Assembly: GCF_900188405.1 (NCBI RefSeq)
Contig: NZ_FZOF01000019.1
Coordinates: forward strand, 62,001-126,000
Source of the DNA: Actinacidiphila glaucinigra
GTDB lineage: Bacteria; Actinomycetota; Actinomycetes; Streptomycetales; Streptomycetaceae
DNA: 64,000 nucleotides
Reading direction: 5' to 3'
In this document: piece after piece, positions 1 to 64,000 of the stretch
Position numbering within the stretch: the first letter of the stretch is position 1
How the letters are laid out: every line of letters begins with the position of its first letter
Made by a program: the position numbers and the translations under genes
Notes under the pieces: generated by a model
The model's database searches: none
What the model was told of the DNA's origin: nothing
Seen by the model: only the letters and a program-made list of their open reading frames with translations

Positions 1-1131
1 GCGGGCGGCCGGCTGCGAGGTGGTGACGATGGCCTCGGTGTGCCCGGACGACCACAGCCGGATGTGCTGCACGGCGGCGTCCAGCGAGTCCACGACGGCG
101 GCGGCGATGTCGTTGCTCAGGTACTCGGTCTCCCAGTCCTCCGCGGTGGCCGGGACGACGGTGGCCTTGGTGCCGCACGCGCCCGCCAGTTCCCGCACCC
201 GGTCGTCGGCGTGCACGGTGACCCCGGCCGCGGCCAGCGCGTCCAGGGCACGCGGCAGGAAGTCGGCGGCGATGTCCCGGTGCACCAGCAGCGTCTCCGC
301 CGCGTTGCACACGCTCGGGCGCTGCGCCTTGGAGTTGAGCAGGACCGCGACGGCGATGTCGAGGTCGGCCTGCGCGTCCACGTACACATGGCAGTTGCCG
401 GTGCCGGTCTCGATGACCGGGACGATGGACTCCTCGACGACCGTCTTGATGAGGGAGGCGCCGCCACGCGGGATGAGCACGTCGACCATGCCGCGGGCAC
501 GCATCAGCTCGCGCACAGACTCCCGGCTCTCCCCCGGCACCAACTGCACGGCGTCGGCGGGCAGTCCGGCGCCGCCGACCGCGTCGCGCACCACCGTCAC
601 CAGCGCGGAGTTGGAGTGGAGGGCGGAGGAGGAGCCGCGCAGCAGCACCGCGTTGCCGGACTTCAGGCACAGCGAGGCCGCGTCCACGGTGACGTTGGGC
701 CGGGCCTCGTAGATGATGCCGACCACGCCCAGCGGCACCCGGATCTGGCGCAGGTCCAGCCCGTTGGGCAGCGTCGAGCCGCGCACCACCTCGCCGACCG
801 GGTCGGGCAGGCCGGCCACGTCGCGCACGTCGGAGGCGATGGCCCGGACCCGCTCGGGGGTCAGCGTCAGCCGGTCCACGATCGACTCGGCCGTTCCCGC
901 CTCGCGGGCGCGGGCGACGTCCGCGGCGTTGGCCTCGACGATCTCCCGCGTGCGGACGACCAGGGCGTCGGCGATGGCCAGCAGCGCGTCGTCCTTCACC
1001 GAGCGCGGCAGCGGCGCGAGGTCGGCGGCGGCCGAGCGGGCGCGGTAGGCGGCCTGCAGCACCGGGCTCTTCGGCCACGGCGAGGGCAGGGAGGCGGCGA
1101 GGTCGTCGTTGCTGTGGCTGCGGCTGCTCAT
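1..1131 (-). CDS. proA: Gamma-glutamyl phosphate reductase, C-terminus cut by window edge
   Basis: ProA reduces gamma-glutamyl phosphate to glutamate semialdehyde with NADPH, the second step of proline synthesis in the cytoplasm. The visible 377 residues start at ATG (1131) with [18 protein letters not shown]. They include the conserved [16 protein letters not shown] segment, GSSSALHSN, and the active-site cysteine region [13 protein letters not shown] (Cys near residue 275) of the aldehyde-dehydrogenase fold. The family is about 415-430 residues, so roughly 40-50 C-terminal residues lie outside the window. It is downstream of proB on the same strand, separated by one small gene. Identification is secure from the family motifs. 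Confidence 0.97.
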
Positions 1132-1222
1132 AGCCGCCAGGGTACGGCGTGGGCGCCACGGGACGGGGCGGCTTTCCGGGGGGTGAGATCCGTGCGGCGC
1201 ACGGCGCGGAGGGCGCCTCCGC

Positions 1223-1612
1223 TCAGTAGGGGTGCACTCCGACGGGCGCGGCCGGGGGCGGCCCGTAGCCCTCCGCGAGGCGCTGGTGGTAGGTCTCGCG
1301 GTCGATGACCTCCAGGCCGACCGTCTCCCAGGGCGGCAGGTTCGCGGAGGAGCGGTGCTCGCCCCACAGCCGCAGCGCGATGGCGGCGGCGTCGTGCAGG
1401 TCACGGGCCTCCTCCCAGTACCGGATCTCGGCGTGGTCGGCCGCGTACCGGCTGGTGAGCAGGAAGGGATGGTCGTTCGCGAGCTGCTCCAGCGCGCGCC
1501 GGACCTCGGCGAGCGGGGCCTCGGGCCCGGAGACGCTGAGCGTCACGTGCCAGAGCCGGGACACGGGGCGCTCCCGCGCCGGCGGGGCGGTGTCGTCGCT
1601 CGTCACGCTCAC
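1223..1612 (-). CDS. Small conserved protein of unknown function between proB and proA
   Basis: This encodes 129 residues if the GTG at 1612 is the start. That codon has a GGAG about 9 bases upstream, while the reading frame stays open to 1699. The protein has no signal peptide or membrane segment. It contains [20 protein letters not shown], then a mixed helical region with [20 protein letters not shown] and [22 protein letters not shown], and a proline-rich tail. I do not recognise a family. The spacing of hydrophobic and charged residues suggests a small alpha/beta fold. It lies between proB and proA on the same strand and is probably co-transcribed with them. A direct role in proline synthesis is not implied. 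Confidence 0.75.
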
Positions 1613-1795
1613 CAGTGTCCGCTCCGCCGTCCCTCGGGACGACGATGCCCCCGGGCGCCCTCGTCTCACCGGCGGCCTCCCTGTCGTCCCTGTCGTCACG
1701 TCCCTGGCCGGATTCCGTCCTCCGCCCTCAAAGTCCAGCAGCCCCGGAGCGGCCGCGGGGCCGTTTTCACGAAGTAACCACGAAGGAGGTCCGCC

Positions 1796-2950
1796 TCAGT
1801 GGTGCAGCAGTACGAGGTCGTCCCGGTGCACGACCTCGCGCTCGTAGGCGGGCCCGAGCTCCCGTGCCAGCTCGCGGGTGGAGCGTCCGAGCAGCCGCGG
1901 CAGTTCCTTGGCGTCGAAGTTCACCAGGCCGCGCGCGACGGCGTGGCCGGAGGTGTCGCGCAGTTCCACCGGGTCGCCTGCGGCGAAGTGGCCCTCGACG
2001 GCCGCGATGCCCGCCGGCAGCAGCGAGGTGCGGCGCTTGACGACCGCCTGCACGGCGCCGTCATCCAGGATGAGCGCGCCGAGCGGGGCGGAGGCGTGGG
2101 CCAGCCACAGCAGCCGGTCGGCGGAGCGCTTGCCCGTGGCGTGGAAGAGGGTGCCGGTGCGCCGTCCGGCCAGGGCGTCCGCGGCCCGCGAGGCGGAGGT
2201 GAGCACGACCGGGATGCCCGCGCCGGCGGCGATCCGGGCGGCCTCGACCTTGGTGACCATGCCCCCGGTGCCGACGCCGGCCTTGCCCGCACTGCCGATG
2301 GAGACGCCCTCCAGGTCCCCCGGCCCGTGGACCTCCTCGATGCGCGAGGTGCCCGGGAGGGCGGGGTCGCCGTCGTAGAGGCCGTCGACGTCGGAGAGCA
2401 GGACGAGCAGGTCGGCGCGGACCAGGTGGGCGACGAGCGCGGCGAGGCGGTCGTTGTCGCCGAAGCGGATCTCGTCGGTGGCCACCGTGTCGTTCTCGTT
2501 GACGATCGGCATGGCGCCCATGGCGAGCAGCTTGTCCAGCGTGCGGTAGGCGTTGCGGTAGTGCGCCCGGCGGCTCATGTCGTCGGAGGTGAGCAGCACC
2601 TGGCCGACCCTTACGCCGTACCGGGCGAAGGAGGCCGTGTAGCGGGCGACGAGCAGGCCCTGGCCGACGCTGGCGGCGGCCTGCTGCCGGGCCAGGTCCC
2701 GCGGCCGCCGGGCCAGCCCGAGCGGCGCCAGGCCCGCGGCGATGGCACCGGAGGAGACCAGGACGACCTCCTTGGCGGCCACGCCCTCCTGCGCCGCGCC
2801 CTCCTGGGTCCCGCACGCCTTGGCCAGCACGTCCACGAGAGCGTCCACCCGGTCGGCGTCCAGGCCGCCGGCCGCCGTCGTCAGCGAACTCGACCCGACC
2901 TTGACCACGACCCGCCGGGCCTCCGCCACGTCCTGCCTCGCGCTCGCCAC
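1796..2950 (-). CDS. proB: Glutamate 5-kinase with C-terminal PUA domain
   Basis: ProB phosphorylates L-glutamate to gamma-glutamyl phosphate, the committed and usually proline-inhibited step of proline synthesis. The chosen start is GTG at 2950 (VASARQDVAEARRVVVKVGS), giving 384 residues. The frame continues to 3139, but the upstream part lacks family similarity. The amino-acid-kinase domain shows VVKVGSSSLT, NENDTVATDEIRFGDNDRL (substrate and ATP site) and GTGGMVTKVEAA. The last 80 or so residues form the PUA domain found in long-type ProB. It is transcribed toward the unknown gene at 1223 and proA, and divergently from the glycerophosphotransferase-like gene at 3302. Confidence 0.96.
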   Translation of the reverse strand: MASARQDVAEARRVVVKVGSSSLTTAAGGLDADRVDALVDVLAKACGTQEGAAQEGVAAKEVVLVSSGAIAAGLAPLGLARRPRDLARQQAAASVGQGLLVARYTASFARYGVRVGQVLLTSDDMSRRAHYRNAYRTLDKLLAMGAMPIVNENDTVATDEIRFGDNDRLAALVAHLVRADLLVLLSDVDGLYDGDPALPGTSRIEEVHGPGDLEGVSIGSAGKAGVGTGGMVTKVEAARIAAGAGIPVVLTSASRAADALAGRRTGTLFHATGKRSADRLLWLAHASAPLGALILDDGAVQAVVKRRTSLLPAGIAAVEGHFAAGDPVELRDTSGHAVARGLVNFDAKELPRLLGRSTRELARELGPAYEREVVHRDDLVLLHH

Positions 2951-3301
2951 GTCCGTCCCTTTCCTCTCCCGGCTTCGCAATCTACGGCAGAGAGGCGGCC
3001 CGGTGCCGCCGGCTTCCACCCACCGGACGGGCCGAAAGAACCGGTGGTACGGGACCAAGTACCCGGAGGCCTTCACGGGGTACCCGCGTAGCATGGGATT
3101 TTGCGTTCGAAGCCGACAGACCGCGCATACGCCGCTCAAGCGGCCAAGAGGAAGATTCGCCTGTGACGTCTCTCCCGGGAAAGCCCGCGCACAGATTCCG
3201 CTTCCTGGCCGCCAGGGCTACCACCAGGCCTCCTGCACAGGGTATTTGGACGCCCGTTCGAGCCAAGTGTCCCCACAGTTTTGGATGGTAGGTTGCCCGC
3301 T
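2951..3301. other. Divergent intergenic region between proB and the glycerophosphotransferase-like gene
   Basis: About 350 bp lie between two divergent starts. No credible gene is visible. The region must carry promoters for both directions. On the minus strand a TAGATT at 2984-2979 could be a -10 element for proB. On the plus strand TTGGAC (3246-3251) and TAGGTT (3289-3294) lie before the GTG at 3302. Neither pair has ideal spacing, so these are weak candidates. Confidence 0.5.
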
Positions 3302-5335
3302 GTGAAACGCACCATTGGGACCAGGCCGGAGACATTCCACTTCGCGTTGCTGCTGCTGCAGGCCTGCGCGTTGATCGCCCAGATCGTGGGGGTCGCACTC
3401 CCGGGCACGGCACTGCTCGTCGGTGCCGCGGCGCTCGGTTACGCGGCCGATCTCGTCATGCACGCCGGGCGGACCGCCCCGCCCAGGGTCCTCGGTCAGT
3501 TGCACGCCGAAGCGGTCACCCGGCAGGCGGTGCGCGACCTGTTGCTGGTGGCCGGGCTGCTGCGGCTGGAGGACGGACCGTCGACCGGGTTCCTGCTGGT
3601 CTGCCTCGGCGGACTGCTGTTCGTGCACGGTGCGCACGTCGCCCTGCAGGCCGGCACCGTCCTGGTGCAGCGGAGCCGGAAGCTGCCGGTCGTGACCCGC
3701 AACATCGACACCTCCGGTCTCAGGCTGCCCTCCGCGCCCCCGGCCGTGATCACCCGCCGCCCGGGGCTGCGACTGCTCCTCGCCGAGCTCCCCGCCGTCG
3801 CGGGGCTGTCGGTCACCGCTGCGGGCGGGCACTCCGGTTGGGCCCTCGGTGGCGTCGTCCTGGCAGCCGTCCTGTCGGCCGCGGCCCTGACGATGCTCGC
3901 GCTCGCCTTCCTGCCGGGCCGGCGCGCCCCGCGGCAGGAAGAGGTCATGGAGTGGTTCGACGAGTGGCTGCGGGACCACCGGCCGACCGTCGGCATGTAC
4001 TTCTCCGGCGGCAGCAGCTCCGCGTACCAGGCGAACATGTGGCTGTCCGCTCTGGAGAAGCTCGAGGGCCGGCCGGTGATCGTGCTGCGCGAGCGCGCGA
4101 TGGTGCCGCGCATCGGCCCCACCGACCTCCCCATCGTGTGCCTGCCGAGGGTCGCCGACCTCATGCGGCTCGGTGACTCCAGCCTCAAGGTGCTGCTGCA
4201 CCCGGCCAACGCCCCGAAGACCTCACAGGTGCTGCGCATCCCGTCGATCATGCACACCTTCGTCAACCACGGCGAGAGCGACAAGCTGTCCAGCTGCAAC
4301 CCGTACGCGAAGGCCTACGACGAGGTCTGGGTCGCGGGCCCCGCCGCCCGCGAGCGCTACGCCCTCGCCGCGGTCGGAGTGGCGGACGAGGACGTCGTGG
4401 AGGTCGGCCGGCCCCAGCTGGCCGGCGTCGAGCGCGGTTCCGGTCCGGTGCCGGCCGGCTCCCCGGTCACCGTGCTGTACGCGCCCACCTGGGAAGGGTG
4501 GACCGACGACCCGGGCAACACCTCGATCGTCCTGGCGGGCGAGACGATCGTCCGCCGGCTGCTCGCCGACCCCGGGGTACGGCTGCTCTACCGCCCCCAC
4601 CCCCTGACCGGCTCGGTGGACCCGCGGGCCGGTGCGGCCAACCGCCGCATCATCGGGCTCATCGAGGCCGCCCGCGGCGCGGGCCCGCAGTCCGCGGCGA
4701 CGCCCGAGCAGCGCGAGGCGCTGGAGCGGACCCAGCGCGAGCTGGACCGGCTCACCGCCGCCTGGTCGCTGTCGTCCGCGGACGACCTGGAGCGCATGGC
4801 CGACAAGGGCATGTCCGGGGACCTCACCGTCCCCGAGGCGATGCGGCGGGCGACGGAGGAGTGGGAGGGCGTCTACTGGACGGCGCTGCCCGCGACGGAG
4901 CACCAGGTGCTCACCGGGGAGAGGCCCGGCCTCTACTCCTGCTTCAACCACTCGGACGTGCTGATCACGGATGTGTCCAGCGTCATCTCCGAGTTCATGG
5001 TGAGCGGCAAGCCCTACGCGGTCACCAACACCACGGACCTCGCCGAGGGGGCCTTCCGCGAGGCCTTCCCGACCGTCCGCGCCGGCACGGTGCTGACGGC
5101 GACGGCGAAGGGGCTGGACGAGCTGCTGGGCGTCGCGCGCGGCACCCACGACGACACCCTGGCGACGGCCCGTGAGGAGCTGCGGACGCACCTGCTGGGC
5201 CCGGCCGCGCCGACCTCCGCGGAACGCTTCCAGGAGGCCGTGCACGCCCTCGCGGCCCGCGTGGACGAGCGGCGGGCCAAGGCGGCGGGCGGCACCTCCC
5301 AGGCCGTCCCGCGGCAGCGCGCCGGAGCCGTCTGA
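3302..5335 (+). CDS. Membrane-anchored CDP-glycerol glycerophosphotransferase-like protein
   Basis: The C-terminal half matches the TagB/TagF-type glycerophosphotransferase fold, which transfers polyol-phosphate from CDP-polyol to a growing wall polymer. Seen motifs are YAPTWEGWTDD (about residue 392), YRPHPLTGSVDP, and SDVLITDVSSVISEFM followed by GKPYAVTNT (about residue 550). The N-terminal 220 residues hold several hydrophobic helices, unlike short soluble TagB enzymes, so the catalytic domain is probably tethered to the cytoplasmic membrane. Start: GTG at 3302, preceded by GGTAGG; TTG at 3281 is the alternative. It is followed by a strong hairpin and then a CDP-alcohol phosphatidyltransferase gene. 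The substrate cannot be read from sequence. A teichoic-acid-like or sugar-phosphate polymer role is inferred. Confidence 0.8.
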   Translation: MKRTIGTRPETFHFALLLLQACALIAQIVGVALPGTALLVGAAALGYAADLVMHAGRTAPPRVLGQLHAEAVTRQAVRDLLLVAGLLRLEDGPSTGFLLVCLGGLLFVHGAHVALQAGTVLVQRSRKLPVVTRNIDTSGLRLPSAPPAVITRRPGLRLLLAELPAVAGLSVTAAGGHSGWALGGVVLAAVLSAAALTMLALAFLPGRRAPRQEEVMEWFDEWLRDHRPTVGMYFSGGSSSAYQANMWLSALEKLEGRPVIVLRERAMVPRIGPTDLPIVCLPRVADLMRLGDSSLKVLLHPANAPKTSQVLRIPSIMHTFVNHGESDKLSSCNPYAKAYDEVWVAGPAARERYALAAVGVADEDVVEVGRPQLAGVERGSGPVPAGSPVTVLYAPTWEGWTDDPGNTSIVLAGETIVRRLLADPGVRLLYRPHPLTGSVDPRAGAANRRIIGLIEAARGAGPQSAATPEQREALERTQRELDRLTAAWSLSSADDLERMADKGMSGDLTVPEAMRRATEEWEGVYWTALPATEHQVLTGERPGLYSCFNHSDVLITDVSSVISEFMVSGKPYAVTNTTDLAEGAFREAFPTVRAGTVLTATAKGLDELLGVARGTHDDTLATAREELRTHLLGPAAPTSAERFQEAVHALAARVDERRAKAAGGTSQAVPRQRAGAV

Positions 5336-5352
5336 CAGCGGCGCACCGCACG

Positions 5353-5404
5353 ACGGAGGAGGCCTCCGGAGGAACGATCCCGTTCCTCCGGAGGCCTCCT
5401 CCGT
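5353..5404 (+). terminator. Perfect 24-bp stem-loop terminator
   Basis: Positions 5353-5376 and 5381-5404 are exact inverted complements with a 4-base ATCC loop. The hairpin begins 18 bases after the stop codon at 5335. There is no long U tract, as is usual in Streptomyces. It likely ends the glycerophosphotransferase-like transcript before the next gene's own AT-rich promoter. Confidence 0.85.
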
Positions 5405-5454
5405 CTGCGTCCCGGCGCCGGTGACCCGGTTCACAGCGGCCCTGGCCGAGGGAT

Positions 5455-5502
5455 ACCATTCGACAACTTTTTATTTACTCACCATTCACCCGTGCAACCA
5501 TA
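5455..5502 (+). promoter_or_regulatory. AT-rich probable promoter of the CDP-alcohol phosphatidyltransferase gene
   Basis: The stretch from about 5455 to 5500 is strikingly AT-rich for this chromosome, with TTCGACA near 5459, a run of five T, TTTACT, and CATAGT just before the first possible start. It lies directly after a strong terminator, so a promoter is expected here. I cannot fix exact -35 and -10 boxes. Confidence 0.45.
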
Positions 5503-6735
5503 GTGCGTTGCCGGGTGTCGTACCTGCGGTGGATGCAAGAGCCGTCCGTGACGGACGCGCCGCCCTCCCGCCCCCCAGCCGGACCGGAAGCCGGTTCGGT
5601 GCCCCCCCGTTCAGCCCCGAAAGGTTCCTGGTCCATGGAAATACCGCCGCTCGCGGAAGTACGGCGCCTCACCGAGAAGAAGCGGGACGCCTGGTGGACC
5701 GTGTTCCTGGTCGATCCCGTGGCGACCCCGCTGGTGCGCTGGACGGCCAGGTGGACGCGCGTCACTCCCAACCAGATCACCTGGGGCGCCCTCGTCCTCG
5801 GTCTCGGCGCCGCGGCGTGCTTCGCGATGGCCGACTGGAAGTGGCTGATCATCGGCGCCGTGCTGTACCACGTCAGCTTCATCCTCGACTGCATGGACGG
5901 GAAGCTGGCGAGGCTCACCGGCAAGGGCTCCGAGTTCGGCGCCTGGCTCGACTACATCTTCGACCGCATCCGCGTGGTCGGCTGCGCCGCGGCCCTGATG
6001 GGCGGGCAGTTCTACCGCACCGACGACCCCGTCTACATGTGGCTCGCCCTCGCGGTGATCTTCCTGGACGCGCTGCGCTACCTCGACGCGCTGCAGATCT
6101 TCAAGGTGCGGGCCGGGATGCGCAAGAAGATCCAGAAGCGGCTGCAGGACGTCGAGGAGGCCAAGCCCACCGCCTTCATGGAGGACCTGCTGCGCGAGCG
6201 CGGCGAGGACGACGAGACGCAGGCCGAGGCGGACGCCCAGGCCGCGGCCAAGGTGCGCGGCGCCGTCAAGCCGGGCCCGCGGAACGTGCCCGCGCAGTGG
6301 AACGGCCCCGACACCTCCACGGCGCGTGTGCCGGCCACGGCGGACGCCGCCGGCACGGGCGACGCGGGCGACACGGACGAGGACGGCCCGGAGCGAGTCA
6401 TCGACCTCCAGGAGACCTTCAAGAAGCGCTTCGGCCCCTACGAGAGGTTCCGCGACTTCCTGGTCAAGCACCGCGTGCGGCCGCACCTGATCAGCGGCAT
6501 CGAGTTCCAGATGGCGGTCTTCATCATCGCCCCGCTGACCGGTGCCATCGTCGGCGTCACGATCGGCGCGGCCGTGCTGCTGCTGGCCTTCGAACTCGCC
6601 ATCATCTACAAGCTGTTGCTCTCCACCCGCGACTTCGAGGGCGTCATGGCGCAGCTCGGGACGCAGGTCCGGGAACAGGACGGGGCCGAGGATGCCGAGG
6701 ACGGCGCGACCCCGCTCCAGACGTCCATGAGCTGA
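5503..6735 (+). CDS. CDP-alcohol phosphatidyltransferase family membrane enzyme
   Basis: The protein has 410 residues from GTG 5503, or 400 from ATG 5533. It carries the complete family signature: D129-x2-D132-G-x2-A-R, G146, D150 and D154 (seen as DCMDGKLAR followed by GAWLDYIFD), which binds the metal and CDP-alcohol. Such enzymes swap CMP for a second alcohol to make phospholipids or polyol-phosphate compounds in the membrane. Several transmembrane helices flank the motif. An unusual highly charged, Ala/Asp-rich insert (roughly residues 215-305) precedes the last hydrophobic helices (FQMAVFIIAPLTGAIVGVTI). Its neighbour is the CDP-glycerol-transferase-like gene, so both may serve one envelope pathway. 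The product alcohol is unknown. Confidence 0.88.
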   Translation: MRCRVSYLRWMQEPSVTDAPPSRPPAGPEAGSVPPRSAPKGSWSMEIPPLAEVRRLTEKKRDAWWTVFLVDPVATPLVRWTARWTRVTPNQITWGALVLGLGAAACFAMADWKWLIIGAVLYHVSFILDCMDGKLARLTGKGSEFGAWLDYIFDRIRVVGCAAALMGGQFYRTDDPVYMWLALAVIFLDALRYLDALQIFKVRAGMRKKIQKRLQDVEEAKPTAFMEDLLRERGEDDETQAEADAQAAAKVRGAVKPGPRNVPAQWNGPDTSTARVPATADAAGTGDAGDTDEDGPERVIDLQETFKKRFGPYERFRDFLVKHRVRPHLISGIEFQMAVFIIAPLTGAIVGVTIGAAVLLLAFELAIIYKLLLSTRDFEGVMAQLGTQVREQDGAEDAEDGATPLQTSMS

Positions 6736-6751
6736 ACCGCACGGCACGACG

Positions 6752-6796
6752 ACGAGGGCCGGTCCCCCCGCTGATCGCGGGGGGACCGGCCCTCGT
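6752..6796. terminator. Bidirectional 19-bp stem-loop between convergent genes
   Basis: Arms 6752-6770 and 6778-6796 are perfectly complementary with a 7-base loop. The hairpin sits between the stop of the phosphatidyltransferase (6735) and the stop of obg (6813), so it can terminate both convergent transcripts. Confidence 0.88.
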
Positions 6797-6812
6797 CACA
6801 GGTGGCCGCGGC

Positions 6813-8252
6813 TCAGGACTCGAAGGGGTCGAAGCCCTCGAACTGCTCCTGCGCGTCGTCCCGTTCGGCGTCGCGGTCCTTGCGGCGCTGCGCGGCGGGA
6901 CGGGGCGTGTCGAAGCGGTGGTCCTCGCCACGGCGTCCGAGCATCTCGGCGCCGGCCGCCACCGACGGCTCCCAGTCGAAGACCACGGCGTCGTCCTCGG
7001 GGCCGATGACGACCTCGTCGCCCTCCCGGGCGCCGGCCTTGACCAGTTCCTCCTCGACACCGAGGCGGGCGAGCCGGTCGGCCAGGTAGCCGACGGCCTC
7101 GTCGTTCGCGAAGTCGGTCTGGCGCACCCAGCGTTCGGGCTTCTCGCCGCGGACGCGGTAGAGGCCCTCCTCGGCGGTGACGGTGAAGCCGGAGTCGTCC
7201 ACGGCCTTGGGCCGGATGACGATCCTGGTGGCCTCCTGGACCGGCTGGGCGGCCCGCGCCTCGGCCACGATGCCGCCGAGGGCGTAGGACAGCTCGTTGA
7301 GGCCCTTGTGGGCCACCGCGGACACCTCGAAGACCCGGTAGCCGCGCGCCTCCAGGTCGGGGCGGACCATGTCGGCGAGGTCCTGGCCGTCGGGGATGTC
7401 CACCTTGTTGAGGACGACGACGCGCGGACGGTCCTCAAGACCGCCGTACGCCCGCAGCTCCGCCTCGATGATGTCGAGGTCGCTCAGCGGGTCGCGGTCG
7501 GACTCCAGGGTGGCGGTGTCCAGGACGTGCACCAGGACGCTGCAGCGCTCCACGTGCCGCAGGAACTCCAGGCCCAGGCCCCGCCCCTCGCTGGCGCCCG
7601 GGATGAGTCCGGGGACGTCGGCGACGGTGAAGACCGTCGAACCGGCCGTGACCACGCCCAGGTTGGGGACGAGCGTGGTGAAGGGGTAGTCCGCGATCTT
7701 CGGCTTGGCGGCCGAGAGCACGGAGATGAGCGAGGACTTGCCCGCGCTCGGATAGCCGACCAGCGCCACGTCGGCGACCGTCTTCAGCTCCAGGACGAGG
7801 TCCCGGCTCTGGCCCGGCACGCCCAGCAGCGCGAAGCCGGGCGCCTTGCGGCGCGCGGAGGCCAGCGCCGCGTTGCCGAGGCCGCCGCGGCCGCCCTGGC
7901 CGGCGATGAAGGTGGTGCCGTGGCCGACCAGGTCCGCGAGCACGTTGCCGCGGCTGTCCATGACGACGGTGCCGTCCGGGACGAGCAGGACCAGGTCCGT
8001 GCCGTCCTTGCCCGAACGGTTGCCGCCCTCGCCGGGCTTGCCGTTGGTGGCCTTGCGGTGCGGGTGGTGGTGGTAGTCGATGAGCGTGGTGACCGACTGG
8101 TCGACGACCAGCGTCACATCACCGCCACGGCCGCCGTTGCCGCCGTCCGGGCCGCCCAGCGGCTTGAACTTCTCCCGGTGCACGGAGGCGCAGCCATGGC
8201 CTCCGCTACCCGCGGCGACGTGCAGCTCGACGCGGTCCACGAAGGTGGTCAT
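6813..8252 (-). CDS. obg: GTPase Obg/CgtA
   Basis: Obg is a 50S-associated GTPase needed for ribosome assembly; in Streptomyces it also influences aerial development. The 479 residues begin [20 protein letters not shown]. The glycine-rich Obg fold spans about 1-159 ([10 protein letters not shown]). The G domain carries the P-loop [10 protein letters not shown] near residue 165, [12 protein letters not shown] and NKVD near 283. It is followed by a C-terminal OCT domain of the long actinobacterial type. It is the third gene of rplU-rpmA-obg, 114 bp after rpmA with a strong hairpin in the gap, which may lower its expression relative to the ribosomal proteins. Confidence 0.98.
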
Positions 8253-8297
8253 GCGGATGTTCCTCCAGATACGTACGGGATGTCTTGGGCTTCAACG

Positions 8298-8348
8298 CAT
8301 CGAGGGCGGACCTGCTTCCCGTCCGGGAAACAGGATCCGCCCTCGATG
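8298..8348 (-). terminator. Intercistronic hairpin between rpmA and obg
   Basis: A 13-bp perfect outer stem (8298-8310 with 8336-8348) continues inward with CCTG/CAGG and TTCCC/GGGAA. It lies in the rpmA-obg gap. It may act as a partial terminator, an RNA-processing site or a 3' stabiliser of the rplU-rpmA message; these are inferences from position. Confidence 0.7.
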
Positions 8349-8366
8349 AAGTCGTATCGCGGCCGA

Positions 8367-8621
8367 TCAGGCGACCGGGACGATGTTCACGACCTTGCGA
8401 CCACGGCTGGTGCCGAACTCGACCGCACCGGCGGCGAGGGCGAACAGCGTGTCGTCCTTGCCACGGCCGACGCTCGCGCCGGGGTGGAAGTGGGTGCCGC
8501 GCTGGCGGACGATGATCTCACCGGCGTTCACGACCTGGCCGCCGAAGCGCTTGACGCCGAGCCGCTGGGCATTGGAGTCGCGACCGTTCCGGGTGGACGA
8601 TGCGCCCTTCTTGTGTGCCAT
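8367..8621 (-). CDS. rpmA: 50S ribosomal protein L27
   Basis: The 84 residues start [20 protein letters not shown], the typical N-terminus of L27, whose tail reaches toward the peptidyl transferase centre. The conserved [20 protein letters not shown] follows. No Firmicute-type cleavable N-terminal extension is present. It lies 14 bp downstream of rplU and upstream of obg in the usual operon. Confidence 0.99.
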
Positions 8622-8635
8622 CTCTCTTCAGTCCC

Positions 8636-8956
8636 TTACTTCGCAGCGGCGGGGATGCCGGTGATCTTCAGCGCCGTGTACTGCTGGCGGTGACCCTGAC
8701 GACGGCGGTAGCCGGTCTTGTTCTTGTACCGCAGGATGTCGATCTTCTGGCCCTTGTGGTGGTCCACGATCTCGGCCTGGACCTTGATCCCGGCCAGCAC
8801 CCACGGGTCGCTGGTGACGGCGTCGCCGTCGACGACGAGCAGCGTCGAGAGCTCGACCGCGTCGCCAACCTTGCCAGTGGAAATCTTGTCAACCTCGACG
8901 ACGTCGCCGACGGCCACCTTGTGCTGGCGGCCACCGCTGCGCACGATTGCGTACAC
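8636..8956 (-). CDS. rplU: 50S ribosomal protein L21
   Basis: The 106 residues begin [20 protein letters not shown]. The C-terminus carries the basic [20 protein letters not shown] signature of L21, which binds 23S rRNA in the large subunit. It is the first gene of rplU-rpmA-obg. The promoter must lie in 8957-9140, between this gene and the hairpin that ends rne. Confidence 0.99.
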
Positions 8957-9140
8957 GCGTAACTCACTCTCTCGCTCGGATCGTCACTCCTGACGCCAGC
9001 CGTCCCTGCGATGCTTGGGGGGCCTCTGCCGGCCGTGGCCGGTAGGAAGGTGCTCAGGAATGGGCGTCAAAACGCCGAAGGTCAAGGTTACGGGGCGTCC
9101 CCGACCGGGTCAAACCGGCGCCTGCGCGACCCCGGACGCA

Positions 9141-9175
9141 CCGCGGGCCGTCCCCCGGTGGGGAACGGCCCGCGG
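9141..9175 (-). terminator. Stem-loop downstream of the RNase E/G gene
   Basis: CCGCGGGCCGT (from 9141) pairs with ACGGCCCGCGG (ending 9175), and CCCC/GGGG extends the stem with a single bulge. It starts 15 bases past the stop of rne at 9190 (minus strand) and precedes the rplU promoter region. Confidence 0.82.
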
Positions 9176-9189
9176 ACGGTGACCCCGGG

Positions 9190-12100
9190 TCAGGACGCCT
9201 CGGTGGGCGCCTCGGCCGTGGCCTTGGCGGCGGCCTTCTTCGCCGTCGTCTTCTTGGCCGCGGTCTTCTTGACAGCGGTCTTCTTCGCGGCCGTCTTCTT
9301 CGCGGCGGCCTTCTTCGCCGGTGCCTTCTTCGCGGCCGTCTTGCGCGCGGCGCGCTTCTTCGGCTCCGCCTCGGCGGTCTCCGCCTCCACCGTCCCCGCC
9401 TCGGCCGCCGGGGTCTGCTCCGGCGCCTCGGCACCGGGGACGACCACGACCGCGGCCTCCTCGCCGGAGGACGGCGCGCCCGCGGGGGCGGACACCCGGC
9501 GCGTGGCACGACGGCGGACCGGCGCGGCCGGCTCCTGGACCTCCGCCACGGGCTCCGGCTCGGGGGCCGGTGCCGGGACGGCCGTCTCCGCCGCGGAGAC
9601 CACCACGGTGGCGGCCTCACCGGCGGGCGCGCTCGGCGCGGTGGCCTTGCGGGTCGCGCGGCGCCGGCCGCGGACCGGTGCCACGGGCTCCTCCGCCGGC
9701 TCGACGGCGCCCACGGCGACGGGCGTCTCGACGGCGGTGGCCGTCGCGGCCTCCGCCGCCTGGGGCTCGGTGACCGGCGCGACCGCCGGGACGACGGTGA
9801 CGATCTCGGCCGTGGCGTCCGGCGAGCTCACCGGAGCGGTGACCCGTCGCGAGGCCCGCCGCCGGGAACGCCGGCCGACCGCAGCCTCGGCCTCCGCCGG
9901 GCTGCTGTACCACTCCTCGTCCCCGCCGACCGCGGGCACCAGCTCGGCCTCGGTGACCGCGACAGGCTCCAGCTCGGGAGCCTCCTCCGCGGCCTCCTCG
10001 GCCTCGGTGACGGCGGCGGTCTCCGCGACCGCGTGCTCCTCCGCCGCGCCGCCGCGACGGCGCTTGCGCTTGCCGCCGCCACCGGTCGCCGTGGCCTGGT
10101 CCATGTGGACGATGACGCCGCGGCCGTTGCAGTGCACGCAGGTCTCGGAGAAGGACTCCAGCAGGCCCTGGCCCACCCGCTTGCGGGTCATCTGCACCAG
10201 GCCCAGCGAGGTGACCTCGGCCACCTGGTGCTTGGTGCGGTCCCGGCCCAGGCACTCCAGCAGCCGGCGCATGACGAGGTCGCGGTTGGACTCCAGCACC
10301 ATGTCGATGAAGTCGATCACGATGATGCCGCCCAGGTCGCGCAGCCGCAGCTGGCGCACGATCTCCTCGGCCGCCTCCAGGTTGTTCCTGGTGACCGTCT
10401 CCTCCAGGTTGCCGCCCTGGCCGGTGAACTTGCCGGTGTTGACGTCGATGACGACCATCGCCTCGGTCCGGTCGATCACCAGCGAACCGCCGCTCGGCAG
10501 CCAGACCTTGCGGTCCAGCGCCTTCAGCAGCTGCTCGTCGATCCGGTACGTGGCGAACACGTCGACCTCGGAGGTCCAGCGGCCCAGCCGCTCCGCCAGG
10601 TCCGGCGCGACGTGCGAGACATAGCCGTGGATGGTCTCCCAGGCGGTGTCGCCGCTGACGATGACCTTGCCGAAGTCCTCGTTGAAGATGTCGCGGACGA
10701 CCCGGACGGTCATGTCCGGCTCGCCGTAGAGCAGCGACGGGGCGTTGCCGGTCTTGGCCTTCTTCTGGATGTCCTCCCACTGCGACTGCAGCCGCTCGAC
10801 GTCACGGCGCAGCTCGTCCTCGCTCGCGCCCTCGGCGGCGGTGCGCACGATGACGCCCGCGTCCTCGGGGACGATCTTCTTGAGGATCTGCTTCAGCCGG
10901 GCCCGCTCGGTGTCGGGCAGCTTGCGGCTGATGCCGGTCATCGAGCCCTCGGGCACGTAGACCAGGTAGCGGCCGGGCAGCGAGACCTGGCTGGTCAGAC
11001 GCGCACCCTTGTGGCCGATCGGGTCCTTGGTGACCTGGACCAGCACCGACTGGCCGGACTTGAGGGCAGCCTCGATGCGCCGCGGGCCGTTGCCCATGCC
11101 CAGCGCCTCGAAGTTGACCTCACCGGCGTACAGCACGGCGTTGCGGCCCTTGCCGATGTCGACGAACGCGGCCTCCATGGACGGCAGCACGTTCTGGACC
11201 TTGCCCAGGTAGACGTTGCCGACGTACGAGGTCGCCTGCTCCTTGTTGACGTAGTGCTCGACGAGGACGCCGTCCTCCAGCACGCCGATCTGCGTCCGGT
11301 CGCCGTTCTCACGGACGACCATCACACGGTCGACCGCCTCACGACGGGCCAGGAACTCGGCCTCGGTGATGATCGGCACCCGGCGGCGGCCCTGCTCGCG
11401 GCCCTCGCGGCGCCGCTGCTTCTTGGCCTCCAGGCGCGTGGAGCCCTTGATGGACTGCACCTCGTCGACCGGCTCCGACGGCTTGCGCGGCTCACGGATC
11501 TTGACGACCGTGCGCTCCGGCGCGTCCTCGCCCAGGCTCTCCTCGGCCGGACCGTCACCACCGCGGCGGCGACGGCGGCGCCGGCGGCGGCTGGTGCTGC
11601 TGCTCTCGGCGTCCTGCTCCTCGTCGTCCTCGGCCTCGTCCGAGGCACCCTCGTCCTCGGCCTCCTCGTCCTCGCCTGCGGTCTCGTCGCCGTCGGCGGC
11701 CTCACCGCGACGACGACGACGGCCTCCGCGACGGCGCCGGCGGGAGATCCGCTCGCCGCCCTCGTCCTCGTGCTCGTCGGCCTCGTGCTCCTCGGCCTCC
11801 GCCTCGTCCTCGTGGGCGGCCTCGGGCTCCTCGTCGGCGTGCTCCGTGACGGCGGTCTGCGCGACCTCCACGGCCTCCGCGGGCTCGCCACGGCGACGGC
11901 GGCGACGGCGGCGTCCGCCGGCGTGCTCCTCGGCCTCCGCCTCGGGCTCCTCCGGCTCCTCGTGCTCCGCGGGCTGAACGGCCTGCGCCGCCTGCGCGGC
12001 GGTGGGGGCCTGGAACACCGGCGCCTGGAACACGGCCACGGGCGGGCGCACGACCCGGCGACGGCCGCGCGCGGGGGCAGCCTCGGGCTCGGGGGCAGCC

Positions 12101-13290
12101 TCGGGCTCGGGCGCGACCTCGGGCTCGAACTCGGCGCCCTGCGCCTCCTGCACCTCGATGACGATCGTGTCGGCGGGAACGCCGAACGCCTCCGCGACGG
12201 CCGCGACCGCGGCGACGCGGGCCTCGTCGACGGTGTCGCCGTAGCCGCGGATCTCGTAGGCGTCCTCGACCTCGACGGCCCAGCCGGAACCGTCCGGGAC
12301 GGCCTTGGCCGTGTAGGTGCGCCGCTCCGGGGCGGCGGTCGCGGCGGCCTCGCCACCGGCCTCGCCCGTCGCCTCCTCACGCGGCGCGAGCGCGCCCGGC
12401 TTCAGACGGCGCGAGCCGTCGTCGGCGGCGAGGAAGGAGGCGGCCGGAGCGGTACGCCGCCGCGAACGGGTGGCCCTGGACTTCTCCGCCTGGGGCTTGT
12501 CGGCCTTCCCGCGCTTCGGACGCTCGACGGGCTCCTCCTGGAGGGCCTTCGCCGGAGCGTCGGCGGCGGCCACGGCCACGGCCGCGTCCTCGGCCGGGAC
12601 GGGCTCGGGACTGGTCACCTTGCGCGTGGCACGACGCCGCCCACGGGCCGGAGCAGCCGGCTGCTCGGCCTGCTCCGCCACGGGGGCGGCCTCGGCGTGC
12701 AGCGGCAGATCGGCCTGAAGTTCCTTGGCCTGCGTGTCGGCGGCGGCCACGGGGCCACTCGTCTCCTCAGCGGCCGGGACGGGCTCGGGGCTGGTCACCT
12801 TGCGCGTGGCACGACGCCGCCCACGGGCCGGAGCAGCCGGCTGCTCGGCCTGCTCCGCCACCGGGGTCTCGGCGGCCTCGGCCGCAGGCGTCTCCGCGGC
12901 GGGAGCCTCGGGGGCGGTCGCCGGGGCGGCGGCCTTGCGCGTCGCGCGACGGCGGGCCGGGGCGGGGGCGGCCTCGGCCGTCTCCTGCTCGGACCCGGCC
13001 GGCGGCTGCTCCGGGGCGGCGGCCTTGCGGGTCGCCCGGCGCCGGGTCCGCGCGGGGGCGGCCTCGGCCTCGCCGGAGGGGGCCTCGGCCGGTATGGCCG
13101 GCGGCTCGGCGGCCGCCGTCGCGGAGGTCACGTCCTGGGCGGCCTCGCCGGCCGCGGGCGGACCCGCCGGACGGCTCGCCGCCCGGCGACGGCGGCGCGG
13201 AGCGGCCGTCGCCTCGGTGTCGGTGCCGCCGGAGGCGGCTTCGGTGGCGCCGTTCTCGGGCGCCTCGTTCGGCTCGTTCTGCTCGAGCAT
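9190..13290 (-). CDS. rne: Ribonuclease E/G family endoribonuclease with long disordered arms
   Basis: This endoribonuclease matures rRNA/tRNA and initiates mRNA decay. From ATG 13290 (MLEQNEPNEAPENG) it has 1366 residues. The catalytic core is internal: an S1 RNA-binding domain near 680-722 (SYVGNVYLGKVQNVLPSMEA), Asp in VIDVNTGKFTGQGG near 948, DFIDM near 991, and the Zn-link motif CVHCNGRG near 1050. The N-terminal 630 residues and C-terminal 300 residues are low-complexity Ala/Glu/Pro-rich sequence with Arg clusters. RRRATRK-like motifs occur four times in the N arm and three times in the C arm. The tail is a histone-H1-like Lys/Ala repeat (PAKKAAAKKTAAKK). Central placement of the catalytic domain is typical of Streptomyces RNase E. 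The frame is open to 13725, but the upstream part lacks homology. Confidence 0.97.
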   Translation of the reverse strand: MLEQNEPNEAPENGATEAASGGTDTEATAAPRRRRRAASRPAGPPAAGEAAQDVTSATAAAEPPAIPAEAPSGEAEAAPARTRRRATRKAAAPEQPPAGSEQETAEAAPAPARRRATRKAAAPATAPEAPAAETPAAEAAETPVAEQAEQPAAPARGRRRATRKVTSPEPVPAAEETSGPVAAADTQAKELQADLPLHAEAAPVAEQAEQPAAPARGRRRATRKVTSPEPVPAEDAAVAVAAADAPAKALQEEPVERPKRGKADKPQAEKSRATRSRRRTAPAASFLAADDGSRRLKPGALAPREEATGEAGGEAAATAAPERRTYTAKAVPDGSGWAVEVEDAYEIRGYGDTVDEARVAAVAAVAEAFGVPADTIVIEVQEAQGAEFEPEVAPEPEAAPEPEAAPARGRRRVVRPPVAVFQAPVFQAPTAAQAAQAVQPAEHEEPEEPEAEAEEHAGGRRRRRRRRGEPAEAVEVAQTAVTEHADEEPEAAHEDEAEAEEHEADEHEDEGGERISRRRRRGGRRRRRGEAADGDETAGEDEEAEDEGASDEAEDDEEQDAESSSTSRRRRRRRRRGGDGPAEESLGEDAPERTVVKIREPRKPSEPVDEVQSIKGSTRLEAKKQRRREGREQGRRRVPIITEAEFLARREAVDRVMVVRENGDRTQIGVLEDGVLVEHYVNKEQATSYVGNVYLGKVQNVLPSMEAAFVDIGKGRNAVLYAGEVNFEALGMGNGPRRIEAALKSGQSVLVQVTKDPIGHKGARLTSQVSLPGRYLVYVPEGSMTGISRKLPDTERARLKQILKKIVPEDAGVIVRTAAEGASEDELRRDVERLQSQWEDIQKKAKTGNAPSLLYGEPDMTVRVVRDIFNEDFGKVIVSGDTAWETIHGYVSHVAPDLAERLGRWTSEVDVFATYRIDEQLLKALDRKVWLPSGGSLVIDRTEAMVVIDVNTGKFTGQGGNLEETVTRNNLEAAEEIVRQLRLRDLGGIIVIDFIDMVLESNRDLVMRRLLECLGRDRTKHQVAEVTSLGLVQMTRKRVGQGLLESFSETCVHCNGRGVIVHMDQATATGGGGKRKRRRGGAAEEHAVAETAAVTEAEEAAEEAPELEPVAVTEAELVPAVGGDEEWYSSPAEAEAAVGRRSRRRASRRVTAPVSSPDATAEIVTVVPAVAPVTEPQAAEAATATAVETPVAVGAVEPAEEPVAPVRGRRRATRKATAPSAPAGEAATVVVSAAETAVPAPAPEPEPVAEVQEPAAPVRRRATRRVSAPAGAPSSGEEAAVVVVPGAEAPEQTPAAEAGTVEAETAEAEPKKRAARKTAAKKAPAKKAAAKKTAAKKTAVKKTAAKKTTAKKAAAKATAEAPTEAS
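12591..12861 (-). repeat. 91-bp near-identical direct repeat inside the RNase E N-arm
   Basis: Bases 12591-12681 recur at 12771-12861 with one difference (12610 A versus 12790 G), an offset of exactly 180 bp. Both copies encode APARGRRRATRKVTSPEPVP in frame. The near identity of third positions suggests recent duplication or gene conversion rather than selection on protein alone. Confidence 0.9.
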
Positions 13291-13508
13291 GCGGGCATAT
13301 CTCCCGTCACGCTCCCGGGCGCCGCACCCTGATCCGGTTCGCGGCGGTCCGCGTCCTCGCGGTTCCACCGCCCGGGGGCGCGGGCGCCACACGGGAGCTG
13401 TCGTATCGCTCGTCGGCACCGCCCAAACGGGCCGACGAAAGTCTCGTCTGATGTGTGCTGCCGGACCCGGGTTTCCCCAGATGCGTCGGCCGCACAACGA
13501 CGACGGTC

Positions 13509-14282
13509 CTAGGCGGAACCCTCCGGCACCGCCGCGGCATCGCGGTCGGGCGCAAGCGGATCGGTCACCGTACCGGTCTCCTCGTGGAGCGGCCCCTGCG
13601 CCAGCCTGGTCACCGCAGCGGGGACCGGCGGCGCGAGGTCGGCCACCGCACGGAGGCCGGACAGGACGTCGTCGGGTCGTACGGCAGGTGTCACATGCCG
13701 AACAACCAGCCGCAGTATCGCACAAGCTGCTGGTGTCGGCCTATCGGCACCCTGTTCGAACATACCGTCCTGCGCCCCGGCCACCTGCGGATCCACCGCT
13801 TCGAGCCGGGCGACGGCCTCGCGCGCGTCGAAAGTCCGCACGCCGTTCTTCGTCATGCGCTGGACCTCGACGGCCCCCGCGGCGAGGAACGCGGCCACGG
13901 CCCGCTCGGCCGCGGCATGCTCCACACCGTCCAGTCGCAGCTGCCACACGGACGCCTCGAGCCGCTCGACGAGCCCCGAGGTACGGGCCTCGACGGCGTC
14001 GACCACGTCCAGGCCGTCCGGCAGTGACTCGTCCAGCAGCAGGCGCAGCTTCTCCGGCTCACGGGCCTCGCTGAGCGCGATCTCCAGGTACTCGGCCTCG
14101 CTCGCGACGCCGGTGGGTGCGGCGTTGGCGTACGACACCTTGGGGTGCGGGGTGAAGCCCGCCGAGTACGCCATGGGCACCTCGGCGCGGCGCAGCGCCC
14201 GCTCGAATGCGCGCTGGAAGTCACGGTGGCTGGTGAACCGGAGGCGGCCGCGCTTGGTGTAGCGCAGTCGGATGCGCTGCAC
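13509..14282 (-). CDS. DUF2344 / TIGR03936 radical SAM-linked protein
   Basis: The 257 residues begin at GTG 14282 with VQRIRLRYTKRGRLRFTSHR, followed by FQRAFERALRRAEVPMAYSA and GFTPHPKVSYANA, the hallmark of DUF2344. In many bacteria this domain follows, or is fused to, the TIGR03960 radical SAM protein, next to rng-rplU-rpmA. Here the partner gene is upstream at 15688-17613, with one repeat protein between. The biochemical role is not established. RNA or ribosome modification is a context-based guess. An upstream CTG in frame is a possible extended start. Confidence 0.9.
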   Translation of the reverse strand: MQRIRLRYTKRGRLRFTSHRDFQRAFERALRRAEVPMAYSAGFTPHPKVSYANAAPTGVASEAEYLEIALSEAREPEKLRLLLDESLPDGLDVVDAVEARTSGLVERLEASVWQLRLDGVEHAAAERAVAAFLAAGAVEVQRMTKNGVRTFDAREAVARLEAVDPQVAGAQDGMFEQGADRPTPAACAILRLVVRHVTPAVRPDDVLSGLRAVADLAPPVPAAVTRLAQGPLHEETGTVTDPLAPDRDAAAVPEGSA

Positions 14283-14384
14283 CGCGGGTGCGGGCGGCGG
14301 GCCTTCGGGCTGTCGCTTGCCCAGTGTCGTTCAGTCCCTCGTGCGTCTGGTGACCCCGGACGGGGTCGCTTGTCGTCTTCCAGA

Positions 14385-15491
14385 TTACTGGGGGTTCCGG
14401 CCTTCCGGTTCCCCACGCCGCCCGCCGCGCTCCACCGGTCGCGGCGCGCCCGTCAGCGCGGCACGCAGATCGGCCCGCACCCCGCGCACGGTCTCCCGCA
14501 CCGTGGCCAGCGCGTGGCGCACCGCCCGGCGCCCCTCGGCCGCAGCCCGCCGCACCGGCCGCCACACGGGCAGCACCAGGGCGCGCCACACCCAGGCCGC
14601 CGGAACCACCAGGACCACGGTGACGAGCCACTTCAGCGCCCGCCCCAGGGCGCGCGACACGTACCCCGCCACGCGCCAGGCCACCAGCAGGGCGTCCCGG
14701 ACCTCCCGGGCGACCGGCACGAGCACCCGGCGCCACAGGAAGAGCAGCGGGGCCACGACCACCCACCGCACCAGCCACGCCACCCCCAGGGCCACCGGCA
14801 CCAGGACACAGCCGTACAGCGCGACCGCCGGAACCACGACAAGCACCCGCACCGCCCACCGGGCCAACCACACCGCCCCGGCCGCCACCGGCACCAGGAC
14901 ACAGCCGTACAGCGCGACCGCCGGAACCACGACGAGCACCCGCACCGCCCACCGGGCCAACCACACCGCCCCGGCCGCCACCGGCACCAGGACACGGCCG
15001 TACAGCGCCGCCAAGGGCGCCACCAGCAGCGTCCGGAGCACCCACCCCGCCCCCGCGCCGGACGCCCGGCCCAGCGGGACGAGCACGTACCGCCACAGCG
15101 CGGCCAGCGGCAGGACGACCAGCACGGAGACCGCCCACCCCACGGCGACCCCCACGGCCCGCCCGGCCGGCGCAAGCACGTACCGCCACAGCGCCACCGC
15201 CGGGACCACGGCCAGGTACCGGACCAGCCCCCGCACCGCCCACCCGAGGGCCCGCCCGGCCGGCGCCAGCGCATACCGCCACAGCGCCACCGCCGGGGCG
15301 ACCACGAGCACCCGGACCAGCCACTTCCCGAACCGCCCCAGGGCGCGGCCCGCCACCGTCAGGGCGTCCCACGCGATACGCAGCGGAAGCACCACCACCA
15401 GCGCGACGATCCGCGCCGGCATCCTGATCGCCACCGTCAGGCAGCCGTCCCCGTTCTCGCCGTACCCGCCGGCGTCCCCCCGTTCCCGCAT
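14385..15491 (-). CDS. Repetitive membrane protein built of 31-residue units
   Basis: No family is recognised. From ATG 15491 (MRERGDAGGYGENGDGC) the protein has 368 residues; the frame is open to 15644 and a GTG nearer 15430 is also possible. The body is about eight tandem copies of a 31-residue amphipathic or membrane unit of the pattern VV-PAVALWRYVL-P-GRA-G---W-VR-L. Each unit has a hydrophobic helix ending in a Trp-Arg pair. The C-terminus is basic (RRAAAEGRRAVRHALATV). The units could form stacked membrane hairpins or half-helices. It lies between the two radical-SAM-linked genes on the same strand and is probably co-transcribed. Dense codon bias alone could give an open frame in GC-rich DNA, but the regular 31-residue period argues it is real. 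Confidence 0.7.
   Translation of the reverse strand: MRERGDAGGYGENGDGCLTVAIRMPARIVALVVVLPLRIAWDALTVAGRALGRFGKWLVRVLVVAPAVALWRYALAPAGRALGWAVRGLVRYLAVVPAVALWRYVLAPAGRAVGVAVGWAVSVLVVLPLAALWRYVLVPLGRASGAGAGWVLRTLLVAPLAALYGRVLVPVAAGAVWLARWAVRVLVVVPAVALYGCVLVPVAAGAVWLARWAVRVLVVVPAVALYGCVLVPVALGVAWLVRWVVVAPLLFLWRRVLVPVAREVRDALLVAWRVAGYVSRALGRALKWLVTVVLVVPAAWVWRALVLPVWRPVRRAAAEGRRAVRHALATVRETVRGVRADLRAALTGAPRPVERGGRRGEPEGRNPQ
14791..15000 (-). repeat. 93-bp tandem repeats in the 31-residue repeat gene
   Basis: Units 14791-14883 and 14884-14976 are identical except for one base (14841 A versus 14934 G), and a third, partly diverged unit begins at 14977. The period of 93 bp equals 31 codons. More diverged units of the same length continue to about 15410. 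The almost exact pair indicates very recent unit duplication, and copy number may vary between strains. Confidence 0.93.
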
Positions 15492-15641
15492 GCCCGAACC
15501 GTACGCCCGGAAGCGCGCCTTCCCCCCTCCCGGGGACGGAAGCAGGCCTCCCCGCGGGCGGCGCGGGACGACGCTCCCCGGCCCCGGCACCAACCGCCCT
15601 GCCGCGAAGCCGGCCTGACGGTCGTTCCGCTCCCCCGTACG

Positions 15642-15676
15642 CACGAAGGCCCCCGCCGTGCGGCGGGGGCCTCGTG
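15642..15676 (-). terminator. Stem-loop downstream of the TIGR03960 radical SAM gene
   Basis: CACGAAGGCCCCCGCCG (15642-15658) pairs with CGGCGGGGGCCTCGTG (15661-15676) with one bulged A. It lies 12 bases beyond the stop of the radical SAM gene, before the repeat protein. It may split the unit, or reduce read-through. Confidence 0.75.
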
Positions 15677-15687
15677 TCCGCGTCGGG

Positions 15688-17613
<1,926 letters not shown>

Positions 17614-17675
17614 CAGAGGTGTCTTTCGTGAGCTGGCAAGGGTGACCATTCAGCGTAACGCGTCACAGAGGGCTT

Positions 17676-17701
17676 CCCGGCCGCGCTGCGCGCGGGCCGG
17701 G
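17676..17701 (-). terminator. Hairpin after the CYTH-CHAD gene
   Basis: CCCGGCC/GGCCGGG with adjacent GCGC pairing forms a compact hairpin with a small bulge, located between the CYTH-CHAD stop (17729) and the radical SAM start on the same strand. It is a moderate terminator candidate. Confidence 0.5.
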
Positions 17702-17728
17702 CGCCCCCTGAGGGCCGTGCCGGGCGGC

Positions 17729-19264
17729 TCAGCCGGCCAGTCGGCCGCGGTCCGCCTTGGGCCACTCCTTCGGCACCTGCCGCTCGGCCGCGGCGGCGAG
17801 GTCGCGTTCCAGCTGGTAGAGCACGCCGTACGCGAAGGTGTCCTCGCCGGCCTCGCGGGCGTCGGAGGCGAGGCGGAGCACGGCGTCGCGGCAGATGACG
17901 CTGTCCTGGTGCTCGCCGAGCAGCTGCTGGACGGCCTTCATGCGCTTGGTGTGCTTCTTGGCGGGCTTGCGCAGCGCCGGGACGGCCTGGGCGGCCTCAC
18001 CGCTGTAGCGGGCCCGTTTGGCGGCCTTGCGGGCGTCGTGGAGGACGATGTCGCGTTCGTGGCCGGGTTCCATCTCCAGGGCGGGCTCGACGCGCCGGCG
18101 CAGTCGCTTGTGGTCGCGGGCCACGGCCTTGGCGACGGCTCCGGCCGCGGGGGCCTTGGCGCCGTCGAGCAGCGGCGGGTCGGTGAGCAGTGACTCCAGG
18201 GTGTCGAGGAGGCGGAAGTAGCGGCCGCCTCCCAGTTCGCGCAGGAGTTCCTTGCGGGCGCCCTCGTGGACGGGGGCGTCACCGCCGATGCGCGCGGTGA
18301 GGACCTCCGTGACGAGTTCCTCCGGCAGTTCGGCGAGGCGGTCGCGGAGGCGGTCGGCGAGGACCTCGCGGTCGCGTTCCAGGCCCAGGACTCCGGCGAG
18401 CCACTTGAGTTCGTCGCCGATGGGGTCGGTCACCCCGCGGTCCAGTTCGCGGCGGAAGGACTTGAAGGCGCTGCGCAGCCGGCGGGTGGAGACCCGCATC
18501 TGGTGGACGGAGTCCGGCTCGTCGCGGCGGACCGCCGGGTCCCAGCCGATGATCGCGGTGACCTGTTCGTGCACGTAGGCCAGGGCGGTGTCCCCGGCGG
18601 TGCGGATCGAGGACGGCGGCTGCGGCGGCCGGGGGGCGGCCGTCAGGCGGTCGCCGAGGGCGTGGGCGAGCTTGGAGGGGGACTTCGAGCGCCGCAGGCC
18701 TGCCGCGCGGAGCCGCTTCTCCAGGGCGTCGAGCAGGGCGGTGTCGCCGTCGAGGAGTTCGGTCTCGACCTCGGTCCAGGCGCTCTCGGCCCCGTCGCCG
18801 TGGTCGAGGACGGTGGCGCGGACGTGGTCGTGGGCGATCTCCACCAGGGGCGCGCCCGCGTCGTCGACGAGGTGCACCCGCTTGCGGGTGTTGCGCAGCC
18901 GGACGACCGGGACGAGTTCCCGGTCGCGGACGATCGCGGCGACCTCGGCGAGCAGCGGCTTGGGCACCCTGGGGCCGCCCTTGCGGCCCTGCTTGCCGAG
19001 GGGCGCGTGCACCTCGGTGCGGGTGTCGGCCTGCGAGCTCGGCAGCTTCAGGTGCCAGCCGGCGTCGTCGCCGCCGGTGCGGCGGCGCAGGGTGATCTTG
19101 TGGGTGGCCAGTCTCAGGTCGGACGTGTCGACGTAGACGGCGTCCAGTTCGGCGGGTTCCAGGACGCGTACCGCCGCGACCCCGGGCAGACCTTCGAGAT
19201 CGGGCTCACCGGTCTGCTCGGCGGCCTCGTACTTACGCTCGGTCTCCGCGACACGCTTCCCCAT
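17729..19264 (-). CDS. CYTH and CHAD domain protein
   Basis: The 511 residues begin MGKRVAETERKYEAAEQTG. The CYTH triphosphate tunnel domain (about 1-210) shows the ExExK signature at E7-E9-K11 and basic strands such as KITLRRRTGG and WHLKLP. The CHAD domain (about 225-505) is helical and rich in conserved His/Arg, for example VHQMRVSTRRLRSAFKSFRR and DARKAAKRARYSGEA, and is known to bind inorganic polyphosphate. The CYTH part may hydrolyse triphosphate or another tripolyphosphate-containing compound. The location between radical SAM and rodA gives no pathway clue. Function in polyphosphate handling is inferred from the domains. Confidence 0.93.
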   Translation of the reverse strand: MGKRVAETERKYEAAEQTGEPDLEGLPGVAAVRVLEPAELDAVYVDTSDLRLATHKITLRRRTGGDDAGWHLKLPSSQADTRTEVHAPLGKQGRKGGPRVPKPLLAEVAAIVRDRELVPVVRLRNTRKRVHLVDDAGAPLVEIAHDHVRATVLDHGDGAESAWTEVETELLDGDTALLDALEKRLRAAGLRRSKSPSKLAHALGDRLTAAPRPPQPPSSIRTAGDTALAYVHEQVTAIIGWDPAVRRDEPDSVHQMRVSTRRLRSAFKSFRRELDRGVTDPIGDELKWLAGVLGLERDREVLADRLRDRLAELPEELVTEVLTARIGGDAPVHEGARKELLRELGGGRYFRLLDTLESLLTDPPLLDGAKAPAAGAVAKAVARDHKRLRRRVEPALEMEPGHERDIVLHDARKAAKRARYSGEAAQAVPALRKPAKKHTKRMKAVQQLLGEHQDSVICRDAVLRLASDAREAGEDTFAYGVLYQLERDLAAAAERQVPKEWPKADRGRLAG

Positions 19265-19324
19265 GTCAGGAACCTAATCGCGGGTTCGCCCGGCCGCAAT
19301 GGTGCGTTCACCCGGTGGACGGGT

Positions 19325-20521
19325 TCAGGCCGACATGGGCCGCTTCATATGGATGGCCTGCAGCAGCCCGATCGCGATCCAGACCGCGAACATCGACGAT
19401 CCGCCGTACGAGACGAACGGCAGCGGCAGACCCGCCACGGGCATGATGCCGAGGGTCATGCCGATGTTCTCGAAGGACTGGAAGGCGAACCAGGCGACGA
19501 TGCCGGCGGCGATGATCGTGCCGTACAGGTCGGTGGCGTTCCGTGCGACGCGGCAGCCGCGCCACATGATCACGCCCAGCAGCACGATGATCAGGGCCGC
19601 CCCGACGAAGCCGAGCTCCTCCCCCGCCACGGTGAAGACGAAGTCGGTCTGCTGCTCGGGCACGAACTGGCCGGTGGTCTGGCTGCCCTCGAACAGGCCC
19701 TTGCCGAGCAGTCCGCCGGAGCCGATGGCGATGCGCGCCTGATTGGTGTTGTAGCCGACGCCCGCCGGGTCGAGCGCGGGGTTGGCGAAGGCGGCGAAGC
19801 GGTCGATCTGGTACTGGTCCAGGACGCCGAGCTGCCAGACGGCGATCGCGCCGCCCGCGCCCGCGGCGATCAGTCCGAGGACCCAGCGGTTGGAGGCGCC
19901 GGAGGCCAGCAGCACGCCGAGCACGATGACCGCCATCACCATCACCGAGCCGAGGTCGGGCATCAGCATGACGATCGCCATCGGCAGTATGGCGAAGCCG
20001 AGGGACTGGGCGACCGTGCGGTGATCGGGGAAGAGCCGGTCGCCGGCGTCCACCCGCGCGGACAGCATCATCGCCATGCCCAGGATGATGGTGATCTTGG
20101 TGAACTCGGACGGCTGCAGCGAGAAGCCGCCGCCCAGCACGATCCACGCGTGGGCGCCGTTGACCGTGGTGCCCAGCGGGGTCAGCACCGCGGTCACCAG
20201 GAGCACCGAGATGGCGTAGAGCACCGGCACCGCGCCCCGCAGCCGGCGGTGGCCCAGGGCGACCGTGCCGGCGGCGAGGGCGAAACCGATGGCGGTGTTG
20301 AGCATGTGCCGCAGCAGGAAGTAGTACGGGTCCCCGTGGGTGAGCTCCGTGCGGTTGCGCGTCGCGGAGAACACCAGCGCCGTGCCGATCAGGGACAGTG
20401 CGAGGGCGGCGCCGAGCAGCAGCCAGTCCATCCGGCGCAGTATCGAGTCCCGGGCCAGGAGCTTGCCCAGGGTGCCGCGTTCGGGGGTGAAGCGCCGCGC
20501 CGCGTAGCTGTGTGCGCTCAT
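19325..20521 (-). CDS. rodA: RodA-type SEDS peptidoglycan glycosyltransferase
   Basis: SEDS proteins polymerise lipid II with a partner class B PBP. The 398 residues run from ATG 20521 (MSAHSYAARRFTPERG) and contain about ten transmembrane helices. Family motifs include MPDLGSVMVM, GVGYNTNQARIAIGSGGL and VSYGGSSMFAVWIAIG near the C-terminus. The ATG overlaps the TGA of the upstream PBP gene (ATGA), implying coupled translation. It is the last gene of mreBCD-PBP2-rodA. In Streptomyces this cluster acts mainly in spore-wall synthesis, which is established for the genus rather than seen here. Confidence 0.95.
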   Translation of the reverse strand: MSAHSYAARRFTPERGTLGKLLARDSILRRMDWLLLGAALALSLIGTALVFSATRNRTELTHGDPYYFLLRHMLNTAIGFALAAGTVALGHRRLRGAVPVLYAISVLLVTAVLTPLGTTVNGAHAWIVLGGGFSLQPSEFTKITIILGMAMMLSARVDAGDRLFPDHRTVAQSLGFAILPMAIVMLMPDLGSVMVMAVIVLGVLLASGASNRWVLGLIAAGAGGAIAVWQLGVLDQYQIDRFAAFANPALDPAGVGYNTNQARIAIGSGGLLGKGLFEGSQTTGQFVPEQQTDFVFTVAGEELGFVGAALIIVLLGVIMWRGCRVARNATDLYGTIIAAGIVAWFAFQSFENIGMTLGIMPVAGLPLPFVSYGGSSMFAVWIAIGLLQAIHMKRPMSA

Positions 20522-22728
20522 GACCGGTACCTCCTGCCCGGCAGGAGGTACCCGGTGCGGTCCGGGGGAAGCGCGGCGGCCGCCAGCACGGTGTCCTGCG
20601 GTACGGCGGGCCCCTGCGGCGCGTCGGCCCAGGCGGCCTTGGTGATCTTGATGGTGCCGTCGGCGTCGATCTTCGGCAGCTTGCTCAGGGGGTGCGGGAG
20701 CAGCGCCTTCTTGTTGTCGATCGCCCCGTCCTTCTGGACGCCGTACATGGCCTCGTAGATCTTGCGGACGGCCGGGCCGGAACCGCCGGAACCGGTACCG
20801 CCCTGGGAGATCGTCATGACGATCGCGTAGTCCTTGCTGTACGTCGTGAACCACGACGTGGTCTGCTTCCCGGCGACCTCCGCGGTACCGGTCTTGGCGT
20901 GCAGCGGGATCTTGTCCTGCGGCCAGCCGCCGAACCGCCACGCGGCCGTACCGTGGGTGACGACGCCCTCCAGGGCCTCGTTGATGTACTTCAGGGTGTT
21001 CTTGGTGGCCGGGGCCTTGCCGTTCACCTTCGGCTTGATGCGGGTGACCTTCTTGCCGTCGGCGCTGATGATCGCCTTGCCGATGGTCGGCTGGTAGAGC
21101 GTGCCGCCGTTGGAGATGGCCGAGTAGATGTTGGCCATCTGGATCGGGGTGACGAGGGTGTCGCCCTGGCCGATGGCGTAGTTGACGGAGTCACCGGCGC
21201 GCATCACGTAGCCGTCAACGCAGTTCTCGCGCGCGATCTGGCTGGCGTAGTCCTGCTTGTCGCTCTTGGCGACCTTGCACCAGTAGTTCTTGTTGGCCTC
21301 GTAGTAGTCCCGCTTCCACTGCCGGTCCGGGATCCGTCCGGTGACCTCGGAGGGCAGGTCGATGCCGGTCAGCGAGCCGAGGCCGTACTCCTTGGCGGTC
21401 TTGTAGAACCAGTCCTTGGGGTGCTTCTTGGGCTTGGTGCCGCCGTCCTTGAGCCACTGGTCGTACGACAGGCCGTAGAAGACGGTGTCGCAGGAGATCT
21501 CCAGGGCGTGGGCGAGGGTGATGGAGCCCGCGCTCTCCCCCTCGAAGTTGTTGAACACCCGGCCGCCGATGGTCATCGACGACGGGCAGGGGTAGCGCCC
21601 GTTGATGTCGTAGCCGGCCTTCACGGCGGCCGAGGTGGAGATCGCCTTGAAGGTCGAGCCGGGGGCCGACTGACCCTGTATGGCCCTGTTGAGCAGCGGG
21701 AAGTTGGACTTCTTGCCCGTCAGTTTGGCGTAGTCCTTGCCGGAGATGCCGCCGACCCAGACGTTCGGGTCGTAGGTGGGCGCGCTGGCCATCGCGATGA
21801 CCTGGCCAGTGTGCACGTCCATGACGACGACCGCGCCGGAGTCCGCCTTGTAGAGGCTGCCGGTGACCTTGTCGAAGGTCTTCCGGGCGACCTTCATCGC
21901 CTCGTCGAGCTCCTTCTCGGCGACCCTCTGGACGCGTGCGTCGATACTGGTGACCAGATGGCTGCCGGGCTCCGCGGCGGTCTCGCCCGCCTTGCCGATG
22001 ACCCGGCCGAGGTTGTCCACCTCGTAGCGGGTGACGCCGGCCTTTCCGCGCAGCTCGCTGTCGTAGGTGCGCTCCAGGCCGGAGCGGCCGATCTGGTCCG
22101 AGCGCAGCAGCGACCGGCCCTTCTTCTCCGCGGCGGTCAGCTCGTCGTCCGTGACGGGCGAGAGGTAGCCGAGGACCTGGGAGGTGTTGGACCCGAACGG
22201 CGCGGTGTAGCGGCGCACCGCGGTGGGCTCGGCGGTGATGCCGGGGAAGTCCTCGCGGCGTTCCATGATCTGCAGCGCCTGCTGGGTGGTGGCCTCGTCG
22301 GTGATGGGGATCGGCTGGTACGGCGAACCGTTCCAGCAGGGCTTGGGGGTCTGCGAGTCGCAGAGCCGGACCTTGCCGAGGACCTCTTCCGGCTTCATGT
22401 GCAGGACGCCGGCGAGCCGGGTGAGCACCGTCTTGCCGTCGTCCTTCTGCTTGAGCAGGTCGGTGCGGCTCGCGGAGACCACCAGCCGGGTCTCGTTGTC
22501 GGCGAGCGCCACTCCCTTGTCGTCCAGGATCGACCCGCGGACGGCGGGCGCGACGACTTCCTGGACGTTGTTGCTGTTGGCCTGCGCCGTGTACTCGCTG
22601 CCGTTGCGGATCTGCAGGAACCACAGCCGCCCGCCGAGGGTGAACAGCAGGGACAGGACGAGGATCTGCAGGACCACCAACCGGATCGTGACGCGCGGCG
22701 TCCGACCCGTCTCGGGGATGTTGCTCAA
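20518..22728 (-). CDS. mrdA: Class B penicillin-binding protein 2 (transpeptidase)
   Basis: This membrane-anchored transpeptidase cross-links peptidoglycan as partner of the SEDS protein encoded downstream. From TTG 22728 (LSNIPETGRTPRVTIRLVVL) it has 736 residues: one N-terminal membrane helix, a dimerisation domain, and a transpeptidase domain with APGSTFK (SxxK, near 357), GDSVNYAIGQG (SxN, near 513) and HAKTGTAEV (KTG, near 609). The TTG start overlaps the TGA of mreD in TTGA. Longer reading upstream enters mreD and has no PBP similarity. All catalytic motifs are intact. Confidence 0.96.
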   Translation of the reverse strand: MSNIPETGRTPRVTIRLVVLQILVLSLLFTLGGRLWFLQIRNGSEYTAQANSNNVQEVVAPAVRGSILDDKGVALADNETRLVVSASRTDLLKQKDDGKTVLTRLAGVLHMKPEEVLGKVRLCDSQTPKPCWNGSPYQPIPITDEATTQQALQIMERREDFPGITAEPTAVRRYTAPFGSNTSQVLGYLSPVTDDELTAAEKKGRSLLRSDQIGRSGLERTYDSELRGKAGVTRYEVDNLGRVIGKAGETAAEPGSHLVTSIDARVQRVAEKELDEAMKVARKTFDKVTGSLYKADSGAVVVMDVHTGQVIAMASAPTYDPNVWVGGISGKDYAKLTGKKSNFPLLNRAIQGQSAPGSTFKAISTSAAVKAGYDINGRYPCPSSMTIGGRVFNNFEGESAGSITLAHALEISCDTVFYGLSYDQWLKDGGTKPKKHPKDWFYKTAKEYGLGSLTGIDLPSEVTGRIPDRQWKRDYYEANKNYWCKVAKSDKQDYASQIARENCVDGYVMRAGDSVNYAIGQGDTLVTPIQMANIYSAISNGGTLYQPTIGKAIISADGKKVTRIKPKVNGKAPATKNTLKYINEALEGVVTHGTAAWRFGGWPQDKIPLHAKTGTAEVAGKQTTSWFTTYSKDYAIVMTISQGGTGSGGSGPAVRKIYEAMYGVQKDGAIDNKKALLPHPLSKLPKIDADGTIKITKAAWADAPQGPAVPQDTVLAAAALPPDRTGYLLPGRRYRS

Positions 22729-23333
22729 AGCCGCCGTCCTCCCTTGGCGACGCTCCCCACCCGGCCCAGCAGGCTCGAGCGCTGGCCGCCGATACGGGCG
22801 CCGAAGCCGGGGCCGGAGGCGTCCTCCCCGAGCGCGTCGCCCTGGTACCTGCGGGCCAGTGCCATGATCCACGGCACGGTGAACGGCGCGAGGAGCAGGT
22901 CGTACAGGGTGGCGGTGAACAGCAGCTTGCCCAGGCCCACGTGCTGGGCCGCGGTGTCGCCGACGAGGGCGCCCACGGCCGCGTACAGCACCGTGGAGCC
23001 GATGGCGGCGCCGACCACGACCAGCATCGGCCGGGTGGCCGAGCGCAGTTGGCCGCCGTCGGGCTTGACCAGGCCCGCGATGTAGCCGACGACGCACAGC
23101 ACGAGGGCGTAGCGGCCCGCGGCGTGGTCGGCGGGCGGGGCGAGGTCGGCGAGCAGGCCCGCGCCGAAGCCGATGAGGCAGCCGGCCACGTGACCGTACG
23201 TCAGTGCGAGACCGAGGACGACGAGCAGCAGCAGGTCGGGGACGGCGCCGGGCAGGTGGAGGCGGGCCAGGACGCACACCTGGAGGATCATGCCGGCGAC
23301 CACGAGGCCGGTGGAGAGCAGGATGCGCTTCAT
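22725..23333 (-). CDS. mreD: Rod shape-determining protein MreD
   Basis: The 202 residues start MKRILLSTGLVVAGMILQVC and form five or six transmembrane helices with short loops, as in MreD, which bridges MreC to the wall synthases. Its ATG overlaps the stop of mreC (ATGA) and its TGA overlaps the TTG of the PBP gene, so it is translationally locked into the operon. The C-terminal tail is basic and Gly-rich. Confidence 0.92.
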   Translation of the reverse strand: MKRILLSTGLVVAGMILQVCVLARLHLPGAVPDLLLLVVLGLALTYGHVAGCLIGFGAGLLADLAPPADHAAGRYALVLCVVGYIAGLVKPDGGQLRSATRPMLVVVGAAIGSTVLYAAVGALVGDTAAQHVGLGKLLFTATLYDLLLAPFTVPWIMALARRYQGDALGEDASGPGFGARIGGQRSSLLGRVGSVAKGGRRL

Positions 23334-24277
23334 CGGACCTCCTCCTGTCCGTAGAGCGGGGACTGAGAGGGGTTCACGCTCGGGGTCGCGGTGACGGTGA
23401 CCGTGGGGACCGGCTTCGGTCCGGCGGGCAGCACCGAGTCACGCGGGTCCTTGCGCGGGCCCTGGACGACGACACCGACGATGTCGAGCTTGGTGTAGCC
23501 GACGAACGGGGTGACCTCGACCGTCCGGGTGAGGCCGCCGCCCGCGGGGTCGACCTTGACGACCGTGCCGACCGGCACGCCGGGGACGAACGGCTTGTCC
23601 GCCTGCGAGCCGAAGGTGACCAGCCGGGAGCCCTTCTGCACATGGGCCTTGCCGTTGAGGAGCTGCACCCGCATCGGCCGGTTGCCCTGGCCGGTCGCGA
23701 AGCCGAGCTCGGAGGACTTCTCCAGCCGTGTGCCGACCGTGAAGTCCGGGTCGCAGGCGAGCAGGACGGTCGAGGTGGAGGGGCCGACGGTGGTGACCCG
23801 GCCGACCAGGCCGTCCCCGTTGACCACGGTCATGTCGCGCTGGATGCCGTCGTTGGCGCCGGCGTCGATGGTGACCGTCCAGGAGAAGCCCTGGGCCGCT
23901 CCTATCGCGATGACCTGCGCGCCCTTGACGCGGTACTGGCCGGCGCCGGCGAGCTTGAGCAGCTTGTCGAGTTCGCGGGCCCGCTCGCGCGTGACGTCCT
24001 TGCTGCCGAGCTGCTGCTTGAGCTCGGCGTTCTCCCGTTCCAGCTCGCTGATGCGGCTGCTGCGGTCGCCGGAGTCCCGTACCGCGTCCACGGCGTTGTC
24101 CACCGGATCGACCGCGGCCGCGACCCCGTTCTCCACGGGGCCGAAGACGGCGGCCGCGGCGGACCGGGTGCCGTCCAGCGGTGAGTCCTCACCGCCGCGG
24201 ATGTCGACGGTGATCAGCGCGAATGCGATCGCCACCAGCAGTACCAGCAGAAGCCGGCTCTCTCGTGTGTCCCTCAC
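23330..24277 (-). CDS. mreC: Rod shape-determining protein MreC
   Basis: MreC is a bitopic scaffold of the elongation or spore-wall complex. The 315 residues from GTG 24277 show a membrane helix at about 8-24 (LLLVLLVAIAFALITVDI), a coiled coil near 75-110 (SRISELERENAELKQQLG), then the extracellular beta-barrel domain with GDGLVGRVTTVGPSTSTVLL. The tail (SVNPSQSPLYGQEEVR) is disordered. It follows mreB by 122 bp and overlaps mreD by 4 bp. Confidence 0.95.
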   Translation of the reverse strand: MRDTRESRLLLVLLVAIAFALITVDIRGGEDSPLDGTRSAAAAVFGPVENGVAAAVDPVDNAVDAVRDSGDRSSRISELERENAELKQQLGSKDVTRERARELDKLLKLAGAGQYRVKGAQVIAIGAAQGFSWTVTIDAGANDGIQRDMTVVNGDGLVGRVTTVGPSTSTVLLACDPDFTVGTRLEKSSELGFATGQGNRPMRVQLLNGKAHVQKGSRLVTFGSQADKPFVPGVPVGTVVKVDPAGGGLTRTVEVTPFVGYTKLDIVGVVVQGPRKDPRDSVLPAGPKPVPTVTVTATPSVNPSQSPLYGQEEVR

Positions 24278-24399
24278 GGGGGCCAGTCCGTGCCTTCCTC
24301 GTCAGAGCGTGTGAGCCCGTGGGCCCGATGGGCCCGCCCGGGAGGTAGAACGATCCGGCGTACGGGCGGGACTTCACCCGTACGACGGAACGTGAGGAC

Positions 24400-25431
<1,032 letters not shown>

Positions 25432-25538
25432 GAGGATACGTCTGGCCTTCCCGAGCTGGAGCGATGTGGGGGTGAGCACGGCGGATGCGCTGCTGTGCGC
25501 CGAGCCGGAGGAGCGGAGATTCCATCGTAGTCGCGCCC

Positions 25539-25562
25539 GACAGGGCACGGGGTCAGGGTTCC
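25539..25562 (-). promoter_or_regulatory. Candidate SigE-type promoter for mreB
   Basis: On the minus strand GGAAC (25562-25558) is followed after 16 bases by GTC (25541-25539), matching the reported GGAAC-N16-GTC pattern of Streptomyces SigE, the cell-envelope stress sigma factor. It would start a transcript about 100 bases before mreB. It is a short motif, so chance occurrence is possible. Confidence 0.45.
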
Positions 25563-25654
25563 GCCGCCATTGTCATCAGAACACACAGCTGTCCTCTGCA
25601 ATGGTGACGCCGTGTCGGCGGAATTGGTTCCCCCGAACCCCCGGCATATGCCTT

Positions 25655-25683
25655 CGGGCGGCCGGGAAATTTCCGGCCGCCCG
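25655..25683 (-). terminator. Terminator downstream of ndk
   Basis: CGGGCGGCCGG (25655-25665) pairs perfectly with CCGGCCGCCCG (25673-25683) around a GAAATTT loop. It sits about 50 bases past the ndk stop (25735), ahead of the mreB promoter region on the same strand. Confidence 0.82.
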
Positions 25684-25734
25684 TTGAGCTGATCGGGCGT
25701 CAGCGGCGAATTCGGGGCGAACTGTCGCGGAGGA

Positions 25735-26148
25735 TCAGGCTACGCCGGGGAAGAAGATCTTGATCTCCCGCTCGGCGGACTCCTCGGAGTCCGAGGCGTG
25801 GATCAGGTTCTCCCGGACGATGGTGCCGAAGTCACCGCGGATCGAACCGGGGGCGGCCGCGATCGGGTCGGTCGGGCCGGCCAGCGCGCGCAGCCCCTCG
25901 ATGACCCGCTCCCCCGCGACGACCAGGGCGACGACCGGACCGGACGCCATGAACTCGACCAGCGGCTCGTAGAACGGCCGGCCGACGTGCTCGGCGTAGT
26001 GCTGCTCGAGGATGGCGCGGTCGAGCGTGCGCAACTCCAGCGCGGTGATGCTCCAGCCCGCCTTGCGCTCGATGCGGCCGAGGATCTCGCCGACCAGGCC
26101 GCGACGTACGGCGTCCGGCTTGAGAAGGACGAGGGTGCGCTGGGACAC
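25735..26148 (-). CDS. ndk: Nucleoside diphosphate kinase
   Basis: Ndk transfers the gamma phosphate between nucleoside triphosphates and diphosphates through a phospho-histidine. The start is GTG 26148 (VSQRTLVLLKPDAVRRGLVG), with AGGAGT 6 to 12 bases upstream, giving 137 residues, the normal size. The frame is open further upstream but lacks homology. The active-site motif reads RENLIHASDSEESAEREIKI, with the catalytic His near residue 117. It stands alone between terminators and the DUF4233 gene. Confidence 0.98.
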   Translation of the reverse strand: MSQRTLVLLKPDAVRRGLVGEILGRIERKAGWSITALELRTLDRAILEQHYAEHVGRPFYEPLVEFMASGPVVALVVAGERVIEGLRALAGPTDPIAAAPGSIRGDFGTIVRENLIHASDSEESAEREIKIFFPGVA

Positions 26149-26243
26149 GGTGTGACTCCTATGTGCGGGGTGCGGGTACGACGACATTACCGGGGATCCC
26201 CCGGACCCACGGCACCCCCTCGGCCCGGGTGTGAACCGCGCGG

Positions 26244-26579
26244 TCAGGCGGGCTGCGCCGCACGCGCCGCCTTGGCCTCGTCGACCTTCCGGCCGAAGTG
26301 GACGGCGGCCCACCACAGCCCGGCGAAGACCACGCCGAGGAAGAACATCACCGGGACGACGAAGCCGCTCGCGATCAGCCCCACCTGCAGCAGCCAGCCG
26401 ACGGCCAGCCCGCCGCGCCGCCCCAGCATGCCGCACAGCAGCACGCACAGGGCCATGGCGATGCCGCTGACCGTCCACACCGTGCCGGCGGTCAGCTCCG
26501 GCTGCTTCATCGCCACCAGACCGGCAAAGCCGATCACGAAGAACTCACCGATCAGGGTGCTCGCGCACAGGGTCCGCAT
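26244..26579 (-). CDS. DUF4233 membrane protein
   Basis: The 111 residues begin MRTLCASTLIGEFFVIGFAG. Four hydrophobic helices are visible, the last around VVPVMFFLGVVFAGLWWAA, followed by a basic cytoplasmic tail. DUF4233 genes commonly follow folC in actinobacteria, as here, 24 bp after its stop. The function is unknown; the constant linkage to folC hints at a folate-related or membrane role but proves neither. Confidence 0.88.
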   Translation of the reverse strand: MRTLCASTLIGEFFVIGFAGLVAMKQPELTAGTVWTVSGIAMALCVLLCGMLGRRGGLAVGWLLQVGLIASGFVVPVMFFLGVVFAGLWWAAVHFGRKVDEAKAARAAQPA

Positions 26580-26603
26580 CCGCTTGGCTTCGCTTCCCGC
26601 TCG

Positions 26604-28142
26604 TCACTTGCGGCCCAGCAGCAGCCGGGCCTCTCCCACGGTGATCACCGAACCGGTGATCAGTACCCCGGAGCCGGAGAACTCCCCCTGCTCCTCGGCG
26701 AGCGTGACGGCCGCCTCGATGGCGTCGTCCAGCCGGGGCTCGACCTGCACGCGGTCCTCGCCGAAGACCTCGACCGCCAGCGCGGCCAGCTCGTCCACGT
26801 CCATCGCGCGGTGGGTGGAGTTCCGGGTCACCACGACCTCGGCGAAGACCGGCTCGAAGGCCTCCAGCAGGCCCCGTACATCCTTGTCGCCGCTCGGTCC
26901 GACCACGCCCACCAGGTGCGTGAAGCCGAAGGCCTCGCCCACCGCGGCGGCCGCCGCCCGGGCTCCCGCCGGGTTGTGCGCCGCGTCCAGCACCACGGTG
27001 GGGCTGCGGCGCACGACCTCCAGCCGGCCCGGCGAGGTGACGTTGGCGAAGGCGGTGCGGACGGTGTCCACGTCGAGGGTGCGGGCGTGCAGCGTGCCGA
27101 TGCCGAAGAAGGCCTCCACCGCCGCGAGCGCCACGGCCGCGTTGTGGGCCTGGTGCTCACCGTGCAGCGGCAGGAAGACCTGCTCGTACTCCCCGCCCAG
27201 GCCGCGCAGGGTCAGCATCTGCCCGCCGACGGCCACCTCGCGGTGCGCGACGCCGAACTCCATGCCCTCCCGGGCGACCGTCGCGTCCACCTCGACGGCC
27301 CGCTTCAGCAGCACCTGGGCCGCCTCCACGGGCTGCTGGGCCAGCACGGCGGTGGCGTCCTTCTTGACGATCCCGCTCTTCTCCACCGCGATCTCGCCGG
27401 CCGTCCCGCCCAGGCGGTCGGTGTGGTCCAGGTCGATCGGGGTCACGACGGCGACCGTGCCGTCCACCACGTTGGTCGCGTCCCAGCTGCCGCCCATGCC
27501 GACCTCGACGACGGCCACGTCCACCGGGGCGTCGGCGAAGGCGGCGTACGCCATGCCGGTCAGCACCTCGAAGAACGACATCCGGTACGGCTGGGAGGCG
27601 TCCACCATCTCCACGTACGGCTTGAGGTCGCCGTACGTCTCGATGAACCTCTCCGGCGCGATCGGCCTTCCGTCGAGGCTGATCCGCTCGGTGACGGACT
27701 GCACGTGCGGGCTGGTGTAGCGCCCGGTGCGCAGGTCGAAGGCGAGCAGCAGCTGCTCGATCATGCGGGCGGTGCTGGTCTTCCCGTTGGTGCCGGTGAT
27801 GTGGATCGAGGGGTAGGAGCGCTGCGGCTCGCCCAGGATGTCCATCAGCGCGGTCATCCGGTCCAGGGACGGCTCCAGCTTCGTCTCCGGCCAACGGCCG
27901 GCGAGCTCCGCCTCGACCTCGCGCAGGGCCCTGTCGACCTCCGGGTCGGTGGGGCGGGCCGGGACGCCGTCGTCCTGCGGCACCGGTCCCCCGGCCCGGA
28001 GGGTACGGCTGCCCGCCTCGATCACCGCCAGATCGGCCTCGCGGCCGGGGTCGGTGTCGGCTTCGTCCTCGTCGCCGCCCAGACCCATCGCGGCCAGCGG
28101 ATCGGAAAGGGGCTCGTCGTTCTCGGGGCGCGGGTTGCTCAC
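26604..28142 (-). CDS. folC: Folylpolyglutamate synthase / dihydrofolate synthase
   Basis: FolC adds glutamate to (dihydro)pteroate and folates by an ATP-dependent Mur-ligase mechanism. From GTG 28142 (VSNPRPENDEPLSDPLAAMG) there are 512 residues, with an acidic N-terminal extension of about 75 residues typical of Streptomyces. Motifs: ITGTNGKTSTARM P-loop near residue 116, VEVGMGGSWDATNVV, and DLDHTDRLGGT. The ligand domain has VLDAAHNPAGARAA. TACAAT ends 6 bases before this GTG and no Shine-Dalgarno is present, so the message is probably leaderless. The DUF4233 gene follows. Confidence 0.95.
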   Translation of the reverse strand: MSNPRPENDEPLSDPLAAMGLGGDEDEADTDPGREADLAVIEAGSRTLRAGGPVPQDDGVPARPTDPEVDRALREVEAELAGRWPETKLEPSLDRMTALMDILGEPQRSYPSIHITGTNGKTSTARMIEQLLLAFDLRTGRYTSPHVQSVTERISLDGRPIAPERFIETYGDLKPYVEMVDASQPYRMSFFEVLTGMAYAAFADAPVDVAVVEVGMGGSWDATNVVDGTVAVVTPIDLDHTDRLGGTAGEIAVEKSGIVKKDATAVLAQQPVEAAQVLLKRAVEVDATVAREGMEFGVAHREVAVGGQMLTLRGLGGEYEQVFLPLHGEHQAHNAAVALAAVEAFFGIGTLHARTLDVDTVRTAFANVTSPGRLEVVRRSPTVVLDAAHNPAGARAAAAAVGEAFGFTHLVGVVGPSGDKDVRGLLEAFEPVFAEVVVTRNSTHRAMDVDELAALAVEVFGEDRVQVEPRLDDAIEAAVTLAEEQGEFSGSGVLITGSVITVGEARLLLGRK

Positions 28143-28148
28143 GACCAC

Positions 28149-28154
28149 ATTGTA
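28149..28154 (-). promoter_or_regulatory. -10 box for a leaderless folC transcript
   Basis: On the minus strand TACAAT occupies 28154-28149. Six bases later comes the GTG at 28142, exactly where transcription should begin, and no ribosome-binding site precedes it. A convincing -35 hexamer is not visible, which is common in Streptomyces. Confidence 0.6.
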
Positions 28155-28179
28155 CGAAGCGGCCAGGTAGATCCGGGTT

Positions 28180-28205
28180 GTGGGCAGGCGTTTCCGCCTG
28201 CCCAC
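28180..28205 (-). terminator. Terminator between valS and folC
   Basis: GTGGGCAGGCG (28180-28190) and CGCCTGCCCAC (28195-28205) form a perfect 11-bp stem with a TTTC loop, starting 10 bases past the valS stop. It isolates folC, which agrees with folC having its own promoter just downstream. Confidence 0.85.
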
Positions 28206-28215
28206 CCCCGGCGCG

Positions 28216-30852
28216 TCAGCCCTGCGGCAGCGAGGACAGCTGCGCGGTGATGCGGGCGATGTCCGCCTCGGCCGCCTCCAGGCGGGTGCGGATCTTGGCG
28301 ACGACCGGTTCCGGCGCCTTCGCCAGGAACGCCTCGTTGCCCAGCTTCGCCGTGGCCTGCGCCTTCTCCTTCTCGGCCGCGGCCAGGTCCTTCGCCAGCC
28401 GCTTCCGCTCGGCGTCGACGTCGATCGTCCCGGACAGGTCCAGCGCGACCGTCGCGCCCGCGACCGGGAGGGTCGCCGTCGCGGTGAAGGCCTCGCCCTC
28501 CGGCTGCAGGCGCAGCAGCTGGCGGACCGCGGCCTCGTGGGCCTCCAGGCCGGTGGAGCCGAGGTCGAGCCGGGCCGGGACCTTCTGGCCCGGCTGCAGG
28601 CCCTGGTCGGCACGGAACCTGCGGACCTCGGTGACCAGCGACTGCACCGCCGCGATCTCCTTCTCGGCGGCCGCGTCGCGGAAACCGGAGTCGGCCGGCC
28701 AGTCGGCGACGACGACCGACTCGCGCCCGGTGAGCGTGGTCCACAGCGTCTCGGTGACGAAGGGGACCACCGGGTGCAGCAGCCGCAGCAGCTTGTCCAG
28801 GACCTCGCCCAGCACCCGCCGGGAGACCTCGGCCGGACGGCCGCCCGCGAGGAAGGTGGTCTTGGACAGCTCGACGTACCAGTCGAAGACCTCGTCCCAC
28901 GCGAAGTGGAAGAGGGCGTCGCTGAGCTTGGCGAACTGGTAGTCGTCGTAGAGCGCGTCGGTCTCGGCGACCGTGGCGTTCAGCCGGGACAGGATCCACC
29001 GGTCGGTGGCCGACATCTCCTCGGGCGCGGGCAGTTCGCCCTCGACCGTGGCGCCGTTCATCAGCGCGAAGCGCGTGGCGTTCCAGATCTTGTTGGTGAA
29101 GTTGCGGGCGCCCTGGACCCAGTCCTCGCCGATCGGCACGTCGGTGCCGGGGTTGGCGCCGCGGGCGAGGGTGAAGCGCAGCGCGTCGGAGCCGTACTTG
29201 TCCATCCAGTCCAGCGGGTCCACGACGTTGCCGAAGGACTTGGACATCTTCTTGCCGCGCTCGTCGCGCACCAGGCCGGTGAGGGCGATGGTGTGGAAGG
29301 GGGCCTGGCCGTCCATGGCGTACAGGCCGAACATCATCATCCGGGCGACCCAGAAGAAGATGATGTCGTGGCCGGTCAGCAGGACGTCGGTCGGGTAGAA
29401 CTTCTCGAGGTCCGCGGTGCGGTCCGGCCAGCCCAGGGTGGAGAACGGCCACAGGCCGGAGGAGAACCAGGTGTCCAGGACGTCGGTGTCCTGCGTCCAG
29501 CCCTCGCCGGCGGGCGGCTGCTCGTCCGGGCCGACGCAGACGGTCTCGCCGTCCGGGCCGTACCAGACCGGGATGCGGTGGCCCCACCACAGCTGGCGCG
29601 AGATGCACCAGTCGTGCATGTTGTCGACCCACTGGAAGTAGCGGCCGGACATCTCCTGCGGGTGGATCTTCACCCGGCCGTCGCGGACCGCGTCGCCGGC
29701 GGCCTGTGCGAGCGGGTCGACGTTGACCCACCACTGCAGCGACAGCCGCGGCTCGACGATCGTCCTGCAGCGGGAGCAGTGGCCGACCGCGTGGACGTAC
29801 GGCCGCTTCTCCGCGACGATCCGGCCCTGCGAGCGCAGCGCGCCGACCACGGCGTCACGCGCCTCGAGGCGGTCCATGTCCTGGAAGGGGCCGTGGACGG
29901 TGATCCGCGCGCGCTCGTCCATGATCGTCAGGGACGGCAGGTTGTGGCGCCGGCCGATCTCGAAGTCGTTGGGGTCGTGCGCCGGGGTCACCTTGACGGC
30001 GCCGGTGCCGAACTCGGGGTCGACGTGCTCGTCGGCGACGACCGGGATCCGGCGGTCGGTGAGCGGCAGGTCGATCTCGGTGCCGACCAGGTGCCGGTAG
30101 CGCTCGTCGTCCGGGTGGACGGCGACGGCCGTGTCACCGAGCATCGTCTCGGCGCGGGTGGTGGCCACGACGATGGAGTTCTCGCCGTCTCCGTAGCGGA
30201 TCGAGACCAGCTCGCCGTCCCGGTCCTCGTGCTCGACCTCGATGTCGGAGATCGCGGTCAGGCAGCGCGGGCACCAGTTGATGATGCGCTCGGCGCGGTA
30301 GATCAGACCGTCGTCGTAGAGCTTCTTGAAGATCGTCTGGACGGCGCGGGAGAGGCCCTCGTCCATGGTGAAGCGCTCGCGCGACCAGTCGACGCCGTCG
30401 CCGAGGCGGCGCATCTGGCCGAGGATCCTGCCGCCGTACTCCTCCTTCCACTGCCACACGCGCTCGACGAAGGCCTCGCGGCCCAGGTCCTGCCGGGACT
30501 TGCCCTCCTCGGCGAGCTGCTGCTCGACCTTGTTCTGGGTGGCGATGCCCGCGTGGTCCATGCCGGGCAGCCACAGGGCTTCGTAGCCCTGCATCCGCTT
30601 GCGGCGGGTGAGGGCGTCCATCAGCGTGTGCTGGAAGGCGTGGCCCAGGTGGAGGCTGCCGGTGACGTTCGGCGGCGGGATGACGATGGTGTACGGCTTC
30701 TTGTCGCTCTTGGCGTCGGCCTCGAAGTAACCGCGCTCTACCCAGCGCTCGTACAGGGGCCCCTCTACCTCGGCCGGCGCGTACTGGGTCGGCAGTTCGG
30801 GGGTCTCGCTGTTCGGCCCGCTCGCGGCGGCCTGCTGAGTGTTGTCGGTCAC
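28216..30852 (-). CDS. valS: Valyl-tRNA synthetase
   Basis: ValS charges tRNA-Val and edits misactivated threonine. The 878 residues from GTG 30852 ([20 protein letters not shown]) contain the class I signatures HLGH at 68-71 (within [16 protein letters not shown]) and KKMSKSFGN near 534. They also contain the editing domain and a C-terminal coiled coil that ends in [13 protein letters not shown]. No T-box structure is seen upstream. TAAACT lies 7 bases before the GTG and there is no clear Shine-Dalgarno, so this message may also be nearly leaderless. It is terminated before folC. Confidence 0.98.
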
Positions 30853-31295
30853 GGCGCTCAGTTTACGGGCGGGGCGGGCCCCCTAACGAATCCGCCGGTG
30901 CCCGGGCGCGAGGGGCGGCCCCCGGGCCCCGGTGGACGCGCGCCCGCCGTGCGCCCGCCGCGGGGCCGGCCTGGGGCGCCGCCGTCGCCGCCGGGTCCGG
31001 GCGACCCACGGGCCCGCGCACCGGGCGCGGCGGCGGCCGGGCCCGGCAGGCGGCACCCCCCGCCGCGCCCCGGAGCACGGGCCGCCGCCCGAACGGCCCA
31101 CCGGCGGAGCGGAGCTGAGGGTGACTCGGCACCGGGACGGGTAGGCGTGATTCCGGTCGGACGGGCGGGCACGGTGATCAACCGGGCATCTGCATCGTCT
31201 TGTTACCAAGTCCTGACGACTCCGATGTAAAGACGGCTTAAACAATCCGCAAGGATGAGTACGAGGAGACAGCAGTTCAACGAGGGGACTCACCG
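30853..31295. other. Divergent region between valS and the proline-rich protein gene
   Basis: This 443-bp stretch has no credible gene. Positions 30880-31130 are extremely GC-rich, low-complexity sequence. Positions 31195-31255 are AT-richer and probably hold the rightward promoter. The valS promoter candidate (TAAACT) sits at about 30860-30865. Confidence 0.6.
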
Positions 31296-32144
31296 ATGAG
31301 CTTCAACCAGCCGCCGCCGCAGCCGGGTTACGGCGGCCAGTCCGGCTACGGGGGCCAGCCAGGCCAGCCCCAGCAGCCGCCGGTCCCGCCCGGCCCGCCC
31401 CAGCAGCCCGCGCCCGGGTACGGCTACCCCCAGCAGCCCGCGGCCCCGCAGCCTGTCCCCGGTTACGGCCAGCCCCAGCCCCCCGGCCCGTACGGCCAGC
31501 AGCCGGGCCCGTACGGCCAGCAGCCCGGCGCCTGGGGTGCCCCGCCGCCGCCCCCGGCCTCCGGCGGCAAGGGCAAGATCATCGGCATCGTCGTCGGCGT
31601 CGTGGTCGCCGCCGCGGTGATCGGCGGCGGCGTCTTCGCCCTCTCGAGCGGCGGCGGCATCGGCGGTGGCGGCGACTACAAGCTGACGACGCCGGCGACG
31701 GTCGTGGACGGCAAGTACAGCAAGTCCGACCAGAAGCTCGCGGAGTCCGAGTCCGGCAGCGACAAGTACATCTCGAACGGCACCTCGATCTCCGCCGCCT
31801 ACACGAGCGCCGACGAGCAGATCGGGTTCGGCGGCGCCTACGGCGGGATCGACGACCCCGGCGCCGCGGTCGACAAGATGATCTCGGCGGCCCTGTCGGG
31901 CAGCACGGCCGACGAGCAGCACCCGGCCGGCTTCGACGGCGACGTGATGAAGTGCGGCGAGAAGGACTACGGCGTCTTCAAGTCCCCGTTCTGCGTCTGG
32001 GGTGACGACAGCACCATCGCCCTGCTGATCTGGTCCCCCTCCACGGAGGCGGCCGGCTCCGGCACCATCCCCGACGCCCCCTCCGTCTCCGACTTCGCGG
32101 AGACCACGGCGAAGTTCCGGAACGACGTCCGCGTCAAGAAGTAA
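31296..32144 (+). CDS. Proline/glycine-rich membrane-anchored protein with extracellular domain
   Basis: The 282 residues start at ATG 31296, with GAGGGGAC shortly upstream. Residues 1-90 are disordered Pro/Gln/Gly/Tyr repeats (for example [18 protein letters not shown]). One membrane helix follows near 92-117 ([20 protein letters not shown]), then an exported domain of about 165 residues with two cysteines that could pair ([19 protein letters not shown]). The design, a cytoplasmic proline-rich tail plus helix plus outer domain, is common in Streptomyces membrane proteins of unknown function. It is a single-gene unit ending in a very strong hairpin. I do not assign a function. Confidence 0.85.
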
Positions 32145-32212
32145 CCCACCCGCACATGTGAAGGGGGCGCCCGGTATTCGCCGGGCGCCCCCTTCACATG
32201 TGCGGGTGGGTT
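32143..32212. terminator. Perfect 32-bp bidirectional terminator
   Basis: Arms 32143-32174 and 32181-32212 are exact complements with a TATTCG loop. The left arm begins within the TAA stop of the proline-rich protein, and the right arm ends 5 bases before the clpX stop at 32217. It can terminate both convergent transcripts. Confidence 0.95.
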
Positions 32213-32216
32213 CGCG

Positions 32217-33503
32217 CTACGCGCTCTTCTGCTCGCCCTTGCCGATGATGCGGGGCTCGCGCGGGACCAGGGTCGGGTTCACATTGGAGTGCACGACGTC
32301 CTCGGTGATGACGACGCGGGCGACGTCCTTGCGCGAGGGCACCTCGTACATCACCGACATCAGCACCTCCTCCATGATGGCGCGCAGGCCCCGGGCGCCG
32401 GTCTGGCGGAGGATGGCCTGGTCGGCGATGGCCTCCAGGGCGCCGCGCTCGAACTCGAGCTCGACACCGTCGAGCTCGAAGAGCCGCTGGTACTGCTTGA
32501 CCAGGGCGTTGCGCGGCTCGACCAGGATCTGCAGCAGCGCCTCGCGGTCGAGGTTGTGCACGCTGGTGATGACCGGCAGACGGCCGATGAACTCGGGGAT
32601 CATGCCGAACTTCACCAGGTCCTCCGGCATGACCTCGGAGAACTGGTCGGCGGAGTCGATCTCGCGCTTGGAGCGGATCGTCGCGCCGAAGCCGATGCCC
32701 TTGGCGCCGGCCCGGGACTCGATGATCTTCTCCAGACCGGCGAAGGCACCGCCGACGATGAAGAGCACGTTGGTGGTGTCGATCTGGATGAACTCCTGGT
32801 GCGGGTGCTTGCGCCCGCCCTGCGGCGGCACCGAGGCCGTGGTGCCCTCCAGGATCTTCAGCAGGGCCTGCTGCACGCCCTCGCCGGAGACGTCCCGGGT
32901 GATCGACGGGTTCTCGCTCTTGCGGGCGACCTTGTCGATCTCGTCGATGTAGATGATCCCCGTCTCGGCCTTCTTGACGTCGTAGTCGGCCGCCTGGATC
33001 AGCTTGAGCAGGATGTTCTCGACGTCCTCGCCGACGTACCCGGCCTCGGTGAGCGCCGTGGCGTCCGCGATGGCGAACGGCACGTTCAGCATGCGGGCCA
33101 GCGTCTGGGCGAGCAGGGTCTTGCCGGAGCCCGTGGGGCCGAGCAGCAGGATGTTGGACTTGGCGAGCTCGATGCCGTCGTCGTGGCCGCGGCCGCCGCC
33201 GTTCTCACCCGCCTGCACGCGCTTGTAGTGGTTGTACACCGCGACGGAGAGCGCCTTCTTCGCCGGCTCCTGGCCGACGACGTAGCTCTCGAGGAACTCG
33301 TAGATCTCGCGCGGCTTCGGCAGGTCCTCCCACCGCACCTCGGAGGACTCGGCGAGCTCCTCCTCGATGATCTCGTTGCAGAGATCGATGCACTCGTCGC
33401 AGATGTACACACCGGGTCCTGCGATGAGCTTCTTCACCTGCTTCTGGCTCTTTCCGCAGAACGAGCACTTGAGCAGATCGCCGCCGTCACCGATGCGTGC
33501 CAC
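32217..33503 (-). CDS. clpX: ATP-dependent Clp protease ATP-binding subunit ClpX
   Basis: ClpX is the AAA+ unfoldase that feeds substrates to ClpP. The 428 residues begin [20 protein letters not shown]. The N-terminal zinc domain has Cys 13, 16, 35 and 38. The AAA+ domain shows [15 protein letters not shown] near 121, the Walker [15 protein letters not shown], and sensor motifs. The C-terminal helical domain contains [16 protein letters not shown]. It lies downstream of clpP1-clpP2 on the same strand but is separated by a hairpin, so it probably has its own promoter as well. Confidence 0.98.
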
Positions 33504-33592
33504 GAGGTGCTTCCCCTTCGCCTGGGTCCCGTCAGTTCGACGAGTCCTGGTGCTTGCCTATCGACGGTACCTTGCCGCGCCCCCAGTGCGGG

Positions 33593-33647
33593 CCCCCCTT
33601 GGAGCTACTGGGCCGTGACCTGCACAACCCGGTGGCTCCAAGAGGGG
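33593..33647 (-). terminator. Stem-loop between clpP2 and clpX
   Basis: CCCCCCTTGGAGC (33593-33605) pairs with GCTCCAAGAGGGG (33635-33647), 12 of 13 positions, enclosing a 29-base loop. It starts about 30 bases after the clpP2 stop (33678). The long loop lowers certainty. Confidence 0.6.
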
Positions 33648-33677
33648 ACTTCTTGTCGCAGAATGCCCTGCCAGGCG

Positions 33678-34349
33678 TCAGACCGCGACCGACGAGCTCT
33701 TGCGGGTCGAGACGATCTGGTCGACCAGACCGTAGGAGAGGGCCTCCTCGGCCGTGAGGATCTTGTCGCGCTCGATGTCGTCGCGGATCTTCTCGATCGG
33801 GGTGCTGGAGTGCTTGGCCAGCATCTCCTCCAGCTGGGCCCGCATCCGCAGGATCTCGTTGGCGGCGATCTCCAGGTCCGAGACCTGGCCGCGGCCGGTC
33901 TCGCTGTACGGCTGGTGGATCAGGATGCGGGCGTTCGGCAGCGCCATCCGCTTGCCGGCGGTGCCGGCGGCGAGCAGCACGGCCGCGGCGGAGGCCGCCT
34001 GGCCCATGCAGACCGTCTGGATGTCGGGCTTCACGAACTGCATCGTGTCGTAGATGGCCGTCAGCGCCGTGAAGGAGCCGCCGGGGCTGTTGATGTAGAC
34101 CGAGATGTCGCGGTCCGGGTCCATCGACTCCAGGCACAGCAGCTGCGCCATGACGTCGTTGGCGGAGGCGTCGTCGATCTGCACCCCGAGGAAGATCACG
34201 CGCTCCTCGAAGAGCTTCGCGTAGGGGTCGTACTCGCGGACGCCCTGGGAGGTGCGCTCGACGAAGCGCGGCACGACGTAGCGGGCCTCGGCCGCGTTCG
34301 TACGGTCGTAGATGCCCCTGCCGGGGAAGTTCTGGGTGGTCACGTTCAC
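33678..34349 (-). CDS. clpP2: ATP-dependent Clp protease proteolytic subunit ClpP2
   Basis: This serine peptidase subunit has 223 residues from GTG 34349 ([20 protein letters not shown]). Catalytic Ser120 lies in [12 protein letters not shown], His145 in ILIHQP and Asp near 195 in IERDKILT. The N-terminal extension of about 40 residues is typical of actinobacterial ClpP2. It follows clpP1 after 62 bp. Actinobacterial ClpP1 and ClpP2 assemble a mixed tetradecamer that works with ClpX or ClpC. Confidence 0.97.
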
Positions 34350-34411
34350 CGTCCTGAGATGAGCATTGGGCTGGGGTCGGTCCTGCGGGGCTGCACGGGC
34401 GTCAGGCCCGG

Positions 34412-35026
34412 TCAGGCCCCGGTGCCGCCGCCGCCCGGCACGTTCACGGCGTGCGTGATGACGTCGTCGATCAGGCCGTACTCCTTGGCCGCGTCGGCGG
34501 AGAACCAGCGGTCGCGGTCGGAGTCGCGGGTGATCGCCTCGACGCTCTGGCCCGAGTGCTCCGCGATGAGCTCGGCCATCCGCTTCTTCGTACGGAGAAG
34601 CTGCTCGGCGTGGATCTTGATGTCGGAGGCCGAGCCGGCCAGGCCGGCGGACGGCTGGTGCATCAGGATGTCGGTGTTCGGCAGCGCGAAGCGCTTGCCG
34701 GGGGTACCGGCGGTCAGGAGGAACTGGCCCATGGAGGCCGCCAGACCCATGGCGATGGTGACGACGTCGTTCTTGATGAACTGCATGGTGTCGTAGATCG
34801 CCATGCCGGCCGTCACGGAGCCGCCGGGGCTGTTGATGTAGAGGTAGATGTCCTTGTCCGGCTCGGCGGCAAGGAGGAGCAGCTGCGCGGTGATCTTGTT
34901 GGCGATGTCGTCGTCCACCGGCTGGCCGAGGAAGATGATCCGCTCGCCGAGCAGCCGGTTGTAGACCTGGTCGCCGAGGCCACCGATGGTCGGCTCGCCG
35001 GCGGCGGAAGGCATCGGAGTCGTCAC
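34412..35026 (-). CDS. clpP1: ATP-dependent Clp protease proteolytic subunit ClpP1
   Basis: The 204 residues run from GTG 35026, preceded by AGGTGG; an ATG at 35014 is the alternative start. Catalytic Ser98 is in [11 protein letters not shown], His123 in LMHQP and Asp near 172 in [29 protein letters not shown] is the classic ClpP segment. It is the first gene of clpP1-clpP2. Its upstream region has a SigR-type promoter and a ClgR-like palindrome, consistent with induction by thiol stress and by the Clp-controlled activator ClgR known in Streptomyces. Confidence 0.98.
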
Positions 35027-35110
35027 GTATCCACCTGCTCGTTGTCGGACGGCGCGGACGCCGTCACAGGGTCTTCTCGTAGGGCACGGGCCCTCGTACT
35101 TACGGACCCT

Positions 35111-35137
35111 AACGCGCAGGTGGGGCCCGGCAATCCC
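35111..35137 (-). promoter_or_regulatory. Candidate SigR promoter of clpP1P2
   Basis: On the minus strand GGGATT (35137-35132) is followed after exactly 18 bases by GTT (35113-35111). The SigR consensus is GGAAT-N18-GTT. One base of the -35 differs. SigR control of clpP1P2 is reported in S. coelicolor, which supports the assignment. Confidence 0.6.
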
Positions 35138-35147
35138 TCACGCGGAA

Positions 35148-35165
35148 CTGTTCGCTGTCAGCGCA
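35148..35165 (-). promoter_or_regulatory. ClgR-like operator upstream of clpP1P2
   Basis: The palindrome CGCT-GTC-AGCG with flanking GTT/GCA resembles the published ClgR box (WNNWCGCYNANRGCGWWS), with two mismatches by my alignment. It lies about 11 bases upstream of the proposed -35, a good position for an activator. ClgR activates clpP1P2 in S. lividans. Confidence 0.65.
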
Positions 35166-35199
35166 GGGAGGGTGTAAGCGGAGAGCGAAAAGGAGCAGA

Positions 35200-35232
35200 A
35201 CGGGCCCGGACGCACTGGTCGTCCGGGCCCGT
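35200..35232 (-). terminator. Terminator downstream of tig
   Basis: ACGGGCCCGGACG (35200-35212) and CGTCCGGGCCCGT (35220-35232) are perfect complements around a 7-base loop, 26 bases past the tig stop (35258). Confidence 0.88.
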
Positions 35233-35257
35233 CGGATGTCGCTGCGGGGGGCGAGGC

Positions 35258-36652
35258 TCAGGCCTCGGAACCCTCACCCTTGGCGGTCTCGGCGTCCGCG
35301 TCCTCGGAGGTGGCCTGGACCGTCTCGCCGGTCTCGTCCTCCTCGTCCTCCAGGTCGACGACCTCGCCGTTGGTGTCCTTGACCGTGGCGGCCTCGACGA
35401 CCAGGGCCAGCGCCTTGCCGCGGGCGACCTCGCCGACGAGCAGCGGCACCTGGCCGCCCTCGACGACCGCCTGGGCGAACTGGTCCGGGCTCATGCCCGA
35501 GGAGGCGGCACGGCGCATGAGGTGCTCGGTGAGCTCCTCCTGGTTGACCGAGAGCTTCTCGGTGGAGACGAGCTCGTCCAGGACGAACTGGGTCTTGATG
35601 CCCTTCTTCGCCTGCCCCTCGATCTCCTGGTCGTACTCCTCGCGGGTCTTGCCCTCGTTCTCGAGGAAGGAGTCCCAGTCCAGGCCCGCGGCCGGGAACT
35701 GGTGGTGCTCCAGGTTGTGGACCCGGGTCTCGATCTCGTCCTTGAGCAGCTTCTCCGGCAGCGGGATCTCGACCAGCTCCAGGAGGGCGTCCAGGACCTT
35801 CTCCTGGGCCTGGGTGGCCTGGTCGTACTGCTTGATGCGCTCCTGGCGCTTCACGGCGTCGGCGCGGAGCTCCTCGAGGGTGTCGAACTCGCTCGCCAGC
35901 TGGGCGAAGTCGTCGTCCAGCTCGGGCAGCTCACGGGCCTGGACGGTGGTGACGTCCACCTTGACCTGGGCCTCCTTGCCCGCGGCGGAGCCGCCCTTGA
36001 GCTCGGAGGTGAAGGTGGCCGAACCGCCGGCCTCCAGGCCGATGACGGCCTCGTCGATGCCGTCGAGCAGCTGGCCGGAGCCGATGGTGTAGGTGACGCC
36101 GGCGGCGACGCCGTCCTCCAGCACCTCGCCCTCGACCGAGGCCTCCAGGTCGACGACGACGACGTCGCCGTCGGCGGCGGCGCGCTCCACGACGGTGGTG
36201 GAGGCGAAGCGCTCCCGCAGCTGCTCCAGGGCCTTGTCGACGTCCTCGTCGGACACCTCGATGGCGTCCACGGTGACCTCGATGCCGGAGTAGTCCGGGA
36301 TCTCGATGACCGGACGGATGTCCACCTCGGCGGTGAACTTCAGCTCCTGGCCGTCGTTGAACTCGGTGATGTCCACCTCGGGCTGGCCGAGGACGTTGAG
36401 CTCGCCCTCGTTGACCGCCTCCGTGTAGAACTTCGGCAGGGCGTCGTTGATGGCCTCTTCGAGGACCGCGCCACGGCCGAACCGCTGGTCGATGACGCGC
36501 GCGGGGATCTTGCCCTTACGGAAGCCCGGCACCGTGACCTGCTGGTTGATCTTCTTGTACGCCGCGTCGAGGCTGGGCTTGAGCTCCTCGAAGGGCACCT
36601 CGACAGTGAGTCGAACCCGGGTCGGGTTCAGAGTCTCGACGGCGCTCTTCAC
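35258..36652 (-). CDS. tig: Trigger factor
   Basis: Trigger factor is the ribosome-bound chaperone and prolyl isomerase that receives nascent chains. The 464 residues from GTG 36652 follow an exact AAGGAG Shine-Dalgarno. The ribosome-docking loop [12 protein letters not shown] is near residue 45, the FKBP-type domain spans about 155-240 ([14 protein letters not shown]), and the C-terminal chaperone arms end in a very acidic tail ([14 protein letters not shown]). Position upstream of clpP1 is conserved in many bacteria. Confidence 0.98.
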
Positions 36653-36760
36653 GGTTGGGTCTCCTTGGGGGCTTTACGTTGATGGGCGGCCGCTCGGCGA
36701 TCATGCGGGGCGGCTGGTGTTCGACCTGGCATTTCCGCGTATCGCGTGGCCGACGACCCA

Positions 36761-36766
36761 TCCTAC
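36761..36766 (-). promoter_or_regulatory. Possible -10 box of tig
   Basis: TAGGAT occurs on the minus strand at 36766-36761, preceded by CGG, about 100 bases before the tig start. It matches the Streptomyces -10 consensus; no good -35 is seen. Confidence 0.4.
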
Positions 36767-36818
36767 CGGTACCACAATCCTGCGGCCGGGCCTGCTCGGC
36801 ACAGGGGCGGCCGAGCAC

Positions 36819-36895
36819 TGGTCGGGGTGGCCGGATTCGAACCGACGACCTTCCGCTCCCAAAGCGGACGCGCTACCAAGCTGCGCCACACCCCG
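36819..36895 (-). tRNA. tRNA-Pro (anticodon UGG)
   Basis: Read on the minus strand, the 77-base gene starts CGGGGTG and ends CACCCCG-A-CCA, so CCA is encoded. The anticodon stem-loop is CCGCT-TTGGGAG-CGG with anticodon TGG. D and T arms (GGTTCGAATCC) fold normally. It lies between tig and tRNA-Gly on opposite strands. Confidence 0.97.
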
Positions 36896-36974
36896 TCGGT
36901 GCGACACGTAGAGTACATGCCTCCGCACACCCTGACGGCCAAATATGACGTGCGTGGGAGCCGGGTCGATCGGC

Positions 36975-36980
36975 TACGAT
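36975..36980 (+). promoter_or_regulatory. Possible -10 box of tRNA-Gly
   Basis: TACGAT at 36975-36980 lies 26 bases before the mature tRNA 5' end, a reasonable position for a tRNA promoter. The -35 is unclear. Confidence 0.4.
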
Positions 36981-37006
36981 CTGATGTGCCAGACTGACTG
37001 GCCGTT

Positions 37007-37077
37007 GCGGGCGTAGCTCAATGGTAGAGCCCCAGTCTTCCAAACTGGCTACGCGGGTTCGATTCCCGTCGCCCGCT
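37007..37077 (+). tRNA. tRNA-Gly (anticodon UCC)
   Basis: GCGGGCG pairs with CGCCCGC to form the acceptor stem. The D arm is GCTCAATGGTAGAGC, the anticodon arm CCAGTCTTCCAAACTGG with TCC, and the T arm CGGGTTCGATTCCCG. The 71-base gene ends in T73 with no encoded CCA. A near copy of its 3' third lies at 37673. Confidence 0.97.
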
Positions 37078-37087
37078 CTGCAGGCAT

Positions 37088-37124
37088 AGGCCCAGGTCAG
37101 GGGTATCTCCCCCGACCTGGGCCT
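37088..37124 (+). terminator. Terminator of tRNA-Gly
   Basis: AGGCCCAGGTC (37088-37098) pairs with GACCTGGGCCT (37114-37124), extended by an internal GGGG/CCCC. It starts 11 bases after the tRNA and is followed by a short T-containing stretch. A related hairpin recurs near 37712-37750. Confidence 0.85.
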
Positions 37125-37672
37125 TGTCATTCCCCGGCAGGATCAGCCGTTCGTGCCCGCCGCGTGCCCCTGTCGGCGGGATCCGCGCCGCACGGCCTTC
37201 GCGATCACGGCGTTCGTCGCATCGGCGGGGACACGCCCGGCGGCTCCGGTCTCCGCGGAGGTCCCCATGTGCGAGGCGGCCACCGGAAGGACACCGCCCG
37301 CAATGGCGGTCGTGCGCTTGCCCGCTTCACTCTTTGGAGGCTTGTACACCGGTTCTCCGCGCGTCGGTTCGGCGACCGAACGGCGTACGCGGATCGTGCC
37401 GTGGTCGAGGTCGGCGTCTTGACGACGCAGACCGGTCGACTCACCCTGTCGAAGGCCGCGGAACCGGCCCGGAAGAGGGCTGCCTCCCGCTGGTCACGGT
37501 CGGGCGGAACACCATCCGGAGCCCGGGCAGCGCGGGCCGCAGCGGCTGGTACACGGCCGAGTGGCCGGACCACGTCGCCCTCACACGGACGGCCTGCAGC
37601 CTCACCGGGCGCAACACGTCCGCGGTCACGGGCCTGATGGGCAGGACGGACGGACCGCTGGTCCTGCGCACC
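37125..37672. other. Gene-poor segment between the two tRNA-Gly 3' copies
   Basis: About 550 bp with several overlapping open frames but none with convincing features. A plus-strand frame spans nearly the whole segment, and a 68-codon minus-strand frame starts at 37349 (VYKPPKSEAGKRTTAIAGG). I see no integrase, Rep or Tra motif. It may be the eroded interior of an integrated element. Confidence 0.5.
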
Positions 37673-37711
37673 GGCTACGCGGGTCCGTTCCCGTCGCCCC
37701 CACTGCAGGCA

Positions 37712-37750
37712 AAGGCCCAGGTCGGGGAGTGATTCCGCTGACCTGGGCCT
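37712..37750 (+). terminator. Second copy of the tRNA-Gly terminator
   Basis: AAGGCCCAGGTC pairs with GACCTGGGCCTT with an intervening loop of about 15 bases. It is homologous to the hairpin at 37088-37124 and lies at the end of repeat copy B. Confidence 0.7.
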
Positions 37751-37902
37751 TTGCGTTCACCGGGTGGGCCCTCCGGTGCGAACGGGCGCCCGTCGGGGTC
37801 AACGCCGTCGGCGGGCACGCCGAGTTGACGCCCCGGGTCCGTCACCCGAACGGGCGGCCCGGGTTCGCCGCCGGCGCTGAGGAGGAATCCCGGCCGTCGT
37901 CG

Positions 37903-38646
37903 TCAGGACGTCGCCGGGCCCTGCTGCTTGAGCCAGTCGGCGAACGTCAGGGTGCCGCGGGGGCCCGGGCCGGTCGGCAGCAGGCCGCCGCTCCTCATCC
38001 CGCCGGGGAAGTACAGGGGGCAGACCGGGCGCCGGCGTGCGCCGCCCGCGGCGATGAGGGTCCGGGCCAGGGCGACCAGTGACTCGACCTGCGGGCCCGC
38101 GAGCTCGGGGGCCATCCCCTGCGGCGGTTCGAGGGCGAGGTCGACGAGGGCCTCGGCCACTTCCCGTACGGCGATGGGCTGGACCGGTGCCGTCGGCACC
38201 AGCGCGATCGGCCCGGGGACGCCGCCCAGCGCCTGGCCCACGAACTCGTGGAACTGCGTCGCCCGCATGATGGTCCACGGCACCGCGCCGCCCCGGATGA
38301 TCTCCTCCTGGCGCAACTTGCCCGTGTAGTAGGGGTGACCGACCCGGTCGACCCCCACGATCGACGGCGTCACGAGGTGCCGGACCCCGGCGCGCTCGGC
38401 CGCCCCGGCGAGATTCCGTCCCGCCTTGTCGAAGAAGCCCACAGCCACCGACTTGCGATTCGTGGTCACGTTGCTGACGTCGATGACCACCTCGGCCCCG
38501 GTCAGCGCCGCGTCCAGCCCCGATCCGCTCACCAGATCGACGCCCTGTCCGCGCGACAGCACCACGGGCTCGTGTCCGCGGGCGCGCACGGTCTCCACGA
38601 CGAGCCGTCCGGCCGCCCCGGTACCGCCGGCAACTGCGATCTTCAT
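37903..38646 (-). CDS. NmrA-like NAD(P)-binding oxidoreductase
   Basis: The start is ATG 38646 with AGGAGC upstream, giving 247 residues. The Rossmann motif is at the very N-terminus (MKIAVAGGTGAAGRLVVETV). GFFDKAGRNLAGAAERAGVR and YYTGKLRQEEIIRGGAVPWT are typical of NmrA/atypical SDR proteins, which lack the classic YxxxK activity in many cases and can act as quinone reductases or redox sensors. It is a single-gene unit. The promoter region has a GGAAA-N18-GTT element like a weak SigR site. The substrate is unknown. Confidence 0.88.
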   Translation of the reverse strand: MKIAVAGGTGAAGRLVVETVRARGHEPVVLSRGQGVDLVSGSGLDAALTGAEVVIDVSNVTTNRKSVAVGFFDKAGRNLAGAAERAGVRHLVTPSIVGVDRVGHPYYTGKLRQEEIIRGGAVPWTIMRATQFHEFVGQALGGVPGPIALVPTAPVQPIAVREVAEALVDLALEPPQGMAPELAGPQVESLVALARTLIAAGGARRRPVCPLYFPGGMRSGGLLPTGPGPRGTLTFADWLKQQGPATS

Positions 38647-38733
38647 GTCTGCTCCTGCCCTCTCGTCGCTGCACGAGAGGAACGACAACGGGCCACACCC
38701 ATCGCGACAGCTGGATCCTATGGTTGTGTTCGT

Positions 38734-38759
38734 AACCGTATCATTCAATACCACTTTCC
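38734..38759 (-). promoter_or_regulatory. Weak SigR-like promoter candidate for the NmrA-like gene
   Basis: On the minus strand GGAAA (38759-38755) is followed by 18 bases and GTT (38736-38734). The last -35 base differs from consensus GGAAT. An oxidoreductase would be a sensible SigR target, but the evidence is thin. Confidence 0.3.
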
Positions 38760-38888
38760 GGACCTCCCCGGAACCCCCGGGCGGGACCGCCGGGACCCGC
38801 GTACCCCCTGGACCGGGGGCCTCCGCATGCGTGGACGCCGGAGTCTGCGCAGGCTGGGAGGTGTGCCGGTGATCCACGGTGAGGAACG

Positions 38889-39875
38889 ATGATCGTTACG
38901 GTGGTGTCGATGCCCGAGGGCATCGCCGCCCGTGCCGCCGTGTCGGAGGCGCGTGAGCGGCTGGCGACGTGCCGGTTCCTGCTCGTGGACGTCGAGGTGC
39001 CCGGGGAAGAACGGCCCGACGAGCTGTCGATCGCCCGTGAACTCGGCCTGGCGGCCGAGGACCTGGCGTGGCTGGGCAGGGAGGGCGAGACGGCGCGGGC
39101 GGAGTTCCACGGGGACAACGCCCGGTTCGTCGTGCCCGTCATCGACGACGGCAAGGTCGTCCACGTCCATGTCTTCGTGACCGAGCGGTACCTGGTCACC
39201 GTCCACCGGGGGCCGAACACCCTGGTCGGGCGGTTCGTCACCCGGCTGCCGCACGAACGGCCCGCGGACGCGACGGCCACGCTGTTCCTGCTGCTGGAGG
39301 ACGCCCTGGAGACCTTCCGCAGGTCCGCCGTGGAGGCGCTGCTGCAGGTGGAGGACCTCGAGGACGAGATGTTCGAGAGCCGGCACCCGCAGCAGGTGTA
39401 CCGGCTGGCGCGGCTGCGGCGGCGGGCGGCCATGCTGCACCACGCCCTGCTGCCCTATCTGCAGGCGGCCGACGAGACCATCACCCGGCGGATGATGAGC
39501 GGCAGCTTCCCGGAGGAGCGGCAACGGCTCGCGGCCTCGTACCAGCGGGCCGCGCGGATGGTACTCGCCAGCATCGAGTCGCTCCAGGACGCGGCACGGC
39601 GGGCCTTCGCCAGTTACTCCTCCCTTGTGTCCGGCGAGCAGAACGGCGTGATCAACCGGCTGGCCATCGTCTCGACGATCTTCCTCCCGCTGACCTTCCT
39701 GACCGGCTTCTTCGGCATGAACTTCACCTACATGACCGACGAGTTGGAGAGCAGGGACGTCTTCTGGCTGCTCGCCGTGGGGCTGCAGGCGCTCGTCCTG
39801 GTCATCGCCGTCTACGTGCTGCACCGCACCCGCATCTGGCGCAGGCTGCGCGACGACGGGCGCGACGACCCCTGA
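38889..39875 (+). CDS. corA: CorA family divalent cation channel
   Basis: The 328 residues start at ATG 38889 behind GAGGAACG. A large soluble N-terminal domain precedes two C-terminal membrane helices. The signature GMN lies at 276-278 (FFGMNFTYMTDELES) and forms the pore entrance of Mg2+ (or Co2+/Ni2+) channels. The C-terminal end is basic (HRTRIWRRLRDDGRDD). The ArsC-like gene follows after 21 bp and probably shares the transcript. The exact ion is not defined by sequence. Confidence 0.93.
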   Translation: MIVTVVSMPEGIAARAAVSEARERLATCRFLLVDVEVPGEERPDELSIARELGLAAEDLAWLGREGETARAEFHGDNARFVVPVIDDGKVVHVHVFVTERYLVTVHRGPNTLVGRFVTRLPHERPADATATLFLLLEDALETFRRSAVEALLQVEDLEDEMFESRHPQQVYRLARLRRRAAMLHHALLPYLQAADETITRRMMSGSFPEERQRLAASYQRAARMVLASIESLQDAARRAFASYSSLVSGEQNGVINRLAIVSTIFLPLTFLTGFFGMNFTYMTDELESRDVFWLLAVGLQALVLVIAVYVLHRTRIWRRLRDDGRDDP

Positions 39876-39896
39876 ACGCCTCACTACATTGGCGGC

Positions 39897-40283
39897 ATGG
39901 AGATCTGGATCAACCCCGCGTGCTCGAAGTGCCGCTCCGCGCTGCACCTGCTGGACGAGGAGGGCGCGCAGTACACCGTGCGCCGCTACCTGGAGGACCC
40001 GCCGGACGCGGACGAGATCCGCGCGGTGCTGGAGCGGCTCGGGCTGGAGCCGTGGGACATCGTGCGGACCCAGGAGGCCGAGGCGAAGGAGCTGGGGCTG
40101 AAGGAGTGGCCGCGCGAGCCCGGTGAGCGGGAGCGCTGGATCGGGGCGCTCGCGGCGCACCCCCGGCTGCTCCAGCGGCCGATCATCACCGCCGAGGACG
40201 GCACGGCGGTGGTCGCCCGCTCCGAGGGGGCGGTACGGGACGCCCTCGGGCGCGTCCCGGGAAGCGCCGGGAACCCCGCGTAG
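39897..40283 (+). CDS. ArsC/Spx family thioredoxin-fold protein
   Basis: The 128 residues begin MEIWINPACSKCRSALHLLD. The CxxC at C9 and C12 lies at the start of the first helix, as in ArsC/Spx-like proteins, and ELGLKEWPREPGERERWIGA plus LQRPIITAEDG match the family. The RPI(I/V) motif near the anion site is kept. It may be a glutaredoxin-linked arsenate reductase or a thiol-regulated protein. No ars genes are nearby, so an arsenic role is uncertain. Confidence 0.87.
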   Translation: MEIWINPACSKCRSALHLLDEEGAQYTVRRYLEDPPDADEIRAVLERLGLEPWDIVRTQEAEAKELGLKEWPREPGERERWIGALAAHPRLLQRPIITAEDGTAVVARSEGAVRDALGRVPGSAGNPA

Positions 40284-40678
40284 AGCTCCGCGGCCGGGGC
40301 TCCCGGCGCACAAGGCACCCCGGCCCGGCAGGGCGGCGCGGACGGCCCCGCCGACGCCGCCTTGCCGGGCAGGCCGGCGCGGTGGGCGAACTCCCCGCGG
40401 AGTCGTGGGTGCCGCGAGTGAGCACGGTGCCCAGGCGTTCGGCGTCGCTGGGGGACAGCAGGCGGCTGCGGTCGGCGCGCGGTCCGTACCGGGCGGGGAA
40501 GCCGCGCGCGTGGGCGGCCTCCGAGGCCGCCACCGCCGGATGCGCGGCTCCCGCGGCGCCGGTGACGACCGGGGCTCCGCGACCTTGGGGACGGCCACGG
40601 CCCCGGCGGCCGCGAGGGCGGGGATGACGGCGGGGCTCCGCGAGGGCCTCGTCGATGGCCGCCGTCGAACCTCCGGCC
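40284..40678 (-). pseudogene. Gene-less 395 bp, possibly a decayed minus-strand gene
   Basis: No intact gene is found. On the minus strand, two frames read as plausible protein: one with PAVIPALAAAGAVAVPKVAE (about 40640-40580), then a shifted frame with AASEAAHARGFPARYGPRAD and RLLSPSDAERLGTVL (about 40533-40410). Joining them needs a frameshift. Either this is an eroded gene or the resemblance is chance in GC-rich DNA. Confidence 0.3.
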
Positions 40679-41149
40679 CTAGCCGACCGGCACGCCCTGC
40701 GGCCCCTTGATCCGCTTCATGATCATCTGGGAGTTCACCTCGCTGACGCCCGGCAGGGCGATCAGTTTCTCCGTCCAGAAGCGCTCGTAGGCGTCGCTGT
40801 CGGCCACCGCGATCCGCAGCAGGCAGCCGGGCGCGCCGTAGAGCCGGTAGGCCTCGACGATGTCGGGGATGGCCTGCACCCGCTCCTCGAAGGCGGCGAC
40901 GGACTCGCGGTCCCGCCGCACCTCGACGGAGGCGAAGACCTCGAAGCCGCGGCCGACGGCGGCCGGGTCGACGACGGCCCGGTAGCTCTGGATCACCCCG
41001 TCCTCCTCCAGCTGGCGCACCCGGCGCAGGCACGGGGAAGGGGTGAGGCCGACCCGGGCGGCCAGCTCCTGGTTGGTGAGCCGGCCGTCGGCCTGGAGCT
41101 CACGCAAGATTCTTCTGTCGATGGCGTCCACAAGGGCGATAGATATCAC
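40679..41149 (-). CDS. Lrp/AsnC family transcriptional regulator
   Basis: The 156 residues have an N-terminal helix-turn-helix (DAIDRRILRELQADGRLTNQ then ELAARVGLTPSPCLRRVRQL) and the C-terminal RAM ligand domain (FEVFASVEVRRD to YGAPGCLLRIAVADSDAYER). The start is GTG 41149, or the GTG at 41131, which gives a more typical N-terminus. Lrp proteins sense amino acids and form octamers. It is divergent from the asparaginase gene 98 bp away, so control of that gene is likely but unproved. Confidence 0.95.
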   Translation of the reverse strand: MISIALVDAIDRRILRELQADGRLTNQELAARVGLTPSPCLRRVRQLEEDGVIQSYRAVVDPAAVGRGFEVFASVEVRRDRESVAAFEERVQAIPDIVEAYRLYGAPGCLLRIAVADSDAYERFWTEKLIALPGVSEVNSQMIMKRIKGPQGVPVG

Positions 41150-41247
41150 GCCCGGCTGGTCTACGCGGGCTGATTGGCAATCCGATGCCGGGGTTCAGCG
41201 CATATCCTTGCCAGGGAGGATCGGGCGAACGCACGAGCGAGGGAAAC

Positions 41248-42252
41248 GTGAAGCACATCGTCGTGATCGGCACCGGCGGCACGATCGCCAGCCGGTGGCA
41301 GGGTGCCGGGTACGCGGCCGAGGCCGCCGGCCACGAGGTGCTGGCGGCGGGCGCGGTCCCCGAGGGCGTCGAGGTGACCGTCCGCGACCTGTTCACGGTG
41401 AACAGCTCACGGCTGACCTCCGCCCACCAGATGGAGCTGCTGCGGACCGTCCACGAGGTGCTGGCGGACCCGGCCGTGGACGGCGTGGTGGTGACGCACG
41501 GCACCGACACCATGGAGGAGTCCGCGTTCCTCCTCGACCTCCACCACGACGACCGGCGCCCCGTGGTCCTCACCGGCGCCCAGCTCCCGCTGGACTCCGT
41601 GGACGGCGACGCGCCGGGCAACCTCTACGACGCGCTGCTGACCGCCGCGACCGGCCGGGACATCGGCGTGGTCATCGCCTTCGGCGGCTTCGTGCACGCG
41701 GCCCGGGGCACGGTCAAGGCGCACACCCTGGACGTCCAGGCCTTCGCGGACCCCTCGGGGCGCCCGCTGGGCCGGGTGAAGTTCGGCGAGATCGCCTGGG
41801 GCGCTCCGCGGCCGCGCGCCGCGGCGCTGCCGCTTCCGGACCCCGGCGCGCAGGCACCGCGCGTCGACGTCGTGATGCACCACGTGGACGCCGACCCGGT
41901 GCTCTTCGAGGCCGCGCTGGGCGCGGGGGCGCAGGGCATCGTGCTGGTCGGCACCGGGGCGGGCAACGCGACGCCCGACTTCGTCGCGGCGGTGCGCCGC
42001 GCGGTGGACGCCGGCGTGCTGGTCGCCGTGAGCACCCGGGTGGCGGCGGGGCCGGTGGCCCCGATGTACACCGGGGGCGGCGCGGTGGACCTCGCCGCGG
42101 CCGGCGGTGTGCTGGCCGGGACGCTGCGCGCGGGGCAGGCCCGTATCGCCGTACTCGCGGCGCTGATGTCCGCGGAGGGCCCCGGAGAGCGGGCCGCCGC
42201 GCTGCGCCGCATCATCGGGACGGCCGAGGACCGCACGCCGGCCGTCGCCTGA
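41248..42252 (+). CDS. L-asparaginase (type I/II family)
   Basis: The start is GTG 41248 (VKHIVVIGTGGTIASRWQGA) with GAGGG upstream, giving 334 residues. The nucleophile Thr is in GTGGTIAS (T12), and the second site is THGTDTMEESAF. VLTGAQLPLDSVDGDAPGNL follows. No signal peptide is present, so it is a cytoplasmic enzyme that hydrolyses asparagine to aspartate and ammonia. It lies divergent from an AsnC-type regulator and ends at a perfect hairpin. Confidence 0.95.
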   Translation: MKHIVVIGTGGTIASRWQGAGYAAEAAGHEVLAAGAVPEGVEVTVRDLFTVNSSRLTSAHQMELLRTVHEVLADPAVDGVVVTHGTDTMEESAFLLDLHHDDRRPVVLTGAQLPLDSVDGDAPGNLYDALLTAATGRDIGVVIAFGGFVHAARGTVKAHTLDVQAFADPSGRPLGRVKFGEIAWGAPRPRAAALPLPDPGAQAPRVDVVMHHVDADPVLFEAALGAGAQGIVLVGTGAGNATPDFVAAVRRAVDAGVLVAVSTRVAAGPVAPMYTGGGAVDLAAAGGVLAGTLRAGQARIAVLAALMSAEGPGERAAALRRIIGTAEDRTPAVA

Positions 42253-42255
42253 CTC

Positions 42256-42292
42256 CCCGTCACCCGGCGCGGCCACCGCGCCGGGTGACGGG
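42256..42292 (+). terminator. Perfect 17-bp terminator after asparaginase
   Basis: Arms 42256-42272 and 42276-42292 are exact complements with a 3-base CCA loop, beginning 4 bases after the stop. Confidence 0.92.
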
Positions 42293-42313
42293 TGACTGCG
42301 ACCTGTGCCCGCC

Positions 42314-42353
42314 GACCGGTGACCCGTGGCGCGCTCCGCGCCGGGGACCGGTC
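42314..42353 (-). terminator. Terminator of the 64-residue membrane protein gene
   Basis: GACCGGT (42314-42320) pairs with ACCGGTC (42347-42353), with an inner GGCGCG/CGCGCC stem. The upper arm overlaps the stop codon of the minus-strand gene ending at 42352. Confidence 0.65.
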
Positions 42354-42546
42354 AGAGGTTTATCTGGTTGATGGTGTCGGCCAGCGAGTCGAGGAACTTG
42401 TTGATCGACGGCGCCATGCCCGTGGAGGCAAGGAAGAAGCCGAAGAGCGCGGCGATGATGGCCGGGCCGACCTTGAGCGACTTGCCTCTTATCAGGACGA
42501 CCATGATGATCGCCAACAACAGGACCACGGACAGGGAGATGGCCAC
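42352..42546 (-). CDS. Conserved small membrane protein (64 residues)
   Basis: GTG 42546 follows GAGGAT. The protein has a first helix (VAISLSVVLLLAIIMVVLIR), a short basic turn (GKSLK), a second helix (PAIIAALFGFFLASTGMA) and an amphipathic tail (INKFLDSLADTINQINL). Two-helix proteins of this pattern are frequent in Streptomyces, to my recollection sometimes near mobile-element genes, but none are here. Function unknown. Confidence 0.8.
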   Translation of the reverse strand: MAISLSVVLLLAIIMVVLIRGKSLKVGPAIIAALFGFFLASTGMAPSINKFLDSLADTINQINL

Positions 42547-42987
42547 TGGGGATCACATCCTCGGTCTGACGCCTCACCGTTCCGGGGAGAGCCACCGGCA
42601 GCCGCACCCCCGCGACGTCCATCGTGCCACCTGCCACCGACACCGTGACCCCGCGGGACACCTCTTCCCCGCACGCCGGGGTCGCACACCTGTGACGCAT
42701 GACATCGCGATCGTTTCCGATCACTCCGGTCGAGGCGAATCTCGCAATTCCACGGCACGTTCGAGTGAATTTCCCTCAAACTATTTCCCCACACACCCAC
42801 TTGCCACACAAAGGATCATCAAAAAACCTGCACAGCCGCCAAACCTTCTGGCGATATGCCCTGTTCAACCCTTATATGACCGCCCATAGCGGCATGGAAC
42901 GGACAGCGGCATGGCAGTTGCATTCCCGGGTAGCAGCGTGGCGTCCGCCATTCCGGCCGAAAATTTACTCAGGCAGAGGCGCCCGCT
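42547..42987. other. Intergenic region upstream of the acyltransferase gene
   Basis: About 440 bp without a credible gene. Positions 42715-42870 are AT-rich for this genome and probably carry promoters: leftward for the 64-residue protein and rightward for the acyltransferase (AAAATTTACT near 42960). Confidence 0.5.
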
Positions 42988-44166
42988 ATGGTGCATCAAA
43001 TGTTCCAGCTCCCCCGCACGAACACCCTGTCCCCCGGCAGGACCCAGACCGGGAATTCCGTTCTCCCCGCCCCGCGCAAGGAGGCCTCCCGCGGCCCCGG
43101 GTCGGCCGCCCCGGCGGAGAGCTCCGCCCCCGCCGCGTCCTCCGCCCCCGCCGCCGGGCGCGACCCGTTCTTCGACAACGCCAAGTACCTCGCCATCGTC
43201 CTGGTCGCGATGGGCCACGCCTGGGAACCCCTCACCGGACACAGCAGGGCCGCCAGCGCGCTCTACATCCTCGTGTACGCCTTCCACATGCCGGCGTTCA
43301 TCGTCATCTCGGGCCACTTCTCCAGGAGCTTCGACGCCCGTCCGGACCGCGTCAGGAGACTGCTCACCGGCGTCGCCGTCCCGTACCTGCTCTTCGAGGC
43401 CGCCTACTCGCTCTTCAGGAACTGGGCGGACGACGCCGCGCCCCAGCCGCTGAGCCTGCTCGACCCCTGGTACCTCACCTGGTTCCTCGCCGCCCTGTTC
43501 ATCTGGCGCCTCACCGCGCCCATCTGGCGGGTCGTCCGGCAGCCGGTCGCGGTCGCCCTGGTGATCGCGGCGCTCGCGTCGATCTCCCCGACCATCGGCG
43601 ACGACCTGGAACTCCAGCGCATCCTGCAGTTCCTGCCCTTCTTCGTGCTCGGCATGTGCCTGAAGGCCGAGCACTTCCGCCTCGCGCGGCGCCGCGTGGT
43701 GCGCGTGCTGTCCGTCCCGGTAGGCCTCACCGCGCTGGCCGTCTCCTACTGGGTGGTGCCCCGGATGGACCGGGCCTGGCTCTACCACCGCACGAGCGCC
43801 CAGGAACTGGGCGCTCCCTGGTGGACGGGGCCGGTCATGACGCTGGCGCTGTTCTGCTGCTCCCTGGCCCTGACGGTGTGCTTCTTCGCCTGGGTGCCGC
43901 GCCGCCGCACGTGGTTCACGGCGCTGGGCGCCGGCACGCTCTACGGCTACCTGCTGCACGGCTTCATCGCCAAGGGCTCGCGCTTCGGCCGCTGGTACGA
44001 CCACGAGTGGATCCACACCCCGCTGGGCCAGGTCGCGATCACCGCGATCGCCGTCGTGGTGGTCACCGCGCTGTGCACCCCGCCGGTGCAGCGGATGTTC
44101 CGCTTCGCCGTGGAGCCGAGGATGCGCTGGGCGTTCCGGCCCGCGGTCAGTCCCGGCACACGATGA
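42988..44166 (+). CDS. Acyltransferase family 3 membrane protein
   Basis: The 392 residues start at ATG 42988 behind AGAGGC. The first 55 residues are disordered (Ser/Pro/Ala). Then comes DPFFDNAKYLAIVLVAMGHAWEP, matching the NodX/OafA/fucose-4-O-acetylase-like fold with the helix-borne His, followed by about ten membrane helices with AFHMPAFIVISGHFS and YGYLLHGFIAKG. Such enzymes O-acetylate sugars or wall polymers on the outer membrane face. The substrate is unknown. Its 3' end overlaps the convergent phosphatase gene by 20 bp. Confidence 0.9.
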   Translation: MVHQMFQLPRTNTLSPGRTQTGNSVLPAPRKEASRGPGSAAPAESSAPAASSAPAAGRDPFFDNAKYLAIVLVAMGHAWEPLTGHSRAASALYILVYAFHMPAFIVISGHFSRSFDARPDRVRRLLTGVAVPYLLFEAAYSLFRNWADDAAPQPLSLLDPWYLTWFLAALFIWRLTAPIWRVVRQPVAVALVIAALASISPTIGDDLELQRILQFLPFFVLGMCLKAEHFRLARRRVVRVLSVPVGLTALAVSYWVVPRMDRAWLYHRTSAQELGAPWWTGPVMTLALFCCSLALTVCFFAWVPRRRTWFTALGAGTLYGYLLHGFIAKGSRFGRWYDHEWIHTPLGQVAITAIAVVVVTALCTPPVQRMFRFAVEPRMRWAFRPAVSPGTR

Positions 44167-45316
44167 GCAGGGCGCGGTCGTCGTTGACGTCCTTGGCGAC
44201 CGCCTCGATCAGCTGCCAGGCCGCGCCGCGGAAGCCGTGCGCGACGTACCGGTCGGCCTCGCCGATGAGCCGGTCGATGCCCTCGGTGAGGTCGCGGCCG
44301 GCGGCCTCGACCAGGCCGTCGGTGAAGAGCAGCAGGACGTCGCCGGAGCGCAGGGTGCCCTTCACGCTGTGGAACTCGGCACCGTCGTACACCCCCAGCA
44401 GCGGGCCCTCGGCCGCCTTCTCCTCCCAGCGGCCGGTGCCCGCGCTGAGCTGCATGCCCGGCAGATGGCCGGCGGAGAGCAGCTCGTAGTCGCCGGTCTC
44501 CAGGTCCAGCACCAGGTGGACGGAGGTGGCGAAGCCCTCGTCCCAGTTCTGGCGGAGCAGGTAGCCGTTGGCGGCGGTGAGGAAGGCGTGCGGCGGCAGC
44601 GAGCCGAGCAGGCCGCCGAAGGCGCCGGACAGCAGCAGCGCGCGTGAGCCGGCGTCCATGCCCTTGCCCGAGACGTCGGTGAGGACGGCCTCCAGGATCC
44701 GCCCGCCCGAGGTGCGGGTGGCCACCACGAAGTCGCCGGAGAAGGACTGGCCGCCGGCCGGCCGCAGCGCCATCTCGGCGTGCCAGCCGTCGGGCAGCCG
44801 CGGCAGCCTGCTCTGCACCCGGATGCGCTCGCGCAGGTCGAAGAGCATCGTGCCGCCGCGCATCCAGGGCACGCCGACCCGGGCGCGGAACTGCGCGACG
44901 ATCAGCCCGGCCAGCGCCACCGCCGCCACCACGAGCACGGTGCCCGGGGTCACCCGGCCCACGCCGTCGCGGTAGGGCCCGAGGACCGCCGACTCCACGA
45001 CCATCGCGGCGGCGCTGGCCCCGTACAGCAGCAGCAGGCTGGAGGGGCGCAGCAGCAGGCCGCCGACGAGGACGGGCAGCACCAGGGTGGTGGGCGGGCA
45101 CCATTGCGGCGCCAGCACCGTGCCCCAGGCGATCAGCGGCACGCTGATCGTCAGGACGGTCAGTGCGAGCCAGTCGGCGGCGTCTCCGCGGAAGTAGTCC
45201 ACGGCGGATTTGCGCAGGCCGACCCGGGCCCGGTGGACCGTCCTGCGCCACCGGGCCCTGAATCCGTCTCCTACCGGGCGTCGTGCCATCTTCCCGGCGA
45301 CCCTATCCACCCTCAC
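44147..45316 (-). CDS. SpoIIE/RsbU-type PP2C phosphatase with membrane N-terminus
   Basis: The protein has 389 residues from GTG 45316, or 380 from ATG 45289 (MARRPVGDG). Hydrophobic helices at about 45-150 are followed by a PP2C-like SpoIIE domain with metal-site motifs GQSFSGDFVVA, LTDVSGKGMDAGSRA, SAGHLPG and LLFTDGLVEAAGRDLT. These phosphatases usually dephosphorylate anti-anti-sigma factors; Streptomyces has many. No anti-sigma partner is adjacent. The membrane part may sense a signal. The 3' ends of this gene and the acyltransferase overlap. Confidence 0.92.
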   Translation of the reverse strand: MRVDRVAGKMARRPVGDGFRARWRRTVHRARVGLRKSAVDYFRGDAADWLALTVLTISVPLIAWGTVLAPQWCPPTTLVLPVLVGGLLLRPSSLLLLYGASAAAMVVESAVLGPYRDGVGRVTPGTVLVVAAVALAGLIVAQFRARVGVPWMRGGTMLFDLRERIRVQSRLPRLPDGWHAEMALRPAGGQSFSGDFVVATRTSGGRILEAVLTDVSGKGMDAGSRALLLSGAFGGLLGSLPPHAFLTAANGYLLRQNWDEGFATSVHLVLDLETGDYELLSAGHLPGMQLSAGTGRWEEKAAEGPLLGVYDGAEFHSVKGTLRSGDVLLLFTDGLVEAAGRDLTEGIDRLIGEADRYVAHGFRGAAWQLIEAVAKDVNDDRALLIVCRD

Positions 45317-45417
45317 CCGTTCTCCGCATCGGAGGTGCCCCTCATGGTGCGCCGATTCGCCGCCGCGACCGGCGAAAACCGGTCGCCCGCCCCCGGGGCG
45401 GCTGATAGGCAGGGCAC

Positions 45418-46647
45418 ATGACGGTGGAGTTGCGGGTTCTCGAGTCCGAACAGTGGGACGAGTGGTTCAGCACGCTGGAACGCGCGTTCGGCAGCGCGGT
45501 CTGGCCGGTGGAGGAGCGGGAGTTCGACCGCGGGGTGACCGAGTTCTCCCGGTCGATCGCGGCCTGGGACGGCGCGGAGGTCGTCGGCACCGCGGGGGCG
45601 TTCTCCTTCCGCATGGCGGTGCCGGGCGGCGCCGTGGTCCCGGCGGCGGGCGTCACCATGGTCAGCGTCGCCTCGACGCACCGCCGGCGCGGGCTGCTGA
45701 CCTCGATGATGCGGCGGCAGCTGGACGAGGTGCACGAACTGGGCGAGCCCCTCGCGGTGCTCACCGCGTCCGAGCCGGCGATCTACGGCCGGTACGGCTA
45801 CGAGGTCGCCACCCGCCAGACGACCCTGGAGGTCGACACCCTGCGGGCCGGCCTCACCGTGCCCGCGGGCGCCGACGGGGTCACGCTGCGCTTCGCCGAC
45901 CCGGAGAAGGCACTGGCGGCCTGCGAGGAGGTCTACGCGCGGCGGGTGCCCACCCGGCCGGGCATGCTGGAGCGGCGGCCGAACTGGGAGCGCAAGGGCG
46001 TGCTCGACCCGGAGGCGTTCCGGGACGGCGCGTCGAAACTGCTCTGCGTGGTCGCCGAGCGCGACGGCGAGGTGCGGGGCTACACGCGGTACGCGGTGAA
46101 GTCCTCCTGGAACGCGGCCGGACCGGACGGAACGGTGGTGCTGCGCGACCTGGAGGCACTGGATCCGGACACATATGCCGCGCTGTGGCGCTACCTGTTC
46201 GGCATCGACCTCACCTGCCGCATCACGGCGCGCAACCGTCCCGCCGACGACCCGGTCCTGCACCTGGTCGACGACGTACGGCGCTGCGGCGTGCGCGTCA
46301 GGGAAGGCCTGCTGCTGCGCCCGGTCGAGGTGGGCGCTGCCCTGTCGGCCCGTACCTACGCGGCCCCGCTCGACGTCGTACTGGAGGTCTCGGATCCCTT
46401 CTGCCCGTGGAACGAGGGCCGCTGGCGACTCGGCGGCGACGCCAAGGGCGCCACGTGCGAGCGGACGACGGACGCCGCGGACCTGGCGCTGTCGGTGCGC
46501 GAGCTTGGCGCGGCCTACCTGGGTGACGTCTCGCTGACCGCGCTGGCGCGGGCCGGACGCGTACGGGAGCTGCGGCAGGGCGCGCTGCGGGAGGCCGCGG
46601 TGGCCTTCGGCGGCGACGTCGCCCCCTGGCTGCCGCACGGTTTCTAG
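45418..46647 (+). CDS. Eis-like GNAT N-acetyltransferase
   Basis: The 409 residues begin MTVELRVLESEQWDEWFSTL. The N-terminal GNAT domain shows the acetyl-CoA loop VASTHRRRGLLTSMM. A second GNAT-like domain and a C-terminal SCP2-like domain follow. The protein ends WLPHGF with a free C-terminal Phe, as in Eis, where the carboxylate joins the active site. Eis enzymes acetylate amines of aminoglycosides, polyamines or lysines. The physiological substrate here is unknown. Confidence 0.93.
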   Translation: MTVELRVLESEQWDEWFSTLERAFGSAVWPVEEREFDRGVTEFSRSIAAWDGAEVVGTAGAFSFRMAVPGGAVVPAAGVTMVSVASTHRRRGLLTSMMRRQLDEVHELGEPLAVLTASEPAIYGRYGYEVATRQTTLEVDTLRAGLTVPAGADGVTLRFADPEKALAACEEVYARRVPTRPGMLERRPNWERKGVLDPEAFRDGASKLLCVVAERDGEVRGYTRYAVKSSWNAAGPDGTVVLRDLEALDPDTYAALWRYLFGIDLTCRITARNRPADDPVLHLVDDVRRCGVRVREGLLLRPVEVGAALSARTYAAPLDVVLEVSDPFCPWNEGRWRLGGDAKGATCERTTDAADLALSVRELGAAYLGDVSLTALARAGRVRELRQGALREAAVAFGGDVAPWLPHGF

Positions 46648-46718
46648 TTCCGGTTCCAGGGCGGCGGCCGTTCCCCGGCCGGGGTGCTCCCGTACGCGGG
46701 TGCCTCCGGCCGGCGGCG

Positions 46719-47534
46719 TCAGCTCCGGGCGGGCTGGCAGGAGGGGCACCAGAAGAGGTTGCGCGCCACCAGGGAGGCGGTGCGCACCTCGGTGCCGCAG
46801 AGGTGGCAGGGCATACCGGCGCGGCGGTAGACGTAGACCTCGCCGCCGTGGTCGTCGACGCGCGGCGGGCGGCCCATGGCCTCGGGGGTGTGCTCGGGGC
46901 GGACGGTGTCGATGCGGTTGTTCCGCACGCCCTCGCGCATCAGGGCCACCAGATCGGCCCAGATCGCGTCCCACCGCGCGCGGTCCAGGTCCCGTCCCGC
47001 CAGGTACGGGTCGACGCCGTGCCGGAAGAGGACCTCGGCGCGGTAGACGTTGCCCACGCCCGCGACGACCTTCTGGTCCATGAGCAGCGCGGCGACGCTG
47101 GTGCGGCTGCGCGACACGCGGGCCCAGGCGGCCTCCCCGGTGTCGGCCGGCCGGAGCGGGTCCGGGCCGAGCCGCTCGTGTATCGCCTGCTTCTCGGCCC
47201 CGGTGATCAGCTCGCAGGCGGTCGGCCCGCGCAGGTCGGCGTGGTGCCCTTCGGTGGCCAGGCGCAGCCTGACCTGGCCGACGGGGGCCGCGCCCGGGCC
47301 GGTGCCGAAGCCGAACTTCCCGTACAGCCCGAGGTGGACGTGGACCCAGCCGACCGGGCCGAAGCCCAGGAAGAGGTGCTTGCCGTGGGCCTCCGCGGAC
47401 TCCATCACGGTGCCGTCCAGGAGGGCGGCGCCGTCGGAGAACTTGCCCTGCGGACTGCTCGCGCGGACCACGCGGCCGGCGAAGCGTTCGCCGTGGTCCG
47501 CGGCGAGGCGGTGGATCGTATGCCCTTCGGGCAT
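46719..47534 (-). CDS. nei: Fpg/Nei family DNA glycosylase-AP lyase
   Basis: The 271 residues begin MPEGHTIHRLAADHGERFAG, with Pro2 as catalytic nucleophile and Glu3. The helix-two-turn-helix is VVAGVGNVYRAEVLFRHGVD. The C-terminal zinc finger is CHLCGTEVRTASLVARN-FWC-x2-C. Start MPEGH rather than MPELP points to the Nei/Nei2 branch, which removes oxidised pyrimidines. It follows rpiB by 7 bp with AGGAGG located at the end of rpiB, so the two genes form an operon. Confidence 0.93.
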   Translation of the reverse strand: MPEGHTIHRLAADHGERFAGRVVRASSPQGKFSDGAALLDGTVMESAEAHGKHLFLGFGPVGWVHVHLGLYGKFGFGTGPGAAPVGQVRLRLATEGHHADLRGPTACELITGAEKQAIHERLGPDPLRPADTGEAAWARVSRSRTSVAALLMDQKVVAGVGNVYRAEVLFRHGVDPYLAGRDLDRARWDAIWADLVALMREGVRNNRIDTVRPEHTPEAMGRPPRVDDHGGEVYVYRRAGMPCHLCGTEVRTASLVARNLFWCPSCQPARS

Positions 47535-47541
47535 GCCCGGA

Positions 47542-48030
47542 TCAGCCCTCCTGCGGGTGGTGCGGGGGGATCGGGGGCAGCTCGCCGGTGGTCTCGTACG
47601 CGGTGAGCATGTCGATGCGGTGGGTGTGGCGCGGCTCGCCCGAGTAGGGCGTGCCGAGGAAGACCTCGACGAACTTGGTGGCGTCGTCCGTGGTGTGCAT
47701 GCGGGCGCCGACGCTGATCACGTTGGCGTCGTTGTGCTCGCGGCCGAGGGTCGCGGTCTCCTGGCTCCACGCCAGCACGGACCGCACGCCCTTGACCTTG
47801 TTGGCGGCGATGGCCTCGCCGTTGCCCGAGCCGCCGATCACGATGCCGAAGGAGCCGGGGTCCGCGGCGGTGCGCTCCGCGGCGCGCAGGCAGAACGGCG
47901 GGTAGTCGTCCTGGGCGTCGTAGACGTGGGGGCCGCAGTCGACGGGCTCGTGCCCGTTGGCCTCGAGCCACTCCACCAGGTGGTTCTTGAGTTCAAAGCC
48001 GGCATGGTCGGAACCGAGGTACACGCGCAT
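47542..48030 (-). CDS. rpiB: Ribose-5-phosphate isomerase B
   Basis: RpiB interconverts ribose-5-phosphate and ribulose-5-phosphate. The 162 residues begin MRVYLGSDHAGFELKNHLVE. The anion-binding segment GGSGNGEAIAANKVKGVR has Glu72 where E. coli RpiB has its catalytic Cys, the actinobacterial/mycobacterial type. REHNDANVISVGAR completes the site. It heads an operon with the DNA glycosylase gene and is divergent from the permease gene. Confidence 0.96.
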   Translation of the reverse strand: MRVYLGSDHAGFELKNHLVEWLEANGHEPVDCGPHVYDAQDDYPPFCLRAAERTAADPGSFGIVIGGSGNGEAIAANKVKGVRSVLAWSQETATLGREHNDANVISVGARMHTTDDATKFVEVFLGTPYSGEPRHTHRIDMLTAYETTGELPPIPPHHPQEG

Positions 48031-48170
48031 ACGGACGAGTGTCGCACGGGCACGCTGGGCGACATGCCGTGGGTGTTCCGTGAGGGGAATTTGAGCGTGC
48101 GCTGAGGGTGGGACAACGAAACGGAATCAAAGGTTCCCCGATCGCGCCGGGCCGTGTTTCATGCCACCCC

Positions 48171-49634
48171 ATGAGTACACGTCCCCCCACCCCAACGGCC
48201 GACTCCACCGCTCCGGCCCACGAGGCCGCGACGGAGCAGCAGGATGGCCCGGGCCTGAAGGCCGGGCTCAAGAACCGCCACCTGTCGATGATCGCGATCG
48301 GCGGTGTGATCGGCGCCGGCCTCTTCGTCGGCTCCGCCTCAGGCATCGCCGCCGCCGGCCCCGGCATCCTCGTGTCGTACGCGCTCGTCGGCGTCATGGT
48401 CGTCTTCGTCATGCGCATGCTGGGCGAGATGGCCGCCGCCAACCCCACCTCCGGGTCCTTCTCCGCCTACGCCGACCGCGCGCTGGGCCGCTGGGCCGGC
48501 TTCTCCATCGGCTGGCTGTACTGGTTCTTCTGGGTCGTGGTGCTGGCGGTCGAGGCGACCGCCGGGGCCAAGATCCTCGAGGGCTGGGTCCCGGCCGTCC
48601 CGCAGTGGGGCTGGGCGCTGATCGTGATGGTCGTGCTCACCGCGACCAACCTGGCCTCGGTGGCCTCCTACGGCGAGTTCGAGTTCTGGTTCGCCGGGAT
48701 CAAGGTCGTGGCCATCGCCGGCTTCATCGTGCTCGGCGCGCTCGCGGTCCTCGGGGTGCTGCCCGGCAGCCACGACGACGCCGTCGGTCTGGCCAACCTC
48801 ACCGCGCACGGCGGCTTCCTCCCCAACGGCCCCGGCAAGATCCTCACCGGTGTGCTGCTGGTCGTGTTCTCCTTCATGGGCAGCGAGATCGTCACGCTGG
48901 CCGCCGGTGAGTCCGCCGACCCCCGGCGTGCGGTCACCAAGGCCACCAACAGCGTGATCTGGCGGATCGGCGTCTTCTACCTGGGCTCGATCTTCATCGT
49001 GGTAGCGCTGCTGCCGTGGAACGACCCGTCGATCGCCAAGGACGGCTCGTACGTCGCCGCGCTGAACTCGATGGGCATCGCGCACGCCGGCCAGATCATG
49101 AACGTGATCGTGCTCACGGCGGTGCTGTCCTGCCTCAACTCCGGTCTCTACACCGCCTCGCGCATGGCCTTCTCCCTGGGCCGGCGCGGTGACGCGCCCA
49201 AGGCGTTCGCGCGCACCACCGGGCGCGGTGTGCCGCAGGCGGCGATCCTGGGCTCGGTCGTCTTCGGCTTCGTCGCGGTCTTCTTCAACTACCGGTACCC
49301 CGACACCGTCTTCCTCTTCCTGCTCAACGCCTCGGGTGCGATCGCCCTGTTCGTGTGGCTGGTGATCTGCTTCTCTCAGCTGCGCATGCGGAAGATCATC
49401 CTGGCGGAGGCCCCGGAGCGGCTGCGGGTGCGGATGTGGCTGTACCCGTACCTGACCTGGGCGACGATCGCGATGATCGTGTTCGTGCTCGGCTACATGC
49501 TCACCGACACCGCCGACGGCGGCGGCCGGGACCAGGTGGTCGTCTCGGTGCTGGCGGCACTCGGCGTCGTCGCTGTCGCGGTGGTGCGCCAGCTGCTTCA
49601 CAAGGGCCGGAAGGACTCCCCCACCCGGTCGTAG
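48171..49634 (+). CDS. APC family amino-acid permease (GabP/AAT type)
   Basis: The start is ATG 48171 (MSTRPPTPTADSTAPAHEAA), giving 487 residues; the frame is open from 48108, but the upstream part is not conserved. The AAT-family N-terminus GLKNRHLSMIAIGGVIGAGL is followed by twelve membrane helices, with FSFMGSEIVTLAAGESADPR in helix 6. It imports an amino acid by proton symport, and GABA or another polar amino acid is plausible. Its 3' end overlaps the convergent kinase gene by 37 bp. Confidence 0.93.
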   Translation: MSTRPPTPTADSTAPAHEAATEQQDGPGLKAGLKNRHLSMIAIGGVIGAGLFVGSASGIAAAGPGILVSYALVGVMVVFVMRMLGEMAAANPTSGSFSAYADRALGRWAGFSIGWLYWFFWVVVLAVEATAGAKILEGWVPAVPQWGWALIVMVVLTATNLASVASYGEFEFWFAGIKVVAIAGFIVLGALAVLGVLPGSHDDAVGLANLTAHGGFLPNGPGKILTGVLLVVFSFMGSEIVTLAAGESADPRRAVTKATNSVIWRIGVFYLGSIFIVVALLPWNDPSIAKDGSYVAALNSMGIAHAGQIMNVIVLTAVLSCLNSGLYTASRMAFSLGRRGDAPKAFARTTGRGVPQAAILGSVVFGFVAVFFNYRYPDTVFLFLLNASGAIALFVWLVICFSQLRMRKIILAEAPERLRVRMWLYPYLTWATIAMIVFVLGYMLTDTADGGGRDQVVVSVLAALGVVAVAVVRQLLHKGRKDSPTRS

Positions 49635-51280
49635 GCGGCCAGCGCGGCGGACCCGGCCGAAGCCGCGTACCAGACGTTCAGCTGGTACGACTTGCCTCCC
49701 TCGGTGAAGCCGAGCTGCCGCGCCTTCCAGGGCGCGCCGGCCTGGGTGAAGGAGTACTCCCAGACGACCGCGGGGCGTCCGCGGAACGACGTCCGCTCCA
49801 GCCGGGTCCTGCGGTAGCCGGGCACGTCGTGGGAGCCGGCCTCGAAGGCGCGCCACTGCTCCAGGAGATCGCCGCCCCGTGCGAGTGCGTACGAGGCGGC
49901 GATCTCCTGCTGTCCGTCCGGGGCGTGGTAGTGGACGTTGGACGGGCTCTTCGCGCTGCGCGTCCAGCCCCGCGGCGGCTGCCAGGCGAAGCCGGTCTCG
50001 TCGCGCTCCCCGGGGGCGGACGTGGCGGTGGACGGACCGGCGGGCGAGGTGGCGCCGGTCGACGGGGGACGGCTGGTGCCCGCGACGACGGGGCCCTCGC
50101 GGTGGCCGGTGCGCGGCGCGGTCAGCAGGACGACGGTGACGGCGAGGGCCGCGGCGGCCGCTCCCGCGGCGGTCAGCAGGGCCGCCCGGCGGAGGCGGGA
50201 GGGGGTCCGCACGGCGGGCTCGGGTTCAGGAGCGGGTTCAGGCTCGGGCTCGGGTTCAGGAGCGGGTTCGGGCGCGGGTGGTGCCGGGGTGCGGCGCTCC
50301 CAGCCCGGCGGGACGGCGTCCTCCGGTTCGGGGTCCGGCACCGGTCCGGCTTCCGGCACCGGGGCGGCCCTTCCGACGGCGAGCGTCGGGGTGCGTCCCT
50401 CCTCCGGGGGCGGCGGCGCCTGCCGGGTGACGACGGTCGGACCGCCCGGCGGCGTGCCGAGGGCGGCGAGTTCCTCGTCCAGGCCGTCCAGGGTCATCCG
50501 CTGCGCGGGGTCCTTGCGCAGCAGGGCCGCCAGGGTGCCGTGGAGCGGCCCGGCGCCGGCGGGCAGCAGGGGCTCCTCGTGGAGCACCGCGTGCAGGGTG
50601 GCCAGGGTGGTGGCCCGGGAGAAGGGCGACGTGCCCTCCAGGGCGGCGCAGAGGGTCGCGCCCAGGGACCAGAGGTCCGACGGCGGTCCCTGGTGGCGGC
50701 CCTCGACGCGTTCGGGGGCCATGTAGTCGGGCGAGCCGACCAGCATCCCGGCCATGGTCAGCGCGGTGGCGTCCTGGATCGCCGCGATGCCGAAGTCGGT
50801 GAGGACGACCCTGCCCCGGGTGTCGATCAGTACGTTGCCGGGCTTGATGTCACGGTGCAGCACGCCGACCGCGTGCACCTCCCGCAGCGCGCGGGCCAGT
50901 CCGGTCCCGATCCGCACGGCCTCGGCCACGTCGACCGGGCCGTCCCGGACCAGCACCTGCTCCAGGGAACGGCAGTCGACCAGCTCCATCACGATCCAGA
51001 GCCGGTCGTCCTCCCGGACCACGTCGTAGATCCGGACCACGTTCGGATGGTCGATCCGGGCCGTGGCGCGCGCCTCCCGCAGGCTGCGTTCACGACGGAC
51101 CCGGGCGCCCTCCGCCTCCGTGTCGTCCAGGCGCATCTCCTTGATCGCGACCTGCCGGTCCAGCACCTCGTCGACCGCCCGCCAGACACGGCCCATGCCG
51201 CCCTGGCCGATCGGCTCCCCCAGCCGGTAGCGGCCCGCCACCAGCCGGCCGCGCACCTCACCGCCCGCATTTCCCACCAT
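49598..51280 (-). CDS. PknB-like receptor serine/threonine protein kinase
   Basis: The start is ATG 51280 (MVGNAGGEVRGRLVAGRYRL) with GGGGAG upstream, giving 560 residues. The kinase domain is intact: glycine loop GEPIGQGGMGRVW, Lys47 in VAIKEM, HRDIKPGNVLI near 143, DFGIA and SPDYMAPERV. A Pro-Glu-rich linker (about 330-360) contains a run of alternating Glu-Pro. One membrane helix follows (LLTAAGAAAAALAVTVVLL), then an outside domain of about 150 residues with WQPPRGWTRSAKSPSNVHYH. It lacks PASTA repeats, so the ligand is not muropeptide by the usual route. Confidence 0.94.
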   Translation of the reverse strand: MVGNAGGEVRGRLVAGRYRLGEPIGQGGMGRVWRAVDEVLDRQVAIKEMRLDDTEAEGARVRRERSLREARATARIDHPNVVRIYDVVREDDRLWIVMELVDCRSLEQVLVRDGPVDVAEAVRIGTGLARALREVHAVGVLHRDIKPGNVLIDTRGRVVLTDFGIAAIQDATALTMAGMLVGSPDYMAPERVEGRHQGPPSDLWSLGATLCAALEGTSPFSRATTLATLHAVLHEEPLLPAGAGPLHGTLAALLRKDPAQRMTLDGLDEELAALGTPPGGPTVVTRQAPPPPEEGRTPTLAVGRAAPVPEAGPVPDPEPEDAVPPGWERRTPAPPAPEPAPEPEPEPEPAPEPEPAVRTPSRLRRAALLTAAGAAAAALAVTVVLLTAPRTGHREGPVVAGTSRPPSTGATSPAGPSTATSAPGERDETGFAWQPPRGWTRSAKSPSNVHYHAPDGQQEIAASYALARGGDLLEQWRAFEAGSHDVPGYRRTRLERTSFRGRPAVVWEYSFTQAGAPWKARQLGFTEGGKSYQLNVWYAASAGSAALAAYDRVGESFRPL

Positions 51281-51458
51281 GCCCGGACTCCCCACTGCGG
51301 GAAGAATTCCCCATGCCCACCAATTCCTGTCCGGTGGCCCGCAATTCACGCGGGAACCAGGACAGAAGTATGAACTTGCCACCATCACAGCATAGTTGCC
51401 CGGAATCTTGTGGTACCTCTTCAGATACCGCTGATGCGGTGCAGAAGGGGGAAGAGCA

Positions 51459-52205
51459 ATGCGTCTTTTCAATCGGCGAATTCATGTTCGGAAATCGGCC
51501 GCGGCGGCCGCGGTGCTGGCGCTGGCGTTCGCCGGACCCGTGTACGGCGCCGAGCCCGTTCCGGGCAGCGGCCAGGGGGGTACACCAGGCCCGAGCGCCC
51601 CGGCCGGGGTGAAGGTCAACACCGAACTGCCGACCAGGATCTCCGTCGACAACAAGACCGAGAAGACCTCGATCACCGCCCGGGTGGTCAACAAGGGCGA
51701 CAAGGAGTCCCCGGACCTGCGGCTCCTGGTGGTGGGTTTCGACGCCCTCGAGGTGACCGCGGTGGAGGGCTGCGACCCGATTCCGGAAGGGAAGCTCCCG
51801 GACGGTTCCAACAGCGGATTCAGCTGCGCCGTCGGAAAACTGGCGGCGGGAAAGAGCAGGAACTACACCGTTTCCGCGACCTACGACCTCCAGGGCAAGG
51901 GCAAGATCTGCCTGCCCGTGATGCTCGGCGACACCGGCACCCTGCTGTGGCAGCAGGGACCGGTCCCGTTCGGCACCGGCAAGCCCACGCCGAACGCCCC
52001 CGACACCCCGCTGCTGCTGGGCACCGACAACGTGCCCTTCGGCCCCGACACCTCCGCGAGCGCGAGTCCCTCCGCACCCGGCACCCTGCCGGACACCGGC
52101 GCCACCGGCCGCACGGCCGTCCTGCTGCTGGGCGGCGGCCTGCTGCTGGCCGCCGGCGGCGCCGGGCTGTGGCTGACCCGGCGCGGGCCGGCGCCACGGC
52201 ACTGA
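51459..52205 (+). CDS. Secreted surface protein with LPDTG sortase signal
   Basis: The 248 residues from ATG 51459 follow a GGGGGAAGAG site. A signal peptide ends near VYGA (about residue 30). The mature part is an Ig-like or DUF11-type beta domain with two cysteines (EGCDPIPEGK, GFSCAVGKLA) and a third later. Near the C-terminus is LPDTG at 210-214, then a hydrophobic helix and a short RRGPAPRH tail, the layout of a sortase substrate. Streptomyces class E sortases usually prefer LAXTG, and LPDTG can suit others. It is divergent from the receptor kinase. Confidence 0.9.
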   Translation: MRLFNRRIHVRKSAAAAAVLALAFAGPVYGAEPVPGSGQGGTPGPSAPAGVKVNTELPTRISVDNKTEKTSITARVVNKGDKESPDLRLLVVGFDALEVTAVEGCDPIPEGKLPDGSNSGFSCAVGKLAAGKSRNYTVSATYDLQGKGKICLPVMLGDTGTLLWQQGPVPFGTGKPTPNAPDTPLLLGTDNVPFGPDTSASASPSAPGTLPDTGATGRTAVLLLGGGLLLAAGGAGLWLTRRGPAPRH

Positions 52206-52212
52206 CGCGGAA

Positions 52213-52248
52213 CGGGTGGGGGCGGGGCCTGCGCCCCGCCCCCACCCG
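52213..52248. terminator. Perfect 16-bp bidirectional terminator
   Basis: Arms 52213-52228 and 52233-52248 are exact complements with a 4-base loop, between the LPDTG protein stop (52205) and the bioY stop (52272). Confidence 0.9.
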
Positions 52249-52271
52249 GGTGCGTCGTACGTCGTGTGCGG

Positions 52272-52865
52272 TCAGCCGCGGCGGCCGACCAGCTTCCATG
52301 CGGCGGGCAGCGCGCCCATGGCGAGGGCGGCCTTCAGCGCGTCGCCGATGAGGTAGGGGGTCAGGCCCAGCGCCACGGCCTGGCCGGTCGTCAGGTGCGC
52401 GGCCAGCGCCAGGTAGGGGACGCCCACGGCGTAGGTGACGGCGCTGCCGGCCACCATGACGCCGGCCATCCGCCACACGCTGCGGTCGGCACCCCGCCGG
52501 GCCAGCGCACCCACGAGCGCGGACGCCAGCGCCATGCCGAGGATGTAGCCGAAGCTCGGCGCCGCGGCGCCGGACGACCCCTCCGCGAACCACGGCACAC
52601 CGGCCACACCGGCCACCGCGTACAGCGCGAGCGCCAGGAAGCCGCGGCGCGCGCCGAGGGCGGTGCCGACCAGCAGCGCGGCGAAGGTCTGGCCCGTCAC
52701 CGGCACCGGCGACCCGGGGACCGGCACCGACAACTGCGCGGCCAGGCCGGTCAGTACGGCACCGCCGGTCACGAGGGCCACGTCGCGCAGCCGCGACGCG
52801 GGGATGAGGTCGGCGAGGACCGGGTGGGTCCTTACGGCGGAAGCGGCGGGAACTGCGCTGGCCAT
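52272..52865 (-). CDS. bioY: Biotin transporter S-component BioY
   Basis: The 197 residues from ATG 52865 (GGAG upstream) form six membrane helices with the BioY motifs VPVTGQTFAALLVGTALGAR and PSFGYILGMALASALVGAL. BioY binds biotin in the membrane and works alone or with an ECF energising module; no bioM/bioN genes are adjacent. It is a single-gene unit convergent with the LPDTG protein gene. Confidence 0.95.
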   Translation of the reverse strand: MASAVPAASAVRTHPVLADLIPASRLRDVALVTGGAVLTGLAAQLSVPVPGSPVPVTGQTFAALLVGTALGARRGFLALALYAVAGVAGVPWFAEGSSGAAAPSFGYILGMALASALVGALARRGADRSVWRMAGVMVAGSAVTYAVGVPYLALAAHLTTGQAVALGLTPYLIGDALKAALAMGALPAAWKLVGRRG

Positions 52866-53128
52866 CGGGTGACTCCGCGAGGTGAGGGTCGGTTCGGGAC
52901 ACCGTGACGTTAACCCGCCTCGCCCTCGCCGATCATCGTCCGCCGATCACAAAGGCCTGATCACGGCCTTGGTCGCCTTCCTACAAGGAAGCCGGACAGG
53001 GCGTGAGCTTCGTCACCCGGGCCTTAGTGGGGTTTCTCCAATCACCGCCGGAGCGCCGCCGTGTCGTCGCCGGCGGCCGGCCGCGACACGGCTCCGGCGG
53101 CCGGACGGCGGCCTCCTATGCTGCCCGC

Positions 53129-54058
53129 ATGAGCGCTCCGTCCTCCCCCTCCCGCGTCGGCGTCGTCGGCGAGGTCCTCGTCGACCTGCTGTGGCGTTCC
53201 GGGGAGCGGCAGGTCACACCGGTGCCCGGCGGCAGCCCGGCCAACGTCGCGGTCGGCCTGCACCGGCTGGGGCGGCCCACCACCCTGGTCACCACGTGGG
53301 GCGACGACCCGCCCGGCGAACTGGTGCGGGCGCATCTGGAGTCCACCGGGGTCGAGGTCGTACGGGCCGCGAGCCCGGCCGGGCGCACCACGCTGGCGAT
53401 GGCCTACCTCGACCGGGACGGCTCAGCCTCGTACGACTTCCTGGCCGCGTGGGACCCCGAGCAGCTGTCGCTGCCCGCGGACACCGCGGTGCTGCAGACC
53501 GGTTCGCTCGCCGCCGTGGTGGAACCGGGTGCGGCGCGGGTGCTGGAGCTCTGCCGCGAACTGCACGCCGTACCGGGGCGCACCGTCGTCGCCGACCTCA
53601 ACGTGCGGCCGGCCGTCCAGCCCGACCGGCTCGCCTACCGCCGGGCGTGCCTGCGGCTGGCCGGGGTGACGGACGTGGTCAAGGCCAGCGACGCGGACCT
53701 CGCCTGGCTCTTCCCGCGGCTCGCCCCGCCGGAGGCGGCGCGGGCGCTGCTCGCAGAGGGGCCCCGGCTCGCGGTCGTCACGCTGGGCGCGCAGGGCGCG
53801 TTCGCGGTGACCGAGGACGCCCTCGTACGGGTGGCCGCGCCCGAGGTCGGCGTCGTCGACACCATCGGGGCCGGCGACGCCTTCCAGGCCGCGCTGCTCG
53901 ACGCGATCGCCGGTGGCGGCGTCCCCACCACGCGCGACGACCTCGCCGCCGCGCTGGAGCGCTGCGTCACGGCCGCGGCGATCAACTGCACGCGGGTGGG
54001 CGCCGATCCGCCGTCCCGCGCGGAGCTCGACGCGGCCCTGGCCGCACGGCACGCCTGA
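53129..54058 (+). CDS. PfkB family carbohydrate kinase (fructokinase-like)
   Basis: The start is ATG 53129 (MSAPSSPSRVGVVGEVLVDL), giving 309 residues; an open frame from 53003 lacks similarity upstream. The N-terminal GEVLVDL and GGSPANVAVGLHRLG resemble fructokinases, and the C-terminal PfkB signature DTIGAGDAFQAALL carries the catalytic Asp near residue 253. The substrate is likely a hexose or related sugar. The HAD gene follows 54 bp later. Confidence 0.93.
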   Translation: MSAPSSPSRVGVVGEVLVDLLWRSGERQVTPVPGGSPANVAVGLHRLGRPTTLVTTWGDDPPGELVRAHLESTGVEVVRAASPAGRTTLAMAYLDRDGSASYDFLAAWDPEQLSLPADTAVLQTGSLAAVVEPGAARVLELCRELHAVPGRTVVADLNVRPAVQPDRLAYRRACLRLAGVTDVVKASDADLAWLFPRLAPPEAARALLAEGPRLAVVTLGAQGAFAVTEDALVRVAAPEVGVVDTIGAGDAFQAALLDAIAGGGVPTTRDDLAAALERCVTAAAINCTRVGADPPSRAELDAALAARHA

Positions 54059-54112
54059 CGCCCCGCGGAAAATGCGCGGCCGGCGGGCGCGGGCTGTGGT
54101 TACCCTCGCGGG

Positions 54113-54814
54113 ATGGACGAGGCACGGCTGACAGGGCAGGTACTGGTCTTCGACGCGGACGACACGTTGTGGGAGAACAACGTCGTCTTCGAGCGGGTGA
54201 TAGAGGACTTCCTGGACTGGGTGGACCATCCCGTCCTGGACCGCACGCAGATCAGGGCACTGCTCAACGAGATCGAGGCGGCGAACGCGGTCGTCCACGG
54301 CTACGGCAGCAAGGTCTTCCTGCGCAGCCTCGGCGAACTCCTGGAGCGGCTCCGGGAGCGGCCGGTCACGCAGGCCGAGCTGCGGCGGGTGGACGAGCTG
54401 GCGGTGGCCTTCGTGGAGCACCGGGTGGATCTGATGCCCGGCGTGGCGAGCACGCTGGACGAGCTGGGCACCCGCCACGAGCTGCTGCTGCTCACCAAGG
54501 GCGACGAGGAGGAGCAGGCGCGCAAGGTGGCGGCCTCGGGGCTGGCGGACCGCTTCCGCGGGGTGCACATCGTGCCCGAGAAGGCCGCGGGCACCTACCG
54601 TGCGCTGCTGGCGGAGTACGGCTTCGAGCCGGGCAGGAGCTGGATGATCGGGAACTCCCCGAAGTCGGACATCCTGCCCGCGCGCGAGGCGGGGATGAGC
54701 GCGGTGTTCATCCCCAACGAGAACACCTGGGTGCTGGAGCAGTCCGAGCTGGACCCGGCCGACGAGCGGGTGCTGCGGCTGGCGGCCTTCCCCGAACTGC
54801 TCCGGCACTTCTGA
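54113..54814 (+). CDS. HAD superfamily hydrolase
   Basis: The 233 residues have motif I VFDADDTLW (nucleophile Asp14, Asp16), motif II Thr in LLLLTKGDEEE, and motif IV MIGNSPKSDILPAREAGM. The helical cap spans about 25-100. Such enzymes hydrolyse small phosphate esters. It is downstream of the PfkB kinase on the same strand, so a sugar-phosphate substrate is possible. It is convergent with the thioredoxin-fold gene, with only 15 bp between stops. Confidence 0.92.
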   Translation: MDEARLTGQVLVFDADDTLWENNVVFERVIEDFLDWVDHPVLDRTQIRALLNEIEAANAVVHGYGSKVFLRSLGELLERLRERPVTQAELRRVDELAVAFVEHRVDLMPGVASTLDELGTRHELLLLTKGDEEEQARKVAASGLADRFRGVHIVPEKAAGTYRALLAEYGFEPGRSWMIGNSPKSDILPAREAGMSAVFIPNENTWVLEQSELDPADERVLRLAAFPELLRHF

Positions 54815-54829
54815 CCGGACCGGCCGGGC

Positions 54830-55471
54830 TCAGTCGAAGACGGGGCCCTGGTCGCGGGTCCGCTTGATCTCGTAGAAGCCGGGGGTCGACGCGACGAGCA
54901 GGGTGCCGTCCCACAGGCGGGCCGCGGCCTCGCCCTTGGGCGCCGGGGTGACGACCGGACCGAAGAAGGCGATCTGCTCGCCGTCGGCGCCGGGGACCGC
55001 GATGACCGGGGTGCCGACGTCCTGGCCGACCTTGGAGATGCCCTCCTGGTGGGAGGCGCGAAGCTCCGTGTCGTAGGCGTCGCTGCGGGCGAAGTCGGCG
55101 AGCTCGGCGGGCAGGCCCGCCTCCTCCAGGGCGGCGACGATGACGTCGTGGTCCTTGTGACCCAGGCCCTGGTTGTGGATGCGGGTGCCCAGCGCGGTGT
55201 AGAGGGCGCCGAGCACCTTGCTGCCGTACTTCTGCTCGGCGGCGATGCAGACGCGGACCGGGCCCCAGGCCGTGGTCAGGAACTCCCGGTACTCCTCGGG
55301 CAGCTCGTCGCGGTTCTCGTTGAGGACGGCGAGGCTCATCACGTGCCACCGCACCTCGACGGGTCGCACCTTCTCCACCTCCAGCATCCAGCGGGAGGTC
55401 ATCCACGCCCAGGGGCAGGCGGGGTCGAACCAGAAGTCCACCGGGGTGGGCGTGGTTGTGGTCTCGGTCAC
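54830..55471 (-). CDS. DsbA/FrnE-like mycothiol-dependent nitroreductase family protein
   Basis: The start is GTG 55471 (VTETTTTPTPVDFWFDPACP), preceded by GGAGAG, giving 213 residues. The thioredoxin fold with helical insert resembles mycobacterial Rv2466c, a mycothiol-linked reductase. The active site reads C19-P-W-A22 here, so only the first cysteine is present. GLGHKDHDVIVAALEEAGLP and VGTPVIAVPG (cis-Pro loop) are conserved. The upstream GGAAT-N18-GTT element points to SigR control by thiol-oxidative stress. It is divergent from pepN. Confidence 0.9.
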   Translation of the reverse strand: MTETTTTPTPVDFWFDPACPWAWMTSRWMLEVEKVRPVEVRWHVMSLAVLNENRDELPEEYREFLTTAWGPVRVCIAAEQKYGSKVLGALYTALGTRIHNQGLGHKDHDVIVAALEEAGLPAELADFARSDAYDTELRASHQEGISKVGQDVGTPVIAVPGADGEQIAFFGPVVTPAPKGEAAARLWDGTLLVASTPGFYEIKRTRDQGPVFD

Positions 55472-55519
55472 GTTTCTCTCCTCGGGACATGATGCGGTGA
55501 CACGTCGTCCGGAACCGGC

Positions 55520-55545
55520 AACGCCCCAGGTGCCATCCCCATTCC
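55520..55545 (-). promoter_or_regulatory. SigR-type promoter of the mycothiol-reductase-like gene
   Basis: On the minus strand GGAAT (55545-55541) is followed after exactly 18 bases by GTT (55522-55520), a full match to the SigR consensus. The expected start site gives a leader of about 40 bases with a good Shine-Dalgarno. Confidence 0.75.
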
Positions 55546-55629
55546 CGTGCGCCGCCGTCAGGGCCGACGTGCGAAGATGCGTGGCGTCCACAAGACGACC
55601 CCCGACGGCGTGCGAAGGATGGAGACCCC

Positions 55630-58209
55630 GTGCCCGGTGAGAACCTCACGCGTGACGAGGCCCGAGAGCGGGCACGGCTGCTCGCCGTGGACGGTTACGA
55701 GGTGGCCCTCGACCTCCGGTCGGCGCTGCGCCCGGAGGAGCGGACGTTCCGGTCGGTGACCACGGTCAGGTTCCGCTGCACGGAGCCCGGCGCGTCCAGC
55801 TTCGCGGACCTGCTCGCCCCCTCCGTGACGTCGGTGACACTCAACGGCCGCGAGCTCGACCCCGCGGAGGTCTTCGACGGGACGCGGATCACGCTGGACG
55901 GCCTCGCCGCCGAGAACGTCCTGGTGGTGGACGCGCAGTGCGCCTACAGCCGGACGGGCGAGGGCATGCACCGCTTCACCGACCCCGAGGACGGGGAGGT
56001 CTACCTCTACACGCAGTACGAGCCGGCCGACGCCCGCCGGGTCTTCGCCGACTTCGAGCAGCCCGACCTGAAGGCGCCGTTCACCTTCTCCGTCACCGCG
56101 CCCGAGTCCTGGGTGGTGCTCGGCAACGAGCGGGTGACCGGGGTCTTCGACGGCGGCGAGACGCGGCACTTCGCGCCGACCCGCCCGATCTCCACGTACA
56201 TCACGGCGGTCGTGGCCGGGCCGTACCACATGGTCCACGACACCTACCGGCGCGCGCTGCCGGACGGCTCCGAGCTGGAGATCCCGCTGGGCGCGCTGTG
56301 CCGCAAGGGCCTCGCCCGGTACTTCGACGCCGACGAGATCTTCACCGTCACCAAGCAGGGCCTGGACTTCTTCCACGACCACTTCGGCTACCCGTACCCC
56401 TTCGGGAAGTACGACCAGGCCTTTGTGCCCGAGTACAACATCGGCGCGATGGAGAACCCGGGGCTGGTCACCTTCCGCGAGGAGTACGTCTTCCGCGGCA
56501 AGGTCACCCAGGCGTCCTACGAGGCCCGGGCGAACGTCATCCTGCACGAGATGGCGCACATGTGGTTCGGCGACCTGGTCACCATGCGGTGGTGGGACGA
56601 CCTGTGGCTCAAGGAGTCCTTCGCCGACTTCATGGGCGCGTTCTCGCTGGTGGAGGCCACCCGCTACAAGGAGGGCTGGATCACCTTCGCCAACCGCCGC
56701 AAGGCCTGGGCCTACCGCGCCGACCAGCTGCCCTCCACCCACCCGGTCACGGCCGACATCCGCGACCTGGAGGACGCCAAGCTCAACTTCGACGGCATCA
56801 CCTACGCCAAGGGCGCCAGCGTGCTCAAGCAGCTGGTGGCGTACGTCGGGCGGGACGCCTTCCTGGAGGGCGCGCGCCGCTACTTCCAGCGCCACGCCTA
56901 CGGCAACACCGAGCTGGGCGACCTGCTGTCGGTGCTTGCGGAGACCTCGGGGCGCGACATGGCCGGGTGGTCGCGGTCCTGGCTGCAGACCGCGGGCGTC
57001 AACTCGCTGACCCCGCGGGTGACGTACGACGCCGACGGGCGGATCGCCGAGCTGGCCGTGGTGCAGGACGCCGCGCCCTCGCACCCCGAGCTGCGGCCGC
57101 ACCGGGTCGCGGTGGGGCTCTACCGGCGTACCGCGGAGGGCGCCGTGGAGCGCTACGCGCGCGTCGAGACCGACGTCGCGGGCCCGCGCACGGTGGTGGC
57201 CGAGCTCGCCGGGGCGGACCGTCCCGACCTGGTGCTGGTCAACGACGACGACCTGACCTACTGCAAGATCCGCTTCGACGAGGACTCCCTCGCCACGGTG
57301 CGGGAGCACCTGGGCTCGCTCACCGACCCCATGGCCCGCGCCCTGGCCTGGTCCGCGGTGTGGAACATGACCCGCGACGGGCTGATGCCCGCCCGCGACT
57401 ACCTCGGCCTGGTGCTGCGCTTCGCCGGCGCGGAGACCGACATCGGCGTCCTGCAGGGGCTGCACATGCAGGCCCGTACGGCCCTGAACGACTACGCGGC
57501 GCCGGCCTGGCGCGAGCAGGGCGGGCGCGAGCTGGCCGACGGCGCGCTGCGCGAGCTGCGCGCGGCGGTCCCGGGCAGCGGCCACCAGCTGGCCTGGGCC
57601 CGCTTCCACGCGGCCGTGGCCTCCGGGGACGCCGGGGCGGACGTGCTGCGCGGGCTGCTCGACGGCACCGAGAAGATCGACGGGCTCGACGTCGACCAGG
57701 AGCTGCGCTGGACCTTCCTGGAGGCCCTGGCGGCAGGGGGCCGGGCCGACGAGGCCGCCGTCGCGGCGGAGCTGGCCCGCGACGACACCGCCTCCGGCAA
57801 GCGGCACCAGGTGCGCTGCCTGGCGGCGCGGCCCTCCGCGGCCGTCAAGGAGCAGTGCTGGGCGTCGGTCGTGGAGTCCGACGCGCTGTCCAACGCGCTC
57901 GTGGAGGCCACCATCGCGGGCTTCGACCAGGCGGGCCAGCGCGAGCTGCTCGCCCCGTACGCGGACCGCTACTTCGAGGTGATCGAGCGGACCTGGAAGG
58001 AGCGCTCGATCGAGATCGGCATGGCCGTGGTCCGCGGGCTCTTCCCGCACCACCAGGACCGGCCCGCCACGCTCGACGCCGCCGACACCTGGCTGGGCGC
58101 CCACGCGGACGCACCGCCGGCGCTGCGCCGGCTGGTCGCGGAGTGCCGTGACGACCTCGCGCGGGCGCTTCGGGCGCAGGAGCGGGACGCGGCGGCGGGG
58201 GCCGTCTGA
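55630..58209 (+). CDS. pepN: Aminopeptidase N (M1 family)
   Basis: The 859 residues from GTG 55630 (GGAG upstream) start VPGENLTRDEARERARLLAV. The substrate-site GAMEN lies at 272-276, and zinc ligands are in HEMAH (306-310) and Glu329 (LWLKESF). The C-terminal helical ERAP1-like domain is complete. The enzyme removes N-terminal residues from peptides in the cytoplasm, downstream of Clp and proteasome degradation. The length is normal for the actinobacterial family. Confidence 0.97.
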   Translation: MPGENLTRDEARERARLLAVDGYEVALDLRSALRPEERTFRSVTTVRFRCTEPGASSFADLLAPSVTSVTLNGRELDPAEVFDGTRITLDGLAAENVLVVDAQCAYSRTGEGMHRFTDPEDGEVYLYTQYEPADARRVFADFEQPDLKAPFTFSVTAPESWVVLGNERVTGVFDGGETRHFAPTRPISTYITAVVAGPYHMVHDTYRRALPDGSELEIPLGALCRKGLARYFDADEIFTVTKQGLDFFHDHFGYPYPFGKYDQAFVPEYNIGAMENPGLVTFREEYVFRGKVTQASYEARANVILHEMAHMWFGDLVTMRWWDDLWLKESFADFMGAFSLVEATRYKEGWITFANRRKAWAYRADQLPSTHPVTADIRDLEDAKLNFDGITYAKGASVLKQLVAYVGRDAFLEGARRYFQRHAYGNTELGDLLSVLAETSGRDMAGWSRSWLQTAGVNSLTPRVTYDADGRIAELAVVQDAAPSHPELRPHRVAVGLYRRTAEGAVERYARVETDVAGPRTVVAELAGADRPDLVLVNDDDLTYCKIRFDEDSLATVREHLGSLTDPMARALAWSAVWNMTRDGLMPARDYLGLVLRFAGAETDIGVLQGLHMQARTALNDYAAPAWREQGGRELADGALRELRAAVPGSGHQLAWARFHAAVASGDAGADVLRGLLDGTEKIDGLDVDQELRWTFLEALAAGGRADEAAVAAELARDDTASGKRHQVRCLAARPSAAVKEQCWASVVESDALSNALVEATIAGFDQAGQRELLAPYADRYFEVIERTWKERSIEIGMAVVRGLFPHHQDRPATLDAADTWLGAHADAPPALRRLVAECRDDLARALRAQERDAAAGAV

Positions 58210-58232
58210 GGCGGCCCTCCCGGAAGGGAACA

Positions 58233-58246
58233 GGTGACCGGTCACC
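58233..58246. repeat. Perfect 14-bp palindrome downstream of pepN
   Basis: GGTGACCGGTCACC reads identically on both strands. It lies 24 bases after the pepN stop and about 210 bases before the next start. It could be an operator of a dimeric regulator or the base of a small hairpin. Confidence 0.5.
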
Positions 58247-58456
58247 CCAATGGCGTACGCGGGGTACCGCCCGGCCCCGGTGGTGCGGCAGCATCGCCGG
58301 GGCCGGCCCGCAGGTGGGGAGAGGTCGGTCACTCGAATAGGTGAAAAACGGCTCTCGGCAACCGAACGTCTGAACTTTAGTGCGGTGATGTCCGCATTTG
58401 TCGACGGTACGGTAACAGCCGTTAGGCCCCCTGAGGGATGCGGGAATCCACCCGCC

Positions 58457-59431
58457 ATGAACCACAACATCCCCCTCAGCCCCCGCCCCCTCGACCACCT
58501 CTCCCGCACCCGGCCGACCGTGCTGTCGGCCCGCCAGCTGCGGGAGCACGGCGTCGCCCCGGAGACGCTGGCCGAGCGCTGCCGCCCCGGCGGTCCCTGG
58601 CAGGAGGTGCTGCCCCGGGTGTACGTCCTCCACCGCGGCCGGCCCACCGGCGACGAGCGGGTCCGGGCGGCGCTGCTCTACGCGGGCCGCGAGGCGATGG
58701 TCACGGGGCTCGCGGCGCTCGCCCTGCACCGCTTCTCGTCGGTGCCGCCGCTGGTCGGCCTGGACCGGATCGACCTGCTGGTGACCCGGCAGCGGCGGCT
58801 GCGGGCGGTCGGCGACGTGGGGCTGGTGCGCACCCCCGCGCTGCCCCGGCCGCGGGAGGTGCAGGGTGTGCCGTGCGCGCCGCTGCCCCGGGCGCTGGCG
58901 GACGCCGTGGAGGAGCTGGACGACGCCCGGGCGGTGGGCCAGGTGCTGACCGAGGCGGTGCGCGGCGGCCACTGCGAGGCGTCGGCGCTGGTCGCGGAGC
59001 TGAGCCGGGCCCGTCTGCTGTCCCGGCCGCACGTGGTGGAGGCGGTGGACGCGCTGGTGGCCGAGGGCCGCGCGATCGCCGAGAACCGGCTGTACACGAT
59101 GGTGCGCTGCTTCGGGCTGCCCGACCCGCTGTGGAACGTGGACCTGCGGCTGCCGGGCGGCCCGCACCTCGGCGGCGTCGACGCGTACTGGCCGGAGCAC
59201 GCGGTCGCGGTCGAGCTCGACGCCCGCGTGCCCCGGCAGGAGGACGACGCCCTGTGGGCCGAGTACGCCCGCAAGCGCGAGCACCTGGAGCGGCTCGGCA
59301 TCTCGGTCGTGCACATCACGCCGCGCAAGCTCCGGGAGTCCCTGGAGCAGCAGGCCACCGTCGTCCGCACGGCCCTGATGGCCGCGGCCGACCGCAACCC
59401 CGCGTCGTGGGTGGTGGTGCTGCCGCGGTGA
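58457..59431 (+). CDS. Vsr/DUF559-like nuclease-fold protein with AbiEi-type N-terminus
   Basis: The start is ATG 58457 (MNHNIPLSPRPLDHLSRTRP), giving 324 residues; the open frame from 58250 is mostly leader. The N-terminal half resembles the AbiEi/transcriptional-regulator-type domain (ARQLREHGVAPETLAERC, WQEVLPRVYVLHRG). The C-terminal part resembles the Vsr/DUF559 PD-(D/E)xK fold: GGVDAYWPEHAVAVELDAR (D then ExD), then KREHLERLGISVVHITPRKL. Orphans of this kind are common in actinobacteria and their role is unknown. No toxin partner is adjacent. Confidence 0.85.
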   Translation: MNHNIPLSPRPLDHLSRTRPTVLSARQLREHGVAPETLAERCRPGGPWQEVLPRVYVLHRGRPTGDERVRAALLYAGREAMVTGLAALALHRFSSVPPLVGLDRIDLLVTRQRRLRAVGDVGLVRTPALPRPREVQGVPCAPLPRALADAVEELDDARAVGQVLTEAVRGGHCEASALVAELSRARLLSRPHVVEAVDALVAEGRAIAENRLYTMVRCFGLPDPLWNVDLRLPGGPHLGGVDAYWPEHAVAVELDARVPRQEDDALWAEYARKREHLERLGISVVHITPRKLRESLEQQATVVRTALMAAADRNPASWVVVLPR

Positions 59432-59440
59432 CCCGGGCGG

Positions 59441-61189
59441 TCAGCGCTTCTTCAGCAACAGTTCCACGTTGCGGTCGCCCGGCTCGCCGGAGAGCGTCGC
59501 ACGGGAGCCCGGCGCGTTGAACGCGAGCTCGCGGTAGAGCGCGGCGAGCCCGGTCTGCGACAGGTCGGAGAGGTCGGTGCGGTAGGGGGCGGCGGACTCC
59601 ACGAGCGTGCAGAGCAGCGAGAGCGTGCCGTCGTGGTTGTCGGTCAGCTCGATGATCCGGGCCAGCTGCGGATAGTCGACGTGGGAGGCGGTGGAGACCT
59701 CCCAGAAGGTGCCGTGCGGGACGATCCTGTTCTTGTGGCTGTGTCCGTTGATCCAGGCGGCCACGTTGGCGTGCCGGCCGAGCAGCGCGAGCACCTCGTC
59801 GCCGCCGTGCCGCCGCTCCCCGGGGCGGGCGGGGTCCCGGACCAGGTTGGTCATCGACCAGCTGGGGTGGTGGCTGAAGACCAGCACGGTGTCGTCGGCG
59901 TGCGCGGTGAGCGTCCGGTCCAGCCAGTTCAGCTGGTCCGTGCCGAGGGAGCCGCGGTAGTCGCCGCCACGGTCGGTGGTGTCGAGGCTGATGCCGAGCA
60001 CGCCGTCGGAGATCCGGAACGCGTAGTGGAGCCGGCCGGAGTCGAGTTCGGCCGTCGTGTAGCCGTGACCGACGGGACCGGCCCCGGCGTGCGCCGGGTC
60101 CAGATGGGCGGCGATGTACTCGCGCGGGGTGACCGGTGCCCGGCGCCCGTCGGGGGTGACGGTGCGGGCGCTGCTCTTGTAGCGGTTCCAGGCCTCGCGG
60201 AAGCGGGTGCCCTGGGGGTCGGGTCCCTGGCGCAGGAACGCGTTGACGGCTTCGGCCTCGGCCCGGGGCAGCCAGAACAGCTTGCGTGAGCCGAGCGCCA
60301 GGTCGTGGAAGAAGGACGAGGCGGCGTACGAGCCCCCGTACAGCTGGTCGTGGTTGCCGATGGTGGAGTACCACGGGACGTTCAGGCCGGGGCTGTTGAG
60401 CTCGCGGACGGCGGCGGCGAGGAAGCCGGGCAGGCGGGGGTAGCCGGCCGCCTTGTCGAGGTCGCGCAGCGCGGCGTCGGGCTGCCAGAAACCCTTCAGG
60501 CCGGAGTCCTGCACGCCCTCGTAGTGGCCCGCGTCGCCCGAGTCGGGGGTGAAGCGTCCGCCGCTCATCACCGCGAGGAACCAGTCCAGTTCGATCCGCG
60601 AGTTGTTGTCGGTGTTGTCGCCGGTGGTCATGACGAATCCGATGGGCGTGCCCGTGGCGGGCCCGTACCGCAGGGCGTTGACCCGCTCGACCAGGGAGAC
60701 GGCGCCGGCGTTGGTGAGCGCCTCCTGGGGACGCCAGCCGGCGGGGGCGGCGGAGCGCAGGAACTCGTAGCGCTGCGGGTTCTGCACGTCCGTCAGGTGC
60801 AGGTCGGTGAACTGCACGAAGCAGGACAGGCTCGTACGGCGCGCGGCGCGGCCGCTCCCGGCGGCGGCCAGCTCGGTGCGGGTGACCCGCTTCCAGCCGG
60901 GGCCGTCGCCGAGCCGGCGGTAGCCTCCCCTGCCGCGCGGGGCCGCGACGGAGTGCAGGGTGGTGCCCGCGGTGTAGGGCCGCGCCGCGGCGGGCCCGGC
61001 GGGCGACGTGGGGGCGGCCGGAGGGCCGGACGCGGGTCCGGTGACCGGCTCCGCGAGCGGGGGCACGGCCGTCGCGTCGCCCGAACCGGGGACGAGCGCG
61101 AAACCGAGTCCCGCGCCGAGGGCGGTCGCACCCGAGGCGATCAGGATGTTGCGGCGGCTGAGGGCGGCAGCGGACACGGGACCAGGCAT
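59441..61189 (-). CDS. Tat-exported metallophosphoesterase (TIGR03767-like)
   Basis: The 582 residues from ATG 61189 follow GGGGAA. The N-terminus carries a Tat signal (SRRNILIASGATALGAGLGF). The phosphoesterase core shows FVQFTDLHLTDVQN, VMTTGDNTDNNSRIELDWFL, STIGNHDQLYGGSY, VFSHHPSWSM and NGHSHKNRI, i.e. the D-x-H, GD, GNH(D), H and GHxH metal ligands. It probably acts outside the cell on a phosphoester, possibly for phosphate supply. No PhoP box was identified. It is convergent with the nuclease-fold gene (9 bp between stops). Confidence 0.92.
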   Translation of the reverse strand: MPGPVSAAALSRRNILIASGATALGAGLGFALVPGSGDATAVPPLAEPVTGPASGPPAAPTSPAGPAAARPYTAGTTLHSVAAPRGRGGYRRLGDGPGWKRVTRTELAAAGSGRAARRTSLSCFVQFTDLHLTDVQNPQRYEFLRSAAPAGWRPQEALTNAGAVSLVERVNALRYGPATGTPIGFVMTTGDNTDNNSRIELDWFLAVMSGGRFTPDSGDAGHYEGVQDSGLKGFWQPDAALRDLDKAAGYPRLPGFLAAAVRELNSPGLNVPWYSTIGNHDQLYGGSYAASSFFHDLALGSRKLFWLPRAEAEAVNAFLRQGPDPQGTRFREAWNRYKSSARTVTPDGRRAPVTPREYIAAHLDPAHAGAGPVGHGYTTAELDSGRLHYAFRISDGVLGISLDTTDRGGDYRGSLGTDQLNWLDRTLTAHADDTVLVFSHHPSWSMTNLVRDPARPGERRHGGDEVLALLGRHANVAAWINGHSHKNRIVPHGTFWEVSTASHVDYPQLARIIELTDNHDGTLSLLCTLVESAAPYRTDLSDLSQTGLAALYRELAFNAPGSRATLSGEPGDRNVELLLKKR

Positions 61190-61602
61190 GGCGGGTTCCC
61201 CCGGTGGACGGTGGCTGCGGCGGCACTGTGCTGCCGCTCCTCACCGGATCGTTGGCACCCGGGGTGGCCTGCGGTGCAACGCGGGCGGAACGTCCGGCAC
61301 CCATCTGCGGACGTGGATCAGCAGTCCTCCCGCGGGTCACCGGCGGCCTGTCCGCAGGTGGCCGGACGCTCATCCGGTGTTCACCAACCGCCGTGGCGGC
61401 GCGCGGCGTCGGGGCCGCCGGAGCGCGGGCGCGACGGCAGCCCGGACGCAATGGACCGGTTCGGCACGCTTCGCGCCCCGCCCCGGGTCCCGGCGTGTTG
61501 ACGTATTCGCGTCATGTCGGTCTTACGCCATCTACGGCACTCCCCAACAACCCCACAGATGGCGCAATGTGTCGGTCAACTGGCGCCCAAATCTTGAACA
61601 GG
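61190..61602. other. Divergent region before the S8 protease gene
   Basis: This 413-bp stretch has no credible gene. Two inverted repeats lie near the protease start: TGACG-N6-CGTCA (61499-61514) and GCCATCT-N23-AGATGGC (61527-61533 with 61557-61563). Promoters for the phosphoesterase and the protease must lie here. Confidence 0.55.
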
Positions 61603-64000
61603 ATGCCCATGTCTCTCGATCACATACGCGGGAAGAGACGCGTGGTCCGAGTCGCGCTCGCGGCGGGTCTGGTAGCCGCGCTGACGACGACCGGAATCTC
61701 CGCCTCCACCGCTTTCGCCGACACGACCGGCGACCCGGCGGACGCGGCGGTGAAGACCGCGCACGACAAGCTCGGAACGGCCGACGCCGAACTGCTCGCC
61801 GAGGCCAAGGCCGGCGGCGACAAGAACGTCACCCTCATGATCGCCACCAAGAAGGGCTCCACCGAGCAGGTCTCGGACGAGCTCGACGCGCTCAAGGGCG
61901 CCTCGGTGGACCGGACCTACGACAGCCTCGGCTACGTCCGCGCCACCGTCCCGACGGGCAAGGCGGACGCGGCGATCGCGGCGGCGCAGAAGCTCTCCTC
62001 GGTGCAGGCGATCGACCTCAAGCAGGAGATCGTCCTCGACGACCCGTCCCCGTCGGCCGACGGCGGCAAGGGCTCCTCGAAGGGCCACGGCCACGGACAT
62101 GGGAACGGGTCCACCACGTACCCGGCTCCCGACGCGAAGACCCCGGCGAAGAACCCCTACCAGCCGGCGTTCGAGACCGGCGCGGTGGACTTCGTCAAGG
62201 ACAACCCGAAGGCCGACGGCCGCGGTGTCACCATCGGCATCCTCGACTCGGGCGTCGACCTCGGCCACCCGGCGCTGCAGAAGACCACCACGGGCGAGCG
62301 CAAGATCGTCGACTGGGTCACCGCCACCGACCCGATCACCGACGGCGACGCCACCTGGCGCCGTATGACCAACGGCCCGAGTGTCACCTACCAGGGCCGC
62401 ACCTGGTCCGCCCCCGAGGCCACGCAGCAGGTCACGGTCTTCTTCGAGTCCGCCACCACCGGTGGCGACATGGCCGGTGACCTCAACCGCGACGGTGACA
62501 CCACCGACTACTGGGGCGTCCTGTACGACCCGGCGAAGGGCACCGTCCGCCTCGACCTGAACGACAACGGGAACTTCTCCGACGACGCCGAGATGAAGCC
62601 GTACAAGGACGGCTTCCAGATCGGCTACTTCGGCACGGACAACCCCGCCACCGCCATCTCCGAGCGGATCCCCTTCGTGGTGCAGGTCCGCAAGGACGTC
62701 CCCACGGACCCGTACGGCGGCACCTGGGTCGGCAAGAAGGCCGACTTCGTCAACATCGGCGTCATCGAGTCCGAGCACGGCACCCACGTGGCGGGCATCA
62801 CCGCCGCCAACAGCCTGTTCGGCGGCAAGATGAACGGCGCCGCGCCGGGCGCGAAGATCGTCTCGTCGCGCGCCTGCACCTGGACCGGCGGCTGCACCAA
62901 CGTGGCGCTGACCGAGGGCATGATCGACCTCGTGGTCAACCGCGGTGTGGACATCGTCAACATGTCCATCGGCGGCCTGCCCCCGCTGAACGACGGCAAC
63001 AACGCCCGCGCGCAGACGTACACCCGTCTCATCGACGAGTACGGCGTGCAGCTGGTCATCTCGGCCGGCAACAGCGGCCCCGGCGCCAACACCATCGGCG
63101 ACCCCGGCCTGGCCGACAAGGTCCTCAGCGTCGGTGCCACCGTCTCCAAGGAGACCTGGGCGGCCAACTACGGCTCGCAGGTGACCAAGGCGTACGACAT
63201 GATGCCCTTCTCCTCGCGCGGTCCGCGTGAGGACGGCGGCTTCGCGCCGATCATCTCCGCGCCCGGTGCCTCCATCAACACCATCCCGACCTGGGAGCCC
63301 GGTGGCCCCGTCGCCGAGGCCGGCTACAGCCTGCCGCCCGGCTACGCCATGCTGCAGGGCACGTCGATGGCGTCCCCGCAGGCGGCCGGCGCCTCCGCGC
63401 TGCTGCTGTCCGCGGCCAAGCAGGCGCGCGTCCCGCTGTCCCCGGCGACCCTGCGCACCGCGCTGACCAGCACGGCGAACAAGATCAAGGACGTCCCGGC
63501 GTACGCCCAGGGCTCCGGTCTGATCGACATCGTCGACGCCTGGCGCCTGATCAAGGCGGGCGCGAGCGCCCACACCTACACGGTCAAGGCCCCGGTCAGC
63601 ACCTTCTTCTCGTCCGCGCTCGCCACGCCTGGCTACGGCACCGGCATCTACGACCGCGAGGGCGGCCTGAAGGCCGGTCAGACCAAGACGTACGACGTCA
63701 CCATCACCCGCACCACCGGTCCGAACCGGTCCATCCGGCACGACCTGGAGTGGGTGAACAACGACGGCACGTTCCGCTTCGCCGACTACGACAACGTGTG
63801 GCTGCCGCTGAACAAGCCGGTGACCGTGCGCGTCAAGGCCAAGCCCGGCTCGACCGGTCTGCACAGCGCGATCCTGACGGTCGACGACCCGGCGACGCGC
63901 GGCACCGACCAGCAGATCCTCAACACCGTGGTCGTCGCCACCTCGCAGGCCAAGCCGTCCTTCGCGGTCAAGGCCTCGGGCTCGGTGCAGCGCAACGGCA
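61603..64000 (+). CDS. Secreted subtilisin-like (S8) serine peptidase, 3' end outside window
   Basis: At least 799 residues from ATG 61603 (or 61609, MSLDHIRGKRRVVRVALAAG). A signal peptide ends near STAFA (about residue 40). An inhibitor-like propeptide follows (NVTLMIATKKGSTEQVSDEL). The catalytic triad is complete: Asp215 in GILDSGVDLGHP, His392 in EHGTHVAGI and Ser588 in GTSMASPQAAG. The roughly 175-residue span between Asp and His is longer than in small subtilisins, like other large Streptomyces S8 peptidases. A beta-rich C-terminal domain has begun by 63600. It is secreted and may feed extracellular proteolysis or development. Confidence 0.95.
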   Translation, partial: MPMSLDHIRGKRRVVRVALAAGLVAALTTTGISASTAFADTTGDPADAAVKTAHDKLGTADAELLAEAKAGGDKNVTLMIATKKGSTEQVSDELDALKGASVDRTYDSLGYVRATVPTGKADAAIAAAQKLSSVQAIDLKQEIVLDDPSPSADGGKGSSKGHGHGHGNGSTTYPAPDAKTPAKNPYQPAFETGAVDFVKDNPKADGRGVTIGILDSGVDLGHPALQKTTTGERKIVDWVTATDPITDGDATWRRMTNGPSVTYQGRTWSAPEATQQVTVFFESATTGGDMAGDLNRDGDTTDYWGVLYDPAKGTVRLDLNDNGNFSDDAEMKPYKDGFQIGYFGTDNPATAISERIPFVVQVRKDVPTDPYGGTWVGKKADFVNIGVIESEHGTHVAGITAANSLFGGKMNGAAPGAKIVSSRACTWTGGCTNVALTEGMIDLVVNRGVDIVNMSIGGLPPLNDGNNARAQTYTRLIDEYGVQLVISAGNSGPGANTIGDPGLADKVLSVGATVSKETWAANYGSQVTKAYDMMPFSSRGPREDGGFAPIISAPGASINTIPTWEPGGPVAEAGYSLPPGYAMLQGTSMASPQAAGASALLLSAAKQARVPLSPATLRTALTSTANKIKDVPAYAQGSGLIDIVDAWRLIKAGASAHTYTVKAPVSTFFSSALATPGYGTGIYDREGGLKAGQTKTYDVTITRTTGPNRSIRHDLEWVNNDGTFRFADYDNVWLPLNKPVTVRVKAKPGSTGLHSAILTVDDPATRGTDQQILNTVVVATSQAKPSFAVKASGSVQRNG

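Follow-up and report, generated by a model that had tools for sequence, protein, structure and literature searches.

The window analysed here is a stretch of 64,000 nucleotides from Actinacidiphila glaucinigra. Part of its minus strand carries, in order, a gene that we take to be RodA-like (our own assignment, made without a domain scan), a CYTH-CHAD gene, a TIGR03960 gene, the repeat gene that is our subject, a DUF2344 gene and a gene for RNase E. The repeat gene (14385..15491, minus strand) starts with ATG, encodes 368 residues and has homologues in other genomes. Its upstream neighbour is the TIGR03960 B12-binding radical SAM gene (15688..17649, minus strand; E 1e-210), whose frame is intact to its end, and its downstream neighbour is the DUF2344/TIGR03936 gene (13509..14282, minus strand; E 1e-49 and 5e-52). 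By a codon-based choice of ORFs, the repeat gene is alone in this interval. A strong hairpin (15642..15675, minus strand; z -5.1 for a 66-nt stretch) sits between TIGR03960 and the repeat gene and is possibly the terminator of TIGR03960; a consensus scan of 13400-17700 found no promoter or T-tailed terminator. RNase E (9190-13725, minus strand) has a long tail of tandem Lys-Ala (9223-9342), along with low-complexity stretches rich in Arg/Glu.

The repeat protein contains 12.5% Arg and 5.4% Trp and has a net charge of +35; A, V, L, I, F and W together make up 60% of it. Six clean 31-residue units occupy residues 58-243 (14763..15320, minus strand; 15228-15320, 15135-15227, 15042-15134, 14949-15041, 14856-14948 and 14763-14855), and the ends, judged by eye, are divergent but unit-like, so that the ‘about eight’ units of the initial annotation are a fair count. 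Its report of adjacent 93-bp units with a single-base difference also holds: Tandem Repeats Finder gives a period of 93 at 14791-15008 with 98% matches, and the neighbouring stretches 14901-14993 and 14808-14900 (together 14808..14993, minus strand; starting at residues 167-172) differ at 1 base. Alignments delimit a conserved N-terminal segment, GCLxxAhRxPhRhhAhhVVLPLRhhWDhL (15318..15446, minus strand), which was used as the family probe, and a conserved C-terminal segment running from REVRDALLVAWRVAGYVSRALGRALKWL... to a basic tail (14448..14762, minus strand). A search of the window's own genome returns one match to the repeat protein.

The repeat gene is a genuine coding gene. GC by codon position in its frame is 0.84/0.55/0.95, and the low second-position and high third-position values are the pattern of DUF2344 and TIGR03960. 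Between G000 and G025, dN is 0.14 and dS 0.27 by NG86 (0.11 and 0.83 by YN00), values that rest on an alignment that may misplace units. A spurious or decaying frame in GC-rich DNA, without a functional product, might be suspected from the long overlapping frames on other strands and from the absence of the gene from 11 of 34 genomes of the genus; it is opposed by the codon signature, the conserved protein ends, the open frame in 23 genus members and a residue-level helix pattern that is also present in distant families, and we find it barely credible. Loss of the frame in close relatives, together with absence of a translated product, had been named at the outset as a result that would count against the gene. 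On the frame the answer is mixed: the gene is missing from those 11 genomes, but no frame-broken copies were found.

Occupancy of the interval in Actinacidiphila and beyond

The genus sample consists of 35 genomes of Actinacidiphila, in the family Streptomycetaceae, 34 of which have both DUF2344 and TIGR03960; both are missing from the remaining genome, G015, which is 71% complete. The repeat gene is found in 23 of the 35, which is 23 of the 34 with both neighbours, and 21 of the 23 copies lie between both flanks. The other two, in G002 and G013, are on contigs that carry one flank and end inside the interval, and the G002 copy is itself cut by the contig end. When the intervals of the remaining 11 genomes were searched with a profile of the 23 copies, no repeat gene was detected. 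Measured between match ends, interval size varies from 0.75 kb (G009) to 16.9 kb (G031). On a two-protein tree (midpoint root; a short piece of the radical SAM protein for G022), 9 changes account for the 11 absences, against a mean of 9.5 and a minimum of 4 for shuffled labels (1000 shuffles); absence is thus scattered over the tree. Nine changes among 34 genus genomes show that the repeat gene is dispensable, and its scattered absence indicates a conditional function. Copies in the genus are 244-502 residues long, with start codons picked by script or by us, in line with the variable length that had been anticipated.

Several intervals have further peculiarities. In G022 (L065), TIGR03960 has its orientation reversed with respect to the other two genes, DUF2344 and the repeat gene. 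In the clade of G007, G018, G019, G020 and G021, the TIGR03960 match spans two TGA codons, with an open frame of 644-646 residues; the match probably extends past the true start. The intervals of 10 of 34 genomes contain members of an amino-acid permease family, and those of 7 of 34 contain members of a ROK-type regulator family (L056, L039, L060, L066 and others), both families being named from Pfam searches of the G003 copies only. These families also occur in genomes that have no repeat gene (G012, G021, G032 and G033) and are missing from the window interval.

Across the family, the N-terminal profile matched 74 of 150 genomes, a set that includes the 35 Actinacidiphila genomes; the matches fall in 4 of 17 genera. 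Among 20 regions examined outside Actinacidiphila, 16 have both flanks, 2 have DUF2344 only and 2 have neither, which places DUF2344 next to the repeat gene in 18 of the 20. The two flankless regions (G038 and G053) hold second copies upstream of a CYTH-CHAD homologue; these copies (L110 and L108, respectively) are Arg-rich, and that of G038 has a net charge of +97. With a wider profile, matches were obtained in 30 of 296 genomes from the class. In genus g9, among at least 27 genomes listed for this profile, the 20 matched genomes are 6.8-11 Mb in size, and the unmatched ones (at least 7) are mostly 5.8-7.1 Mb, with one of 8.2 Mb. Nine of the 30 matched genomes are outside Streptomycetaceae (8 in family f18 and 1 in f4). 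The 9 regions concerned (3.9-12 kb) contain no TIGR03960 or DUF2344, and the neighbours compared there (MFS, M13 peptidase and methylguanine methyltransferase) include no conserved functional partner. The 43 Streptomycetaceae copies used below (23 from the genus and 20 others) range in length from 190 to 543 residues when measured from the conserved motif or start.

The repeat gene had been described as wedged into a normally adjacent gene pair. This wording is misleading, as the repeat gene is a usual occupant of the interval in Streptomycetaceae. A recent insertion into the pair is ruled out, since 23 of 34 genus genomes have the repeat gene at this place and 18 of the 20 further regions have it next to DUF2344.

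Mobile DNA does use this place. PMC5311408 reports for phiJoe-type serine integrases an attB at a distance of 74 bp from the end of a B12-binding radical SAM gene that resembles SCO2606; in S. coelicolor, this site is filled by the SCO2603 element, of which SCO2603 is the integrase. A stretch resembling that attB, identified by eye against a primer in the same source, lies at the 3' end of TIGR03960 in the window (15764..15783, no strand assigned), and no element is inserted there. Copies of the TIGR03960 C-terminus of 23-28 residues are present in G013, G014 and G027, and proteins with resolvase/recombinase domains are present in the intervals of G013 (L034), G023 (L064) and G027 (L051), with a homologue in G014 (L047). 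The phiJoe-type hotspot is, to judge from the sequences, used within Actinacidiphila too. The chromosomal place of the repeat gene is thus of the same kind as the site described in PMC5311408, but what fills that site is mobile DNA, whereas the repeat gene is outside the element in G013 and G014, where both can be placed: it lies past the duplicated TIGR03960 end and adjoins DUF2344. G027 has the duplicated end without a repeat gene. Mobile-element cargo is ruled out, since in G013 and G014 the repeat gene is not between the att copies of the element. Its position beyond the duplicated end in these two genomes, together with the intact TIGR03960 frame in the window, marks it as a resident gene.

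The initial annotation recognised no family, and database searches agree. The window protein has no score above cut-off for any Pfam or NCBIfam family. For the 23 genus members, Pfam gives 0 families at E 0.01, and NCBIfam gives 2 families, in 2 members and 1 member, with best E values of 0.0015 and 0.0022. A profile search of PDB sequences gives a single weak match, to a receptor fusion (E 0.014). Viral relatives were sought as well, with no match in the phage collection and none confirmed in IMG/VR, and a literature search found no paper on the repeat gene or on SCO2600-SCO2602. On its sequence relationships, the repeat gene belongs to an unnamed actinobacterial family.

Arginine periodicity and the lengths of insertions and deletions

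Across the 43 copies, distances between Arg/Lys residues peak at 4, 7-8, 11-12, 15, 18-19 and 22-23. The counts alternate steeply (392 pairs at distance 4, 27 at 6, 410 at 7, 29 at 9, 516 at 11, 38 at 13 and 387 at 15), and 11 is the commonest distance. The best Arg period is 3.78 for the 23 genus members, 3.76 for the 20 other Streptomycetaceae copies and 3.82 for the 9 distant homologues (one of them a 46-residue fragment), with scores of 0.44-0.48 in the three groups, where shuffling reaches at most 0.07-0.09. The window protein by itself has a period of 3.70 and a score of 0.40 against a shuffled maximum of 0.32, a single-protein value that is inflated because shuffling also destroys the repeats; agreement between the divergent groups is the stronger evidence for periodicity. 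The controls TIGR03960, DUF2344, CYTH and RodA have no Arg periodicity beyond their own shuffles.

When the phase is set by Arg only, Arg (cosine 0.55), Lys (0.46) and His (0.40) lie on the stripe, Trp (0.18) is nearer to it, and Leu (-0.36), Ile (-0.35) and Pro (-0.50) are opposite. The window protein has the same layout (R 0.55, L -0.39, P -0.45 and W 0.27). The commonest spacings between proline pairs (20, 27, 31, 38, 42, 49, 53 and 60) differ, by eye, by 7 and 11, and less common ones also occur (39, 46, 56 and 61). Sequence identity within the 43 proteins is highest at a lag of 11 (0.18, against a median of 0.115), followed by a lag of 38 (0.179). In 38 of the 43 members, whole-length hydrophobicity power is higher than in any of 200 shuffles, although repeats alone can raise this power. 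The 31-residue unit is present as first described, but as one of several spacings, and the Trp-Arg ‘caps’ assigned to it are pieces of a helical stripe of Arg, which Trp borders.

The same geometry appears in the lengths of insertions and deletions (indels). Among 66 pairs of relatives with at least 60% identity, 160 indels of 3-30 residues were collected, with deduplication by length and by the first residues of the inserted string, so that one event may have been counted repeatedly. Their lengths fall mainly at 4 (27 indels), 7 (43), 8 (8), 11 (27), 12 (17), 18 (10) and 19 (6); lengths 5 and 6 occur once each, and 9, 10, 13 and 17 are missing. The other 20 indels are 3 residues long (3) or have scattered lengths from 14 to 30. 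At a period of 3.6, R is 0.58 for the full set (n=160), 0.69 at 65% identity (n=43) and 0.70 at 70% identity (n=22), and the corresponding maxima in 2000 null sets with geometric lengths are 0.28, 0.57 and 0.64. Indels in control proteins stay within the null, being reached by 9-60% of null sets (RNase E N-terminus 0.13-0.15, CYTH 0.27, RodA 0.27 and DUF2344 0.10), in control frames that were taken stop to stop or at fixed length and include some non-coding sequence. Random indels simulated and realigned with the same aligner (40 sets of 43) give a mean of 0.17 and a maximum of 0.41 at 25% substitution, and 0.16 and 0.35 at 45% substitution; the aligner recovers the simulated lengths without visible bias.

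Such a pattern is unusual in that evolution leaves a readout of helix geometry, and this readability makes the indels a sequence-only test that points to a continuous helix. Selection for the register of the stripe would account for whole-turn indels and is the cause that we infer; a mutational cause, recombination between helix-periodic sub-repeats, may be at work instead and would give similar indel lengths.

Hydrophobicity and predicted structure

The protein is very hydrophobic, in keeping with the hydrophobic cores of the initial annotation: mean hydrophobicity is 0.75 on the Fauchere-Pliska scale, which is high for a surface helix, with a modest moment of 0.18-0.27. The window copy is a poor example of a long striped helix. 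Its strongest hydrophobic period is 3.455 and not 3.8, and the highest Eisenberg value of any of its 18-mers is 0.80. Its units 3-6 contain uncharged runs of 22, 26 and 26 residues that could span a membrane, so that three units resemble transmembrane segments. When junctions were jittered as a test, only 7 of the 41 members open to it scored above 95% of their jittered versions (the other 2 of the 43 have too few cuts), and the window protein falls below its own jittered copies (9.4 against a mean of 17.4). Phase coherence over the whole length is thus not supported for the window protein or for most members. The window protein may be a member that is drifting toward transmembrane-like units.

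Structure prediction, proposed as a check in the initial annotation, was run with AlphaFold on alignments of two sequences. The window protein is predicted as a near-continuous helix over residues 17-143 and 149-347 (pLDDT 57.8) and the L031 protein as a chain of helices to residue 336 (pLDDT 55.2); both models are mostly helix, but their confidence is low.

A candidate in-plane membrane helix and its alternatives

The reading that we tentatively favour, at somewhat less than even confidence, is a very long, mostly uninterrupted Arg-striped amphipathic helix that would lie flat in the cytoplasmic leaflet as a coat or scaffold of the membrane. Arg would form a stripe along one face with Trp and Tyr beside it, and Leu, Ile, Val and Pro would make up the opposite face; Arg would rest on the lipid phosphates, with the hydrophobic face immersed in the acyl chains. 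A helix of such length, whose polar side is dominated by Arg, with Trp close to the border and a broad aliphatic face, is best explained as lying in plane in an anionic leaflet. The number of units would set helix length (the window protein would be ~50 nm long as a straight helix, at 0.15 nm per residue), and an off-turn indel would rotate the remainder of the stripe into the hydrocarbon, so that surviving indels would be whole turns. A helix that is continuous in vivo, its location in the membrane and in this leaflet, and its work as a coat are what we infer from these patterns. A structural coat or scaffold is the simplest proposal for function, and the ‘membrane scaffold’ of the initial annotation would be compatible with it.

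The protein could instead be polytopic, each ~31-residue unit being one spanning helix and the Arg/Trp stretches interfacial caps, an arrangement implied by the initial annotation that we regard as somewhat unlikely. The window protein itself speaks for such an arrangement, with its three Arg-flanked uncharged runs of 22-26 residues and its 18-mer of 0.80 (Eisenberg), as does the high mean hydrophobicity. At least one uncharged run of at least 17 residues is present in 27 of the 43 members; the median is one per protein, and 16 of the 43 have none when His is taken as charged (9 of the 43 when it is uncharged). Against a polytopic protein, Arg recurs through the supposed spans, and basic residues at both unit ends would leave no inside/outside bias. 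RodA, which is polytopic and encoded in the same neighbourhood, is comparable in its high hydrophobicity but has neither the Arg periodicity nor the whole-turn indels of the repeat family. A different partner for the stripe is also conceivable: Arg might bind another polyanion (polyphosphate, nucleic acid or polyisoprenyl phosphates), or the helix might pack into a right-handed bundle, with the membrane secondary. Right-handed coiled coils have periods above 3.6, as does the repeat family at ~3.8, and a CYTH-CHAD gene, which we take to belong to a polyphosphate-linked family, is two genes away in the window, and a CYTH-CHAD homologue adjoins the second copies of G038 and G053. We nevertheless consider this improbable, given the 60% share of these six hydrophobic residues (A, V, L, I, F, W) in the window protein, the mere 2.2% of acidic residues that members average, and several member loci with no CYTH gene between RodA and TIGR03960.

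Streptomycetes contain storage lipid, and long amphipathic helices are known from the surfaces of lipid particles. Apolipoprotein A-I has a long amphipathic helical region with prolines, its helices carrying mixed charge. It differs in a lower hydrophobic fraction (0.40 in Table 1 of PMC5889406), and the prolines of the repeat protein are on the hydrophobic face. The nearest design appears to be perilipin 4 (Plin4), described in PMC5889406 as a giant repeated amphipathic helix with 11-residue periodicity, in which repeat number sets the length of interaction. The repeat protein likewise has 11-residue periodicity and would be a very long, repeated amphipathic helix; it could on these grounds be a bacterial counterpart of Plin4 that coats streptomycete triacylglycerol inclusions. 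According to the same source, however, Plin4 is weakly hydrophobic, has almost no aromatics and carries three basic and two acidic residues per 33-mer, with no insertions or deletions between repeats. The repeat family is far more hydrophobic (mean H 0.75), Trp-rich, Arg-dominated and strongly basic (5.4% Trp and net +35 in the window protein), and it has frequent indels, mostly of whole turns (160 of 3-30 residues in 66 pairs). None of the neighbours scanned was recognised as a storage-lipid gene, and a lipid-droplet coat seems to us still more improbable than a polyanion-binding or bundled helix. We do not file the repeat family with Plin4; the likeness would be one of design, and no sequence relation is claimed.

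If the in-plane membrane helix is correct, perilipins and apolipoproteins, known for their giant amphipathic helices, would have a strongly hydrophobic bacterial counterpart in this streptomycete family. By a further and quite doubtful extension, its members would be in-plane membrane rulers, single helices of up to several hundred residues whose length is tuned by the gain and loss of whole turns, an evolvable belt or curvature scaffold beneath the cell membrane in filamentous actinobacteria. The 43 copies, at 190 to 543 residues, would then provide a natural length series for relating helix length to membrane binding and curvature.
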